NCBI GenBank assembly: GCA_017503105.1
Contig: JAFVTS010000021.1
Coordinates: forward strand, 1 to 48,732
DNA from: Clostridia bacterium
GTDB taxonomy: Bacteria; Bacillota; Clostridia; Oscillospirales; CAG-272
Reading direction: 5' to 3'
Length of the DNA stretch: 48,732 bases
Below, piece by piece: positions 1-48,732 of the stretch; within the stretch, counting starts at the first letter, position 1, and each line of letters opens with the position of its first letter. A program made the translations under genes and the position numbers. The notes below the pieces were generated by a model. That model was given only the letters and a program-made list of their open reading frames with translations, was not told where the DNA came from and did not search any database.

Positions 1-116
1 GAGCCCCCGAAGTTTCGCGCTTTGCGGGAGCAAACGTCTGCCCCGATTTCGGCAGACGAGGGAAACTTCGTATGTTAGCCGAGCCCCGCGAGGATAACAT
101 AGTTATCCGCTCCTTG
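1..116. repeat. Structured repeat, copy A (cut by window start)
   Basis: This is the right-hand part of a repeat that recurs at 140-324, 811-996 and 1022-1205. It carries a 9-bp stem (CGAAGTTTC/GAAACTTCG) enclosing two smaller hairpins, then a TATGTTA/TAACATA stem and an alternative GGATAAC/GTTATCC hairpin. Compared with the other copies it differs at loop positions (CCC instead of TCT in the GAGCTCTGCGAGG segment) while the stems are kept. The short linker after it is also seen after copy D. No protein coding is credible here. Confidence 0.85.
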
Positions 117-139
117 TCTATCTTAAATTTTCTTGAATT

Positions 140-324
140 AAAAAGCACTCCTTGTGAGTGCTTTTTTGTTTGGAGCCCACTTTACGGAGCCGTTTCGCGA
201 TGCGAAACGAGCCCCCGAAGTTTCACGGGTTGCGGGAGCAAACGTCTGCCCCGATTTCGGCAGACGAGGGAAACTTCGTATGTTAGCCGAGCTCTGCGAG
301 GATAACATAGTTATCCGCTCCTTG
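140..324. repeat. Structured repeat, copy B, starting with a terminator hairpin
   Basis: This is a full copy of the roughly 185-nt repeat. It opens with a terminator-like hairpin at 140-168 (AAGCACTC, loop CTTGT, GAGTGCTT, then a T run). A GTTTCGC/GCGAAAC hairpin follows, then the 9-bp CGAAGTTTC/GAAACTTCG stem with an inner CGTCTGCC/GGCAGACG hairpin, and finally the GGATAAC/GTTATCC hairpin. It lies just upstream of the tRNA operon promoter, so its terminator may insulate that operon from upstream transcription. Small reading frames inside it are by-products of the repeat. Confidence 0.88.
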
Positions 325-414
325 TTTATTCAAACTAAAACAAGCAACTTTCCCCAAAAGATATAAAGCGGTTTCGCGATTTTTGAGCGGATAAAAACTT
401 TTTTAAAAAAATAC

Positions 415-443
415 TTGACAAAACGAAAGTCTTCTGCTATAAT
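415..443 (+). promoter_or_regulatory. Strong sigma-A promoter of the tRNA operon
   Basis: A perfect -35 TTGACA (415-420) and a perfect -10 TATAAT (438-443) are separated by 17 bp. The tRNA-Val 5' end lies 16 bp downstream. The flanking A/T-rich upstream tract and the TTGACAAAACG core closely match the promoter of tRNA-Glu at 42078, as expected of stable-RNA promoters. Confidence 0.9.
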
Positions 444-458
444 AATTAAGTATCAAAC

Positions 459-534
459 GGAAGGTTAGCTCAGTTGGGAGAGCATCTGCCTTACAAGCAG
501 AGGGTCATAGGTTCGAGCCCTATACTTTCCACCA
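459..534 (+). tRNA. tRNA-Val (anticodon TAC)
   Basis: This is a complete cloverleaf. The acceptor stem GGAAGGT/ACTTTCC is followed by an A discriminator and an encoded CCA. The anticodon loop CTTACAA reads TAC (valine GTA codons), and a GTTCGAGCC T-arm is present. It is the first gene of a three-tRNA operon behind the promoter at 415-443. Confidence 0.95.
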
Positions 535-633
535 GAGAAAAAATACGGGCATACTCGGGCGCGGAGTTTAAGAACCGCGCAAGAGTTCAGCTTGTGTTTT
601 TAATCAGCACATTTGTGCAACAAAAGAAGAAAT

Positions 634-710
634 GGCTTGGTAGCTCAGTTGGTTAGAGCGCTAGCCTGTCACGCTAGAGGTCGTGGGTTCGAGCCCCATC
701 CGAGTCGCCA
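634..710 (+). tRNA. tRNA-Asp (anticodon GTC)
   Basis: The acceptor stem GGCTTGG pairs with CCGAGTC (one G-T wobble), followed by a G discriminator and an encoded CCA. The anticodon loop CTGTCAC gives GTC (Asp). It is the second tRNA of the operon, about 100 nt after tRNA-Val. Confidence 0.95.
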
Positions 711-731
711 TTACTTCTTCCGTGCCACCAC

Positions 732-807
732 GCGGATTTAGCTCATTTGGTAGAGCGCCACCTTGCCAAGGTGGAGGTGGCGGGTTCGAGCCCCGTAATC
801 CGCTCCA
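732..807 (+). tRNA. tRNA-Gly (anticodon GCC)
   Basis: The acceptor stem is GCGGATT/AATCCGC and the anticodon loop CTTGCCA gives GCC (Gly). CCA is encoded. The gene runs directly into repeat copy C. The last bases of the tRNA (GCTCC) and the next A/C-rich bases form the left arm of the following hairpin. Confidence 0.95.
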
Positions 808-848
808 AACAAAAAAGCACTCCTTGTGAGTGCTTTTTTGTTTGGAGC
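802..848 (+). terminator. Terminator of the tRNA operon (21-bp perfect hairpin)
   Basis: Positions 802-822 and 828-848 are perfect 21-bp inverted repeats around a 5-nt CTTGT loop, with a T run in the right arm. The left arm includes the 3' end of tRNA-Gly. The hairpin core is the same as the terminator that opens each repeat copy, but only here does the tRNA extend the stem. Confidence 0.85.
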
Positions 849-996
849 CCACTTTACGGAGCCGTTTCGCGATGCGAAACGAGCCCCCGAAGTTTCGCGC
901 TTTGCGGGAGCAAACGTCTGCCCCGATTTCGGCAGACGAGGGAAACTTCGTATGTTAGCCGAGCTCTGCGAGGATAACATAGTTATCCGCTCCTTG
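811..996. repeat. Structured repeat, copy C
   Basis: This is a full copy of the repeat also found at 140-324 and 1022-1205, nearly identical over its length. It has the same ordered set of hairpins: terminator, GTTTCGC/GCGAAAC, CGAAGTTTC/GAAACTTCG with inner CGTCTGCC/GGCAGACG, and GGATAAC/GTTATCC. It ends in ATCCGCTCC, a 9-base match to the 3' end of the neighbouring tRNA-Gly. Confidence 0.88.
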
Positions 997-1021
997 AATA
1001 CTCTGAAATTCCCTAAATTTC

Positions 1022-1205
1022 AAAAGCACTCCTTGTGAGTGCTTTTTTGTTTGGAACCCACTTTACGGAGCCGTTTCGCGGTGCGAAACGAGCCCCCGAA
1101 GTTTCGCGCTTTGCGGGAGCAAACGTCTGCCCCGATTTTGGCAGACGAGGGAAACTTCGTATGTTAGCCGAGCTCTGCGAGGATAACATAGTTATCCGCT
1201 CCTTG
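1022..1205. repeat. Structured repeat, copy D
   Basis: This is the fourth copy of the structured repeat. Its differences from copy C fall mostly in loops: the loop of the GTTTCGC/GCGAAAC hairpin reads GGT instead of GAT, and the loop of the CGTCTGCC hairpin reads CCGATTTT. The remaining 100 bases to the next gene show only the A/T-rich linker also present after copy A. Confidence 0.87.
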
Positions 1206-1307
1206 TCTATCTTAAATTTTCTTGAATTTAAAAGCACTCCTACAAATTATCGCTATAATTTAACACGGAGGATACCTTGCTTTTGAAAATGTAAACAACT
1301 ATTTACA

Positions 1308-1859
1308 TTATGCGTTGTTGATTATTGCCACTCCGTCGTACACGCTCTGAAAGCAGTCCGATGAGTCAGCTACGTCAACTCTCGCTCCGAGGATCTTTAT
1401 ATATCTCGCAAAATCGTAGGTGTAAGTCGAGAGCGGACGCATATACGCATTATCCGTTTGCGCGGCGACAAGAATGTCGTTTTCTTCAAACCCAACCACG
1501 AGAAGCGTGTGATAAAAACCCTCTTCCTCGTTTCCAAGCTGAATAACGTCACCAAGCTCAAGGTTGTCAGCACCCGTGTTTTCACCAAACGGACCGATGC
1601 CCTGATTTTCGGTCATAAAATTATAGAAGAAATCGACCCCTGTCCACGACGGCGAGCGCTCGTTAAGTGAAATATAAAACCATCCGAAGGTTGCCGTGTA
1701 ATTCATAACGCACGTGCCCGCGTAAATAGCTTGTGAAATGAAATTCGTGCAGTTTCCGCCGATTCCCGCAAAATTCCCGAATATGGGATTTTGCGCGAAG
1801 GCGTATTTTTTTGCGTAGGCAACGGCGTTTTCTCTGTTGTACGGCTTTATCATAAGCAT
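1308..1859 (-). CDS. Putative amidase (Amidase_6-like, cysteine-dependent)
   Basis: This 183-residue protein has the N-terminal pattern of the putative amidase domain known as Amidase_6. YNRENAVAYAKKYA at residues 7-20 is followed by the GGNCTNFISQ block, whose Cys37 is the likely nucleophile. A downstream YHTLLVVG segment supplies the likely histidine. Such domains are usually linked to cell-wall or peptide amide hydrolysis, but the substrate cannot be read here. There is no signal peptide. Translation may begin at the first ATG or at the ATG two codons later (1853). It is transcribed divergently from guaA and appears monocistronic. Confidence 0.75.
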   Translation of the reverse strand: MLMIKPYNRENAVAYAKKYAFAQNPIFGNFAGIGGNCTNFISQAIYAGTCVMNYTATFGWFYISLNERSPSWTGVDFFYNFMTENQGIGPFGENTGADNLELGDVIQLGNEEEGFYHTLLVVGFEENDILVAAQTDNAYMRPLSTYTYDFARYIKILGARVDVADSSDCFQSVYDGVAIINNA

Positions 1860-1932
1860 AAATGTTACCCCGTTTGTGAAAATTCTATATATGTATCTTA
1901 TGAAATTTTTTTGATTTTGTGATAAAAATATC

Positions 1933-1961
1933 TTGTAAAACGCTAAAAGATGTAGTATAAT
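1933..1961 (+). promoter_or_regulatory. Promoter of the GMP synthase gene
   Basis: The -35 TTGTAA (1933-1938) and -10 TATAAT (1956-1961) are separated by 17 bp, 45 bp upstream of the start codon. I see no purine riboswitch fold in the short leader. Confidence 0.65.
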
Positions 1962-2006
1962 TAAAAAATAAGAATAAAAATATTCAAAAAACAGGAGGAA
2001 TCAAAA

Positions 2007-3008
2007 ATGGATACAAACAGAAGACCCGAAACAATGCAGCGCATCACTACGAAGGCTCTTGCAGACGCCTTTATAGAAGAGCAAGTAGCGCAGGTAAGAA
2101 AGCAAGTCGGAGGCAGAAAGGTGCTTCTCGCTCTCTCGGGCGGTGTTGACAGCTCGGTCGTGGCAGCACTTCTCATAAAAGCAATAGGTAAGCAGCTCGT
2201 TTGCGTGCACGTAAACCACGGACTTATGCGTAAGGGTGAGTCGGAGCAGGTCATTGACGTGTTCGGAAAGGCTCTTGACGCCAACCTTGTGTATATTGAT
2301 GCCACGGAAAGATTCCTCGGACTTCTTGCGGGCGTTTCCGACCCCGAGAGAAAGAGAAAGATAATAGGCAAGGAATTTATAGAGGTCTTTGCAGACGAGG
2401 CAAGAAAGCTTGAGGGCGTTGAATTCTTGGCTCAGGGAACTATTTACCCCGATATTCTTGAGAGCATCAAGCAGGCAGAGGGCAAAAAGGCAGTAAAATC
2501 CCATCACAACGTCGGCGGCCTTCCCGAGGATCTTAAATTCGAGCTCGTTGAGCCCGTGAAGCTTCTTTTCAAGGACGAGGTCAGAGTCGTTGGCGAGGCG
2601 CTCGGTCTTCCTCACAAGATGGTATACCGTCAGCCCTTCCCCGGTCCCGGTCTCGGCGTTCGTTGCCTCGGCGCTATCACGCGTGACAGACTCGAAGCGC
2701 TCAGAGAAGCAGACGCTATCCTTCGTGACGAGTTTGATAAGTGCGGTCTTGCGGAGAAGGTATGGCAGTACTTCGTCATCATTCCCGACGTTAAGTCCGT
2801 CGGCGTAAAGGACGACAGCCGCTACGAGGGCTGGCCCGCAATCATTCGCGCGGTAAACACTACCGACGCTATGAGCGCGACCATCGAGGAGATACCTTAC
2901 GCCGTCCTCAGAAAGATCACGGAGCGCATCACATCCGAGGTCGAGGGAATAAACAGAGTTCTCTACGATATTACTCCGAAACCCACGGGAACTATAGAGT
3001 GGGAATAA
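2007..3008 (+). CDS. guaA: GMP synthase, ATP-pyrophosphatase/dimerisation subunit only
   Basis: This 333-residue protein corresponds to the C-terminal two thirds of GuaA. The PP-loop SGGVDSS lies near residue 45, then come the HVNHGLMR segment, a PGPGLGVR block and the typical C-terminal PTGTIEWE. It adenylates XMP with ATP and aminates it to GMP. The class I glutamine amidotransferase domain (about 190 residues, normally at the N terminus) is absent, and no partner glutaminase is adjacent. A proper ribosome binding site (GGAGGAATC, spacing about 8) precedes the ATG. This argues for a genuine stand-alone subunit of the archaeal GuaAb type, not a truncated pseudogene. It would need a separate glutaminase or free ammonia. 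Confidence 0.93.
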   Translation: MDTNRRPETMQRITTKALADAFIEEQVAQVRKQVGGRKVLLALSGGVDSSVVAALLIKAIGKQLVCVHVNHGLMRKGESEQVIDVFGKALDANLVYIDATERFLGLLAGVSDPERKRKIIGKEFIEVFADEARKLEGVEFLAQGTIYPDILESIKQAEGKKAVKSHHNVGGLPEDLKFELVEPVKLLFKDEVRVVGEALGLPHKMVYRQPFPGPGLGVRCLGAITRDRLEALREADAILRDEFDKCGLAEKVWQYFVIIPDVKSVGVKDDSRYEGWPAIIRAVNTTDAMSATIEEIPYAVLRKITERITSEVEGINRVLYDITPKPTGTIEWE

Positions 3009-3069
3009 TTTTCCCATAGCTAAAATCAACTGCAGCCGTTTCTCAAATCGGTCACAGCATAACACCATC

Positions 3070-3117
3070 AAAACGGCGAACTCGTTCTGCATTTACAAAA
3101 CGAATTCGCCGTTTTTG
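3070..3117 (+). terminator. Terminator after guaA
   Basis: An AAAACGGCGAA arm and a TTCGCCGTTTT arm pair, with additional CTCGTT/AACGA pairing inside, followed by a short T run. It works structurally in both directions. Confidence 0.75.
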
Positions 3118-3151
3118 TTATTTTCCGTAAAATATAACAAGGAGCTAACAA

Positions 3152-5248
3152 ATGAAAAGAGATTATACCCGCCCTTTAAGAATGGTACATAATATGTTTA
3201 ATTACGAACCCGGTGACACTTATGAAATTAAGTGCCGGAAGATCAGAAACCGCTTGCAGTTTTTGAAGGACTTCGGTTACGGCGGTATCGTAACGAACGT
3301 GCAAGAAGGACCGGATTACTTAAACGATAAAGAAGAGCTAGAGCTGATGACGGAGAAGGCGAAGATCTGCAAGGAGCTTGGCCTTCGTATGTGGATATAC
3401 GACGAGGACAAGTATCCGAGCGGTGCTGCAAGAACCAAAACGGTGGATGCTAATATGGACTTCCAAGCACTCGGTCTTGCTATGGTTTGGAACGTAGTAG
3501 CCCCCGGAAAAACGCTCACGCAATCGTTGCCCCAGGGCCACATAAAACTGATCGCGGCTGTAAGCTACAAGATCGAGGCGGATACGCCTACGGACGAGGA
3601 GCTGCTTACACCTTACGCCCGTTATCAGGGTGAGCCCGTCGAATTCGTAAACGATACGGATAAAAACCTGCTTTGCCTTGCTTTCTACAGCAAGCCTGCT
3701 TATGTGAACACTCACGCGACAAACAATTCCTGTTACCACCGCCTTTACGTGGACGTAAGCAATCCCGATGCAATCGCGGAATTTGTCAACAATACCTACC
3801 GCCCCTACACGGAGGTTCTCAAGGACTACTTCTCTCCCGCCTTTGGTGATGAGGGAGAAAATTCCGTTGTTGAGGCAATCTTTACCGACGAACCCTCTTA
3901 TATGGGTGTTTATATCAATTCATACCATGAGCAAAAGCTTACACTCCATCCCGTAGACCTTACTATGCCGCTTTATATGATGGTTAACTGGGGTCTTTAC
4001 GTGTCAAACCGCTTCAGAAGCACCTACGGATACAGTCTTGAGGACGAGCTTACCGCGCTTTTCCTCGGCCACAGTGAGCATTTCCGCCGCGTTCGTCACG
4101 ACTACTATCAGTTGATGAGCGACCTTTATGAAAAGGCATTCTACGCACAGCTCTCCGACTACTGCTCGTCGGTGGGACTCCAATTCTCCGGTCACATACT
4201 GCTTGAGGACAGAATCACCTACCACGTAATATTTGAAGGAAACTTCTTCAATCTGCTTCGACATATGCATATTCCCGGCATAGATATGCTCACCTCTATT
4301 CCCGAGGAGGGATGGAATATGGCATTCACTCCGAAGCTTGTGCGCAGCATCTCGGACCTCTACGGTCGCGGACACGTAATGAACGAGATATCTGCATTTA
4401 ATCAGGGAGCCTCGCTCACCAAGCTTGGCAACGTAACCTATGACCAGATATATACCTCCGTGATGCTTCAGCTGGCATTTGGTACAGACATCTTACACTC
4501 TTACTACCCCGAAGTTGATCCTGACGACGCTCAAGACCAAATATGGTCGGCAGTTACGCGCGCGACTGAGGCAATCATCGGGCCGCGTGTATCCGATACG
4601 CTTTTGTTCTATCCGATCGAAACTATGATGCGCCATCGCAAGCCGATGTACCATAAGATCGAAAAACGCTACGAGCCTATTCTGCGCGAGCAGGACGACA
4701 GCTCTTGGGATTATATGTCGGCGTGCGAGAACGCAATGCTCGGAGCGCAGTTTGCAATGATCAACGGACAGCACAATTTCACCTACATCGACTCAAGCAC
4801 GGCACGCCATCAGGCAGACGGCGTATGGAAGAACCTTGTCGTCGGTGCTTGCGACCTTACCGACGAGGTTTTGGTAGCTATCTCTCATCTTATCGCAGGC
4901 GGCACTCAGCTCATCTGGTACGCTCCCGAAGGCACGGAGATGTTTGACTGCGAATTTGCAAAGCTTCCAAGCGGCGTAAAGCGCGCTACAACGGAAGAAG
5001 AGCTTATTGCGATCCTTTGCCCGAACGGAACGATACTTTCCGGTGATCACGCAGGAATCGCTATGGCTGAAAGCTCGGAAAACGTACTTCTGGTCAACAA
5101 GGATGATCGCGAAAAGAAGGTATGCTGGCACGGTGAATTTACGAGCCTCATCGATGCTTACGACGGAAATGAAGTTGCAACGGAAAAATGCGACTGCGGT
5201 GTATGCTTCACCATTGCAAAATCTGCAGCTTACATTTTGAAAAAATAA
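3152..5248 (+). CDS. GH106-like glycoside hydrolase (possible alpha-L-rhamnosidase)
   Basis: This is a 698-residue cytoplasmic protein with no signal peptide. WIYDEDKYPSG at residues 81-91 and the IFTDEPSY block near 243-250 (Asp246, Glu247) resemble TIM-barrel glycosidases related to GH106. In that family an acidic DE pair follows the WxxDExxxPSG segment. It is shorter than typical GH106 enzymes (often around 1000 residues), so it may be a sister family or lack the beta-sandwich domains. A rhamnosidase role would fit the deoxysugar-type microcompartment 14 kb downstream, but that link is inference. A good RBS (AAGGAG) precedes the start. The MBL-fold gene follows 36 bp later, probably in the same transcript. 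Confidence 0.6.
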   Translation: MKRDYTRPLRMVHNMFNYEPGDTYEIKCRKIRNRLQFLKDFGYGGIVTNVQEGPDYLNDKEELELMTEKAKICKELGLRMWIYDEDKYPSGAARTKTVDANMDFQALGLAMVWNVVAPGKTLTQSLPQGHIKLIAAVSYKIEADTPTDEELLTPYARYQGEPVEFVNDTDKNLLCLAFYSKPAYVNTHATNNSCYHRLYVDVSNPDAIAEFVNNTYRPYTEVLKDYFSPAFGDEGENSVVEAIFTDEPSYMGVYINSYHEQKLTLHPVDLTMPLYMMVNWGLYVSNRFRSTYGYSLEDELTALFLGHSEHFRRVRHDYYQLMSDLYEKAFYAQLSDYCSSVGLQFSGHILLEDRITYHVIFEGNFFNLLRHMHIPGIDMLTSIPEEGWNMAFTPKLVRSISDLYGRGHVMNEISAFNQGASLTKLGNVTYDQIYTSVMLQLAFGTDILHSYYPEVDPDDAQDQIWSAVTRATEAIIGPRVSDTLLFYPIETMMRHRKPMYHKIEKRYEPILREQDDSSWDYMSACENAMLGAQFAMINGQHNFTYIDSSTARHQADGVWKNLVVGACDLTDEVLVAISHLIAGGTQLIWYAPEGTEMFDCEFAKLPSGVKRATTEEELIAILCPNGTILSGDHAGIAMAESSENVLLVNKDDREKKVCWHGEFTSLIDAYDGNEVATEKCDCGVCFTIAKSAAYILKK

Positions 5249-5284
5249 GCGACAAAAAACAACAAAAATATTAGGATGTAAGTT

Positions 5285-6169
5285 ATGGAGCTGCATTTTT
5301 TAAAAATAATTTGGGGTGACGCCATCGTGCTGAAAAACGGTGACGAGGTCGCTCTTGTGGACACAGGATACGATCACAGCTTTGAACTTATCAAAGAATA
5401 TCTCGACACTCTCGGAGTGAAGAAAATATCTCTGATCCTTTTAACTCACTTTCACCGCGATCATTACGGCTCTATTCCGGCGCTTCTTAACGAGTATGAG
5501 GTCGGAGCGGTATGCTTTAAAGAATACAGCGGTTACGAAGCGAGGACGGCTACGGGCACGCCCGCGGATGACGAGTATAGGCAAAGCGAGCGTGATAAGT
5601 GCGAAAATATGAAGAGGCTGATAACGGAAAAGAGCACTCTTATTAAAGCCGAAGAAACGGAGAGCTTGAATTTTGCAGGTTATGAAATAAAGCTCTTCAA
5701 TCATATCAACACCGTAAAAGCGATATACGATGACGAAAATCATCCTCTGACTTATCAAAAGATTTGTCACGGTGAAAACCTTAACAGTCTTGCGGCTTTT
5801 ATAAAGGTGAACGGTGTGAACGTTTTCCTCGGCGGCGATATTGGCGACTCACCGTCAAATCACCCGCTTTCAACCAAAGTCAACACACGGATAGCCCAAA
5901 AAATAGGCGAGCAGATCGACGTATATAAAGTGCCGCACCACGGAACGAGCGGATCAAACAGCCCCGAGGCTTTGGCGATATACAAGCCAAAGATCGCCGT
6001 TATAACGAATCGAATAGGCTACCTTTCCGAAAAAAGTACGGTATTTGCCGATCTGAAAGCGGCTAACCCCGACGTTCGTATTCTCTTGACCGAGATCTCC
6101 CCCGTTGTAATTGAAATAACGGAGGACGGAGAAATCGAGGTCAAGCGCTGCGACGACCTTGTTATATAG
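5285..6169 (+). CDS. Metallo-beta-lactamase-fold hydrolase (ComEC C-domain-like)
   Basis: This 294-residue single-domain protein carries the canonical THFHRDH metal motif (His55, His57, Asp59, His60). Further candidate ligands are the later GGDIGD and VPHHGTSGS segments, the latter typical of the ComEC/Rec2-associated MBL branch. It has no transmembrane segments, so it is a soluble relative. The substrate is unknown; relatives act on phosphodiesters or nucleotides. The start is supported by AGGATG upstream. It lies immediately downstream of the GH106-like gene and before a strong terminator, so the two probably form a two-gene unit. Confidence 0.8.
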   Translation: MELHFLKIIWGDAIVLKNGDEVALVDTGYDHSFELIKEYLDTLGVKKISLILLTHFHRDHYGSIPALLNEYEVGAVCFKEYSGYEARTATGTPADDEYRQSERDKCENMKRLITEKSTLIKAEETESLNFAGYEIKLFNHINTVKAIYDDENHPLTYQKICHGENLNSLAAFIKVNGVNVFLGGDIGDSPSNHPLSTKVNTRIAQKIGEQIDVYKVPHHGTSGSNSPEALAIYKPKIAVITNRIGYLSEKSTVFADLKAANPDVRILLTEISPVVIEITEDGEIEVKRCDDLVI

Positions 6170-6215
6170 GTTTCGGCTCAAATGCTTCTGATTATAACAA
6201 AAATTATAAATAAAG

Positions 6216-6263
6216 AAAACCGAGCAAGGAACGCCAGATTTTCAGTCTTCTTGTTCGGTTTTT
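6216..6263 (+). terminator. Terminator after the MBL-fold gene
   Basis: A 13-bp stem (AAAACCGAGCAAG with CTTGTTCGGTTTT, one G-T wobble) has a 21-nt loop and is followed by a T-rich stretch. Confidence 0.8.
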
Positions 6264-6351
6264 ATTTTTTAAAACAGCTCAGAATCTTGCTTCTTTGAGT
6301 ACGCGAGTGAAGATTTTTGCAAAAACGAGCCTTTTATTTTTAAAAATAGTA

Positions 6352-6380
6352 TTGATTTTAACGAAATTTTCTGCTATACT
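6352..6380 (+). promoter_or_regulatory. Promoter of the CocE/S15-type hydrolase gene
   Basis: The -35 TTGATT (6352-6357) and -10 TATACT (6375-6380) are separated by 17 bp, 48 bp upstream of the ATG at 6429. Confidence 0.55.
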
Positions 6381-6428
6381 GTTTTACAAAATATTTCAGA
6401 GATTCGGAAATCAGAAAAGAGAAAAGAA

Positions 6429-7997
6429 ATGCATACCTGTTATTATAAGTATTTGCCCGTGGAGGGCGCTGAAATATTCACCTTCGTCGGCTTGCCCGAA
6501 AAAGGCGGAAAGTTCCCGACAGCCATATTCCGCTCGCCTTACGAGGACTTTGCCGAAGAGATGGACGAGGCGGAGCTTTGCGAGAAGTATCTTGCCGATT
6601 ATAAGGAGTGGCTTGACGCGGGCTATGCCGTCGTCTTTCAGCACTGCAGAGGAAGAGGCAAGAGCACGGGCGACTGCGTGCCGTACATCTATGAGCGCGA
6701 GGACGGACTTGCGCTTCGCGCGTGGATAAGAGGAGAGAGCTTCTACTCGGGACAGCTCTTCCTCGTCGGGACGAGCTATACGTCCTCGGTCCATTACGTC
6801 ACAGCGCCGTATGAAGACGATATCTGCGGCGGTGTTTTCAACGTCCAGGACACGGAACGCTATAACTGCAATTACCGAAACGGCATCTACAAAATGGGTC
6901 TTCACGGCAAGTGGTACGTTTCGATGTACAAGAAAAAGAGCATACCCAAGAAGAATTTCGTTATAGAAAGCTATAATATGCTTCCGCTCTCCGATTTTTC
7001 AAAGACGGTCTTTGGCGAGAGGGTCGCCGATTTTGACGAGATACTGAAGCACCCGAAGAGGGACGACCCCTTCTGGCAGACGCGCTTTGGCGGCGGCGAG
7101 GCGCATAACGCCCTTTGCACCGCGAAATTTCCTATGCTTATAGTAACGGGTCTTTACGACCTTTATACGGGCGGCATTTTTGATATGTGGCACTCCCTCG
7201 GCGAGGAAAGCCGCAAAAGAGGCGCGTTCGTCGTCCACGCTTACGACCACGGCGGCGGACAGGGGCACTCGCCCATTCATTTTGACGGCGGAACGGTCGA
7301 AGAGCATTTTGGCAACCTTTCGCTCCGCTGGTGCGAGTACGTAAGAGGAAAGGCGGAAGCACCCGTAAAGCTCGGTGAGGTCACTTATTACAGACTCTTC
7401 GACGGTTGGCACACGGACTCGTTCGCGGGTGGAAAAGAGGAGCTCGCATTCACCCTCGGCGACGGCGAGCGGACCTATATCTACAACCCTTACGCTCCCG
7501 CGAAGTTCGAGGGCGGTCTTTCGACGAATTTCGGCGGCGCAAGGTACCAAAATCCCCCCGACACAAGGTACGATATAATCACGGTCTATACCGATAAATT
7601 TAACACGGATACCGACATAGACGGCAAAATGACCGCAAAACTGCGCGTTAAGTCCTCGGCGCTTGACACCTGCTTCTATATGCGAGTCAGCCTTGAAACC
7701 GCGGACGGGGATTACGGTCTTCGCGACGATATCAACCAAATATCAAACTTCGCACCCGACTATAAGCCGGGAGAGTGGGTGGATATGGACTTCACCTTCG
7801 ACGAGCATTCTTTCGTCGTCAAGAAGGGCGGACGTCTCAGAATAGACATAACGTCGTCGGCGTTCCCGTACTACGTTCCCCATACGAATCAAAGAGGACT
7901 CTTCTCGGAGCAAAGAACGGCCGTGATCGCGGAGAACACCGTCGATCTTTCCGCATCAGTCTTCCGCGTTCCGTCAACACCGCGAGAGGAAAAATAA
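6429..7997 (+). CDS. CocE/NonD-family (X-Pro dipeptidyl peptidase S15-like) alpha/beta hydrolase
   Basis: This 522-residue protein has an S15/CocE alpha/beta-hydrolase fold at its N terminus. FRSPYED at 34-40 is followed by the CRGRGKSTG oxyanion-type segment near 73-81, with Ser116 as candidate nucleophile in LVGTSYTSS. This is a variant of the usual GxSYGG. The VTGLYD and YDHGGGQGHS segments near 240-280 supply candidate Asp and His. The C-terminal 200 residues look like the jelly-roll X-Pro_dipeptidyl_C domain, ending near GRLRIDITSSAFP. Family members cleave esters, amides or Xaa-Pro peptides; the substrate is not predictable. It is bounded by terminators on both sides, so it is probably monocistronic. 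Confidence 0.82.
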   Translation: MHTCYYKYLPVEGAEIFTFVGLPEKGGKFPTAIFRSPYEDFAEEMDEAELCEKYLADYKEWLDAGYAVVFQHCRGRGKSTGDCVPYIYEREDGLALRAWIRGESFYSGQLFLVGTSYTSSVHYVTAPYEDDICGGVFNVQDTERYNCNYRNGIYKMGLHGKWYVSMYKKKSIPKKNFVIESYNMLPLSDFSKTVFGERVADFDEILKHPKRDDPFWQTRFGGGEAHNALCTAKFPMLIVTGLYDLYTGGIFDMWHSLGEESRKRGAFVVHAYDHGGGQGHSPIHFDGGTVEEHFGNLSLRWCEYVRGKAEAPVKLGEVTYYRLFDGWHTDSFAGGKEELAFTLGDGERTYIYNPYAPAKFEGGLSTNFGGARYQNPPDTRYDIITVYTDKFNTDTDIDGKMTAKLRVKSSALDTCFYMRVSLETADGDYGLRDDINQISNFAPDYKPGEWVDMDFTFDEHSFVVKKGGRLRIDITSSAFPYYVPHTNQRGLFSEQRTAVIAENTVDLSASVFRVPSTPREEK

Positions 7998-8012
7998 AAC
8001 CTTAAAAAGAAT

Positions 8013-8053
8013 ACCGAAGGGAAAACGGTCTTATCCTATCCCTTCGGTGCTTT
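8013..8053. terminator. Bidirectional terminator between convergent genes
   Basis: The ACCGAAGGG/CCCTTCGGT arms (9 bp) are flanked by A- and T-rich tracts on the two sides. It serves both the hydrolase gene (plus) and the SGNH hydrolase gene (minus), whose stop codon is adjacent. Confidence 0.75.
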
Positions 8054-8710
8054 TTATATTCCTTCGTTTTTTATTTTTTCGTTCCAGAGCGTATCGAAAT
8101 CGAGTTTTTCGGCTTTTATTCCGAGAGCCTTTTCTATATTAGAAATTACCGCCTCCGATATCAATCTCGTACCCCATTTCGTGTTGAAGTGCGTCGGGTC
8201 GGAGTGGTAGTCCTTCGGGGCAGCCTTCATCACGGCGTAAAGATCGTCAACCCCACCCCCGTGTCGAGAAATTACGCGCTTTGCCTCCTCGTTGTACGCC
8301 TCTGTGTCAGCGTTGAAGCGCCTGTAATATTCAAATCTCTCGGGGTAAAGCTCCTCAAGCACGGGAGTTGAGGTGGCGAAGACACACGTCGCATTCGGGA
8401 AGAGTATTTTTAGAGTTATACAAATGCGCTCTATATCCTCTTCGTAGCGCTCTATCGAGGTTTGATGCTTTCCGTCGGGCAGGATGAGGTCGTCCCAAAG
8501 CCCCGCGTTCCAGTGCACAAGACTTACGTCCTCCGACAGGGAAAGCTCTGTTTTGAAGTCGTAGAGCTTTCTTAGAAGATTTGCCGCAAATCTTCCGTTT
8601 TCTTTAGGATATACAACCTCCGCCACACCCGAAAACGCAGCCTTCACGAACTCTCTGTACCCTATTGAGATCGAATCTCCGAGAAGAAGTATTTTTTTAA
8701 TTTTTCTCAC
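8054..8710 (-). CDS. SGNH/GDSL-family hydrolase (likely carbohydrate esterase)
   Basis: This is a roughly 218-residue single-domain SGNH hydrolase. The LLLGDSIS block near the N terminus gives the nucleophilic Ser. WNAGLWD fits the Asn/Gly region, and SDPTHFN near the C terminus gives the Asp/His pair. Family members deacetylate or de-esterify sugars. I favour a GTG start at 8710 overlapping the stop of the upstream GH2 gene (GTGA overlap, AAAGGAG just upstream). The longer ATG reading from 8743 would lie inside the GH2 gene. Translational coupling with the GH2 enzyme suggests joint action on a decorated glycan. Confidence 0.8.
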   Translation of the reverse strand: MRKIKKILLLGDSISIGYREFVKAAFSGVAEVVYPKENGRFAANLLRKLYDFKTELSLSEDVSLVHWNAGLWDDLILPDGKHQTSIERYEEDIERICITLKILFPNATCVFATSTPVLEELYPERFEYYRRFNADTEAYNEEAKRVISRHGGGVDDLYAVMKAAPKDYHSDPTHFNTKWGTRLISEAVISNIEKALGIKAEKLDFDTLWNEKIKNEGI

Positions 8711-11481
8711 GTCTCCTTTGCGTGTACCGTGTCGGCATTCCACGCTTTTATTTCTATATCCGATGCCGAGAAATGACTCTCGCAGTCGGTGGTTATCCTG
8801 ACGGTTTTAATCCCTCCCTTAGGAAGAAGGAAGAAGCTTTCGCTCTCAAAATGACGCGGGAAATCATCCGCTAAATGAAGCGTAACGGGATATGCCGCAA
8901 CGTCCGAAACGTTTTCTATTCTTACGTCGTAATAGCGATAATCTTCACACGCCCCCGACCTTATCAAGCTTGCTTTAATTTTTGCTCGTCTCGCACTTCC
9001 GACAGATTCTTTAAGCCACGGGCCTTTTTCAAAATACATATTCTCGGTGGGTGAGGTGCGGTATTTCTTATAAATTTCGGCATTGCAAAGGGCGCTTGTG
9101 ACCTTAATAAAGCACGTAGCCTCCGATATGGATTTGCCGTCCTTTTCAAGCTCAAGGAAGACGAGGAAGCACTTGTCGGTGTAGTCCTCGGACGGTATGA
9201 AGTCGCCGAAGCTGAAGTGCCTCTCGCCGCGAGTGAGCGTGTGCTCGTATACTGCCTCCGTGCTCATATCGGGCTTGAATACGGTAAGGCGCACTTGTGA
9301 GCCCGAAAGAGATGATCTTTCATCGCTGAGAACCGCTATGCTGAGCGGCAGAGGTTCTTTTGGTGCCGTAACGGTCCACGGCATCTCCCAAGCTATTTTC
9401 ACCTCGGAAAAAGCGTTTTTTACAGCGTAATACTGTATGGCGGCTTGCCCCGCGCCGTCAACGAGCTGAATTCCGACGGTGGTCCAAGAGCGCTTGAATA
9501 CCCAAGGCATAACGCCGCCGCACCTCGGATAATTCGCTCTCATAGAATCTATCATAACGGAGTAAAATTCGTACGCCTGGACTTGCGTTGCCTCGGAGAG
9601 CTCTTCCAGCGATACGCCGTTCATATTAACTATCTGCGACGCTCTTGCAAGCATTCTCGGAACTCTCTCGGGCAGATATTCTACGAAATGGTTTAAAAGC
9701 GACGGAAATTTCTTCGTGAATTCCTCCGACGCAATGTCGGGAAGAGGTGAATTTATCTCATCCTCGAAAAGGCATTTCTTCCAGGTAGAGAAAGAGGGGA
9801 ATGAATGTATGCCCGACTCGGCAAGGAAGGGGAGTTCTCGGTAGTTGTGCCTGTACCACGTTGGCTCAAAGTCGTTGTATATGTGCGCACTTCCTTTGTC
9901 GGGTGTCGTAGTGTGATAAAGAAGGTGCGGCACAAGAGCCTTTGTTGCTCTGTCTTGTACGCATACGGCTGCCGCGTTGCCGTCAGCGTACGGTTGGAAT
10001 TCGTTTCCGCCGCAAATCAGGACGAGAGACGGGTGATTCCTTATTCTGTAAAGGTTATATGACACCTGATCTTCAAGAACCTTCTGCGAGAAGCTTCTCG
10101 TATCTGCGGTGTTGGCGAGCATAAGATCCTGCCACACCATAATACCCATCTCGTCGCAAAGACGGTAGAAGACGTCACTTTCGGGGAAACATCCGCCGTT
10201 CCAAACTCTGATGAGCTGAATACCCGCGTTTTTAATAAGGGTCAGGCACCAGCGATATTCTTTTTCGTCTATGAGATAAAGAAAATCGGTCTGCATCCAG
10301 TTTATACCCTTCAAGAACTCGTGCCTTCCGTTGACCGAAAAGCGGAAATTTTCCCAGCGATGGCGGTATTTTCTTCCCGCCGTCGGGGATGCGCCGAAGG
10401 TGCGTATTCCCGTCCTGAGCTCGTGGGTGTCAAGGAGCTTTCCGTTTTCGCATAAGCTTATCTTCACGTTGTAAAGGTAAGGCTCGCCCATTCCGTAAGG
10501 ATACCAAAGACGCGGAAAATCAATAGTTATGTTTTTTCTGAAATACTGCATCTCGCGGTATTCGGTTTTTATTCCAAGACGCTCATAATCTATAAGCGCC
10601 TCCTCGTCGGAGCTTTTATAAATCACCTTCCCCGTGTCGGGCTCGCTTATCTCGGTGATTATCTCCACTCGTCTGTCAAGCACGGCGCCCGTGAGCCCGG
10701 GGTTGTAGGTGTTTACGTACTGACCCGGCTTCTTGTATACGTTCGATGGATTTGACTTTATGTCGGGAACGGTCCCGTCTGTTATTTCCATTTCAAGGTG
10801 AAGGATCGCCCGCCGCTCGTCAGCCTCCTCGGTGTAAAGATAGGGACGGCTTACGTGCAAAGGCTCTACGAATTCAAGCCTTACTCTGTTCCAGATGCCG
10901 AGAACGATGAAGTGGCCGTTGGTGGTCATTTTGTCGTGCACAACGTTCCAAGGAACGATGGGGGAGTCCTGCGGAATATTTCCGTCACCTCTGTAAACGA
11001 AGCGCTCATCACCCTTTTTGCCGAAGTTGCAAGCCTTTATCTCCACTATCAGCTCGTTCTCATCGCCGAAATTCAAGTGCTCCGTGACATCGATTGCAGG
11101 CCCGCCGAACATTCCCTCGTGCTCGCCGAGGAGCACACCGTTTATAAACGTGCGTGAGTAATACGCTACCCCGTCAAAGGAAAGAAGAGCGCGCTTCCTC
11201 GAAAGACCCGTACCCGTGTTAAATTTTTTTCGGAAATACCATATCTTTTCGTCAACCGCGGTGTACTTTTCGCTGTTCGTCCCAAAATACGGGTCGGGCA
11301 GGATTCCCGCCTCGGAAAGCGCGTGATAAACCGAGCGCGGCATAGTAGCCCTGTATTTCCACATATCCTCGGTAAATTCGTCGATCTCCGTGTCCGAGAA
11401 GAAGAACGACCACTCGCCGTCAAGCTCAAGGTGGCACGCATCCCTTCGAACGTCGATGTAATAAGGTTGATTGAGCTCCAT
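8707..11481 (-). CDS. Glycoside hydrolase family 2 enzyme (beta-mannosidase-like)
   Basis: This 924-residue protein has the GH2 order: sugar-binding jelly roll (about 15-205), immunoglobulin-like domain (about 210-365), then TIM barrel. NWMQTDFLYL and VWNGGCFPESDVFY at 394-438 match beta-mannosidase-type GH2 barrels. ICGGNEF gives Glu494 as acid/base, and PFLAESGIHSFPS gives Glu555 as nucleophile. C-terminal beta-sandwich domains follow. There is no signal peptide, so it likely acts on imported oligosaccharides. It is the first gene of a two-gene operon with the SGNH hydrolase. Its promoter faces the divergent IclR gene, and GH38 lies beyond it, so a mannose-containing glycan is a reasonable guess. 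Confidence 0.88.
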   Translation of the reverse strand: MELNQPYYIDVRRDACHLELDGEWSFFFSDTEIDEFTEDMWKYRATMPRSVYHALSEAGILPDPYFGTNSEKYTAVDEKIWYFRKKFNTGTGLSRKRALLSFDGVAYYSRTFINGVLLGEHEGMFGGPAIDVTEHLNFGDENELIVEIKACNFGKKGDERFVYRGDGNIPQDSPIVPWNVVHDKMTTNGHFIVLGIWNRVRLEFVEPLHVSRPYLYTEEADERRAILHLEMEITDGTVPDIKSNPSNVYKKPGQYVNTYNPGLTGAVLDRRVEIITEISEPDTGKVIYKSSDEEALIDYERLGIKTEYREMQYFRKNITIDFPRLWYPYGMGEPYLYNVKISLCENGKLLDTHELRTGIRTFGASPTAGRKYRHRWENFRFSVNGRHEFLKGINWMQTDFLYLIDEKEYRWCLTLIKNAGIQLIRVWNGGCFPESDVFYRLCDEMGIMVWQDLMLANTADTRSFSQKVLEDQVSYNLYRIRNHPSLVLICGGNEFQPYADGNAAAVCVQDRATKALVPHLLYHTTTPDKGSAHIYNDFEPTWYRHNYRELPFLAESGIHSFPSFSTWKKCLFEDEINSPLPDIASEEFTKKFPSLLNHFVEYLPERVPRMLARASQIVNMNGVSLEELSEATQVQAYEFYSVMIDSMRANYPRCGGVMPWVFKRSWTTVGIQLVDGAGQAAIQYYAVKNAFSEVKIAWEMPWTVTAPKEPLPLSIAVLSDERSSLSGSQVRLTVFKPDMSTEAVYEHTLTRGERHFSFGDFIPSEDYTDKCFLVFLELEKDGKSISEATCFIKVTSALCNAEIYKKYRTSPTENMYFEKGPWLKESVGSARRAKIKASLIRSGACEDYRYYDVRIENVSDVAAYPVTLHLADDFPRHFESESFFLLPKGGIKTVRITTDCESHFSASDIEIKAWNADTVHAKET

Positions 11482-11512
11482 TTTAAATACCTCCGTTAAC
11501 GGTTTTTTAAAA

Positions 11513-11541
11513 ATTATATCAAAGCGTTAATCGTGTGTCAA
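11513..11541 (-). promoter_or_regulatory. Promoter of the GH2-SGNH operon
   Basis: On the minus strand a perfect -35 TTGACA (11541-11536) and a perfect -10 TATAAT (11518-11513) are spaced by 17 bp, about 32 bp before the GH2 start codon. Confidence 0.88.
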
Positions 11542-11544
11542 CAA

Positions 11545-11561
11545 ATTTCACATTGTGAAAT
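11545..11561. promoter_or_regulatory. Palindromic operator, probably for the IclR regulator
   Basis: ATTTCAC-ATT-GTGAAAT is a perfect 7-bp inverted repeat. It sits 3 bp upstream of the GH2 promoter -35 and 1 bp from the iclR -35. A regulator bound here could control both divergent promoters. That the binder is the adjacent IclR protein is inference from position. Confidence 0.7.
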
Positions 11562-11562
11562 A

Positions 11563-11592
11563 TTGACAAGCCTGATTCGTTTGTGTTAAAAT
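11563..11592 (+). promoter_or_regulatory. Promoter of the iclR-type gene
   Basis: The -35 TTGACA (11563-11568) and -10 TAAAAT (11587-11592) have an 18-bp spacer, 21 bp before the ATG. It abuts the palindrome at 11545-11561, consistent with autoregulation. Confidence 0.65.
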
Positions 11593-11613
11593 AAAATAAA
11601 AAGGATTTTTCGT

Positions 11614-12384
11614 ATGATAGAATCGGTAAGAAAAGCGATGAAAATACTCTCCGTCATCTCTGATGCCGCGGGCGGTGCGCTCACCTTAGCTGAAATATCG
11701 GAGCGCACGGGCTATCCGAAGCCGACGTGCGCACATATTATCAAAACTCTCGCCGAAGAGGGATACGTTCTTCGCATATCGCATACCGTGGGATACACCC
11801 TTGGCCCCGGGGCGTATTATCTCACGCGGTACGGAAGGTATGAGGAAAAGCTCATCTCGATTTGCCGCCCCGTTATGAGGTATATGGAGAGAAAGAGTTG
11901 TGCCGCTGTCATTTTGTCGGTAATCAAAAATTCCGACAAATTTATAATAGACACTTACGACACTTCGCAAAATATGTTCAAGGAGCGGGCGCAGATAAGA
12001 ATTGACGATATATACAGGACCGCAACGGGCAGAGCTATCCTTGCCGAAATGAGCGACGAGGACGTAATAGCGGTATACAAAAAGCACGGACCGCCGCCTA
12101 GGGGACACTGGGACGAGGTCGACGGCATAGAGTCGCTTTTGTCGGAATTAAAAAATATAAGAAAACAAAAAATCGTTATTACGGGAAGACACGGTTCAAG
12201 GAATGACAGACCCGCTCTCGGCATAGCAAGGGCGATATTTGACAAGAAACACTGCGTAGGCGCGGTAGGTCTTGCCGCTTGGGACGAGGGGATCGGTGAT
12301 GAAGAGCTTGAAAAGCTGCGCGCAATTCTCATAAGAGGCGCCGCCGAAATACAGCGCAGATTAACATTTGAAAATAATTTATGA
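11614..12384 (+). CDS. IclR-family transcriptional regulator
   Basis: This 256-residue protein has an N-terminal winged helix (residues about 1-65; LTLAEISERTGYPKPT is the helix-turn-helix) and a C-terminal IclR effector domain with IYRTATGRAILAEMS and a late GLAAWDEG segment. IclR proteins bind small metabolites, often sugar acids or aromatic acids, and control neighbouring catabolic operons. It lies between the divergent GH2 operon and the GH38 gene, with a palindrome in its own promoter region. It therefore likely regulates these glycosidases; the ligand is unknown. Confidence 0.88.
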   Translation: MIESVRKAMKILSVISDAAGGALTLAEISERTGYPKPTCAHIIKTLAEEGYVLRISHTVGYTLGPGAYYLTRYGRYEEKLISICRPVMRYMERKSCAAVILSVIKNSDKFIIDTYDTSQNMFKERAQIRIDDIYRTATGRAILAEMSDEDVIAVYKKHGPPPRGHWDEVDGIESLLSELKNIRKQKIVITGRHGSRNDRPALGIARAIFDKKHCVGAVGLAAWDEGIGDEELEKLRAILIRGAAEIQRRLTFENNL

Positions 12385-12403
12385 CAAATATTTGATATTT
12401 TTG

Positions 12404-12426
12404 GTCAAAGATTTTATAGCTTTGAC
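12404..12426. promoter_or_regulatory. Inverted repeat upstream of the GH38 gene
   Basis: GTCAAAG and CTTTGAC are perfect 7-bp arms with a 9-nt A/T spacer, 20 bp after the iclR stop and 87 bp before the GH38 start. It has no T run, so it reads more like an operator than a terminator. It does not resemble the 11545-11561 palindrome. Confidence 0.4.
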
Positions 12427-12512
12427 GGGTATAGTATGTTATTATAGAAGCGTAAAGGAATCAAAGAGCATTCTTTACAGTAAGGCGCAAAACAAAAAAA
12501 GAGGAGAGTAAA

Positions 12513-15500
12513 ATGCACACTGTACAAACGCGTAAGATAAAAAGGTATCTTGATATTATAAACGAGAACAGGTATTATAACGCCGTTCGCGTCAGTGGAA
12601 TAGAATACTGCGAGGCGGATTATAAGAAAGGGAACACGCCGCCGAAAACGGAGTTTGTGCCCTACGAATGGGGCGCGCAGTGGGGCACGGGCGATGACTC
12701 GCACGCGTGGTTTCACGCAAAAATAGAGGTGCCCGAAAATATGAGGAGTGCGCCGCTTGAGCTTTTAGTTGCTTCTGAAAACGACGGCACTTGGGATGCT
12801 TGCAATCCGCAGTACATAGTTTACGTTGACGGTGCGCTGAGGCAGGGGGCTGACATAAACCACACCGCCGTTATACTTGATGGTGAGAAGGGGGAATATG
12901 ACGTTTATCTTTACGGCTACACGGGCCCCTCGCATCCGAAAACGCGCCTTTTTCTTCACCTTCGGAACGTGAACGAGGACGCGACAGGACTTTATTACGA
13001 CATTAAAGTGGCGTTTGAAACGGTCGGTTTTCTTGATGAATATTCGGGAGAATACGCGACGACGCTTGCCCTTCTTGACGAGGCGGTGTCTATGCTTGAT
13101 CTTTACAACGTCGGAGATGTGGCGTTCTTTGAGTCGGTAAGGCGTGCACGCGAGTTTATGCGTGAGAAGTTTTACGGCGAGTGGTGCGGTAAGAGCGCGG
13201 AGGTCGCCGCCTGCATCGGTCACACGCATATAGACTGCGCTTGGAGATGGACCTTCAGACAGACGAGAGAAAAGGTACAGCGCTCGTTTGGCACGGTGCT
13301 TGAGCTTATGAAGCGCTATCCCGAGTACAAATTTATGTCATCTCAGCCCCTCCTTTATAAGTATCTGAAGGAAGAGGCGCCCGAGCTTTACGCGGAGCTT
13401 AAAGAAAGGGTAAAAGAGGGCAGATGGGAGCCCGAAGGCGCTATGTGGGTCGAGGCGGACTGCAACCTTACCTCGGGCGAGAGCCTTGTAAGACAGATAA
13501 TGTACGGCAAGCGCTTTTTCCGCGACGAGTTCGGTGTTGAGAGCCGCGTGCTTTGGCTGCCCGACGTCTTCGGCTACTCGGCAGCTATGCCGCAGATACT
13601 TAAAAAGAGCGGCGTCGATTGGTTCGTAACGTCCAAAATCAGCTGGAACGAAACGAATCAGATGCCATACGACACCTTCAAGTGGTACGGAATCGACGGC
13701 ACGGGAATAAATACGCACTTCCTCACCGCTCAGGATAAGGTAAGAGGAAAAGCACCCGTGCGTGGAACTACCTACGTCGGAAATACGAAGCCCGCAATGC
13801 TTGCAGGCTCGTACTATCGCTATCAAAACAAAAATCTTTCCAACGAGTCCATAGTCACCTTCGGCTTCGGTGACGGCGGCGGAGGCCCTACGGCAGAGCA
13901 TCTTGAATATTTGAGAAGGACCGAAAAGGGCATACCCGGCGTGCCGCGCTCGGAGATGAAGTTTGCGGGAGATTTTCTCGCATCTCTCGGAGAGAAAATA
14001 AAAGAAAACAGGCTCCTTCCCGAGTGGCGCGGCGAGCTTTACCTTGAATTCCACAGAGGCACGTACACCTCCATCTCCAAGAATAAGCGTAACAACAGAA
14101 GGAGTGAGTTCCTCTATGCGGATGCGGAAAACCTCTCCGTCCTTGCGGGCAAGCTTCTTGGCGCGAAGTTCCCGAAGGCGGAGCTTCAGGCAGGCTGGGA
14201 GGAGATACTCAACAATCAGTTCCACGACGTTATCCCGGGCTCGTCCATCGGTCCCGTATACGATCAGTGCGACATAGATTACGCAAGGATATTCGAAACA
14301 GGTAATACCGCACGCGCCGCAGCAGAGGAAAAAATAGCCGAAAAACTTAACACGGGTGCCTACGTAATCTTCAATCCGCACTCTTTTGAAGGAAACGGCA
14401 TCGTTAAGGTCGACGGCGTCAGTGCTTACGTAAGAGGCATTCCCCAGAAGGGATATAAGCGCGTAGAGGAAAGTGAGCTCGTCAAGGAAAATCACGTAAG
14501 GATAGACGGAAAGACGGTCGACACCGACAGATACAAGGTGAAATTCGACGGGTTCTGGCAAATAGAAAGCATTTTTGATAAATTCGCAGGGCGCGAGGTG
14601 CTCTCGGGCAAGGGTAACGAGATCAGGATCTTCGCTGACTATCCCGACGTTTATGATGCGTGGGAGTGGCAGTCCTACTCAAAGGACGACTATAAGCCTC
14701 TTCTTGATTTTTCATCGGCAGAGAGGGTTTCCGACGGTGTGAGAGAGGGAATTAAAGTGACACGCCCCTACCTTTCGTCCGTGATAGAGCAGACCGTGTG
14801 GTTCACCGACTTCGGCGAGAGTATAGACTTTGAAACCTCTGTTGATTGGCATCAGCACCATACTATGGTAAAGGCGGCGTTCCCTGTTGATATAAACGCC
14901 GACAAGGCGACTTATGAAATTCAGTTTGGCACTACCGAGCGCCCGACGCATTTCAACACCTCTTGGGATAAGGCGAAATTCGAGGTCTGTGCGCAGAAGT
15001 ATGCAGATATTTCCGAGGGCGATTACGGAGTTGCCATAATGAACGATTGCAAGTACGGTCACGACATTCATTCGGGCGTCATCCAGCTCTCCCTCTTCAA
15101 ATCTCCCACCGCCCCGTGGAAGGACGCAGACCAGGGCAAGATCGAATTTACCTATTCGCTTATGCCTCACAAGGGAACCTTCGTTCGGTCGGATGTTCAA
15201 AGAGCGGCATACTATCTCAACTATCCTATGCGCGCCGTTCCTGCAAGCGGTAATGGCAGCAGCGTTCCCGAGAGCTATTCGCTCATATCGCTTGACCGCG
15301 AGAACGTTATTTGCGAGGTTGTGAAGGAGGCCGAGGACTCCGCAGCTACCGTCGTAAGACTTTATGAGAGCAAGAACATCAAGTGCACGGCGAGCGTGAG
15401 CGTCGGATTCGACGCCGAAAAATGCTTCATCACCGATTTGCTCGAAAGAAAGGTCAGAGAGCTTCCGATAGAAAACGGCAAAGTCAGCGTTCCATTCGGA

Positions 15501-15533
15501 GGATTTGAAATAATTACGCTTATGTTTGAATAA
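12513..15533 (+). CDS. Glycoside hydrolase family 38 alpha-mannosidase
   Basis: This 1006-residue protein has the domain order of bacterial GH38: an N-terminal beta domain, then the catalytic domain starting near residue 230, then beta-sandwich domains. CIGHTHIDCAW (His239, Asp241) and WLPDVFGYSAAMPQ (Asp351, nucleophile and zinc ligand) are visible. The NNQFHDVIPGSS block supplies the later histidine of the zinc site. It hydrolyses alpha-mannosides with retention of configuration, probably in the cytoplasm since there is no signal peptide. A GAGGAGAGT RBS precedes the ATG. It lies downstream of and parallel to the IclR gene, and a strong terminator follows. Confidence 0.92.
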   Translation: MHTVQTRKIKRYLDIINENRYYNAVRVSGIEYCEADYKKGNTPPKTEFVPYEWGAQWGTGDDSHAWFHAKIEVPENMRSAPLELLVASENDGTWDACNPQYIVYVDGALRQGADINHTAVILDGEKGEYDVYLYGYTGPSHPKTRLFLHLRNVNEDATGLYYDIKVAFETVGFLDEYSGEYATTLALLDEAVSMLDLYNVGDVAFFESVRRAREFMREKFYGEWCGKSAEVAACIGHTHIDCAWRWTFRQTREKVQRSFGTVLELMKRYPEYKFMSSQPLLYKYLKEEAPELYAELKERVKEGRWEPEGAMWVEADCNLTSGESLVRQIMYGKRFFRDEFGVESRVLWLPDVFGYSAAMPQILKKSGVDWFVTSKISWNETNQMPYDTFKWYGIDGTGINTHFLTAQDKVRGKAPVRGTTYVGNTKPAMLAGSYYRYQNKNLSNESIVTFGFGDGGGGPTAEHLEYLRRTEKGIPGVPRSEMKFAGDFLASLGEKIKENRLLPEWRGELYLEFHRGTYTSISKNKRNNRRSEFLYADAENLSVLAGKLLGAKFPKAELQAGWEEILNNQFHDVIPGSSIGPVYDQCDIDYARIFETGNTARAAAEEKIAEKLNTGAYVIFNPHSFEGNGIVKVDGVSAYVRGIPQKGYKRVEESELVKENHVRIDGKTVDTDRYKVKFDGFWQIESIFDKFAGREVLSGKGNEIRIFADYPDVYDAWEWQSYSKDDYKPLLDFSSAERVSDGVREGIKVTRPYLSSVIEQTVWFTDFGESIDFETSVDWHQHHTMVKAAFPVDINADKATYEIQFGTTERPTHFNTSWDKAKFEVCAQKYADISEGDYGVAIMNDCKYGHDIHSGVIQLSLFKSPTAPWKDADQGKIEFTYSLMPHKGTFVRSDVQRAAYYLNYPMRAVPASGNGSSVPESYSLISLDRENVICEVVKEAEDSAATVVRLYESKNIKCTASVSVGFDAEKCFITDLLERKVRELPIENGKVSVPFGGFEIITLMFE

Positions 15534-15537
15534 AATG

Positions 15538-15578
15538 ATACCGCGGAGGGGATGAATTTCCCTACCCGCGGTATTTTA
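15538..15578 (+). terminator. Terminator after the GH38 gene
   Basis: Perfect 9-bp arms ATACCGCGG/CCGCGGTAT are followed by a T-rich stretch. Confidence 0.8.
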
Positions 15579-15650
15579 TATAAAAATTTTTCCTATATTA
15601 TAGAAATATTCATATTTTGCGAGTAGAATATACTTAACAAACAAAAGGGA

Positions 15651-18587
15651 ATGAAAGGAAACGAAGCGAAAAAGATGCTCCATCTTGAAAAAATTACAAA
15701 GGATTACGTGACGTCTTCGGAAACCGTCAATGCCTTGAAGGGCATTGATATATCGTTCAGAGAAAAGGAATTCGTCTCTATCCTCGGCCCGTCGGGTTGC
15801 GGAAAGACGACTTTACTTAACATCATCGGCGGTCTTGACCACTATACCGAGGGCGACCTCGTAATAAACGGAAGAAGCACCAAATCATACCGCGACAGGG
15901 ATTGGGACGTTTACAGAAACCACAGAGTCGGGTTCATCTTCCAGAGCTATAACCTTATTCCGCACCAGAACGTGCTTTCAAACGTCGAGCTTGCGCTTAC
16001 CATCGCAGGCATCAGTAAGGAGGAGCGTATCGAGCGCGCGAAGGCTGCTCTTGACAAGGTCGGTCTTGCGGGTCAGTATTACAAGAAGCCCAATCAGCTC
16101 TCGGGCGGTCAGTGCCAAAGAGTCGCGATAGCAAGAGCTCTCGTAAATAATCCCGAAATACTTCTTGCCGACGAGCCGACGGGAGCTCTTGACACGGTGA
16201 CGAGCGTGCAGATAATGGACCTTATCCGCGAGATAGCGGGTGAGAGGCTCGTTATTATGGTCACTCACAACCCCGAGCTTGCAGAAAAGTATTCCACGAG
16301 AATAGTAAGACTTCTTGACGGTCTCGTCGTTGAGGACACGAACCCGATGACGCCTGAGGAGGAGGCGGAGGAGGAAAAGGCTCGCCTTGCTCTTATCGCC
16401 GCCGAGGAAGAAGAGCGCTTGAAGCTCGAAGAGCAGAGCGCCGAGGTGGGAAAGAAAAAAGCGCCCGTGAAGCCGAAAAAGGAAAAGGCAAAGATGTCGT
16501 TCTGGACAGCCTTCAAGCTCTCGGCGAAAAACCTTCTTACCAAAAAAGGCAGAACTGTGATGGTTGGCATCGCGGGCTCCATCGGCATCTTCGGCATTGC
16601 CGTCGTCCTCGCCTTTTCGACGGGCATCAAGGGCTACGTTGCGTCAATGCAGGACGATATGCTCTCGGGCAACCCGATAACTATTCAGGAAACCGCCCTG
16701 AACCTTGACGCTATGAGCAAGATGATGACTCCCGAGCAAAGGGAGGAGCTTGTAAAGGAAGCTAACAGAGCGTACGTCAACGAAATAGTAAAACAGCTCG
16801 TTGAAATGGGCGCGGACGTTGACGAGATGACTACTACCAACGTCATTACCAAAGAGTATATTGATTACGTAAAAGCAATGCCCGACGAATATTTCGCGGC
16901 AATGAAGTTTGGCTACGGCATCGGTCTTGAGCACAACGTGTACACCGATTTTTCCGTCAACGACGACCCGGGTATGACCGAGGAAATATCGATAACGGCT
17001 CTTACCAACAGATGCCTTGCAGTCCTCTCAAGCCTCGAGGGGTATGAGGATTACGCGGATCTTGTTGAAACGCTCGTGCCGTCATTCCAGCTTGCGCCCA
17101 ACAACGCCGAATATATAAAGGCGCAGTATCAGGTGCACGGTAAAGTGGCGAGCGGGCATAACGAGATAATGCTGGTTCTTGATTCCGATCAGAGGCTCGC
17201 CGATATTCTCTTGGCAAGACTCGGATACTACACGCAGGCTGAATTCGAGAATCTCGTACAGCACGCGGTAGATCAGAACTATCAGGGCAAGTATCCCACC
17301 TACTTTGATTATTCCGAGCTCGTTGGAAAAAAGTTTTATTACTATGACAACGATACGGTGTTTACCGTTCCCACGGAGCCTTTCAAGACGGTTACGGTAG
17401 ACGGACATACCGTCACTATGAACAACGAGTTTGATTATCATCCCACGTCGGAGGGCTTTGACAAGACGGGAGCCGTCGAGCTTACCGTGACGGGCGTGCT
17501 CGTGCCTAACGAGAATACGTCGTACGGCTGTATGACGTCGGGTATCTATTATACCGAAAAGCTCGCGGAGCACATAATAAGCGCTAACGCAGACAGTGCG
17601 ATAGTAAAGGCTCTTTACGAAAAAGGTTGGGTAACGCAAGAGGACGGAACGAAAGAAAATAAGGAAAGCGGAAGACTCATTCAAAGCTCTATAAGCCTGA
17701 TAGAGCCAAAGCTCCCCTCTCTCCCGAGCACTCCCGGGGCGGAAGACGCTGGCACGTCAACGCCCGTAACCGCACCTCAGGGCTACTATTTGTATAGCGG
17801 AATTTCGTACGTAGACGAGATATATCCCATAGGTGAGAAAATTCAGGGAGAAACTAAGACCACGGTCAATATCGTCGGTCAGAACTCATCTATGAATATG
17901 ATGATGTCTATGATGCCGCCCGAGGTTAGAGATAAGCTTCAGAAGATAGAGACCGACACGGCAATTATCACCTCTCTTGAAACGAAGAGCCTCTCCTCGC
18001 GCAACGTGGGCGGAGAAACGGTGCCCAATTTCGTCGCAATATATCCGAACGATTTTGACTCCAAGTATCTCGTCACCGACTACCTTGACAAGTGGAACGA
18101 AACTCACGAAGATCCAATGGAAAAGATCAATTATACCGACACCCTTGAGCTCATCATAGGTCTTATAAACAATATGATAGACATTGTGTCCACGGCGCTT
18201 ATCGCGTTTACGTCCATCTCGCTTATCGTTTCAACGGTAATGATAGGAATCATCACCTACGTTTCAGTAGTTGAGCGAGTCAAGGAGATAGGTATAATCC
18301 GCTCCCTCGGAGGACGGAAAAAGGACGTCAGCCACCTCTTCAACGCGGAGACGTTCATTATCGGTCTTCTCTCGGGAATTATCGGAATTGCCGCAACGGG
18401 GCTTGTCGCTCTGGTAGCGAACATCATTCTGAAGGCGATAATCGGAATACCGAATCTCGTAATGCTGACGTGGTATCACTCTCTTATTCTCATAGCGCTC
18501 AGCGTCGGTCTTACGCTTATCTCGGGTCTTATCCCCGCAAGAAGCGCCGCAAAGAAGGATCCCATAGAGGCGCTGAGAACTCAGTAA
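15651..18587 (+). CDS. ABC transporter ATPase fused to FtsX-like permease (MacB-type topology)
   Basis: This is a 978-residue fusion. The N-terminal ABC domain (about 10-230) has Walker A GPSGCGKTT, signature LSGGQ and Walker B ILLADEPTGALDT. A charged Glu/Lys linker follows (about 235-280). The first transmembrane helix lies in the GIAGSIGIFGIAVVLAF segment. A large extracytoplasmic domain of about 450 residues comes next, then three C-terminal helices with the FtsX/MacB core (SLIVSTVMIGIITYVSVVERVKEIGIIRSLGG). Such transporters act in peptide export, resistance or lipoprotein handling rather than classical uptake. The start is uncertain: the first ATG, or the ATG eight codons later just before the conserved ATPase sequence. 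It is bounded by terminators, with no partner gene. Confidence 0.88.
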   Translation: MKGNEAKKMLHLEKITKDYVTSSETVNALKGIDISFREKEFVSILGPSGCGKTTLLNIIGGLDHYTEGDLVINGRSTKSYRDRDWDVYRNHRVGFIFQSYNLIPHQNVLSNVELALTIAGISKEERIERAKAALDKVGLAGQYYKKPNQLSGGQCQRVAIARALVNNPEILLADEPTGALDTVTSVQIMDLIREIAGERLVIMVTHNPELAEKYSTRIVRLLDGLVVEDTNPMTPEEEAEEEKARLALIAAEEEERLKLEEQSAEVGKKKAPVKPKKEKAKMSFWTAFKLSAKNLLTKKGRTVMVGIAGSIGIFGIAVVLAFSTGIKGYVASMQDDMLSGNPITIQETALNLDAMSKMMTPEQREELVKEANRAYVNEIVKQLVEMGADVDEMTTTNVITKEYIDYVKAMPDEYFAAMKFGYGIGLEHNVYTDFSVNDDPGMTEEISITALTNRCLAVLSSLEGYEDYADLVETLVPSFQLAPNNAEYIKAQYQVHGKVASGHNEIMLVLDSDQRLADILLARLGYYTQAEFENLVQHAVDQNYQGKYPTYFDYSELVGKKFYYYDNDTVFTVPTEPFKTVTVDGHTVTMNNEFDYHPTSEGFDKTGAVELTVTGVLVPNENTSYGCMTSGIYYTEKLAEHIISANADSAIVKALYEKGWVTQEDGTKENKESGRLIQSSISLIEPKLPSLPSTPGAEDAGTSTPVTAPQGYYLYSGISYVDEIYPIGEKIQGETKTTVNIVGQNSSMNMMMSMMPPEVRDKLQKIETDTAIITSLETKSLSSRNVGGETVPNFVAIYPNDFDSKYLVTDYLDKWNETHEDPMEKINYTDTLELIIGLINNMIDIVSTALIAFTSISLIVSTVMIGIITYVSVVERVKEIGIIRSLGGRKKDVSHLFNAETFIIGLLSGIIGIAATGLVALVANIILKAIIGIPNLVMLTWYHSLILIALSVGLTLISGLIPARSAAKKDPIEALRTQ

Positions 18588-18634
18588 TTAAAAAAAGTTC
18601 AAGCCGCGCGGCAAAGCTGTGCTTGCTTGAACCA

Positions 18635-18681
18635 AACACCCCTAACAGTAAGCTTGTATGGGCTTTGCTGTTAGGGGTGTT
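18635..18681. terminator. Strong terminator between the ABC gene and the lipoprotein gene
   Basis: Perfect 14-bp arms (AACACCCCTAACAG/CTGTTAGGGGTGTT) have inner AAGC/GCTT pairing. A second, weaker hairpin (TTCAAGC...GCTTGAA) precedes it at about 18598-18631. It serves the plus-strand ABC gene and may also stop minus-strand transcripts. Confidence 0.85.
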
Positions 18682-18770
18682 ATTTAATTTCAAGAATAAT
18701 CTTTAAAGCAAAAACGGGCGCGTAACTCGGTGTTTTTCGTAAAGGTGAACGTATAATGAATGTTTTTAGA

Positions 18771-19160
18771 TTATTTAGAGAAAGTCATTGAAACTTTGCC
18801 AATGCCGGGAATGTTTGCTTCGGCATAGAAGCAATCTCCTTGAAAATAGCATTTTTCGTTGGAGTAAAGAATGTACGGAGCGTTAGGATTATCGTCGTTG
18901 GTAAAGGTAATGTATCCGTCATCATCTACCGTGTACGAACCGGTCTGTTTGGTTACAACATTGTTTTGCTTCGCTTCGTTTTCAAGTGTATAAGTCTTGT
19001 CTTTTTCATTGAACTCAATGTAATTGTATTCGTATGCTTCTACCGACACCCCGGGAAAATCCATATCGACAAGCTCGTATCGTTCCGCAGATCCAGAGCA
19101 AGAAGCAAGGCTGATCGTTACGATCGTTACAAGAAGCAAAAAACTTATAATTCTTTTCAT
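18771..19160 (-). CDS. Small predicted lipoprotein, function unknown
   Basis: This 129-residue protein has a Lys/Arg-containing N-terminal signal and an LASC lipobox (cysteine near residue 20), so it is probably anchored to the outer face of the membrane. The rest is polar, with a repeated beta-strand character (YTLENEA, SYTVDDDGYITF). That pattern resembles small clostridial lipoproteins of unknown function. It is monocistronic and divergent from the XRE gene; an RBS (GAGGAA) precedes the start. No specific family is recognised. Confidence 0.72.
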   Translation of the reverse strand: MKRIISFLLLVTIVTISLASCSGSAERYELVDMDFPGVSVEAYEYNYIEFNEKDKTYTLENEAKQNNVVTKQTGSYTVDDDGYITFTNDDNPNAPYILYSNEKCYFQGDCFYAEANIPGIGKVSMTFSK

Positions 19161-19252
19161 TGAAAATTCCTCCTCAAAAAGTAAAAAATATATATAAAAT
19201 TCAAATTACGTACACCGAAAAACGTAAGAATGAATTTAATACAAAAACATTA

Positions 19253-19302
19253 TAACCTGTTTTAGGTTAAAAGTCAATACCCTGAAACAGATTAGGTATA
19301 AT
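19253..19302 (+). promoter_or_regulatory. Promoter region of the XRE gene with inverted repeat
   Basis: The inverted repeat TAACCT-GTTTT-AGGTTA (19253-19269) lies upstream of a -10 TATAAT (19297-19302). The -35 is poor, so expression may need activation or be weak. The repeat is a candidate operator for the XRE protein just downstream. Confidence 0.5.
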
Positions 19303-19331
19303 TTTATTATAGGCTTTTGGGGGAGGGAAGA

Positions 19332-19547
19332 ATGAAATATCAAAGAATTCGCGATTTGAGAGAAGATAAAGATATGAACCAGACCCAAGTTGCTAAAATG
19401 TTGGGAATGTCGCAGACGGGTTATTCAAAATATGAAACGGGAGAAAACGATATTCCTACACCCGTTTTGATCAAACTCGCAAGATTTTACAATACGAGTA
19501 TAGATTATCTGCTTGGTGAAACGGACAACCCCGTAAGATATAAGTAA
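19332..19547 (+). CDS. XRE-family helix-turn-helix regulator
   Basis: This is a 71-residue single-domain Cro/CI-type protein. The pattern MNQTQVAKMLGMSQTGYSKYETGENDIPT shows the two recognition helices, with YLLGETDN at the C terminus. I prefer the ATG at 19332 because GGGAGGGAAG immediately upstream is the natural ribosome binding site. A longer reading from 19317 places that site inside the gene. It could regulate the divergent lipoprotein gene or itself. It converges on the end of the BMC operon, with a shared terminator between. Confidence 0.85.
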   Translation: MKYQRIRDLREDKDMNQTQVAKMLGMSQTGYSKYETGENDIPTPVLIKLARFYNTSIDYLLGETDNPVRYK

Positions 19548-19607
19548 GGTCTTTTTAGTAGTGTAAGTTTTATGCTTTGACGATATTATTTTGCCCGGTA
19601 TAAAGAA

Positions 19608-19641
19608 AAAATCAAGGTCGATCGCCGTCGGCCTTGATTTT
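19608..19641. terminator. Bidirectional terminator ending the BMC operon and the XRE gene
   Basis: AAAATCAAGG and CCTTGATTTT are perfect 10-bp arms with A/T tracts on both sides. It lies 42 bp past the last gene of the minus-strand microcompartment operon, marking the 3' limit of that locus. Confidence 0.85.
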
Positions 19642-19683
19642 GTTTTTTTGTTTGGATTTTTTTGGTTTGATCGTATTAGAGGA

Positions 19684-19986
19684 TCAAAGCAAATACGTGG
19701 GCATTTCGTCGCCAAGGGCGATTTTTTTGAAGCCTTCGGGTCTTTCTTCGTTCGCCGATATTTTGGGTGCCGTTTTCTTCTTCGGCGTCGCCTTTTTCGG
19801 AGCTGATTTTTTTGCAGACGCTTTGGGGGCTGCTTTAGGCGCAGCCTTCTTTTTCGGTGCGACCATTTCTACGACCTCGGGCGCGGGGTTTGCGAGCACG
19901 GTGCTGTTCTCCATATCGGGGGCTGTGCTCTTTACGTTTGAATATCCGTCCTTGACTCTTTTTATTGAGCTCTTACCTATCGGCAT
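19684..19986 (-). CDS. Short basic, disordered ParA-partner candidate (McdB-like by context)
   Basis: This is a 100-residue protein of unrecognised family. The N terminus (MPIGKSSIKRVKDGYS) is followed by a polar stretch. A low-complexity Lys/Ala/Pro tract (about residues 44-76, rich in APKK/PKKA units) comes next, and the protein ends in the hydrophobic MPTYLL. Its start overlaps the end of the ParA gene by 14 bp, so the two are translationally coupled. Small, disordered, positively charged adaptors paired with ParA ATPases occur in McdAB systems that distribute carboxysomes and other microcompartments. Lys/Ala/Pro tails also occur in nucleoid-binding proteins. A McdB-like adaptor is my preferred reading; a small ParB-like DNA-binding protein is the alternative. 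Confidence 0.7.
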   Translation of the reverse strand: MPIGKSSIKRVKDGYSNVKSTAPDMENSTVLANPAPEVVEMVAPKKKAAPKAAPKASAKKSAPKKATPKKKTAPKISANEERPEGFKKIALGDEMPTYLL

Positions 19987-20764
19987 ATTCTATGATCTCC
20001 TTTGCAAGCTTTGTATATTCTATTGCGCTTCTTGAATACTTTTTGTACGCCACGACGGGGCGGCTGTTGTCCTGCGACCATTCTATCGCGCTGTCAACTC
20101 TTATGTAAGTCCCAAAGAGTCTTGCAACGTCGCCGTCCTTCAGCGCTTCAACGGTTTGCTTGAAGTAGTTCTTTCTCTCGTCCGCCTTGGTTATGGCAAT
20201 TCCCATTACCTCAAGCCTCGGGGCTATGCTTTTCACCTGATTTATAAAGTCAAACATATTCGCAAGACCGAAAAGCCCCCACGGGCTTGCTTCAACGGGA
20301 ATTATCACGAAGTCCGATGCGCACATCACGTTCATAACCCATCCGCCAAGCGTTGGCGGCGCGTCTATCAGAACGAAGTCGTAATATCCGAGGGCGACCG
20401 TCGGCGCGAGGATCTTTTTCAGAATAAATTCCCTCTGCCACTTCGTGAAAAGGTCGAATTCCACGGAGCTCATAAGAGGCGTGGAGGGCACGATGTCAAG
20501 TCCCTCGTAGTCCGTATTTACGATGAATTCGGAGAGCTCGCGCTCTTCCTTTACGGCGGTGTAAAGATTTTTTCCGCTCTCGGCAAATCCGAGCGCTCTT
20601 TCCTCATCAAAGAGAGAGAGGGTCAGATTCATCTGCATATCCGCGTCGATGAGAAGCACCTTTTTGCCGAGCTTTGCCATAGCGCAGCCGACGTTTGACG
20701 CCGTCGTGGTCTTGCCGCTTCCGCCCTTGTTGTTCGCAAAGGCTATAACTTTCGTTTTGCTCAT
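19973..20764 (-). CDS. ParA/MinD-type ATPase, candidate microcompartment-positioning McdA
   Basis: This 263-residue protein has the deviant Walker A KGGSGKTT (Lys13 and Lys18), an LLIDADMQMN switch at 37-45 and Walker B FVLIDAPPTL. It lacks the N-terminal helix-turn-helix of type Ia plasmid ParA, so it belongs to the small class that includes McdA. Its ATG overlaps the stop codon of the EutP-like gene (ATGA), tying its translation to the BMC operon. No replication gene, centromere-like repeat or chromosome-partition neighbours are present. The likely job is ATP-driven distribution of microcompartments over the nucleoid. This is inferred from context and not proven by sequence. Confidence 0.85.
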   Translation of the reverse strand: MSKTKVIAFANNKGGSGKTTTASNVGCAMAKLGKKVLLIDADMQMNLTLSLFDEERALGFAESGKNLYTAVKEERELSEFIVNTDYEGLDIVPSTPLMSSVEFDLFTKWQREFILKKILAPTVALGYYDFVLIDAPPTLGGWVMNVMCASDFVIIPVEASPWGLFGLANMFDFINQVKSIAPRLEVMGIAITKADERKNYFKQTVEALKDGDVARLFGTYIRVDSAIEWSQDNSRPVVAYKKYSRSAIEYTKLAKEIIEYADR

Positions 20765-21222
20765 TTGCCGTCCTCCTGCTTTAGTCCCTTCGTGTCGTCA
20801 CCGGCAAGAAACGCGATAATATCCGCAAGTCCCTCGCCTGTGATGGCGCTGACGGGGAAAATCCTTTTACATCCCGCAAGTCGGAGCCACCTCTCAACAC
20901 GCTCGACGTTGGCGTCGGGCTTATCTATTCCCGAAATTATGCCGATGACCTCTCGGTTTACGAGGCTGGTGATACACGGTGAGAATATTGAATACGGCTC
21001 GTTTGCGCTCAGCACGAGCCCAACAACGTCCGCCTCGTATGCGTAAAGAGCCAAAGCGCCGCTCGTTTGCCTGAGCTCCGTATATTCGCCGGGGGTGTCT
21101 ATCACCGAATCAAGGTAGTTTATGTATTGCGTTTTATAGTAATGTATTTCCTCGCCACGGAGCGCTTGGGTAAGGGTGGTCTTTCCCGCCGCGACGCGCC
21201 CTATGAGAATTATCTTTTTCAT
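20761..21222 (-). CDS. eutP: EutP/PduV-type small GTPase-like protein
   Basis: This 153-residue P-loop protein has GRVAAGKTTL at residues 8-17, the IDTPGEY switch region, and the GIDKPDA and SAITGEGL segments expected for EutP/PduV. These proteins associate with ethanolamine and propanediol microcompartments; in Salmonella PduV is reported on the outer surface, and EutP has been described as an acetate kinase. The gene follows EutS/PduU by 2 bp and overlaps ParA by 4 bp. EutS-EutP neighbours are typical of Eut/Pdu loci. Confidence 0.88.
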   Translation of the reverse strand: MKKIILIGRVAAGKTTLTQALRGEEIHYYKTQYINYLDSVIDTPGEYTELRQTSGALALYAYEADVVGLVLSANEPYSIFSPCITSLVNREVIGIISGIDKPDANVERVERWLRLAGCKRIFPVSAITGEGLADIIAFLAGDDTKGLKQEDGK

Positions 21223-21224
21223 TT

Positions 21225-21584
21225 TTAAGTTCTCGTTATCTCGCAGCAGGTGTAGCCGAGCCTGTCGATAACGTATTCTCTTATAGCCGTGAATGCCGAT
21301 TCCACGCTTGAAACGCTGCCCGAGATGATGAGCGTGCCCGTAAATCTGTCGACAAATCCGATGTCCGCGCCCGATGATTTGATGGCGATGTCCGCGGCTA
21401 TGACCGCGCTTTCCGCAGGGCTTACGGTAAGAATGCCGATCGCGCTTCTTGAATAGTCCGTCTTGGGGTCAAGACCGAGCTTCGTGTAAAGCACGTCGTC
21501 GGGGTTTGCGATTATATGGCAGAGCGTTACCTGCTTGCCGGGGACGAGCTCTTGCACTATTCTCATATTTTCTTTAAGTTCCAT
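21225..21584 (-). CDS. eutS: EutS/PduU-type circularly permuted BMC-H shell protein
   Basis: This 119-residue protein has the EutS/PduU signature. An N-terminal extension (RIVQELVPGKQVTLCHII) precedes the permuted BMC fold. AIGILTVSPAESAVIAADIA and GTLIISGSVSSVESA follow, and it ends with CCEITRT. These hexamers form a minor facet component with a beta-barrel cap. The gene lies between the activase and the EutP-like gene. Confidence 0.93.
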   Translation of the reverse strand: MELKENMRIVQELVPGKQVTLCHIIANPDDVLYTKLGLDPKTDYSRSAIGILTVSPAESAVIAADIAIKSSGADIGFVDRFTGTLIISGSVSSVESAFTAIREYVIDRLGYTCCEITRT

Positions 21585-21620
21585 AATAATATCCTTTCGA
21601 TGTGGCGCTCTTCGTTGACG

Positions 21621-22400
21621 TCAGCCGCCGATCTGACAACTGAGACCCGATTCCTCCGCTACGGAGAGCAGGTATCTCATTTTTTCGTCGCTCGGGGGCA
21701 GAATATCCTTCATAGAATAATTTCTGCCAAGCCCCGCGTATTTGTCACTTCCGAGCCTGTGATAGGGAAGGAGATGGTGTTCTTTTACGCCTTTGAGCGA
21801 GCGGGCAAAATCGGAGATCGCTTTTATATCCTCCCTCGTGTCGTTGAAGGTGGGAATGACGGGCGTTCTTATTATAAGCTCGACGCCGCTCTCCGAAAGC
21901 CTTCTTGCGTTTTCAAGAATGAGAGCGTTATCCCTGCCCGTGTATTCTCTGTGCTTTTCGGGGTCCATATGCTTTATATCCATAAGGCAAAGGTCAAGGT
22001 AGGGGAGAATCTTCTCAAATTTTTCAAAGGGGAGCGACGCCGCCGTTTCTATCGCGGTATGAATGCCGCATTCCTTGCACTCTCTTAAAAGCTCCGCGGC
22101 GAAATCCGTCTGACAGAGCACCTCGCCGCCCGAGATGGTAACACCGCCGCCGCTTCTTCTGTAATACGGAAGATCGGCGAGTATTTCGGGCATTATCTGC
22201 TCGACCGTGACGTCGCGGCCGACGGTCTTCTCACGCCCGTTTTCCGAAAGCTTTTCTATATCGAAATTCTGCGACTCGGGGTTTGAGCACCACGCGCATC
22301 TAAGCACGCAGCCCTTGAAGAACACTATCGTTCTTATACCGGGACCGTCGTGTATTGAAAACCTTTGGATATTGAATATCCGTCCTTTCGTCTTTTCCAA
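21621..22400 (-). CDS. Glycyl radical enzyme activating enzyme (radical SAM)
   Basis: This 259-residue protein carries the radical SAM cluster motif GCVLRCAWCSNPE (Cys31, Cys35, Cys38), preceded by FSIHDGPGIRT. The GGGVTISGGE block follows near 84-93. It installs the glycyl radical on the dehydratase encoded 27 bp upstream. The stretch between the first cluster and the GGGVTISGGE block has no CxxCxxC-type ferredoxin insert. Activases of diol dehydratase, choline lyase and benzylsuccinate synthase usually carry one, so this protein has the compact architecture of PFL-AE. Confidence 0.93.
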   Translation of the reverse strand: MEKTKGRIFNIQRFSIHDGPGIRTIVFFKGCVLRCAWCSNPESQNFDIEKLSENGREKTVGRDVTVEQIMPEILADLPYYRRSGGGVTISGGEVLCQTDFAAELLRECKECGIHTAIETAASLPFEKFEKILPYLDLCLMDIKHMDPEKHREYTGRDNALILENARRLSESGVELIIRTPVIPTFNDTREDIKAISDFARSLKGVKEHHLLPYHRLGSDKYAGLGRNYSMKDILPPSDEKMRYLLSVAEESGLSCQIGG

Positions 22401-22427
22401 GCGTGGTACCTCCTTTCCCGTGCCTTT

Positions 22428-24968
22428 TTACCAGCCTTGCTCGGTTCTTGCTATAATATCGTCCTGAAGTGAGCGGGAGAGCGTTGTGAACAGCGCGCTG
22501 TATCCTGCCACTCTGACGACGAGAGTTTTGTATTTTTCGGGGTTCTTTTGCGCGTCAAGAAGCGTTTCCCGCGTGACGACGTTGAACTGAACGTGCATAC
22601 CCTTCTGATCGAAATAGGAGCGTATGAGCGCGACGAATTTTGTAAGTCCCGACATTCCCGCAAGAGCAGAGGGATGGAACTTCTGATTGAGCAAAGTGCC
22701 GTTCGACGCCACGCCCTGCTCAAGCTTTGCCACGGAATTTGCCGTAGCCGTCGGGCCCTTGACGTCTCTGCCCGATGCGGGACCTATTCCGTCGGCAAGG
22801 GGCGTGTACGCAAGTCTTGCGTCGGGCGTTGCGCCCGTTTCAGCTCCGAGGGGCACGTTTGCCGAAACAGGGTAAAGTCCTGCTTGGAAAACGCCTCCGC
22901 GCACGTTCTTGTATTTTTCCACTTCTTTGGTGTAGGTGTTCGCAACGTCACGCGCGAACATATCCACCTCGTAAATATCGTTTCCGTATTTCGGCGCTTC
23001 CTCTTCTATCATACGCTTTATTTCGCGGTATCTCGTCTTCAGCCCCTCGTCAAGCGCTGACGCCGTTACGAGCTCCTCGTATATCGTGCGTATTGCGGAG
23101 TCGTTTATTTCCATTCCGTATTCCGAAAGCTTCTTCGCCACCTCGACCGTCATCTTCTCGGCAGCCGCGGGGGTGTAGCCGTAGCCGAAGTTCGCTTCAA
23201 GCGCGTCGCGAAGCTCGGGGAGAGTAAAGCGTTTTTCTTCAAAAACGAGCTTTTTTATTGCGATAAGACCGTCGGTGTTGTTTGCAATACCGAAGCCCTG
23301 AGGACCTGTGAAGTTATATACGGCGCCGCCCTCTTGGAGCGATTTTCCGCGTCCGATACAGTCCTCTACCATACAGGATTGGAAGGGCAGCGGGCAACGC
23401 ACCGCGTGCGCCGCGTCTATGGCGTTGTTGGCGTTGACGAGCAGTTTTATCATATACGACTGCTGAGCCTTGTACGCGTCGTAGAATTCCTCAAAGCTCT
23501 TCATCTCGGAAACGTCGGGGGTATCAACCCCTATCTTCGTGCCCTTGTCGTAACCGCGCGAGAACGCAAGCTCCATAGGACGGCACATATTGAAGAATGC
23601 CGCATCGTGCCAGCCGTCGGTCTTGCCCGCCTTTTGAGGCTCAACGCAACCGATTATACAATAATCTCTGGCGTCCTCAAGCGTAAGTCCTCTTGCCATA
23701 ATGGAGGGAATGATTATCTCGTCGTTATAATAAGCGGGAAGACCCGTGCCGAGTCTTGTGAGTGCCGCCGCCTTGAGAAGCAGGGGCTCGGGTGAGCCGT
23801 TCCACACTCTTATGGAAATAGAAGGCTGAGGGAGAGGGACGTGCATAGACGCCTCAAGGCACATATAGGAAAGGTCGTTGGTCGCGTCCATTCCGTGTAT
23901 ATCCTGACCGCCGACGATGAGGTTCTGGAACATTCCGTAGCCCGCAAAGCCGTCAGCCGATGCCGCATCTCTTACCTTGTTTATGTCGTTGAGCTTGACC
24001 CAAATGCAGTCGATGAGCTCCTGCGCCGCTTCGGTTGTGATAAGCCCCCTGTCGACGTCCTTCTTGTAGTAGGGGTACATATATTGGTCGAAGCGCCCGG
24101 GGGAGATCGAGTGTCCGCTCGACTCCACCTGCAAAAGGAGCTGAACGAACCAGAAGGATTGGCAAGCCTCGTAGAAGCTCTCAGCACCGAACTCGGGCAC
24201 CCGTGTGCAGTTTTTAGCTATTCTGAGAAGCTCCGAGCGCCTTGCGGGAGAGCTCTCCGCGTTCGCTTTTTCCAAAGCGAGGTCGGCGTACCTTTTCGCG
24301 TAATCTATTACCGCCTCGCAGCTTTCTATCACCGCCTCAAGAAAAGCCGTGCGCTTTATATATTCGGGGTCGGAGAAGTCAAGGGCGTCAAGTGCCGCCT
24401 CAGCCTCTCTTATTATGCCGCGATATCCTGATTTGAGAACCTTCGCGTAATCTACGCAAACGTGACCTATGCCGTTGTAGAAATAATTGCCCGGTGTGAA
24501 TATCGCGTGCTCCGTGAACGCCGCGTACGCCTCGGGAGCCATATTAGCCCTCGCAAGGTCGGAGCAGGTCTTGCCGTGCCACCAAGGGTATATCTCGCGG
24601 AGCTCCGCCTTCGTCTTTTCGCTTATGTAAAACGGGTCTGCCGCTCTCGTCGAAACCGTATCGAGCTCAGAAAGAAGCCACTCGTAAGAGTATTCGGGGA
24701 ATACCTGACAGCCTCTCGGTGCGAGGGTCGCTGAGCCGACGATAAGCTCTCCGTCTCTTATAATTATCGGAATGTTACGCAGAATGTGGGCAAAAGCCGC
24801 GCTTCGGCGCTTTATTATCGGAAGAGCTTCGGTCATTTTATAGCTCTCGGTGATGAGTATGCCGCGCGAGGATTCTATCTCGGGCATATTCTCGTAAAGC
24901 GTGCTTATGAGTTTTTCTATTCTTGAGCTTTTCTCTATTTGAAATTTTATGTTTTCCATAACGTTCAT
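22428..24968 (-). CDS. Glycyl radical diol dehydratase (B12-independent 1,2-propanediol/glycerol type)
   Basis: This 846-residue GRE has the catalytic cysteine in IIGCVEPQ (Cys441, with Glu443). His169 lies in NGIGHVCVDY, at the position of the glycerol dehydratase histidine, and the glycyl radical site is RVAGYSALF (Gly822). The GCVEP pattern and length fit the dehydratase/CutC branch, not pyruvate formate-lyase. With an aldolase, aldehyde dehydrogenase and alcohol dehydrogenase in the operon and no choline genes, 1,2-propanediol dehydration to propionaldehyde is the best assignment. CutC-type choline lyase is the main alternative. The start may be the ATG at 24968 or the one at 24959. It is probably packaged in the microcompartment lumen. 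Confidence 0.9.
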   Translation of the reverse strand: MNVMENIKFQIEKSSRIEKLISTLYENMPEIESSRGILITESYKMTEALPIIKRRSAAFAHILRNIPIIIRDGELIVGSATLAPRGCQVFPEYSYEWLLSELDTVSTRAADPFYISEKTKAELREIYPWWHGKTCSDLARANMAPEAYAAFTEHAIFTPGNYFYNGIGHVCVDYAKVLKSGYRGIIREAEAALDALDFSDPEYIKRTAFLEAVIESCEAVIDYAKRYADLALEKANAESSPARRSELLRIAKNCTRVPEFGAESFYEACQSFWFVQLLLQVESSGHSISPGRFDQYMYPYYKKDVDRGLITTEAAQELIDCIWVKLNDINKVRDAASADGFAGYGMFQNLIVGGQDIHGMDATNDLSYMCLEASMHVPLPQPSISIRVWNGSPEPLLLKAAALTRLGTGLPAYYNDEIIIPSIMARGLTLEDARDYCIIGCVEPQKAGKTDGWHDAAFFNMCRPMELAFSRGYDKGTKIGVDTPDVSEMKSFEEFYDAYKAQQSYMIKLLVNANNAIDAAHAVRCPLPFQSCMVEDCIGRGKSLQEGGAVYNFTGPQGFGIANNTDGLIAIKKLVFEEKRFTLPELRDALEANFGYGYTPAAAEKMTVEVAKKLSEYGMEINDSAIRTIYEELVTASALDEGLKTRYREIKRMIEEEAPKYGNDIYEVDMFARDVANTYTKEVEKYKNVRGGVFQAGLYPVSANVPLGAETGATPDARLAYTPLADGIGPASGRDVKGPTATANSVAKLEQGVASNGTLLNQKFHPSALAGMSGLTKFVALIRSYFDQKGMHVQFNVVTRETLLDAQKNPEKYKTLVVRVAGYSALFTTLSRSLQDDIIARTEQGW

Positions 24969-24984
24969 CCCGTTTCTCGAAGAA

Positions 24985-25530
24985 TTACATCTGTGACCAA
25001 AGGTCCTCGTGCGGCGCGGCTATTACCGCGGTCGATGAGAGGGAAGCGACGCCTTTTGCGTATTCCGCACCCGCTTCAACGGCGGCGCTGACGTCGCCTA
25101 TGTCACCCGTCAGCATAACAACGCCCTTGCCGCCCATTCCGCGCGAGACTCGAAGGTCGTATATCTTGACTTTCGCCGTTTTGACGGCAAGGTCGGCTGC
25201 CTTTATCGCGCTTGCCGCGGAGAAGGTCTCGATGAGTCCGAGTGAGCCGCAACGCTCGCCTTCGCCCGTGCTGAAGAGCGCTGCTATGACCTGCTCGTCT
25301 ATCGTTCCCATCACCGACGAGTCTATAACGTAGCCGTCAAATTTTGAGTTTATGTGACTTACGGCGGCGCTGACGTTGGAAATAGAGCCTGTAAGTATTA
25401 TTTCGTATTTTCCCGGACAGGCGGGGTGTGCGGAAACCATATCTATATTTGCGCTTTTAAGCGCGGCGTCTGCCGCCTCCACACCTTTCGGTATGCTTTT
25501 GAGTTCTATTACTCCTATAGCCTTATACAT
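24985..25530 (-). CDS. pduT: PduT-like tandem-domain BMC-T shell protein with Fe-S cysteine
   Basis: This 181-residue protein has two BMC domains (about 1-88 and 95-175), forming pseudohexameric trimers. Cys38 lies in HPACPGKYEI. PduT places a [4Fe-4S] cluster at the trimer pore with Cys38, so the residue number and context match. It probably carries electrons across the shell together with the PduS-like protein encoded immediately upstream in the operon. Confidence 0.9.
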   Translation of the reverse strand: MYKAIGVIELKSIPKGVEAADAALKSANIDMVSAHPACPGKYEIILTGSISNVSAAVSHINSKFDGYVIDSSVMGTIDEQVIAALFSTGEGERCGSLGLIETFSAASAIKAADLAVKTAKVKIYDLRVSRGMGGKGVVMLTGDIGDVSAAVEAGAEYAKGVASLSSTAVIAAPHEDLWSQM

Positions 25531-25531
25531 T

Positions 25532-26848
25532 TCACTTTACCTTACAAATAATTATTTTATCGGAAAGAACGCTGACGTGCCCCGTGACGGATGCGTGCTG
25601 GGGAACGGAAAGTCCGCTTGACGCGTCCGCTATTTTCTCTCCTGTGCGGACGGTGGCTCCGTTTTTCACCGTGGGCACGCTTGGGGCTCCGATATGAGCC
25701 GAAAGCGGGATCTCAACTCGGTCAAAATCCGAAATTTCGCCTAAGATCACGGGGGGCGTGTCAAATTTTGCAATTCCGAGCGCTGATTTCCACTTAGCGG
25801 TGGGTATCATTCTGTATTCGCGCTCCGCCCTGACGTCGACGTCGGTGTTCGTCGAATAACGCATCTTGTTTTGTGAGAGAAGCTCCTTGTAGTTGTTTAT
25901 TACCGCCTTAGGTGAGATGCCCTGACTGCAGGCGAGGCTTTCACATATTCCGCATCCGCAGCAGAGCGTCGCGTTTATCACCATTTCGGGCATAGCTTTT
26001 GCCGCGCCCATCGCCGTTCTGACCATTTTGTGCGGCTCAAGCGGATATCCGAGCAGGTGGCGAGGACACATATCCGTGCACCTCGTGCACTGACAGCACG
26101 CCGTTTCCGCTCTCGCGACGGACAATTTTTCGTTTATGAGCTTTGCCTCTGACGCCTGTATGTTTTTCGGAAGAACGAGCAAGCCCGAGGTGGTCTTTTT
26201 TACCGTGGCGGTGGCGGGGTTTATTATCTTACCCATCGACGGGCCGCCGTCTATCACGGTGTGCTCGCCGTCGACAGTTATGCCGAGCCTTTTAAAGAGG
26301 TCGGACACGCGGGTGCCGACGGGCACTTTTATAACGCAAGGACTTTTAACGTCTCCGCCGACGGTCAGCCATTTCATAAAAACGGGCTCCGAATAAAGCA
26401 CGTACCTTCCGAGGTTGTACATCGTCTCGACGTTATATACGATAGCCCCGACGCTTATCGGCAAGGCACCGGGTCTGACGACCTTCCCGATCGCCTCGAA
26501 AATGAGAGAGATCTCATCTCCGATAGGATAGCTGTCGGGCAAAATTTTAACACGGGTACCGCCTCCGAGGCTCTCACCGTCGGAAAGAGAAAGACTTTTC
26601 GCCGTGTGGGGCTTTACGCAGAGCAGGGCGTTTTTGATCCCCGTGCCGTCAAGGACCGTCTTTATGCCCGTCAGCACGGTGTCAAGCTCACGCTCAAGTA
26701 TAGCGTAATCGGTGTAAAGAAGCGGCTCGCATTCCGAGCCGTTTATAACGAGGGTTTTTGCCCCCTCGTTAAGCTTTGCGTAAGAGGGGAACCCGGCTCC
26801 GCCGGCACCGACGAGTCCGGCTTCTTTCATAAGCTCTCTAAGTTCCAT
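25532..26848 (-). CDS. pduS: PduS-like RnfC-type Fe-S flavoprotein
   Basis: This 438-residue protein has the N-terminal glycine-rich NADH/FMN-binding region (GLVGAGGAGFPSYAK at about 11-25) and an SLBB-like segment. Two [4Fe-4S] motifs (CCQCTRCTDMCP and CCGCGICESLAC) lie near 255-310, and a C-terminal barrel-like domain follows. PduS was first described as a cobalamin reductase. In a locus with no B12-dependent dehydratase it more likely regenerates NAD+ or feeds electrons through the PduT pore, perhaps to the activase. It is 1 bp upstream of the BMC-T gene. Confidence 0.9.
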   Translation of the reverse strand: MELRELMKEAGLVGAGGAGFPSYAKLNEGAKTLVINGSECEPLLYTDYAILERELDTVLTGIKTVLDGTGIKNALLCVKPHTAKSLSLSDGESLGGGTRVKILPDSYPIGDEISLIFEAIGKVVRPGALPISVGAIVYNVETMYNLGRYVLYSEPVFMKWLTVGGDVKSPCVIKVPVGTRVSDLFKRLGITVDGEHTVIDGGPSMGKIINPATATVKKTTSGLLVLPKNIQASEAKLINEKLSVARAETACCQCTRCTDMCPRHLLGYPLEPHKMVRTAMGAAKAMPEMVINATLCCGCGICESLACSQGISPKAVINNYKELLSQNKMRYSTNTDVDVRAEREYRMIPTAKWKSALGIAKFDTPPVILGEISDFDRVEIPLSAHIGAPSVPTVKNGATVRTGEKIADASSGLSVPQHASVTGHVSVLSDKIIICKVK

Positions 26849-26864
26849 TCTTCAGTCCTTTAAA

Positions 26865-27113
26865 TCAGTCTACGATACCTACGATAACGGCATCCGCAGG
26901 AGCCGACGTGTTGTGGAGCGCAAGGCGCGCGGAGCTGCCCGTCGTTATGAGGACGGTCTCGCCGATGCCCGCGCCAACGCTGTCGATGGCTATGATGTAT
27001 TTATCGGTCAGATCGCCGTTTTCAATGATCTGGACCTCCATAAATTTGCTTCCGACGAGCGATTCCTGCTTTCTCGTGGAAACGATGTTGCCCCTTATAA
27101 TTCCTCTTAACAT
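26865..27113 (-). CDS. eutN: EutN/CcmL-type pentameric vertex protein (BMC-P)
   Basis: This 82-residue protein starts MLRGIIRGNIVSTRK, with VGSKFMEVQ and the AIDSVGAGIGETVLITTGSSAR block characteristic of BMC-P proteins that cap the shell vertices. It lies between PduL and PduS in the operon. Confidence 0.94.
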   Translation of the reverse strand: MLRGIIRGNIVSTRKQESLVGSKFMEVQIIENGDLTDKYIIAIDSVGAGIGETVLITTGSSARLALHNTSAPADAVIVGIVD

Positions 27114-27125
27114 AATAAGATCTCC

Positions 27126-27785
27126 TTATTCCTTAACGATTTTTACTTTAAAGCCGTTACCGATTCCCGCGGAGTTTGCGTCGTCGGTGTCGACGTGCAT
27201 CTCAAGTCTGAAATTCTCGTGAACTCTGACTTGAACGTCATACCATCGCGTTCTTCTTTTGCCGAGGACGTCGACCGTAACCGTCTCACCGTCCGAGATG
27301 CCGAACGCCTTAGCCTCGCTTGGTGACATATGTATGTGTCTGTTTGCGATTATGCAGCCCTCCGCAAGACTGACCACGCCCTTAGGTCCTATTATCGTGA
27401 TAGGGGACGAGCCCTTTATGTTTCCCGATTCTCTGACGGGGGGCTTCACCTTGAGAACGTATGAATCGGTGAGTGATATCTCGACCTGCGACGTTTTTCT
27501 TACAGGACCGAGGACTCTGACGTTTTCAATAGGGCGAAGCGACGGACCCACTATCGTAAGAAGCTCGCGGCAAGCGTACTGCCCGGGCTGGGAGAGGTCC
27601 TTTACGGGCGTCAGCTCGTAGCCTTTTCCGAAGAGCGTTTCAAGATCCTCCGCCGACAAATGTATATGTCTGTTAGAGATTCCGACCGGCACTTCGCCGT
27701 TGTTTTCTTCACACGGGGTAGGGGTATTTATTTCGTTTATAACTTGCTTTACGAGCTCGGCTATTTTTTCGGGTGTCAGATCCAT
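27126..27785 (-). CDS. pduL: PduL phosphotransacylase with N-terminal encapsulation peptide
   Basis: This 219-residue protein has the two-part PduL fold, with metal-binding ISNRHIHLS and IANRHIHMSPSEA histidine blocks. It converts propionyl-CoA to propionyl-phosphate, recycling CoA inside the compartment. The N-terminal amphipathic segment TPEKIAELVKQVINEI, followed by a Pro/Thr/Glu-rich linker, is a typical lumen-targeting peptide. Confidence 0.94.
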   Translation of the reverse strand: MDLTPEKIAELVKQVINEINTPTPCEENNGEVPVGISNRHIHLSAEDLETLFGKGYELTPVKDLSQPGQYACRELLTIVGPSLRPIENVRVLGPVRKTSQVEISLTDSYVLKVKPPVRESGNIKGSSPITIIGPKGVVSLAEGCIIANRHIHMSPSEAKAFGISDGETVTVDVLGKRRTRWYDVQVRVHENFRLEMHVDTDDANSAGIGNGFKVKIVKE

Positions 27786-27819
27786 TTTTCTTTCGTCCTT
27801 TCTTTTTTATGAGATGCCG

Positions 27820-27892
27820 TACTGCGAAAATACCCAAGCGGGTGCTTGCTCGGATCTTTTCGCAGTACCCAAAGGCTTTCGCCTTTGGATAC
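27820..27892 (-). promoter_or_regulatory. Two overlapping stable hairpins in the operon leader between BMC-H and pduL
   Basis: On the minus-strand transcript a 12-bp hairpin closed by a GAAA tetraloop (27892-27865, core CCAAAGGC/GCCTTTGG) is followed by an 11-bp stem (TACTGCGAAAA/TTTTCGCAGTA, 27867-27857 with 27830-27820). They share three bases, so they may be mutually exclusive. Neither is followed by a U run, so a plain terminator is unlikely. An mRNA-stabilising or processing element that sets shell-protein stoichiometry is the likeliest role. Confidence 0.6.
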
Positions 27893-27911
27893 CGATTTTC
27901 TTCTTCCGGAA

Positions 27912-28184
27912 TTACTTAATAGAAGGAAGAAGCTTTTCAACGTCTGCGTGGGGTCTGGGGATAACGTGAGTAGCGATGACCTCGCCGAGTGCGTTTGCAG
28001 CGGCAGAGCCTGCTTCAACTGCAGCCTTAACAGCTCCGACGTCTCCGCGGACCATAACGCTTACAAGACCCGAGCCGATCTTCTCGCTTCCGATAAGAAC
28101 GACGTTTGCCGCCTTTACCATTGCGTCCGCAGCTTCGATTGCCGCAACGAGACCTCTGGTCTCAACCATTCCGAGTGCTTCCAT
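27912..28184 (-). CDS. BMC-H hexameric shell protein (PduA/EutM-like), copy 1
   Basis: This 90-residue canonical BMC domain starts [21 protein letters not shown]. It has the pore-region GSEKIGSGL, the [15 protein letters not shown] helix and the [14 protein letters not shown] tail. It is one of the major facet tiles and lets small diols through. It is almost identical to the protein at 28553-28828; only the last few residues and an extra initial Met differ. Confidence 0.95.
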
Positions 28185-28261
28185 TGCCTGTGTCCTCCTG
28201 TTTTAATTTTTTTGATATTTCGTATTATATTTTAAAGTCCTGCGACCTTAAAAACCGTTTG

Positions 28262-28534
28262 TCAGCCCGTCGTTAAGAATCTCATAACGTCGGGGTGCGG
28301 GCGTGCTATTACCTCTTTGCACTTGACACTTCCGACCTCCGCCGCCGCCAAAGCGCCTGCTTCAAGAGCCGCGCTGACTGCGGAAACCTCGCCCTCGACG
28401 ACGACCGTTACGAGTCTGCCGCCGAGGCGTTTTTCCACGTGAATGAGCTTCACGTCAGCAGCTTTGACCATAGCGTCAAGTCCCGTTATAGCGGCAACCA
28501 TTGCCTGCACTTCAAGTAACGCTATTGCCTTCAT
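28262..28534 (-). CDS. BMC-H shell protein, divergent paralogue
   Basis: This 90-residue BMC-domain protein starts MKAIALLEVQAMVAAITGLDAM, with the pore segment HVEKRLGGRL and the tail VIARPHPDVMRFL. It is clearly diverged from its two near-identical neighbours, so it probably gives tiles with a different pore. It lies between them in the operon. Confidence 0.93.
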   Translation of the reverse strand: MKAIALLEVQAMVAAITGLDAMVKAADVKLIHVEKRLGGRLVTVVVEGEVSAVSAALEAGALAAAEVGSVKCKEVIARPHPDVMRFLTTG

Positions 28535-28552
28535 TGATAAGCCACACCGTTA

Positions 28553-28828
28553 TTATTTCGTAGCGGGAAGAAGCTTTTCAACGTCTGCGTGGGGTCTGGG
28601 GATAACGTGAGTAGCGATGACCTCGCCGAGTGCGTTTGCAGCGGCAGAGCCTGCTTCAACTGCAGCCTTAACAGCTCCGACGTCTCCGCGAACCATAACG
28701 CTTACAAGACCCGAGCCGATCTTCTCGCTTCCGATAAGAACGACGTTTGCCGCCTTTACCATTGCGTCCGCAGCTTCGATCGCCGCAACGAGACCTCTGG
28801 TCTCAACCATTCCGAGTGCTTCCATCAT
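28553..28828 (-). CDS. BMC-H hexameric shell protein (PduA/EutM-like), copy 2
   Basis: This 91-residue protein (or 90 if the second Met is used) matches copy 1 residue for residue until the last three (ATK against SIK). The DNA also matches apart from a few synonymous changes. This points to recent duplication or gene conversion around the intervening divergent paralogue. The role is the same facet tile; duplication raises dosage. Confidence 0.95.
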
Positions 28829-28876
28829 TTTTTGTGTTCTCCTTTTTGTTTGTTTTAATTTTATTTTAAATTTAAT

Positions 28877-29194
28877 TTATCTTAATTTGTCTTTTCCGAG
28901 AGCTGAAAGACGGGCGAACCATTCTATGTCCTCGCTTTGTCTTGCTATCACCTTGTGGGTGATGTAAAGCTCTCTTTTTTCAGCCTCAGCCTTGCCTGCC
29001 GCGATGGCTGCCTCGACCGCAGCCGCCGAACCCTCTACCTTGACAGCCATAACGAGAGGCACTTTTGCCGCGTCGCCTGCCGCAGGCTTGTTTTTGTCTA
29101 TTGCCACGACCTCTACGTCTGCCGCCTTTGCCATAGCGTCTGCCACGACTATCGCGGTCGCGAAGCCGAAGACCTCAATCATTCCAAGTGCCAT
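28877..29194 (-). CDS. BMC-H shell protein with longer pore loop
   Basis: This 105-residue BMC-domain protein starts MALGMIEVFGFATAIVVADAMAK. It has an insertion relative to the 90-residue tiles around DKNKPAAGDAAKVP, near the pore, and a charged C-terminal tail (ARLSALGKDKLR). It is the first shell gene in the operon, 16 bp after the alcohol dehydrogenase. The insertion suggests a distinct permeability. Confidence 0.93.
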   Translation of the reverse strand: MALGMIEVFGFATAIVVADAMAKAADVEVVAIDKNKPAAGDAAKVPLVMAVKVEGSAAAVEAAIAAGKAEAEKRELYITHKVIARQSEDIEWFARLSALGKDKLR

Positions 29195-29210
29195 AAAGTC
29201 CTACCGTCCT

Positions 29211-30407
29211 TTATTCGGCAACGTAGCAGATCTTTATTCCCGCTTGGGAAACGTTGACCTCCATTGCCTCGTTGAGCTTGTCGAGGGGGAAGGTGTGAGT
29301 GATGAGCTCTTTTATCGGAATGTTCATCTCTCTTGCCTGACGGAGGAACGCCACCGTCGTAGGATAGTCGTCAGCGCTGTAATCCCAAGAGCCGACGATG
29401 TTTATCTCCTTGTTGCACATTGCGAAGTGCGGGTTCACGGTGTAGTCGCCGTTGTTGACGAAGAAGCCCATCTCGCACATTCCGCCGCCTCGGCGTATGT
29501 ACTCGTAGATGTCCTTTGCCGCCGCGGGTGCGCCCGTGCACTGGAACGCAAAGTCGGCGCCGATGCCCGAGGAAACGCTCTTGACGAGCTTCACTCTCTC
29601 GTCAAGACTCGTAAGCTCCTTGAAGTTGATGACAGTTTTAGCTCCGAGCTTCTTTGCCATATCAAGTCTTCTCTGCGTTCCGTCGATGGCAATGATGTGA
29701 TTAACACCCGCCGCACGAAGAACGCTTATCATAACGAGACCGACGGGGCCGAGTCCCTGAACGAGGACCTTGGAATTGAAGTTTATAAGACCCGTGGTAT
29801 TCGCTCTTTTGAGCGCGTGAACGCAAACGCACGCAAGCTCAAGGAGCATTCTTTCTTTGAGATCGAGGTCGTTTACCACGAAGTACGTAGCGCCCTTGCC
29901 TCTTATGAGAAGATGCGTGGAGAACCAGCCGGTAAGCGGCTGTGCGTCATCGTGGGGTATGAGTCCGAACACGCCCTGCTTGTCGCAAAGGTTCGTGTTT
30001 GCGGGATGATTGCGGCAGATCTGACATTCGCCGCAGCTTATAACGCTCGTAACTATTTTGTCGCCCACCTTGATGGGGTTGCCCGCGGTATCGCACTTGA
30101 TATTTTTTCCGAGAGCGACGATCTCACCCGTGCCCTCGTGTCCGAGAGTTACGGGAATTATGCCGAAGGGGTCGCCGCGCCATTCGTGCACGTCCGTGCC
30201 GCACACGCCGCAGCCCTCCACCTTGACGAGAATGTCGTTGTCCTCAAGCGCGGGAACGGGGAATTCCTTGACCTCTATTTTTTTCGGTGCCGTGAGCATT
30301 GCGACCTTAGCCGTCTTGGGCACGCCTGCCGACGTTTTCGCCGCGGGCGCCATCTCGCCTACTATCTTGCGGACGATGCTCTCTACCTGTGACTTTGAAA
30401 TATTCAT
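29211..30407 (-). CDS. Zinc-dependent MDR alcohol dehydrogenase with encapsulation peptide
   Basis: This is a 398-residue medium-chain dehydrogenase. The catalytic zinc region has GCGVCGTD (Cys69) and GHEGTG (His90, Glu91). The structural-zinc cysteines are in CGECQICRNHPANTNLC, and a Rossmann glycine motif VQGLGPVG is present. The first 18 residues (MNISKSQVESIVRKIVGE) form an amphipathic helix joined by an Ala/Pro linker, as in other lumen enzymes. This supports the ATG at 30407 over an upstream reading that overlaps the ALDH gene. It likely reduces propionaldehyde to propanol to regenerate NAD+. That role is filled by the iron-type PduQ in classical Pdu compartments; no PduQ is seen here. 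Confidence 0.9.
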   Translation of the reverse strand: MNISKSQVESIVRKIVGEMAPAAKTSAGVPKTAKVAMLTAPKKIEVKEFPVPALEDNDILVKVEGCGVCGTDVHEWRGDPFGIIPVTLGHEGTGEIVALGKNIKCDTAGNPIKVGDKIVTSVISCGECQICRNHPANTNLCDKQGVFGLIPHDDAQPLTGWFSTHLLIRGKGATYFVVNDLDLKERMLLELACVCVHALKRANTTGLINFNSKVLVQGLGPVGLVMISVLRAAGVNHIIAIDGTQRRLDMAKKLGAKTVINFKELTSLDERVKLVKSVSSGIGADFAFQCTGAPAAAKDIYEYIRRGGGMCEMGFFVNNGDYTVNPHFAMCNKEINIVGSWDYSADDYPTTVAFLRQAREMNIPIKELITHTFPLDKLNEAMEVNVSQAGIKICYVAE

Positions 30408-30424
30408 TTTGTCTTCTGCCTTTC

Positions 30425-31882
30425 TTAAATAATGCGGAAGCTTTCGCTCATAACGCATCTGCGTTGTCTTGTGAAGCTCTTTGCGCTCGTCAGTCCCTCG
30501 CCCGTGGGACCTGCAATGGTGAAGGTCGTGTGACCCTCGCCGCCGAAGCCTATTCCCGCGTAGGACGGAGCGTTTTTCACGAAGATCGTCGTTTCCACCG
30601 CTCTTGCAAAGCGCGTGAGGTTGTCAATGTTCTTCGAATGCATATGAGCCGTGTGACGGCATCCGTGCTCAGCCTTTACGGCAAGTTCTATCGCCTCGTC
30701 GATGTTCTTTACCCTGACTATCGGGAGAATGGGCATCATCAATTCGTGTTGAACGAACGGGTGCTCGAAATCGGTTTCGCAAATTATGCATCTTACGTTA
30801 TCGCCGACGTGGATACCTACCTTTTCAAGTATCACGCGCGCGTCACGACCGACGCAGTCGCGGTTTACTATCTTGCTCGTGACGCCCGTCTTCGGGTTCT
30901 TTTTGTCAACGAGAACTATCTCGGCAAGCTTATCCGCAAGCGCTCGGCTGATCCTGTACGCGCCGTTTTCTTCCATAGCGCCTATCAACTCGTCCGCGAT
31001 GCTGTCAAAGGCGAATACCTCCTTCTCCGCGATGCAGGGAAGGTTGTTGTCAAAGGAGCATCCGTCAATGATGTCCTTTCCCGCCTTCTTCACGTCAGCC
31101 GTGTCGTCCACGATGACGGGGGGATTTCCCGCGCCCGCGCCTATCGCCTTTTTGCCGCTTGAGAGCACGCTCTTTACAACGCCGGGACCGCCCGTACAAA
31201 CGAGAAGTCTGATGTTCGGGTGCTTATACATAACGTCCGCCGTTTCAAGCGTGGGCTTGACGACCGATGCCACGAGGACCTCGGGGCCGCCCGCCATAGC
31301 GCTCGCCCTGTTTACGAGGTCGACCGCGTAATTTGACGTGGCTATCGCGTTCGGGTGCGGATTGAAAACGACTCCGTTGCCCGCCGCTATCATACCTATC
31401 GAATTGCATATTACCGTTTCCGAGGGGTTTGTCGACGGAGTTATGCTTCCGACGACGCCGAAAGGCGCCATCTCGGTAAGCGTAAGACCGAAATCTCCCG
31501 TCTTTGCCTCGGAGCGTATGTCCGCGGTGCCGGGGGTCTTGTCGGCAACGAGTATATGCTTTGCCGTCTTGTGATCGACTCTGCCCATTTTCGTTTCCGC
31601 AACGCCGAGGGCAGCCATCTTGGGAGCCTCCTCGCGGCAGAGCGTTCTTATGTTTGCGATGACCTTTTCTCTTTCTTCAAGAGTCATTGCGCGAACGGCT
31701 TTGTAGCCGCGGCTCGCCGCTTCTATCGCTTCGTTCATATCGGCAAAGACTCCGATGAGCCTGCGTCCACCGTAGGACTCGGCGCTCCAGCTATCGCAAG
31801 ACTCGGCACGCTCGGGCTTAAGGCTCCTTATAACGGAGGCAACTACCTCCTCAATTTGTGCTTCTGTCCAGTTTATTGCCAT
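30425..31882 (-). CDS. pduP: CoA-acylating aldehyde dehydrogenase (PduP-like) with encapsulation peptide
   Basis: This 485-residue protein oxidises an aldehyde (propionaldehyde) to acyl-CoA with NAD+. The catalytic Cys283 lies in FDNNLPCIAEKE. The SITPSTNPSET and GGPGVVKSV blocks typical of PduP/EutE are present, and the C terminus has GEGHTTFTIAGPTGEG. The N terminus WTEAQIEEVVASVIRSL is an amphipathic targeting helix followed by a linker. It lies 17 bp upstream of the alcohol dehydrogenase. Confidence 0.94.
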   Translation of the reverse strand: MAINWTEAQIEEVVASVIRSLKPERAESCDSWSAESYGGRRLIGVFADMNEAIEAASRGYKAVRAMTLEEREKVIANIRTLCREEAPKMAALGVAETKMGRVDHKTAKHILVADKTPGTADIRSEAKTGDFGLTLTEMAPFGVVGSITPSTNPSETVICNSIGMIAAGNGVVFNPHPNAIATSNYAVDLVNRASAMAGGPEVLVASVVKPTLETADVMYKHPNIRLLVCTGGPGVVKSVLSSGKKAIGAGAGNPPVIVDDTADVKKAGKDIIDGCSFDNNLPCIAEKEVFAFDSIADELIGAMEENGAYRISRALADKLAEIVLVDKKNPKTGVTSKIVNRDCVGRDARVILEKVGIHVGDNVRCIICETDFEHPFVQHELMMPILPIVRVKNIDEAIELAVKAEHGCRHTAHMHSKNIDNLTRFARAVETTIFVKNAPSYAGIGFGGEGHTTFTIAGPTGEGLTSAKSFTRQRRCVMSESFRII

Positions 31883-31912
31883 ATCCTGACTCCTTTATAG
31901 TTAAAAGGAAGA

Positions 31913-32665
31913 TTATTTTCCGAGTGCCTCAAGGACCTTGCGGGTGATCGTTGCGATAAGCTCCTCGGATGCGCAGTCGCACTTGGGAGCCTCTTCCTCG
32001 ATAACAAGACCGGGGTGACGACCGGGAATGTTCATCTTCTTACGAAGGTCCATAAGCTTCTTGAGCTGATCGTTGGGGATCTCGTGAACGGCGCCAAGCT
32101 CCATTGCGTACTTGCAGATCTTTGCGTTGAATTCTACCTCTTCCATAACGAAGAGCGCCTTGTTAAGGTTGCATCCTACGGTAAGAGCGCCGTGGTTCTG
32201 AAGAAGGAACGCGTCGTGGTTCTGGATGTAGGGCTCAAGAGAGTCGGGAATTTCCATCGTGGAGGGCGTTCCGTAAGCGCAGGTGGGAACCTCGCCTATC
32301 GTAAGAACAGCCTCGGGAAGGATGTACTGGTCAAGGTCGATGCCCGCAACGGTGAACGCGGTAGCGATCGGGGGATGAGCGTGAACTACGGCGTTAACGT
32401 CGGGACGCTCCTGATATACGCGCATATGCATCTTGATCTCGGAGGAGGGATTGAGCTTGCCCTCAAGCTTGTTGCCGTTTTTGTCGACCTTGATGATCAT
32501 ATCGGGGGTAAGATCGCCCTTAGATACGCCCGTGGGTGTGCAGTAGTACTCGTTCTCGCCAACCTTAACGGAGATGTTACCGTCGTTTGCGGCAACGAAG
32601 CCGTGGTTGTAGAGCTTGTGTCCTACCTCGCAGATTTCTTTTTTGATTTCGTACGGAGATTTCAT
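31913..32665 (-). CDS. Class II aldolase (L-fuculose/rhamnulose-1-phosphate type) with C-terminal encapsulation peptide
   Basis: This 250-residue zinc aldolase of the AraD/FucA family has NDGNISVK near 27-34 and CTPTGVSKGDL. Catalytic Glu76 lies in NPSSEIKMH, and the zinc ligands His95 and His97 are in VHAHPP, with His158 in LQNHGAL. It splits a 6-deoxyketose 1-phosphate to DHAP and lactaldehyde. After a Pro/Glu-rich linker the protein ends with an amphipathic helix (SEELIATITRKVLEALGK), a C-terminal cargo tag. This combination is a hallmark of GRM5-type fucose/rhamnose compartments. The ATG at 32665 is preferred (AAAGGAAAG upstream). Confidence 0.92.
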   Translation of the reverse strand: MKSPYEIKKEICEVGHKLYNHGFVAANDGNISVKVGENEYYCTPTGVSKGDLTPDMIIKVDKNGNKLEGKLNPSSEIKMHMRVYQERPDVNAVVHAHPPIATAFTVAGIDLDQYILPEAVLTIGEVPTCAYGTPSTMEIPDSLEPYIQNHDAFLLQNHGALTVGCNLNKALFVMEEVEFNAKICKYAMELGAVHEIPNDQLKKLMDLRKKMNIPGRHPGLVIEEEAPKCDCASEELIATITRKVLEALGK

Positions 32666-32732
32666 TGTTTTCTTTCCTTTCGATTTATATTTATTTTTTG
32701 AAATCCTCAAGTTTAGTGTCGGTTTTGTTTTC

Positions 32733-33593
32733 TTATTCTTCTATGATTCGTTTTGAGATGAGCTCAGCCTCGCTCTCGCCTATTCTCGCGGCGCGCTCCT
32801 CGTTCTGATATACTATCTTGTAGCAAAGAGCGTCTATTACCACGAGTCTTGAAAGATGTGAGCAAAGCTCGAGGGAGCTGTGGCGCGTTTCCTCCGTGTC
32901 CGTAAGGAGCATAACGTCGCTCTGCCTTGCTATCGGTGAGCGCTCACGCGAGGTGATGGAAACGGTAAACGCTCCGTGCGCCCTCGCCGCCTTCATAGCC
33001 TCGACGATGTCCTTCGACGAGCCCGAGCGCGAGATGCCGATAAGGCAGTCGCCACGCCGCAGCTGGGAAACGGCAACGGCTTGCATATGCGTGTCCGAGT
33101 AGGAGCTTGAATTGCACCCCGCGCGAAGGAATTTGTTGCTCGCGTCCTCTGCCACCGCCGCCGATGCTCCGAGTCCTATGCAGACGACCCTGCGCGCCTC
33201 GCTTATCGCCGTCGCCGCCCTCGTCATAGCCTCGGGCGAGAGGGTCTTCTTCGTCCTCTCAAGCGACATATAAGCGTCGTTGCACACCTTTTCAAAGATC
33301 GCATAAGTGTCATCCTCGCCCGTTATTGTCGGGGTGATGACCTTTTTGTCGTGCTCCTTTGCGAGATTCAGCTTTAAGTCCTGGTATCCCGTGCAGCCGA
33401 GCCTCTTTGAAAAGCGGACTATCGTTGCCTCGCTGCTTTCACATTTGGAGGCAAGATCCGTTATAGAGTAGGGCAATACTTCGCCCGAGTGTGAGAACAG
33501 CCAATCCGCAACGCGCTTTTCAGCATTTCCCATATCGTTATATAAGAGCTGAGCCTGCAGTAATGTTCTGTTAATAACGCTGCCTCCTTTCAT
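32733..33593 (-). CDS. RpiR/MurR-family regulator (HTH + SIS domain)
   Basis: This roughly 286-residue regulator has an N-terminal HTH_6 domain (LPYSITDLASKCESSEATIVRFSKRLG) and a C-terminal SIS sugar-phosphate isomerase-like domain (CIGLGASAAVAEDASNKFLRAG and GDCLIGISRSGSSKDIVEAM). It should sense a sugar phosphate and control the BMC operon, of which it is the first gene. The start is uncertain. An AAAGGAGG site lies just after the ATG at 33593 and has ideal 7-nt spacing to an ATT codon at 33575, so the true start may be non-canonical. Three matched palindromes lie upstream. Confidence 0.88.
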   Translation of the reverse strand: MKGGSVINRTLLQAQLLYNDMGNAEKRVADWLFSHSGEVLPYSITDLASKCESSEATIVRFSKRLGCTGYQDLKLNLAKEHDKKVITPTITGEDDTYAIFEKVCNDAYMSLERTKKTLSPEAMTRAATAISEARRVVCIGLGASAAVAEDASNKFLRAGCNSSSYSDTHMQAVAVSQLRRGDCLIGISRSGSSKDIVEAMKAARAHGAFTVSITSRERSPIARQSDVMLLTDTEETRHSSLELCSHLSRLVVIDALCYKIVYQNEERAARIGESEAELISKRIIEE

Positions 33594-33598
33594 AATTC

Positions 33599-33613
33599 TG
33601 AAAATAATTTTCA
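33599..33613. promoter_or_regulatory. RpiR-type operator, site 1
   Basis: TGAAAAT-A-ATTTTCA is a perfect 15-bp palindrome, 5 bp upstream of the RpiR-type gene. The identical sequence recurs at 33798-33812 and a one-mismatch version lies at 33673-33687. Confidence 0.75.
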
Positions 33614-33618
33614 TAAAA

Positions 33619-33645
33619 TCACGATTTACGACACAAAAATCGTGA
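33619..33645. promoter_or_regulatory. Inverted repeat between operator sites
   Basis: Perfect 9-bp arms TCACGATTT and AAATCGTGA are separated by 9 nt. It could be a second type of operator or a small hairpin in the operon leader. Confidence 0.5.
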
Positions 33646-33672
33646 AAATATGAAAAACATTTTTAAATTTCG

Positions 33673-33687
33673 TGAAAATTACTTTCA
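33673..33687. promoter_or_regulatory. RpiR-type operator, site 2 (one mismatch)
   Basis: TGAAAATTACTTTCA shares the half-sites of sites 1 and 3 with one broken pair. It lies in the 450-bp A/T-rich gap between the RpiR gene and the LRR lipoprotein gene. Confidence 0.65.
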
Positions 33688-33797
33688 CATTTTCGATTTT
33701 ATCACATTTTCCCACGTTTGTCAATATATTTCAGCGAAAAAACGAAAAAATCTATAAAAATAATACAAAAACAAAAGTCTGCTGCCTTTTCGGAATA

Positions 33798-33812
33798 TGA
33801 AAATAATTTTCA
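33798..33812. promoter_or_regulatory. RpiR-type operator, site 3
   Basis: This is the same perfect palindrome as site 1, TGAAAATAATTTTCA, 199 bp away from it. The rest of the 33614-34045 gap is A/T-rich and shows no convincing gene. Confidence 0.72.
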
Positions 33813-33976
33813 TAATTTCGGACAAAAGCCAAAAATTCGTGAAAATCTTGAAAAAATCTTCGTTTACAAATCCGAAACAATTACAGATTTTATTGACTGT
33901 GACTGTACGTTATGCAGTGATCTGTATCTTTGGAACTTGCCTTTCCCCCGAAAATGAATTTTATCAACCGAAAATA

Positions 33977-34005
33977 TTGACATTTTCTTTAATATATGTT
34001 AAAAT
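33977..34005 (+). promoter_or_regulatory. Promoter of the LRR lipoprotein gene
   Basis: TTGACA (33977-33982) and TAAAAT (34000-34005) are spaced by 17 bp, 40 bp before the start codon at 34046. Confidence 0.78.
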
Positions 34006-34045
34006 TCTTGTATCAAATTTATTTTCAAAATAAAGGGGAGATCTT

Positions 34046-36982
34046 ATGAGAAAAGTCAAAATATTTTCGGTACTGCTTGCAGCCCTGACGCTCCTGTTCC
34101 TTGTCGCTTGCGGCGGAGAGAGTGAAACGCCCGACGGCGGCGTTGGAAACGCGGATAATAACGCTCCCGTCCATACTCACGCATTCGGAGAATGGGAAAC
34201 GACGAAGCTTGCGACCTGTACCGAGGCGGGCGAGCTTGCACGCTATTGCTCGTGCGGTGAGGTTCAAACGAAACCTGCCGTTGCACTCGGACACGACGAG
34301 GTAAGCCACTCGGCAAAGGCGCCCACTTGTACCGAGATAGGCTGGGATGCGTACGTTACTTGCTCGCGCTGCGATTATACTACCTACGCGGAAAAAGCAA
34401 AGCTCGGACACGACGAAGTGAGCCACGAGGCAAAAGCGCCCACTTGTACCGAGATAGGCTGGGATGCGTACGTTACTTGCTCGCGCTGTGATTATACTAC
34501 TTATGAAGAGAAAGCAGCACTCGGACACGACGAAGTGAGCCACGAGGCAAAAGCGCCCACTTGTACCGAGATAGGCTGGGATGCGTACGTTACTTGCTCG
34601 CGCTGTGATTATACTACTTATGAAGAGAAAGCAGCGCTCGGTCACACGCCGAAGATTGCTGTTGAAGAAAACAGAGTTGAAGCAACGTATACCGAGGACG
34701 GACGTTACGACAGTGTGGTGTATTGCAATACTTGCGGCACCGAGCTTTCAAGAACGACGGTAACGATACCGATGCTCAAGCATACCCCTAAAGCTCCTGT
34801 TCAGGAGAATTATAAGAGCGCAACCTGTACCGAGGGCGCGCACTACGACAGCGTCGTTTACTGTGCTGATTGCGGTGCGGAGCTTGAAAGAAACAAATTC
34901 ACCGTCAGCGACCCTCTTGGGCACGACACAGCAACAAGACAGGAAAATCGCGTAGAAGCAACGTGTACAGAAGACGGTAGCTATGACAGCGTAGTATACT
35001 GTAAGGTTTGCGGTGACGAGGTTTCGAGAACGAAGAAAACTATAACGAAGCTCGGACACTCGCCGAAGAGTGCGGTGGAAGAAAACCGCATTGAAGCAAC
35101 GTGTACGGAAGACGGTAACTGTGACAGCGTTGTGTATTGCAAGACTTGCAACGTCGAGCTTTCAAGAACGAAGAAAACTATAACGAAACTCGGACACACG
35201 CCGAAGAGCGCGGTAGAAGAAAACCGCGTTGAAGCGACTTGTACGGAAGACGGTAGCTACGACAGCGTGGTATATTGTAAGACTTGTAACTTCGAACTTT
35301 CAAGAACAAAAAAAGAAATATTACGTTCACATAAAATGTTGGACGGTAAATGCACGGTTTGCGACCTTCCCGAGAGTAGCGAAGGATTAGAATTTTCGCT
35401 TAATCCCGATGGAAAGTCCTATACCGTGACCGGAAGAGGATCATGTACGAGCACTGATATAGTGATCGGTGTTTATAAAGGTTTGAGCGTAACGGCTATC
35501 GGTAAGTGGGCGTTCGAATATTGCTCCAGCCTTACGAGCATTGTAATTGGAAACAGCGTAACGACTATCGGTTCTTCTGCGTTCCATGATTGCGACAGCC
35601 TTACGAGCGTGTATATAACAGATATAGCAGCTTGGTGCGGTATAGAGTTTAAAGGTAGTTCGTCAAATCCTCTTAGTTGTGCAAAGAATCTTTATCTTAA
35701 CGGAACTCTTGTTAAAGATCTTGTAATCCCCGACAGCGTAACGACGATCGGTAAGTATGCGTTCGAATATTGCAAAAACCTTACGAGCGTGACTATAGGA
35801 AAGAACGTAACGACTATTGGTTTTAATGCGTTCAATTATTGCGACAGCCTTACGAGCATTACTGTAGATGAGAATAATACAGCATACAAATCTATAGACG
35901 GAAACCTTTACTCAAAGGATGGAAAAACTTTAATTCAGTATGCGGCAGGAAAGACTGATACAAGCTTTGCTATTCCCTCGGACGTAATGACTATCGGTGA
36001 TGATGCGTTCGCTTATTGCTACAACCTTACGAGCGTAGTAATACCAAACAGCGTAACGACTATCGGTTCTTCTGCGTTCTCTTCTTGCTCCAGCCTTACG
36101 AGTGTGACTGTAGGAAACGGCGTAACGACAATCGGTTCTTATGCGTTCTCCGGTTGCTCCAGCCTTACGAGCGTGTATATTACAGATATAGCAGCTTGGT
36201 GCGGTATAGAGTTTAGTTCTAGTTCAAATCCTCTTTCTTATGCAAAGAATCTTTACGTAGGCGGAACTCTTGTTAAAGATCTTGTAATCCCCGACAGCGT
36301 AACGACTATCGGTTCTTCTGCGTTCGAATCTTGCGACAGCCTTACAAGCGTGACTATCGGTAACAGCGTAACGACAATCGGTAATTCTGCGTTCTCCAGT
36401 TGCGCCAGCCTTACGAGCGTTGTAATTCCCGACAGCGTAACTACTATCGGTAATTATGCGTTCTATTGGTGCACAAGCCTTACGAGCGTGGTGATCCCCG
36501 ACAGCGTAACGACTATCGGAGATTGGGCGTTCTATGATTGCAAAAACCTTAAATACAATGAATATGACAACGCATATTATCTTGGAAACGAGAATAATCC
36601 ATATCTTTTGTTAGTTAAAGCAAAGAGTACGAGTATAACTTCCGTAACTATACATAAAGATACAAGATTTATTCATTCTTCTGCGTTCTATGATTGCTAC
36701 CGCCTTACGAGCGTGACGATAGGAAACAGTGTAACTACTATCGGTGATAGGGCGTTCTATTATTGCTACAACCTTACGAGCGCAGTGATCCCCGACAGCG
36801 TAACGTTTATCGGTGCTTATGCGTTCTATGGTTGCGACAGCCTTAGGAGCATAAAATATCGTGGCACGTCATCGCAGTGGAATTCGATAAGTAAGGGGGA
36901 GAATTGGAATAAATATTTCTCAGTCTATGGTGAATATGTTACAATCAGTTACACGATGACCTATAATTACACAGGTGAATAA
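34046..36982 (+). CDS. Large surface lipoprotein with Cys-rich repeats and BspA-like LRR_5 repeats
   Basis: This 978-residue protein has a lipoprotein signal with lipobox LVAC (Cys22). Residues about 80-205 hold 39-residue repeats (GHDEVSHEAKAPTCTE then TCSRCDYTTY), two of them adjacent and almost identical in DNA. Residues about 206-430 hold related repeats with ATCTEDGSYDSVVYC. Each repeat has paired cysteines. From about 450 on, BspA-type leucine-rich repeats (SVTTIGSSAF then C, SLTSVVIPDS) run nearly to the end. Such proteins mediate adhesion to host or to other bacteria. It has its own strong promoter and a good RBS (AAAGGGGAG). The repeats make it prone to length change by recombination. 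Confidence 0.9.
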   Translation: MRKVKIFSVLLAALTLLFLVACGGESETPDGGVGNADNNAPVHTHAFGEWETTKLATCTEAGELARYCSCGEVQTKPAVALGHDEVSHSAKAPTCTEIGWDAYVTCSRCDYTTYAEKAKLGHDEVSHEAKAPTCTEIGWDAYVTCSRCDYTTYEEKAALGHDEVSHEAKAPTCTEIGWDAYVTCSRCDYTTYEEKAALGHTPKIAVEENRVEATYTEDGRYDSVVYCNTCGTELSRTTVTIPMLKHTPKAPVQENYKSATCTEGAHYDSVVYCADCGAELERNKFTVSDPLGHDTATRQENRVEATCTEDGSYDSVVYCKVCGDEVSRTKKTITKLGHSPKSAVEENRIEATCTEDGNCDSVVYCKTCNVELSRTKKTITKLGHTPKSAVEENRVEATCTEDGSYDSVVYCKTCNFELSRTKKEILRSHKMLDGKCTVCDLPESSEGLEFSLNPDGKSYTVTGRGSCTSTDIVIGVYKGLSVTAIGKWAFEYCSSLTSIVIGNSVTTIGSSAFHDCDSLTSVYITDIAAWCGIEFKGSSSNPLSCAKNLYLNGTLVKDLVIPDSVTTIGKYAFEYCKNLTSVTIGKNVTTIGFNAFNYCDSLTSITVDENNTAYKSIDGNLYSKDGKTLIQYAAGKTDTSFAIPSDVMTIGDDAFAYCYNLTSVVIPNSVTTIGSSAFSSCSSLTSVTVGNGVTTIGSYAFSGCSSLTSVYITDIAAWCGIEFSSSSNPLSYAKNLYVGGTLVKDLVIPDSVTTIGSSAFESCDSLTSVTIGNSVTTIGNSAFSSCASLTSVVIPDSVTTIGNYAFYWCTSLTSVVIPDSVTTIGDWAFYDCKNLKYNEYDNAYYLGNENNPYLLLVKAKSTSITSVTIHKDTRFIHSSAFYDCYRLTSVTIGNSVTTIGDRAFYYCYNLTSAVIPDSVTFIGAYAFYGCDSLRSIKYRGTSSQWNSISKGENWNKYFSVYGEYVTISYTMTYNYTGE

Positions 36983-37036
36983 TTCTAATTACTAAGAAAG
37001 GATGGGCGAGAGTTTCTCTCGCCCCCAAAATGCAAA

Positions 37037-37720
37037 ATGACTAAAGATGAATTTGCAAAATACGTTGCATCTCGTATTAAATCGGTGCGTAATAATCCTT
37101 TAACCTGCAGAAGATTAAATAATTACGATGACATTTTGCTCGCCTGCGAAGACGTTTACAGCTCCGGAATAATCTTCCCTCGATTTGGGAGATTAGCAAA
37201 AAGAAAAGGTCTTGATGTAAGTGTTCCACTCGCAGATCTTGCGAAACGCCTGTTTGACTATTTTCGGACAACCGTAAAATCACCTTACAACGAGGTGAAA
37301 TTCGATGAGTTCCACGAAAAAGCTTGTGATACATTTTTGCAGTTGATCAATTCAAGTAGAAGCAAAAAAGGCTATGATCCGCTTAATTACGGCAGCGCAC
37401 AGAAAATGATAAATATGGTCTTTAAATATCTTGCTTGTTATAGTGATTACACTACGTACGAAGACTGCTTTGAGCATTGTCATATGCCCATTGATTCGAA
37501 AATACTGTGCGAGTTAAAAAAGACTTATTCTATCCCTAACGTAAATTATTGCTTTTACGCGAAAATTTGTGGCGGTGCTACCTTCGAAGGAAAAAGCTGG
37601 ACGAAATTTGATAAAACGACTTACGGTGATTTGTTGAAAATCACACGCACAACTATCGCAAAAGATTCTAAATACACAGGCAAAACTCTACTTGAAATAG
37701 AATTTGAAATATGGAAATAA
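37037..37720 (+). CDS. Hypothetical protein
   Basis: This is a 227-residue protein of no family I recognise. It is basic at the N terminus (FAKYVASRIKSVRNN), has no signal peptide, and contains scattered aromatic and cysteine residues (LACYSDYTTYEDCFEHCHM). It lies 54 bp after the LRR lipoprotein and 22 bp before the next small gene, so all three may be cotranscribed. No convincing SD is visible; the start is tentative. Confidence 0.6.
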   Translation: MTKDEFAKYVASRIKSVRNNPLTCRRLNNYDDILLACEDVYSSGIIFPRFGRLAKRKGLDVSVPLADLAKRLFDYFRTTVKSPYNEVKFDEFHEKACDTFLQLINSSRSKKGYDPLNYGSAQKMINMVFKYLACYSDYTTYEDCFEHCHMPIDSKILCELKKTYSIPNVNYCFYAKICGGATFEGKSWTKFDKTTYGDLLKITRTTIAKDSKYTGKTLLEIEFEIWK

Positions 37721-37742
37721 TGCAATTAAAGGAGAAATGATA

Positions 37743-38174
37743 ATGGGTATGTCAAATGAAGCAAAGACAATAATCGAGGACTACATCGAAGATATTGAAG
37801 GGAACTATTTTGACGAAATTACAAGAGCCGCATTGACGAAATACGGACCGTCGGTATTCGAGGAAGTCGTTGAAATTCTCAACGAGGTAGAGGTTAAGGT
37901 TGACCGTATTCAATGCACGCAAAAATACTTCATCGAAAACGGAGTTGTTTACACTGCAGACAAGCGTGTTCTCCTGAAATATGACATAAATAAAGCTGAT
38001 AAGGAATTTACAATTCCCTCGACTGTCGAATACGTAGCGGCAGAGGCTTTCAAGGGAAATGCAAGTCTTGAAAAAGTTTTAGTGCCTCAAAGCGTAAAGA
38101 GGTTTAACAGCAAAGCTTACGAAGGCTGTTCCAGGTTGGAGGTGTGTTTCGGAAAAACCATCTTTCGAATTTAA
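37743..38174 (+). CDS. Small LRR_5-like protein, possibly truncated
   Basis: This 143-residue protein has a helical N terminus (NEAKTIIEDYIEDIEGNYFDEI). One or two BspA-like repeats follow (FTIPSTVEYVAAEAFKGNASLEKVLVPQSV), before an abrupt end after CSRLEVCFGKTIF. There is no signal peptide, so it is intracellular. The ATG at 37743 has the best spacing to AAAGGAG. The repeats stop in the middle of a unit, which suggests a 3' truncation. The following 700 bp are non-coding and repeat-rich. Confidence 0.62.
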   Translation: MGMSNEAKTIIEDYIEDIEGNYFDEITRAALTKYGPSVFEEVVEILNEVEVKVDRIQCTQKYFIENGVVYTADKRVLLKYDINKADKEFTIPSTVEYVAAEAFKGNASLEKVLVPQSVKRFNSKAYEGCSRLEVCFGKTIFRI

Positions 38175-38459
38175 ATAAGATTGCTTTTCGTTCAAAGCGC
38201 TCTATCCGCATTTTGTTCGTAAGTGGAACTCAAAAACTGAAATCTGCTCAGACCTGTATTACGGCGAATAAGAAAAACGAGAGGGAAGCCAAGCGGCGAC
38301 CCTCTCAATTTTTATATTCCACTTTTTATTATTCATCGGCGAAGCGTTTTTAACGCGCAGGCGTTTTGCGCCCGCCGACGGAGGGCAAAATTCGAGCCGA
38401 GCGAATTTTACGCCGCTCGACTTTTGGTGTAATATGGGGGTTCCGCGGTACTGCGGCAG

Positions 38460-38630
38460 GCTCGCGCTTCTACAACCCCTCCGTCACGCAGATGCGTGCC
38501 ACCTCCCCTTACACAGGGGGAGGCTTTTGATTTGTGCAAACTCGCACTACACCTTACAAAGGGAGGCTAAAGCAAGGCTCCCTTGTGTAAAGGGAGCTGT
38601 CATCGAAGATGACTGAGGGATTGTTATTTA
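38460..38630. repeat. Imperfect inverted-repeat element (MITE-like), copy 1
   Basis: The left end (ACAACCCCTCCGTCACG, then TACACAGGGGGAGGC) and the right end (TTGTGTAAAGGGAGC, then GACTGAGGGATTG) are imperfect inverted repeats of each other. An internal part recurs at 38684-38800. No transposase is present. The arrangement resembles short non-autonomous elements. The stretch 38175-38460 upstream holds no gene I can support. Confidence 0.55.
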
Positions 38631-38683
38631 CTGTTGATTTTCATAGCATCTACTTCTTTGCTGTAGTAAAAGAAACGCGCTTC

Positions 38684-38800
38684 GACAACCCCTCCGTCAC
38701 GCAAATGCGTGCCACCTCCCCTTACACAGGGGAGGCTTTTGATTTGTGCAAACTCGCGCTACACCTTACAAAGGGAGGCAAAGGAGAAGGAGCTTTTTCA
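38684..38800. repeat. MITE-like element, partial copy 2
   Basis: This segment starts with ACAACCCCTCCGTCACGC and repeats the left half of the element at 38460-38630, including CTTTTGATTTGTGCAAACTCGC and the CACCTTACAAAGGGAGGC segment. It lacks the right-hand terminus. Both copies have the same orientation. Confidence 0.55.
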
Positions 38801-38891
38801 ATTTCTTTTTTAATAAATATTGCAAAGCTGGGATATTTGTGATAAAATGTAATCATCAGGTTAAAATTTCCGTGGAAGAGAGGTGCGATGG

Positions 38892-39491
38892 GTGATATAC
38901 GAAAGAATTTGCGCGGACGAGCTTACGCTCTCGGACTTCGAGCTTTCGGCGCGCTTGAAGATGCCCGTCGGCACCTTGCCCGAGAATTTCGAGGAATGCA
39001 AAAGTGCTCTTTTTGCGGCGGCTGCTCCCGCTTTCACCGCCGAGCGAGCGCGGGTGCGCTTCCTCTCCGATGCAAGGGCGGAGCTTTGTGGCAGGGTACT
39101 TGAATCACGCGCTCTTGCAAAGGCTCTTGCGGGCTGTGATGAGGCGCTGTTTTTGTCGGCGACGCTTGGGTTTGGCGCAGAGCGGCTTCTCAGAAGGTAT
39201 GCGGCAAGCTCGCCGTCCTTGCACTTTGTGACCGACGCAATAGCGGATGCGCTCGTTGAGGCGCTTTGTGACGCGGCAGAGGCGCGGGTTCTTTCGGCAG
39301 AGGAGCACACGGCGCGCTTTAGCCCGGGGTATGCCGATCTTCCGCTTTCCTTCGTTAAGGATATTTTGGAAAAAACGAATGCCGAAAAGCTTCTCGGCGT
39401 CGGGCTCACGGACTCTTATCTCGCGATACCTACGAAGACGGTAACGGCTGTAATAGGAATAAAAACTGTGCCGAAAGGAAACGAAAAATGA
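38892..39491 (+). CDS. Methionine synthase activation-domain protein (stand-alone)
   Basis: This is a roughly 199-residue protein with the RFSPGYADLPLS block near residue 140, typical of the S-adenosylmethionine-binding activation domain of cobalamin-dependent methionine synthase. In many Clostridia this domain is a separate polypeptide that reductively re-methylates cob(II)alamin. I prefer the GTG at 38892, which has AGAGAGG at good spacing; a GTG three codons earlier is possible. Its stop overlaps the MetH start (ATGA), so the two are translationally coupled. Confidence 0.82.
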   Translation: MIYERICADELTLSDFELSARLKMPVGTLPENFEECKSALFAAAAPAFTAERARVRFLSDARAELCGRVLESRALAKALAGCDEALFLSATLGFGAERLLRRYAASSPSLHFVTDAIADALVEALCDAAEARVLSAEEHTARFSPGYADLPLSFVKDILEKTNAEKLLGVGLTDSYLAIPTKTVTAVIGIKTVPKGNEK

Positions 39492-41872
39492 AAAATATAC
39501 TTGAAATACTCGGCAAAAAGAGGCTCTATTTTGACGGAGCCACGGGCACGGAGCTTGAAAAGCTCGGACTTCTCTCAGGGGAAACGCCCGAGCAGATGAA
39601 TCTTCGCGCGCCCGAGGCGGTGGAGGCGCTTCACAGGGCGTACTTTGAGGCGGGCGCCGACGTTATAAAGACGAACACCTTCGGTGCGAACTCGCTGAAG
39701 CACGAAAATTACGCCGAGATGATAGAGGCGGCGCTCGGCTGTGCAAGCAGAGCAAGAGCGGGCAGGGAAGACAAGTTTATAGCCTTTGATATAGGCCCGA
39801 CGGGCAAGATGCTTGAGCCGCTCGGCGACCTTTCCTTTGAGGGGGCGGTCGAGATTTTCGCTAAGAGCATACGCGCGGCGGAGGGCAAGGGCGCCGATCT
39901 TATCCTTATAGAAACGATGAGCGACACGTACGAAACCAAGGCGGCGGTAATAGCGGCAAAGGAAAATTCGTCGCTCCCCATATTCGTGACCAACGTCTAC
40001 GACGCGGGCGGCAAGATGCTGACGGGCGCATCTCCCGAGGTCTCGGCGGCGCTTCTTGAGGGGCTTGGAGTCAGCGCTTTTGGAATGAACTGCTCACTCG
40101 GTCCCGACAAGATGGCTGAGATCTTGCCAAGGCTTGCGGACGCATCGTCCGTGCCGATCATAGTAAATCCGAACGCGGGTCTTCCCGAGGTGAGGGACGG
40201 CGTGCTTTCGTTCACCTTCTCCGAGGAAGAGTTTTGCGCTTATATGAAGGAAATGGCGCCCTACTGCGCCGTGATGGGCGGTTGTTGCGGCACGACGCCC
40301 GAGTATATAAGGGCGCTGAGGGCAGCGACGGAGGGCATTCCGCTTCTCGAAAAAGAGGAAAAGGGGCACACCCGTGTTACGTCTTTTGCTAAAATTGCCG
40401 AGATCGGCGGCAGCACGGTCATAATCGGTGAGCGTCTTAACCCAACGGGCAAGAAAAAGCTCAAGGAGGCGCTCGTCGGCGGCAATATATCATATATTCT
40501 TGAAGAGGCGATAAAGCAACAGGATGCGGGCGCACACGTCCTTGACGTGAACGTAGGACTCCCCGAGATAGACGAGGTCGAAAAAATGCGCGAGGTCATA
40601 TCGGCGGTTCAGTCGGTCAGCGACCTTCCGCTTCAGATAGACACGGCAGATCCGTCGGCGCTTGCCGCCGCTATGCGTATTTATAACGGAAAGCCGCTCG
40701 TAAATTCCGTAAACGGCTCTCGCGAGAGTATGGACGCCGTTTTTCCGCTCGTCAAAAAGTACGGCGGCACGGTCATAGCGCTGACGCTCGACGAGAGCGG
40801 AATTCCCGCCGATGCGGACGGGCGATTGAAGATCGCGCACAGAATAATCAAGGAAGCCGGAAAATACGGTATCAGCCGCAAGGATATAATAGTTGACCCT
40901 TTGGCGCTTGCCATCAGCGCACAGGCGGACAGCGCCACGGTAACGCTTGACACGGTACGCGCCTTGGCAAAGGAGGGAATACACACGTCCCTCGGCGTTT
41001 CCAACATCTCGTTCGGCCTGCCAAGGCGTGAGATAATAAATTCCGCGTTCTTTGCGGCGGCACTTACGGCAGGGCTTAACGCCGCTATCATAAACCCGAT
41101 GTCCGAGGCGATGATGAACGTCTATTTCGCAAACGAAGCGCTCACAGCGAGGGATCCGTCCTGCGAGGCTTACGTTGCCTACGCGGCGTCGCTCCCCGAG
41201 GAAGACACGCACAAAGGAGCGCCGAAGAGCGAAAAAAAGAGCACGGCAGAGGACGACCCGACGAATCTTTTCGGCGCAATAGTCAAGGGGCTTCGTTCCT
41301 CGGCGGGAGAGCTTGCCGAGTCGCTCTTGAAAACGGAAGAACCGCTCGCGGTCATAAACGGGTATATCATTCCCGCCCTTGACGAGGTCGGAGGACGGTT
41401 TGAACGCTCCGAAATATACCTTCCCGCTCTTCTTGCAAGCGCAGAGGCGGCACGCGAGGCTTTTGAGGCGGTGAAAAAAAGAATTCCCGAGGAGAAAAGC
41501 GAGGCGGGCGCGCTCGTTCTCGCAACCGTCGAGGGCGATATGCACGACATCGGCAAAAATATAGTAAAGGTCATACTTGAAAGCCACGGATTCCGCGTCT
41601 ACGATCTCGGAAGAAACGTGCCTGCCGAAAAAATATTGGATAAGGTCAAGGAAACGGGAGCCCGCCTCGTCGGTCTCAGCGCACTTATGACGACCACCGT
41701 CCCCGCAATGGAAAAAACGATAAAGCTTTTGCGCGAAAAAGCCCCGTTCGTCAAGGTCACCGTCGGAGGCGCCGTAATGAACCCCGATTACGCGAAAATG
41801 ATAGGCGCGGACTTCTATTCCGCAGACGCGATGGGCGCCCTTGAGGTGTGTAAAAGCTTCTTTGGTAAATAA
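39488..41872 (+). CDS. metH: Cobalamin-dependent methionine synthase lacking the activation domain
   Basis: This 794-residue protein has a homocysteine S-methyltransferase domain (about 1-290) with zinc cysteines Cys202, Cys266 and Cys267 (GGCCG). A pterin-binding domain follows (about 310-560; GERLNPTGKKKL, DVNVGLPE and NSVNGSRES). The C-terminal part is a B12-binding cap and Rossmann domain (about 585-794) with the axial ligand His686 in GDMHDIGKN. The fourth (activation) domain is supplied by the upstream overlapping gene. It transfers a methyl group from methyl-tetrahydrofolate to homocysteine. It shows the organism uses cobalamin, although its diol dehydratase is B12-independent. Confidence 0.95.
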   Translation: MKNILEILGKKRLYFDGATGTELEKLGLLSGETPEQMNLRAPEAVEALHRAYFEAGADVIKTNTFGANSLKHENYAEMIEAALGCASRARAGREDKFIAFDIGPTGKMLEPLGDLSFEGAVEIFAKSIRAAEGKGADLILIETMSDTYETKAAVIAAKENSSLPIFVTNVYDAGGKMLTGASPEVSAALLEGLGVSAFGMNCSLGPDKMAEILPRLADASSVPIIVNPNAGLPEVRDGVLSFTFSEEEFCAYMKEMAPYCAVMGGCCGTTPEYIRALRAATEGIPLLEKEEKGHTRVTSFAKIAEIGGSTVIIGERLNPTGKKKLKEALVGGNISYILEEAIKQQDAGAHVLDVNVGLPEIDEVEKMREVISAVQSVSDLPLQIDTADPSALAAAMRIYNGKPLVNSVNGSRESMDAVFPLVKKYGGTVIALTLDESGIPADADGRLKIAHRIIKEAGKYGISRKDIIVDPLALAISAQADSATVTLDTVRALAKEGIHTSLGVSNISFGLPRREIINSAFFAAALTAGLNAAIINPMSEAMMNVYFANEALTARDPSCEAYVAYAASLPEEDTHKGAPKSEKKSTAEDDPTNLFGAIVKGLRSSAGELAESLLKTEEPLAVINGYIIPALDEVGGRFERSEIYLPALLASAEAAREAFEAVKKRIPEEKSEAGALVLATVEGDMHDIGKNIVKVILESHGFRVYDLGRNVPAEKILDKVKETGARLVGLSALMTTTVPAMEKTIKLLREKAPFVKVTVGGAVMNPDYAKMIGADFYSADAMGALEVCKSFFGK

Positions 41873-41929
41873 AAGTCCAAGGCTCCGCGCGGCAATCGCC
41901 GTGCACCCAAATCTTCTGATAAAAGCAAA

Positions 41930-41975
41930 AAGCGGGCGGCTCTGTTCTTATCACAAAATAGGAAGCCGCCCGCTT
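41930..41975. terminator. Stem-loop after metH
   Basis: Perfect 12-bp arms AAGCGGGCGGCT/AGCCGCCCGCTT have a 22-nt loop. The T-rich tract lies on the minus-strand side, so in the plus direction it is a hairpin without a U run. A smaller GCGCGGC/GCCGTGC hairpin precedes it at about 41886-41903. Confidence 0.55.
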
Positions 41976-42077
41976 GTTAGCGCCTCTTGCTTGAAAGCTT
42001 TTGTGCCGTTTAAAAGGCAAAAAACTTGATTTTTTCCTAAAACGCGCAAAAATGCGGAAAAACTTTTTAAAAAGCCC

Positions 42078-42106
42078 TTGACAAAACGCAAAACTTGTGA
42101 TATAAT
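42078..42106 (+). promoter_or_regulatory. Strong promoter of tRNA-Glu
   Basis: A perfect TTGACA (42078-42083) and TATAAT (42101-42106) have a 17-bp spacer. The sequence TTGACAAAACG and the preceding A/T tract match the tRNA-Val operon promoter at 415-443. Confidence 0.9.
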
Positions 42107-42127
42107 CATTCGGCAAGGCAAAAATCC

Positions 42128-42202
42128 GGCCCGTTAGTCAAGCGGCTAAGACGCGGCCCTCTCAAGGCTGAAACATGGGTTCGATTCCCGTACGGGTCAC
42201 CA
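42128..42202 (+). tRNA. tRNA-Glu (anticodon CTC)
   Basis: The acceptor stem GGCCCGT/ACGGGTC (one G-T pair) is followed by an A discriminator and an encoded CCA. The anticodon stem-loop CGGCC-CTCTCAA-GGCTG gives CTC (Glu, GAG codons). It marks the boundary between the metH region and the phage-like genes to the right. It could be the attachment site, but no matching direct repeat can be shown inside the window. Confidence 0.93.
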
Positions 42203-42206
42203 AATT

Positions 42207-42290
42207 GGACAAGACGAACACACAAAGATAGTTTGCCCTGGCGTTGCTATCACCGTTGTAGGCACAATCTTTGCCCTCTCGTTTTGTCTG
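42207..42290 (+). ncRNA. Long structured segment following tRNA-Glu
   Basis: An 11-bp outer stem (GGACAAGACGA with TCGTTTTGTCT, two wobbles) encloses AAAGAT/ATCTTT and TGCC/GGCA stems. It starts 5 nt after the tRNA CCA and is followed by a terminator, so it should be part of the tRNA transcript. It may be a discrete small RNA, a tRNA-processing leader or a phage element. Confidence 0.45.
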
Positions 42291-42303
42291 CACAATGAAT
42301 AAC

Positions 42304-42339
42304 AAAAAAGACTATCGTCTTACCGCGATAGTCTTTTTT
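42304..42339. terminator. Terminator of the tRNA-Glu transcript
   Basis: A perfect 14-bp inverted repeat (AAAAAAGACTATCG/CGATAGTCTTTTTT) has an 8-nt loop, giving a U run in both directions. Confidence 0.88.
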
Positions 42340-42460
42340 GCTATTCCACCCGATTATTTTGCGTTTCTCTTCTCATTTCCATAACGCAATTCGTTATTTT
42401 CTAACAAAATCAAGCGGAAACGATAAAAAACTGTTAGAATTTAACGAAAGGAGCATGGTT

Positions 42461-42718
42461 ATGATTAGAATTCTACTGTCCAAGAAGCTGGGCGAGCTTC
42501 GTTGGACCCAAGCAGACCTTGCTCGCGCTACCGGGATAAGACCTTCTACAATAAATGAGATCTATCACGAGATTGCGGAGCGAGTTAACCTGGAACACCT
42601 CGATCTGATATGCGAGGCCCTTGACTGCGAGCTATCTGAAATCATTATCAGAGTACCCGATCGTTACCCCAAGACCAAAACTCGTACGGGCGCACCCATA
42701 CATAAATATGACGATTGA
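42461..42718 (+). CDS. XRE-type helix-turn-helix protein (phage-type regulator)
   Basis: This 85-residue protein has the pattern KKLGELRWTQADLARATGIRPSTINEIYHE, the helix-turn-helix of the YozG/HTH_26 kind. A short Lys/Arg-rich tail follows. The ATG at 42461 has ideal spacing to AAAGGAG; an ATG two codons earlier is too close. It converges on the second XRE gene. Such pairs occur in lysogeny-control regions. Confidence 0.83.
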   Translation: MIRILLSKKLGELRWTQADLARATGIRPSTINEIYHEIAERVNLEHLDLICEALDCELSEIIIRVPDRYPKTKTRTGAPIHKYDD

Positions 42719-42768
42719 CTATGTTCCGATCCCCCGAACTGCTCTTTGCGGCTCGGGGGATTTTCCTT

Positions 42769-42984
42769 TTATATTTCTTCTCCTGTTTCGCGGTCGATGA
42801 ATTTAATAACCAAGTCCACACCGAGCGCATCTGCAATCTTGCGCAGCTCGCTCTCCTTGAAATCGTCGCGTTTCATTTTGTTATTCAAGTTCTGCGGAGT
42901 ATCGCCCATCCTTGCCGCCAAGTCCCTCTCGGAGAGGTTTCCGCGCTTTACGCGCATAATTCTGATTTTTTCTGCCATTGCCAT
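42769..42984 (-). CDS. Cro/CI-type repressor-like protein
   Basis: This 71-residue protein has an N-terminal helix-turn-helix (NLSERDLAARMGDTPQNLNNKMKR) and a short acidic C terminus (IKFIDRETGEEI). There is no protease or dimerisation domain, so it is a Cro-like minimal repressor. An AGGAGG site precedes the ATG. Its promoter carries the palindrome TACACT-N4-AGTGTA between -35 and -10. The same operator lies in the facing promoter of the early-type genes, which makes this protein the likely binder. Confidence 0.82.
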   Translation of the reverse strand: MAMAEKIRIMRVKRGNLSERDLAARMGDTPQNLNNKMKRDDFKESELRKIADALGVDLVIKFIDRETGEEI

Positions 42985-43011
42985 AATTCAAAGCACCTCC
43001 TGTCATTTTCC

Positions 43012-43040
43012 ATTATACACTATTCAGTGTAGTTTGTCAA
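43012..43040 (-). promoter_or_regulatory. Promoter of the Cro-like gene with operator O1
   Basis: On the minus strand TTGACA (43040-43035) and TATAAT (43017-43012) have a 17-bp spacer. The palindrome TACACT-ATTC-AGTGTA occupies 43016-43031, filling the spacer, so a bound repressor would block RNA polymerase. Confidence 0.88.
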
Positions 43041-43089
43041 CATATTTTTGAAAAAATAAAAAATTTTTTGATTTTTTATCAAAAAACAC

Positions 43090-43118
43090 TTGACAAAATA
43101 CACTTTTTAGTGTATAAT
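43090..43118 (+). promoter_or_regulatory. Early-type promoter with operator O2
   Basis: TTGACA (43090-43095) and TATAAT (43113-43118) have a 17-bp spacer. The palindrome TACACT-TTTT-AGTGTA occupies 43099-43114, with the same half-sites and the same placement as in the facing promoter. The pair forms a two-operator divergent switch. Confidence 0.9.
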
Positions 43119-43148
43119 ATATATGTAAGGAAGAGGGGAGGTGATAAG

Positions 43149-43283
43149 ATGGACGAGAAAAAGAAAGAAGCCTTACAAGAACTGCTGAAAATCTTGTGTG
43201 ATTGCCCTGAGTTAGCAGACAGAATAACAATCACAATCAAGCCGAACAGCAAGCCAAGCAAGGCTAAACCCGAAAGCGAGTAG
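43149..43283 (+). CDS. Small acidic/basic protein, first early-type gene
   Basis: This 44-residue protein (MDEKKKEALQELLKILCDC at its start) has a Lys/Pro/Ser-rich tail. A very strong RBS (GGGGAGGTGAT) and the regulated promoter directly upstream support it as a real gene. No family is recognised; it is predicted mostly helical. Confidence 0.65.
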   Translation: MDEKKKEALQELLKILCDCPELADRITITIKPNSKPSKAKPESE

Positions 43284-43376
43284 CTTTCAAGGCAGAGAGG
43301 GGCGGAAGCCACCGCCCCCTCGTAAGTCCTATTATACCACAATGAAAAGAAAAAAGCAACAGGAAGGACGAAAAAA

Positions 43377-43592
43377 ATGATGTGTGATTTGAAAAAGATA
43401 AGCCAGAGAACGAAAGACCTGTTTAACAAGCTCGATGAAAAGCTTCGCTACACCGACGAGCGTTACAGATACCGCCTTGGCGTAAACGGTCTGAACGAAG
43501 TTTGCTTCACCGATTTCCGCACAATGACGGATATCAAGGGCAACAGAAATATTCAAATCGCTATTAAAAAAATGTTGGAGGAATTGAAATAA
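43377..43592 (+). CDS. Hypothetical small phage-type protein
   Basis: This 71-residue protein is charged and helical at the N terminus, followed by YRYRLGVNGLNEVCF. The start is one of two adjacent ATGs at 43377 and 43380, preceded by AGGAAGGAC. It overlaps the next gene by one base (TAATG), which supports a cotranscribed early operon. The function is unknown. Confidence 0.65.
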   Translation: MMCDLKKISQRTKDLFNKLDEKLRYTDERYRYRLGVNGLNEVCFTDFRTMTDIKGNRNIQIAIKKMLEELK

Positions 43593-43822
43593 TGAATAAG
43601 ATGCGTAGAACAGCTCTCGCGAGCATAAAGGAAAAAATCGAGGAACTGAAAGACGAGCTTGAAACCCTGCTTGAAGAGGAAGAGGAATACCGCGACAACA
43701 TCCCCGAAAATATGCAAAGCGGCGAACGATACGAAAAGGCAGATGAAGCAGTAAGCGCCCTTGAGGACGCTGTCAGTGATTTAGAAAACGCGGTTGACAA
43801 TATCGACACCGCAATAGAATAA
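43592..43822 (+). CDS. Acidic coiled-coil small protein
   Basis: This 76-residue protein is very rich in Glu and Asp, with heptad-like spacing (KEKIEELKDELETLLEEEEE and a second helix with ALEDAVSDLENAVDNI). It probably forms an antiparallel helical hairpin. It is coupled to the upstream gene by a TAATG overlap. The strong acidity resembles DNA-mimic proteins of phages, but I cannot assign that role. Confidence 0.65.
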   Translation: MNKMRRTALASIKEKIEELKDELETLLEEEEEYRDNIPENMQSGERYEKADEAVSALEDAVSDLENAVDNIDTAIE

Positions 43823-43836
43823 GAGAGGTACAAAAA

Positions 43837-44514
43837 ATGACGAGATATAACATCACCGCAGAGAGAACGAACGGCACACAGTTCACCGACACCGTTTACG
43901 CCGCAGACGAAAAGACGGCTCGTAGAGACTTCAATGAGATTTACCGCCACGCAGACAAACCGAAAATCATCAGCGTTGTGGCTCTCGGAGACGGCTATCA
44001 AGCAAGTAAAGCGCAGGAGCGCGAAGCACTCGCAGAAATCCGTAGCATCGTTGAGTCGCTTGGAAACAATAGCTATATTGCAATCGCTTTCAAGGGGTGC
44101 TTGGAAGATGCGGCAGAAAACATCGAAAACGATTGGGCGTTGAGTATGTACGATAGATGGCAAACAGCGGAGGCAAAGATCAGCGAGCTTGAAGCAGATG
44201 TTCGCAAAGCAACCTCAAGCGCCAAGGCAACAAAGAGTCTTGCAGATGCTTACGAAAAGGCACTTGAAGAAGCCATTGAAAAATCGCTTACCCCCGACGA
44301 AATCGAAACGCTTCAGCACATCGTTTTTGAGAAGCAACTCAACAACGACAGTGAAAACAGCGCGGCAGCGAAAGCCATCGTAGAGAACGCGGAACACCCT
44401 GAGTCCGAAGCATTTCAGACGGCGGTACGCAAACACCGAGACACAACCGCAATCAAGGCGCAACTTGACGCGCTCGCAAACAGACTTTCAACTATCATCA
44501 GAAATAGTAGATAA
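43837..44514 (+). CDS. Hypothetical coiled-coil protein, end of early-type operon
   Basis: This 225-residue protein has an N-terminal beta-rich part (MTRYNITAERTNGTQFTDTVYA). A long helical, coiled-coil-like region from about residue 60 (SELEADVRKATSSAKATKSL) and a basic tail follow. It has no recognisable family. It is the last plus-strand gene before the convergent minus-strand genes; an AGAGAGGT RBS precedes it. Confidence 0.66.
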   Translation: MTRYNITAERTNGTQFTDTVYAADEKTARRDFNEIYRHADKPKIISVVALGDGYQASKAQEREALAEIRSIVESLGNNSYIAIAFKGCLEDAAENIENDWALSMYDRWQTAEAKISELEADVRKATSSAKATKSLADAYEKALEEAIEKSLTPDEIETLQHIVFEKQLNNDSENSAAAKAIVENAEHPESEAFQTAVRKHRDTTAIKAQLDALANRLSTIIRNSR

Positions 44515-44589
44515 CCCTCGGAGAGCCCCGAAAAACGCGTTGCAACACGCGAGAGGGACGAGCGAACACAGATAACGGCATAAAAGAAA

Positions 44590-44628
44590 AAATCCCCTTG
44601 ACGAGCGTTGTGCTTGCCAAGGGGATTT
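44590..44628. terminator. Bidirectional terminator between convergent phage-type operons
   Basis: Perfect 11-bp arms AAATCCCCTTG/CAAGGGGATTT have a 17-nt loop and A/T tracts on both sides. They separate the plus-strand early-type genes from the minus-strand holin/DGR genes. Confidence 0.85.
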
Positions 44629-44641
44629 CTTTAATATAAGG

Positions 44642-44983
44642 TTACTTTGTATCGGTTGAGCCGCCTGTGTCGGTAGGTGCAGTAGATGTAGTATTTACCT
44701 TCGACAGATCCTCGCCGTTCTCGGCTGCTTTAAGCAACTGCTTGAATACCTGATTGGTACCTGTTGCCGCGAGTCCGGACACAGCTCCCGAGATAATTGC
44801 CGCGGTAAGCGTTGCCGCGCCAATGAATTCGGGAAAGATGAAGAACATCGCCGCCGCGAGAAGTGCGCCGAGGATGCAGGAGATCAACGGATAGAATTTG
44901 CTGTTGATCTTGGTGGTCTTGATCGCGGTGATTGCAATGTAGCAAATAACCACGATTACGGGAATTGCTGAATAGTTCAACAT
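44642..44983 (-). CDS. Holin-like membrane protein (A118 holin type)
   Basis: This 113-residue protein has an N-terminal transmembrane helix (AIPVIVVICYIAITAI) and a second helix (LISCILGALLAAAMFFIFPEF). A third, small-residue-rich helix (AIISGAVSGLAATGTNQVF) and a polar charged tail complete it. This layout matches the phage holin family typified by Listeria phage A118. It would form the membrane hole for release at the end of a lytic cycle. An AGAGGTAA RBS precedes the ATG. No endolysin is visible next to it. Confidence 0.75.
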   Translation of the reverse strand: MLNYSAIPVIVVICYIAITAIKTTKINSKFYPLISCILGALLAAAMFFIFPEFIGAATLTAAIISGAVSGLAATGTNQVFKQLLKAAENGEDLSKVNTTSTAPTDTGGSTDTK

Positions 44984-45042
44984 TTGGGGTTACCTCTTTT
45001 CTTTTTTGGTATTTATAATCAGCGTTGCGCACCCGCTAATTA

Positions 45043-45606
45043 TCATTTGGTTTCGTGTTCTATGATGGTGAGCTTGTTCATTGCCGGCTGAACTTCGGAG
45101 TGCATATATCCGTCGCCGCCGTTCTCTTCGTATTCTTTGAAGAGCTCCCAAAATGCGTCTGCTTCCATCCTCGACCACGATTGCGTGGGATTGGTTTCGG
45201 TATTGGTATAATACCTGTAATTCTGCAAGAGCCTGTCGCGGATCTTATTTCGCTCACGGCGCTTGGTGTCCTCTTCCATCTTTTTAACGCGTTCTGCGAG
45301 ATCGGAAATGGCTACACCAAATTCCGTTTTGAATTCCTGTATATCCTTTCTGACCGCGCAGTTTTCGTCTTCAAGCTCGTGTTGGATCTGAATACTTTGC
45401 TTGCGGTATTCGGGATATTTCCGTACGGCCGTTAAAGCCTCCTGCAACTGTTCGTCGCGGAGCTTATCCGCGTCGTGTTTGGCAATAAGATAGTCCTTGA
45501 CCTTGCGATAGCACAAGATAAGGAATACTATTGCCGCAATAAAAATAGCAACATCAAGAACTGTGATGTTGCCGAAAGCATCAATGAATGACTGCCAAGT
45601 TATCAA
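45043..45606 (-). CDS. Membrane-anchored coiled-coil phage protein
   Basis: This 187-residue protein has one N-terminal transmembrane helix (VLDVAIFIAAIVFLILCY) and a long charged coiled coil (KLRDEQLQEALTAVRKYPEY to MEEDTKRRERNKIRDRLL). An acidic tail with FWELFKEYEENGGDGYM follows. I place the start at the TTG at 45606 because GGAGGTG precedes it with 5-7 nt spacing. A longer ATG reading from 45666 has no such site and runs into the terminator region. It resembles holin-adjacent lysis-module proteins of clostridial prophages, but the function is not assigned. Confidence 0.72.
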   Translation of the reverse strand: MITWQSFIDAFGNITVLDVAIFIAAIVFLILCYRKVKDYLIAKHDADKLRDEQLQEALTAVRKYPEYRKQSIQIQHELEDENCAVRKDIQEFKTEFGVAISDLAERVKKMEEDTKRRERNKIRDRLLQNYRYYTNTETNPTQSWSRMEADAFWELFKEYEENGGDGYMHSEVQPAMNKLTIIEHETK

Positions 45607-45644
45607 CTCTGCACCTCCGATATTGTATTGTCGCGTCCTTTGCA

Positions 45645-45674
45645 ATAAAAAAGCCGCGGTTTTCACCGTGGCTC
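45645..45674 (-). terminator. Candidate terminator after the reverse transcriptase gene
   Basis: On the minus strand GCCACGG and CCGCGGC (one mismatch) form a hairpin with a 6-nt loop, followed by a run of T. It lies 11 bp after the reverse transcriptase stop codon. Confidence 0.6.
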
Positions 45675-45684
45675 TAACGCCCGA

Positions 45685-46794
45685 TCAGATGTCGGGGCGT
45701 GATATTGAATTTTCTTCGGCATAGTGCCGAACCAACACAAAGTCGTCCAGCACTTTATTCCGCAGGGCATCACAATCGCAATGCTTCAGATGTCCGAGAT
45801 AGCTCGTTATAACGCTGAGAGCATAATCGAGTGAGATTTCTCCTGTTGAGTAGTGATCCATAACATACCGTAGATGTTGCTTCATATGAAGCGAGGTGGA
45901 TTTACGGAGCTGGATTTTATCAGGCCATATTCGCTTGCCGACAAATTCTACACCTGCATCATATGGCATTATGGCTGTTTTGCTATTCAGTTGCAGGCCG
46001 AGCTCGCTATACAAGTAGTCCTCAAATCTTCCGAGGATTTCGTGTATTTGATCTTTGCTCGGTGCAAGGAATATCATATCGTCCATATACCGAATGTAGT
46101 ATGGGGCGCGGAGTTCTCTTTTTATGAAGTGGTCTGCGGGCGTCATAACAACATTCGCCGTCATTTGAGAAATCAGACTGCCTACCTGCATACCAATCCC
46201 AAGAACGCGCTCGCATTCTGTCACGTCTGTTGCTTCAACAGGCAAGCCAAACGCCCGTCCATCACAACGGATAGCCTTTTCCAAAAACCACATCATATCG
46301 GGATCGTCTAATGGCTTGCCGAGGCTCCATAGCTGAACATCGTAAGGAACGCGGAAAAAGAATTTAGCAATATCAAGTTTGCATATCCACCAATTTTCCT
46401 TTTTGTTTCCTACGAGGCGCAACCAATACTGAAGCTGTTTCGCCGCTTTTATCGGGCCGAGGGTTTGGATTGAGCCGTAGCTGTGTTCGTAAAAAGAGCG
46501 CTTGTATATCGGCCACAACACATTGTATGCCGCACAATTTACCACTCTGTTTTCAAACGGTATCACGCTTATTATGCGCTTTTTGGGATAGTATTCAATG
46601 AATTCGGACATATGCTCAACCTCGTATGATTTCCAAATCAAATGATTTTGGCTATCAATGAGGTTTTCTTCGAGATTTGCCGTATAGTTCAGCACTTCAT
46701 TCTTGTATCGCTTGTGTTTGCGAGCAAGAAGATAACCGCCATACAAATTTTCAAAATCTACAAATCTTTCAAAAACGTGCTTGTGCTTCTCCAT
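45685..46794 (-). CDS. DGR reverse transcriptase
   Basis: This 369-residue group-II-intron-like reverse transcriptase shows motif A as CKLDIAKFFFRVP (Asp141). The GSLISQ box at 205-210 is the DGR/Abi-type variant of the usual QGxxxSP. The YMDD catalytic box lies at 236-239 (YIRYMDDMIFLAP). There is no maturase or endonuclease domain. It copies the template repeat RNA with frequent misincorporation at adenines, together with the Avd protein. The TR lies 154 bp upstream and avd just before that. An AGGAG sequence precedes the ATG. Confidence 0.96.
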   Translation of the reverse strand: MEKHKHVFERFVDFENLYGGYLLARKHKRYKNEVLNYTANLEENLIDSQNHLIWKSYEVEHMSEFIEYYPKKRIISVIPFENRVVNCAAYNVLWPIYKRSFYEHSYGSIQTLGPIKAAKQLQYWLRLVGNKKENWWICKLDIAKFFFRVPYDVQLWSLGKPLDDPDMMWFLEKAIRCDGRAFGLPVEATDVTECERVLGIGMQVGSLISQMTANVVMTPADHFIKRELRAPYYIRYMDDMIFLAPSKDQIHEILGRFEDYLYSELGLQLNSKTAIMPYDAGVEFVGKRIWPDKIQLRKSTSLHMKQHLRYVMDHYSTGEISLDYALSVITSYLGHLKHCDCDALRNKVLDDFVLVRHYAEENSISRPDI

Positions 46795-46948
46795 ACAGCT
46801 CCTCCCGGTGCTACGCTGTGCAGCGAAAGCGGCATACGTAGCTAAACATTTTTCTTCTCACTTTTAGTGAGCCGAAGAAACAAATCCCTTTATACCCCTT
46901 GTGCTGATTGCATCCCATTAGGCGTACAATATCTGACTTGTGGGGGTG

Positions 46949-47063
46949 AAGCGGCACGGAAGCCAAGGTTCGTGTTCGTGTTGGAACGACCATTGTTGCC
47001 GTTGACGTAGAAAAGACCGGCGTTGGACGAGTTCGTCCAGTTGCCGCCGCAGTAGAAAGACCG
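46949..47063 (-). repeat. DGR template repeat (TR)
   Basis: This 115-bp non-coding segment lies between avd and the reverse transcriptase gene. It aligns without gaps to 47630-47744 (constant offset of 681). On the coding (minus) strand its adenines are concentrated in AAC/AAT codons, and its in-frame reading is Asn-rich (FYCGGNWTNSSNAGLFYVNG). 18 of its 23 adenines differ in VR; none of the 92 non-adenine positions differs. The 154-bp spacer up to the reverse transcriptase probably belongs to the structured template RNA. Confidence 0.96.
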
Positions 47064-47077
47064 TGATGATTTGTTCC

Positions 47078-47434
47078 TTATGTTTTGGGGTCGCCGTGGA
47101 CGGTTTTCAGCCACCCTCCCAACATCTTGCCTATTTCCACAACCATCGCGCTCCACACCTCATATTTTTTGAGAGGCAGAAAGCCGAGATCGTGAGATAA
47201 GCGCAGGTATGCTTTGAGTTTCATTATCTCTACATCGAGGTCTTGCAGAGTGGTCTTTTTGTAGTACTTCTTTTGAGCCTCGATACACCGTTCAAGCATA
47301 ACGTCCATACAACGCTTGATATCGGTTGCGAGAGCGAATTTCTCTGATTTGGGGAATTGGGCGAGCGCGAGATATCCATACTCCATCATATCAAATATCT
47401 TTTGGAGTAGCTTCAATTCTTCTGCCATACCCAA
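47078..47434 (-). CDS. avd: Avd accessory protein of the DGR
   Basis: This 118-residue all-helical protein contains ALAQFPKSEKFALATDIKRC and LKAYLRLSHDLGFLPLKKYE, which match the four-helix-bundle accessory variability determinant (S23-like) family. Avd pentamers bind the reverse transcriptase and the template RNA and are required for cDNA synthesis. It ends 14 bp before TR. The order target-avd-TR-RT on one strand is the classical DGR arrangement. Confidence 0.92.
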   Translation of the reverse strand: MGMAEELKLLQKIFDMMEYGYLALAQFPKSEKFALATDIKRCMDVMLERCIEAQKKYYKKTTLQDLDVEIMKLKAYLRLSHDLGFLPLKKYEVWSAMVVEIGKMLGGWLKTVHGDPKT

Positions 47435-47573
47435 TCCTCCCGAAAACTTGCGCTCCTTGCTATTATAGCAGATGTTGAGAGGGTTTGCAGGCTATTGTTG
47501 AAAAATAACGAAATACGTTATTTTATAAAAAATCGACGCTCCGCTTCGCTTCGCTCAGCGGACTTGGGAGCGA

Positions 47574-47593
47574 GGCTCCGCTACCGCGGAGCC
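47574..47593 (-). promoter_or_regulatory. DGR target-site hairpin with GRNA-type loop
   Basis: GGCTCCGC and GCGGAGCC are perfect 8-bp arms with a 4-nt loop reading GGTA on the coding (minus) strand. This matches the GRNA loop rule for hairpins next to variable repeats that promote mutagenic homing. It lies 36 nt beyond the VR and 13 nt beyond the target stop codon. A further GC-rich stem followed by T residues (about 47531-47570) may end the target transcript. Confidence 0.8.
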
Positions 47594-47606
47594 AAGCAGA
47601 ACACAG

Positions 47607-48710
47607 TTAAGCAGTAGGCAGTTCAACAAAAGCGGCACGGAAGCCAAGGCCCGTGCTCGTGCGGGAACGACCATGGCGGCCGAGGACGCAGAAAAGACCG
47701 GCGACGGACGAGGACGCCCAGTCGCCGCCGCAGCAGAAAGACCGTTCTGCGTTTGCATTGTTGCAATAAAAACGGTCACTTTTGTATGCGGCGTCCTCAA
47801 CGCCATCGAGTTTCAGAAAACCGAGAGCGCGAAGAATGTTCATAGCGGCTTCGCATACAGTTTCTTCGCACGTCGTGCTTGCGAACGATGCATCGCGGTA
47901 TGTATCCACCGCATCGGTGATTGTGCCGGTGATCCATTTCCACTTATTATCCACTCTGTCGAGCTTCAAACTGTTGGGAGTTGTGCCGGTGCCGTTGGGA
48001 GCGATGAGGGCGCCCGTGGTACCATCAATCGCATACCACAAAGAAGATGTCGCGCTCTGGCTGTTGTCGGGGTCTGCAGCATCATTGCCGAAGGTCTCGC
48101 CGTCGTGCGAAATGACCTGCAATTCTCCGTAAACAATACGAATACCGCCAACCCATTCGTTGACGTTTCCGTTCATATCCCAAATGCCGTCGGGGGAATT
48201 GTTGTGCGACCAAGTGAGAGGTCCTGTGCCCGTAGCTACGCGAGCGATGTTACCGCTTTCGTAATACGTGGGGATTGCTTTCATAACACTCTCGGAATGG
48301 TCCTTGCCGTAGTTGTTGTTGCCGTTCGGGAGGAAGCCATTCTTCAAGCACCAAAGAGCAATCGCCATCCATTCAAGGCGCGTCTGCAAATGCCATCCTT
48401 CGCCCTTGTTTGCGCAATTTGTAATTGCGGTATCAAGGCTGATTGCGCATTTGGGATCCTGCCCTGCGAGAGAGTAAGCACGACTGTTCTGAACGATGTT
48501 CTGATACTTGGAGAAATAGATTGCATCTACCTCCCTGCCGTTGATGATGAACGCGGGGAAAGTTTCGGTAGAGGTGCCGATGCCGAGGTCTGCCCAAGTA
48601 CACTTGGGGATTTTGACCATAACAGAGGGCATTCCCTTATCGTCAACGATCATTTCATTGCTCGGGCAAACTGCCTTAAGAGCGATATTTGCAACGTCAA
48701 AGTTATTCAT
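47607..48710 (-). CDS. DGR target protein with C-type-lectin/FGE-sulfatase fold
   Basis: This 367-residue protein has a formylglycine-generating-enzyme-like C-type lectin fold. GWHLQTRLEWMAIALWC near residues 104-120, WDMNGNVNEWVGG near 175-187 and a C-terminal GLGFRAAF are the typical segments. Residues about 323-361 are encoded by the variable repeat. In the present version 12 residues differ from the template: Tyr to Cys twice, Thr to Ala, and Asn to Asp, Ser, Val, Leu, Arg, His or Gly. There is no signal peptide, as expected for a phage structural or receptor-binding protein. The RBS AAGGAG sits at 48719. The product probably binds variable ligands on host cells. Confidence 0.92.
   Translation of the reverse strand: MNNFDVANIALKAVCPSNEMIVDDKGMPSVMVKIPKCTWADLGIGTSTETFPAFIINGREVDAIYFSKYQNIVQNSRAYSLAGQDPKCAISLDTAITNCANKGEGWHLQTRLEWMAIALWCLKNGFLPNGNNNYGKDHSESVMKAIPTYYESGNIARVATGTGPLTWSHNNSPDGIWDMNGNVNEWVGGIRIVYGELQVISHDGETFGNDAADPDNSQSATSSLWYAIDGTTGALIAPNGTGTTPNSLKLDRVDNKWKWITGTITDAVDTYRDASFASTTCEETVCEAAMNILRALGFLKLDGVEDAAYKSDRFYCNNANAERSFCCGGDWASSSVAGLFCVLGRHGRSRTSTGLGFRAAFVELPTA
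47630..47744 (-). repeat. DGR variable repeat (VR), 3' end of the target gene
   Basis: This is the copy of the TR at 46949-47063 inside the target gene, ending 23 bp before the last base of the stop codon. The last 20 bp (toward the stop) are invariant and correspond to the initiation-of-homing side. Substitutions occur only where TR has A: A to G, C or T in the coding sense. They change 12 codons without a stop or frameshift. Confidence 0.96.
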
Positions 48711-48732
48711 ACCTTTTCTCCTTTACACCGCC

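Follow-up and report, generated by a model that had tools for sequence, protein, structure and literature searches.

The DGR cassette and its parts

The window, meaning the entire analysed stretch of 48,732 nucleotides, carries the genes and repeats of a diversity-generating retroelement (DGR) on its minus strand. The gene for the reverse transcriptase (RT; 45685..46794, minus strand) matched RVT_1, PHROG 1423 (E 5e-98) and, as its best PDB match, 8UB7 (E 9e-28), which we take to be the enzyme of Bordetella phage BPP-1. Its reading frame is open and contains the motifs YMDD and GSLISQ, as noted in the first-pass annotation. Both agree with the pattern of DGR-type enzymes (YxDD plus GxxxSQ), the GxxxSQ motif being a rule for DGR RTs in the available text of PMC11054128. 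The avd gene (47078..47428, minus strand) was recognized by Pfam bAvd (7e-30), PHROG 3206 and the NCBIfam model DivGenRetAVD, with 115 bits against a cutoff of 80. Its frame is also open and starts, by reading, with ATG at 47428; the mechanical call was TTG at 47434. The target gene (47607..48710, minus strand), defined by its open reading frame and by profile matches, encodes a variable protein of the FGE/C-type-lectin type with 367 amino acids. It belongs to PHROG 2889 (E 4e-111) and reached 23.6 bits with FGE-sulfatase (cutoff 23.3). In a profile search its residues 20-362 matched PDB 5VF4 (E 4e-46), which is TaqVP according to the accessible part of PMC6328139. A TaqVP-like protein with a predicted C-type-lectin fold is supported by these matches, in line with the lectin-fold target assumed before.

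The template repeat (TR; 46949..47064) and the variable repeat (VR; 47630..47745), both on the minus strand, were found by repeat search and alignment. VR lies in frame at the 3' end of the intact target frame (48710-47607). Past VR, 3' of the target stop codon, a hairpin GGCTCCGC-GGTA-GCGGAGCC was found (47574..47593, minus strand; DNA fold z -3.0) with a stem of 8 bp and a loop that fits GRNA. For the hairpin/cruciform of DGRs, the available text of PMC3240598 gives a GC-rich stem of 7-10 bp, a 4-nt GRNA loop and a position 4-34 bp from VR; with 36 nt the distance observed here is slightly outside this range. Like hairpins were present in relatives, e.g. at the loci L008, L009 and L032. The spacer between TR and RT (46811..46951, minus strand) aligned with the whole Rfam model RT-14 at 36.7 bits, below the gathering threshold of 48.1, while in 5 of the 19 relatives searched RT-14 scored above threshold at the same place. 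This placement fits a DGR spacer RNA. With a fold z of -2.2, equalled by 7 of 200 shuffles, a structured spacer RNA is probable. RT, Avd, TR, lectin-type target and VR are all present, the three genes with open reading frames, and the element was rightly described as complete.

The adenine-only footprint

Ungapped alignment of 46949-47063 with 47630-47744 (minus strand) gave 18 differences from TR to VR, namely A>G 10, A>C 5 and A>T 3. They hit 18 of the 23 template adenines and none of the 92 other bases, so that the computed alignment agreed with the earlier count made by eye. The probability of a random placement of all 18 differences on adenines is 7e-17. An independent repeat search recovered the same pair (116 nt, 84% identity, spaced 681 nt). 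Compared to TR, 12 of the 38 complete codons of VR are altered, and stop codons are absent. Two 116-nt copies of 84% identity could also result from an ordinary duplication, but differences confined to adenines, together with RT and Avd genes adjoining the repeats, rule this out for practical purposes. The element is, practically beyond doubt, a complete DGR. Its footprint is limited to adenines and stems from homing that took place after TR and VR had last been the same, as had been claimed. Further genomic copies of TR or VR were rejected, as the only extra matches of TR within the genome of the window spanned 18 and 15 nt.

We compared the window with its nearest relative, locus L007, whose RT is 93% identical. 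The two TRs differ at 14 positions, of which 5 are non-A in both loci and 9 in a single one; wherever the template base is not A, the VR of that locus shows the same base as its TR, without exception. Between the VRs, differences occupy 14 of the 19 positions where both templates have A, and none of the 82 shared non-A positions. A VR identical in all related genomes, which the first-pass annotation had named as evidence against its reading, was not found in the one relative compared. Judged from the letters, the footprint is a record of past, not of present, DGR activity. A worn-out cassette that carries an old footprint and no longer works nevertheless appears very improbable. The end of the contig 22 nt before the target gene start would suit such a cassette, but the RT, Avd and target frames are open, the non-A positions have not drifted, and each VR follows its own TR in both loci.

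Probable prophage setting and known DGRs

The gene next after RT (45043..45666, minus strand) encodes a protein with a hydrophobic N-terminal stretch, seen by reading, and a weak holin-like PHROG match (E 0.005). Beyond it lies a phage holin gene of the Hol44 family (44642..44983, minus strand; PF16079 1e-15, PHROG 1129). A tRNA-Glu (42128..42202, plus strand, tRNA call) probably marks the chromosomal edge of the prophage, among other reasons because the HTH gene described below adjoins host-like genes in L241 and L242. We infer a prophage of a Clostridia-like host, the latter because of the named relatives.

Clean adenine-biased TR/VR pairs were obtained from 78 of 103 loci examined, the window included, while 25 yielded no qualifying pair. 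We are aware of the fact that the pair finder penalises non-A differences and that pairs with more than 2 of them (in the locus surveys also those of 100 nt or less) were discarded, which makes the low non-A count across the 78 loci partly a matter of construction, and that locus counts include near-duplicates except where representatives are named. Relatives of the RT were numerous in Clostridia genomes, some of them from ruminant stomach, and also occurred in IMG/VR contigs. The search for close target relatives gave few, at 4 loci in viral contigs. A second RT of the same genome (contig C28) is 25% identical. The earlier idea of a possibly new target and a possibly new host context had to be rejected in view of PHROG 2889, the 5VF4 match and the many Clostridia and IMG/VR relatives of the RT. 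That DGRs are known as a class held, and with a clean pair in so many loci the element itself is an ordinary phage DGR. It resembles the BPP-1 DGR in adenine-specific TR/VR differences and a GRNA hairpin past VR (available text of PMC3240598) and in the one-strand order target-avd-TR-RT (excerpt of PMC12875486), but the PDB match of its target is TaqVP, not Mtd. Target family, FGE-subtype C-type-lectin fold and prophage setting are shared with the Thermus aquaticus prophage DGR (TaqVP, 5VF4; accessible part of PMC6328139), although that host is distant. Among 131 matches in 50,697 annotated phage records, the RT of Bacillus phage BalMu-1 was closest (42.1% identity).

A shared half-site array and putative control of the DGR promoter

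Before avd, an array of half-sites, TAACG-N5-CGTTA-N5-CAACA, was found as putative operator (47493..47524, minus strand). Its CGTTA half-site is located 43 nt from the -10 box TATAAT of the avd promoter (47462..47467, minus strand), for which the best -35 matches 3 of 6 positions. A second copy with TAACA as third half-site, again 43 nt from a -10 box, precedes the gene of an XRE-type HTH_26 regulator of 85 amino acids (array 42378..42409, gene 42461..42718, both plus strand; PF13443 E 1e-17 on a longer reading frame), the proposed controller of the DGR promoter, whose homologues are linked to DGRs. At the regulator promoter a proximal pair TGTTA-N5-TAACG (42432..42446, plus strand, by reading) covers the -10 box (42435-42440); no such pair over the -10 box was seen at the window's DGR promoter. 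Searching AAAATAACGN5CGTTATTTT with up to 3 mismatches gave 2 matches in the window versus 0.06 expected, one before avd and the other before the HTH_26 gene. Since the half-site array simulation took into account only positions with an in-register ACG or CG, its maxima are slightly too low. The exact 15-mer TAACGN5CGTTA occurred solely at these two promoters in the readable parts of G068, G071, G072 and G074 (57, 75, 50 and 32 kb), while G046 has one further exact site and several records have sites with one mismatch. An exact match of the longer site on contig C21 of the genome is inside a reading frame and was taken as chance. Homologues of the regulator (56-66% identity) accompany a DGR RT in the Faecalibacterium phages Pioen, Roos and Taranis (the 3 records examined among 7 matching ones), in Pioen and Roos directly after resolvase/integrase. 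By eye, no matching array was seen before the DGR genes of these three phages, the Taranis locus lacking the stretch before its HTH gene, and extending the operator link to them failed. The targets of Pioen and Roos differ in holding DUF6273 (available text of PMC11792537).

Across the 78 loci an array score of at least 18 of 25 was reached in 47, the window and some near-duplicates included. The other 31 scored lower; some carry other array classes, and none was seen in L052 and L053. In the 47 DGR promoters the second half-site lies 42-44 nt from the -10 box in 36 cases and 63-66 nt, i.e. two turns further, in 10; for L010 the automatic distance was 36, tied with TAATAT at 43. The best -35 matches at most 3 of 6 positions in 36 of the 47, and seven (L027, L032, L033, L040, L054, L055, L099) have a good one (TTGAAA). 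With the same automatic rule, a spacing of 43-44 was found in 17 of 35 regulator promoters. Using an array score of at least 17 as cutoff, the 39 loci where 5 kb or more follow RT (out of 61 of the 78 loci used; contig ranges and HTH list compiled by hand) comprised 21 with array and HTH, 1 with array only, 9 with HTH only and 8 with neither (Fisher p 0.005). In L097 and L101 cassette and HTH homologue share a contig but are separated by more than 20 kb.

Comparing DGR stretches with the regulator promoter of the same phage, we found a mean likeness of 18.47 of 24 versus 16.29 +- 0.34 after permutation, and 0 of 20,000 permutations did as well (17 representatives, HTH less than 80% identical). 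A fixed stretch after VR was used in these tests because the automatic avd start was too early (plainly in L018, L101, L103 and L076). In the RT-distance control, with the 5 nearest RT relatives having a different HTH as foreign partners, own exceeded foreign in 13 of 17 (Wilcoxon p 0.005, sign test p 0.025), and random segments of the same locus averaged 14.7 versus 18.6. The exceptions were L101, L103, L098 and L102, and there was little own-pair similarity in L038, L076, L098, L101 and L103. Other array classes shift jointly at both promoters, e.g. TGACA in L041 and GTCC/GGAC in L043. The shared putative operator covaries between phages, though not in every pair: in L063, the clearest mismatch, a TGACA-class array at the DGR faces a TTACC/GGAA-class array at the regulator. 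Residue 29 of the recognition helix was Ser with CGTTA in 8 of 11, Thr with CGTGA/AGTGA in 4 of 4, Ala with CGGAA in 6 of 9 and Asn with CGTTA in 2 of 3 proteins, Gly being mixed; this tally covers 30 of 38 non-identical proteins (HTH matches below 95 bits excluded, 8 rows dropped because they had no -10 box or an array score below 5) and depends on the automatic choice of the -10 box.

In an ordinary DGR without dedicated regulation, the arrays would be elements common upstream of promoters or would bind a regulator of the host, and would precede both genes by coincidence; this is improbable on these data. HTH homologues do accompany DGRs without an array, the position of the arrays at promoters would lead to constant spacing with a common host factor too, and mismatched pairs such as L063 exist. 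However, the class of the array varies by phage, which is not expected from a host factor, it tracks the phage's own regulator promoter and recognition helix, and outside these two promoters the exact site was absent from the readable parts of four records of 32-75 kb. Quite probably, HTH_26 controls the DGR promoter. XRE proteins are mostly repressors, and one might assume that HTH_26 represses the DGR promoter, the DGR being on when HTH_26 falls. The proximal site overlapping the -10 box of the regulator's own promoter is in favor of this. In addition, silencing of a CI-like repressor of the Bacteroides hankyphage, likewise a temperate phage with a DGR, raised phage gene expression and DGR activity (available text of PMC12135933). 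There, the master repressor acts on most phage genes, and that text names no operator before the DGR operon. Repression of the DGR promoter nevertheless seems unlikely to us, as its array is upstream of the expected -35 position, its -10 box in the window lacks a visible site, and most DGR promoters have a poor -35. An activator fits because the array is upstream at a fixed 43 nt from the -10 box, and we favor this direction with some reserve.

Overall, it is likely that a temperate phage here keeps its DGR under a regulator which it encodes itself; this regulator would also act on its own gene and is probably an activator. The near-identical control DNA before DGR and regulator suggests that the phage itself may time hypermutation. 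The promoter of the avd-TR-RT unit would combine a good -10 and a poor -35 with a phased half-site array. HTH_26 would bind this array and the near-identical one at its own promoter, where the second site over the -10 box would limit the regulator. In line with established DGR biology, Avd and RT would reverse-transcribe the TR RNA, with priming from the TR-RT spacer and errors specific to adenines; the resulting cDNA would replace VR at the 3' end of the C-type-lectin binding protein, aided by the hairpin past VR. In some relatives a third such promoter may lie beside CI-like repressor and integrase genes, and the DGR would be switched with the lysis-lysogeny circuitry of the phage instead of being constant. 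The possible advance concerns the timing of hypermutation, the DGR itself being ordinary. The excerpt of PMC12875486 links the efficiency of DGRs to DNA replication and describes their regulation in the wild as an exciting frontier; neither "operator" nor "repressor" appears in the main text of that paper, and the open-licence literature searched, as far as its text was available, contained no account of an operator that serves a DGR operon.

A third promoter site was found in 6 of 8 regions with 22, 19, 18, 18, 17 and 17 of 24 positions, where unrelated matches reach 16-18, and was not seen in L238 and L239. Only tentatively do we consider a clade of temperate Clostridia phages in which one HTH_26 activator would act on its own gene, on the DGR and on a CI-like/integrase-adjacent promoter, with like geometry and a readable code of recognition helix and half-site. 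If such a small regulon existed, it would tie hypermutation to one stage of the phage life cycle. Early lytic replication would be the likeliest stage, being a period in which retrohoming may work best. A regulator of 85 amino acids and a site of 32 bp make DGR timing directly testable, with natural covariation providing specificity controls. TTCC-class regulator and third promoters carry extra half-sites between array and -10 box, which could be used by a repressor.

The cassette and its homing footprint

The diversity-generating retroelement (DGR) lies on the minus strand, and the first-pass annotation of its protein-coding parts held up. The reverse transcriptase (RT, 45685..46794) and Avd (47078..47428) are open ORFs with matches in Pfam and PHROGs; Avd in addition passed its NCBIfam cut-off. 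The best solved relative of RT was PDB 8UB7. For the target (47607..48710), already assigned a lectin fold, it was PDB 5VF4, described as TaqVP, a DGR variable protein with C-type-lectin fold (PMC6328139). A hairpin, GGCTCCGC-GGTA-GCGGAGCC, was found past the target stop codon, its GGTA loop being of the GRNA type described for phage DGRs (PMC3240598).

The earlier alignment by eye of TR (46949..47064) with VR proved correct to the base: over 115 nt of the minus strand 18 of 23 adenines differ and none of the 92 other positions. The pair was also recovered by an unguided repeat search. VR is an in-frame part of the 3' end of a 367-aa ORF; of its 38 complete codons 12 are altered, none to a stop. 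Compared with the related locus L007 (RT 93%, target 83% identical), TR differed at 14 positions, of which 5 have a non-A base in both TRs and 9 in just one, and at 14/14 the VR on the non-A side agreed with its own TR. Where both TRs have A (19 positions), the two VRs disagreed at 14; at the 82 shared non-A positions they never did. This pattern is what repeated rounds of TR-to-VR transfer, accompanied by mutagenesis of adenines, would predict.

Loci with RT relatives were abundant: from viral contigs the best 80 of 176 were retained, and from genomes the best 80 of 136. A clean TR/VR pair was found in 78 of the 103 loci examined (the window, L007-L086 and L090-L111; near-duplicates included). 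Across these pairs 1036/1938 TR adenines differed and 20/7018 other bases, the latter number being partly low by construction, as the finder scores against non-A differences and any pair with over two of them was discarded. Among the best 80 of 136, the closest relatives in titled genomes were uncultured Clostridia and a Ruminococcus sp.; sheep and goat stomachs were the source of two of the top four. With a holin gene as second gene after RT and a tRNA-Glu at 42128-42202, the DGR region is read as one end of a prophage, most of which lies outside the window because the contig ends 22 nt past the target start. The DGR is confirmed and as such is an ordinary, known kind of system. Beyond this, sequence comparison points to a conserved, covarying regulatory site, a putative operator, which would tie the DGR to a phage-encoded regulator.

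A putative operator shared with a phage regulator

The putative operator, AAAATAACGTATTTCGTTATTTTTCAACAATA, is located between target and avd (47524-47493, minus strand). Allowing up to three mismatches, its palindrome matched one other place in the window, 42378-42400 (0.06 expected by chance), 60 nt before the gene of the 85-aa regulator HTH_26 (42461..42718) on the other strand. The second half-site starts 43 nt before the -10 box at both promoters (TATAAT and TAGAAT). Scanning the whole window, both array sites scored 22/25, followed by a low-complexity stretch with 19; 20 simulated windows peaked at 16-19, the simulation being limited to positions with ACG or CG in register.

An array score of at least 18 was reached in 47 of 78 DGRs (near-duplicates included). 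Of these, 46 showed a spacing to the -10 box of 42-44 or 63-66 nt, and in 36 the best -35 match was at most 3. An activator role for HTH_26, which would bind upstream of the -10 box, fits the constant spacing and the mostly poor -35 boxes; a repressor is also possible. A proximal half-site pair sits over the regulator's own -10 box, where binding could make HTH_26 self-limiting. Whether HTH_26 activates or represses, DGR expression would depend on the regulator that the phage itself encodes. Hankyphage DGR activity is described as rising on release of the phage repressor (PMC12135933), and the efficiency of the BPP-1 DGR in E. coli as tied to DNA replication (PMC12875486); coupling to an early phage programme would therefore make sense.

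Of 18 genomes searched, 16 gave an HTH_26 homologue with E below 1e-24; homologues were also found in 19 of 50 virus records, many of which are short fragments. A large recombinase-like ORF followed by the HTH gene was present in all 9 regions examined from virus records (domains confirmed for one, one ORF cut off by the record end). The cassette and the homologue are over 20 kb apart in L097 and L101. Of 39 loci that extend 5 kb beyond RT, 21 had both array and HTH gene, 1 had the array only, 9 HTH only and 8 neither (Fisher p 0.005). Faecalibacterium phages Pioen, Roos and Taranis carry a homologous regulator and a DGR RT, however with no visible shared array; the array link was seen solely in the RT clade of the window.

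Covariation and further sites

Array classes vary among phages (TAACG/CGTTA; TTACG with GGAA/TTCC; TGACA/TGTCA; GTCC/GGAC; GTGA). DGR stretches resembled their own regulator promoter more than those of other phages, with 18.47 versus 16.29 ± 0.34 for 17 dissimilar representatives and 18.66 versus 16.86 ± 0.23 for all 35 DGR/regulator pairs (each 0/20,000 permutations). As control for shared descent, each DGR was compared with its five nearest RT relatives having a different HTH; the own value was higher in 13/17 (Wilcoxon p 0.005, sign test p 0.025). The half-site goes with recognition-helix residue 29 when this is Ser, Thr or Ala; with Asn or Gly the relation is not clear. Locus L063 is a plain exception to the own-pair match, and own-pair similarity was small in L038, L076, L098, L101 and L103.

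The exact 15-mer TAACG-N5-CGTTA occurred only at the DGR and regulator promoters in records G068, G071, G072 and G074; G046 had one extra exact site, and several records had one-mismatch sites. In TTCC-class records a third site was found in 5 of 11 (G024, G025, G029, G040, G041). Alignment to the regulator promoter placed it in 6 of 8 regions (no copy was seen in L238 or L239), 550-830 nt ahead of the integrase gene and on the opposite strand, with scores of 17-22 of 24 (unrelated matches 16-18). By reading, its half-site is 42-44 nt from the -10 box in 5/6 and 53 nt in L236. The following ORF comprises 53 aa in L233, L234, L235 and L244 and 42 aa in L236; for L240 no ORF was listed close after the site. 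These ORFs overlap the end of an opposite-strand XRE gene, with an HTH_3 domain in L234. We infer that the third site marks a promoter of the lysis-lysogeny control region.

In the window, a second small XRE-like regulator (42769-42984, minus strand) faces a divergent small gene. Two palindromes ACACT-N4-AGTGT were read between them (43017-43030 and 43100-43113), one inside a consensus-like promoter TTGACA-N17-TATAAT. By its sequence, the arrangement resembles a further autoregulated phage switch that uses a different operator.

Spacer RNA and other features of the genome

Rfam RT-14 matched the TR-RT spacer of the window over the whole model with 36.7, below the gathering score of 48.1. It exceeded the gathering score in 5 of 19 relatives searched (L009, L010, L012, L022, L024), always between TR and RT. 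Folding of the window spacer was slightly better than that of shuffled sequences (z -2.2; 7/200 as good). RT-14 may correspond to the spacer RNA in this clade of DGRs.

Another reverse transcriptase, 25% identical, is encoded in the same genome (contig C28:82916-83764). A 333-aa GMP synthase-like protein (2007-3008, plus strand) has the C-terminal domain plus an NAD-synthase-like part, but no glutaminase domain match; it is either a split form or a truncation. A bacterial microcompartment locus at about 22.4-32.7 kb (minus strand) comprises a glycyl radical enzyme, BMC shell protein, RnfC-like protein, phosphate propanoyltransferase, aldehyde dehydrogenase and class II aldolase; our guess is propanediol, derived from fucose or rhamnose. 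At 34046-36982 (plus strand) a 978-aa BspA-type leucine-rich repeat protein is encoded, its N-terminal part showing, by reading, a repeated cysteine-containing motif.
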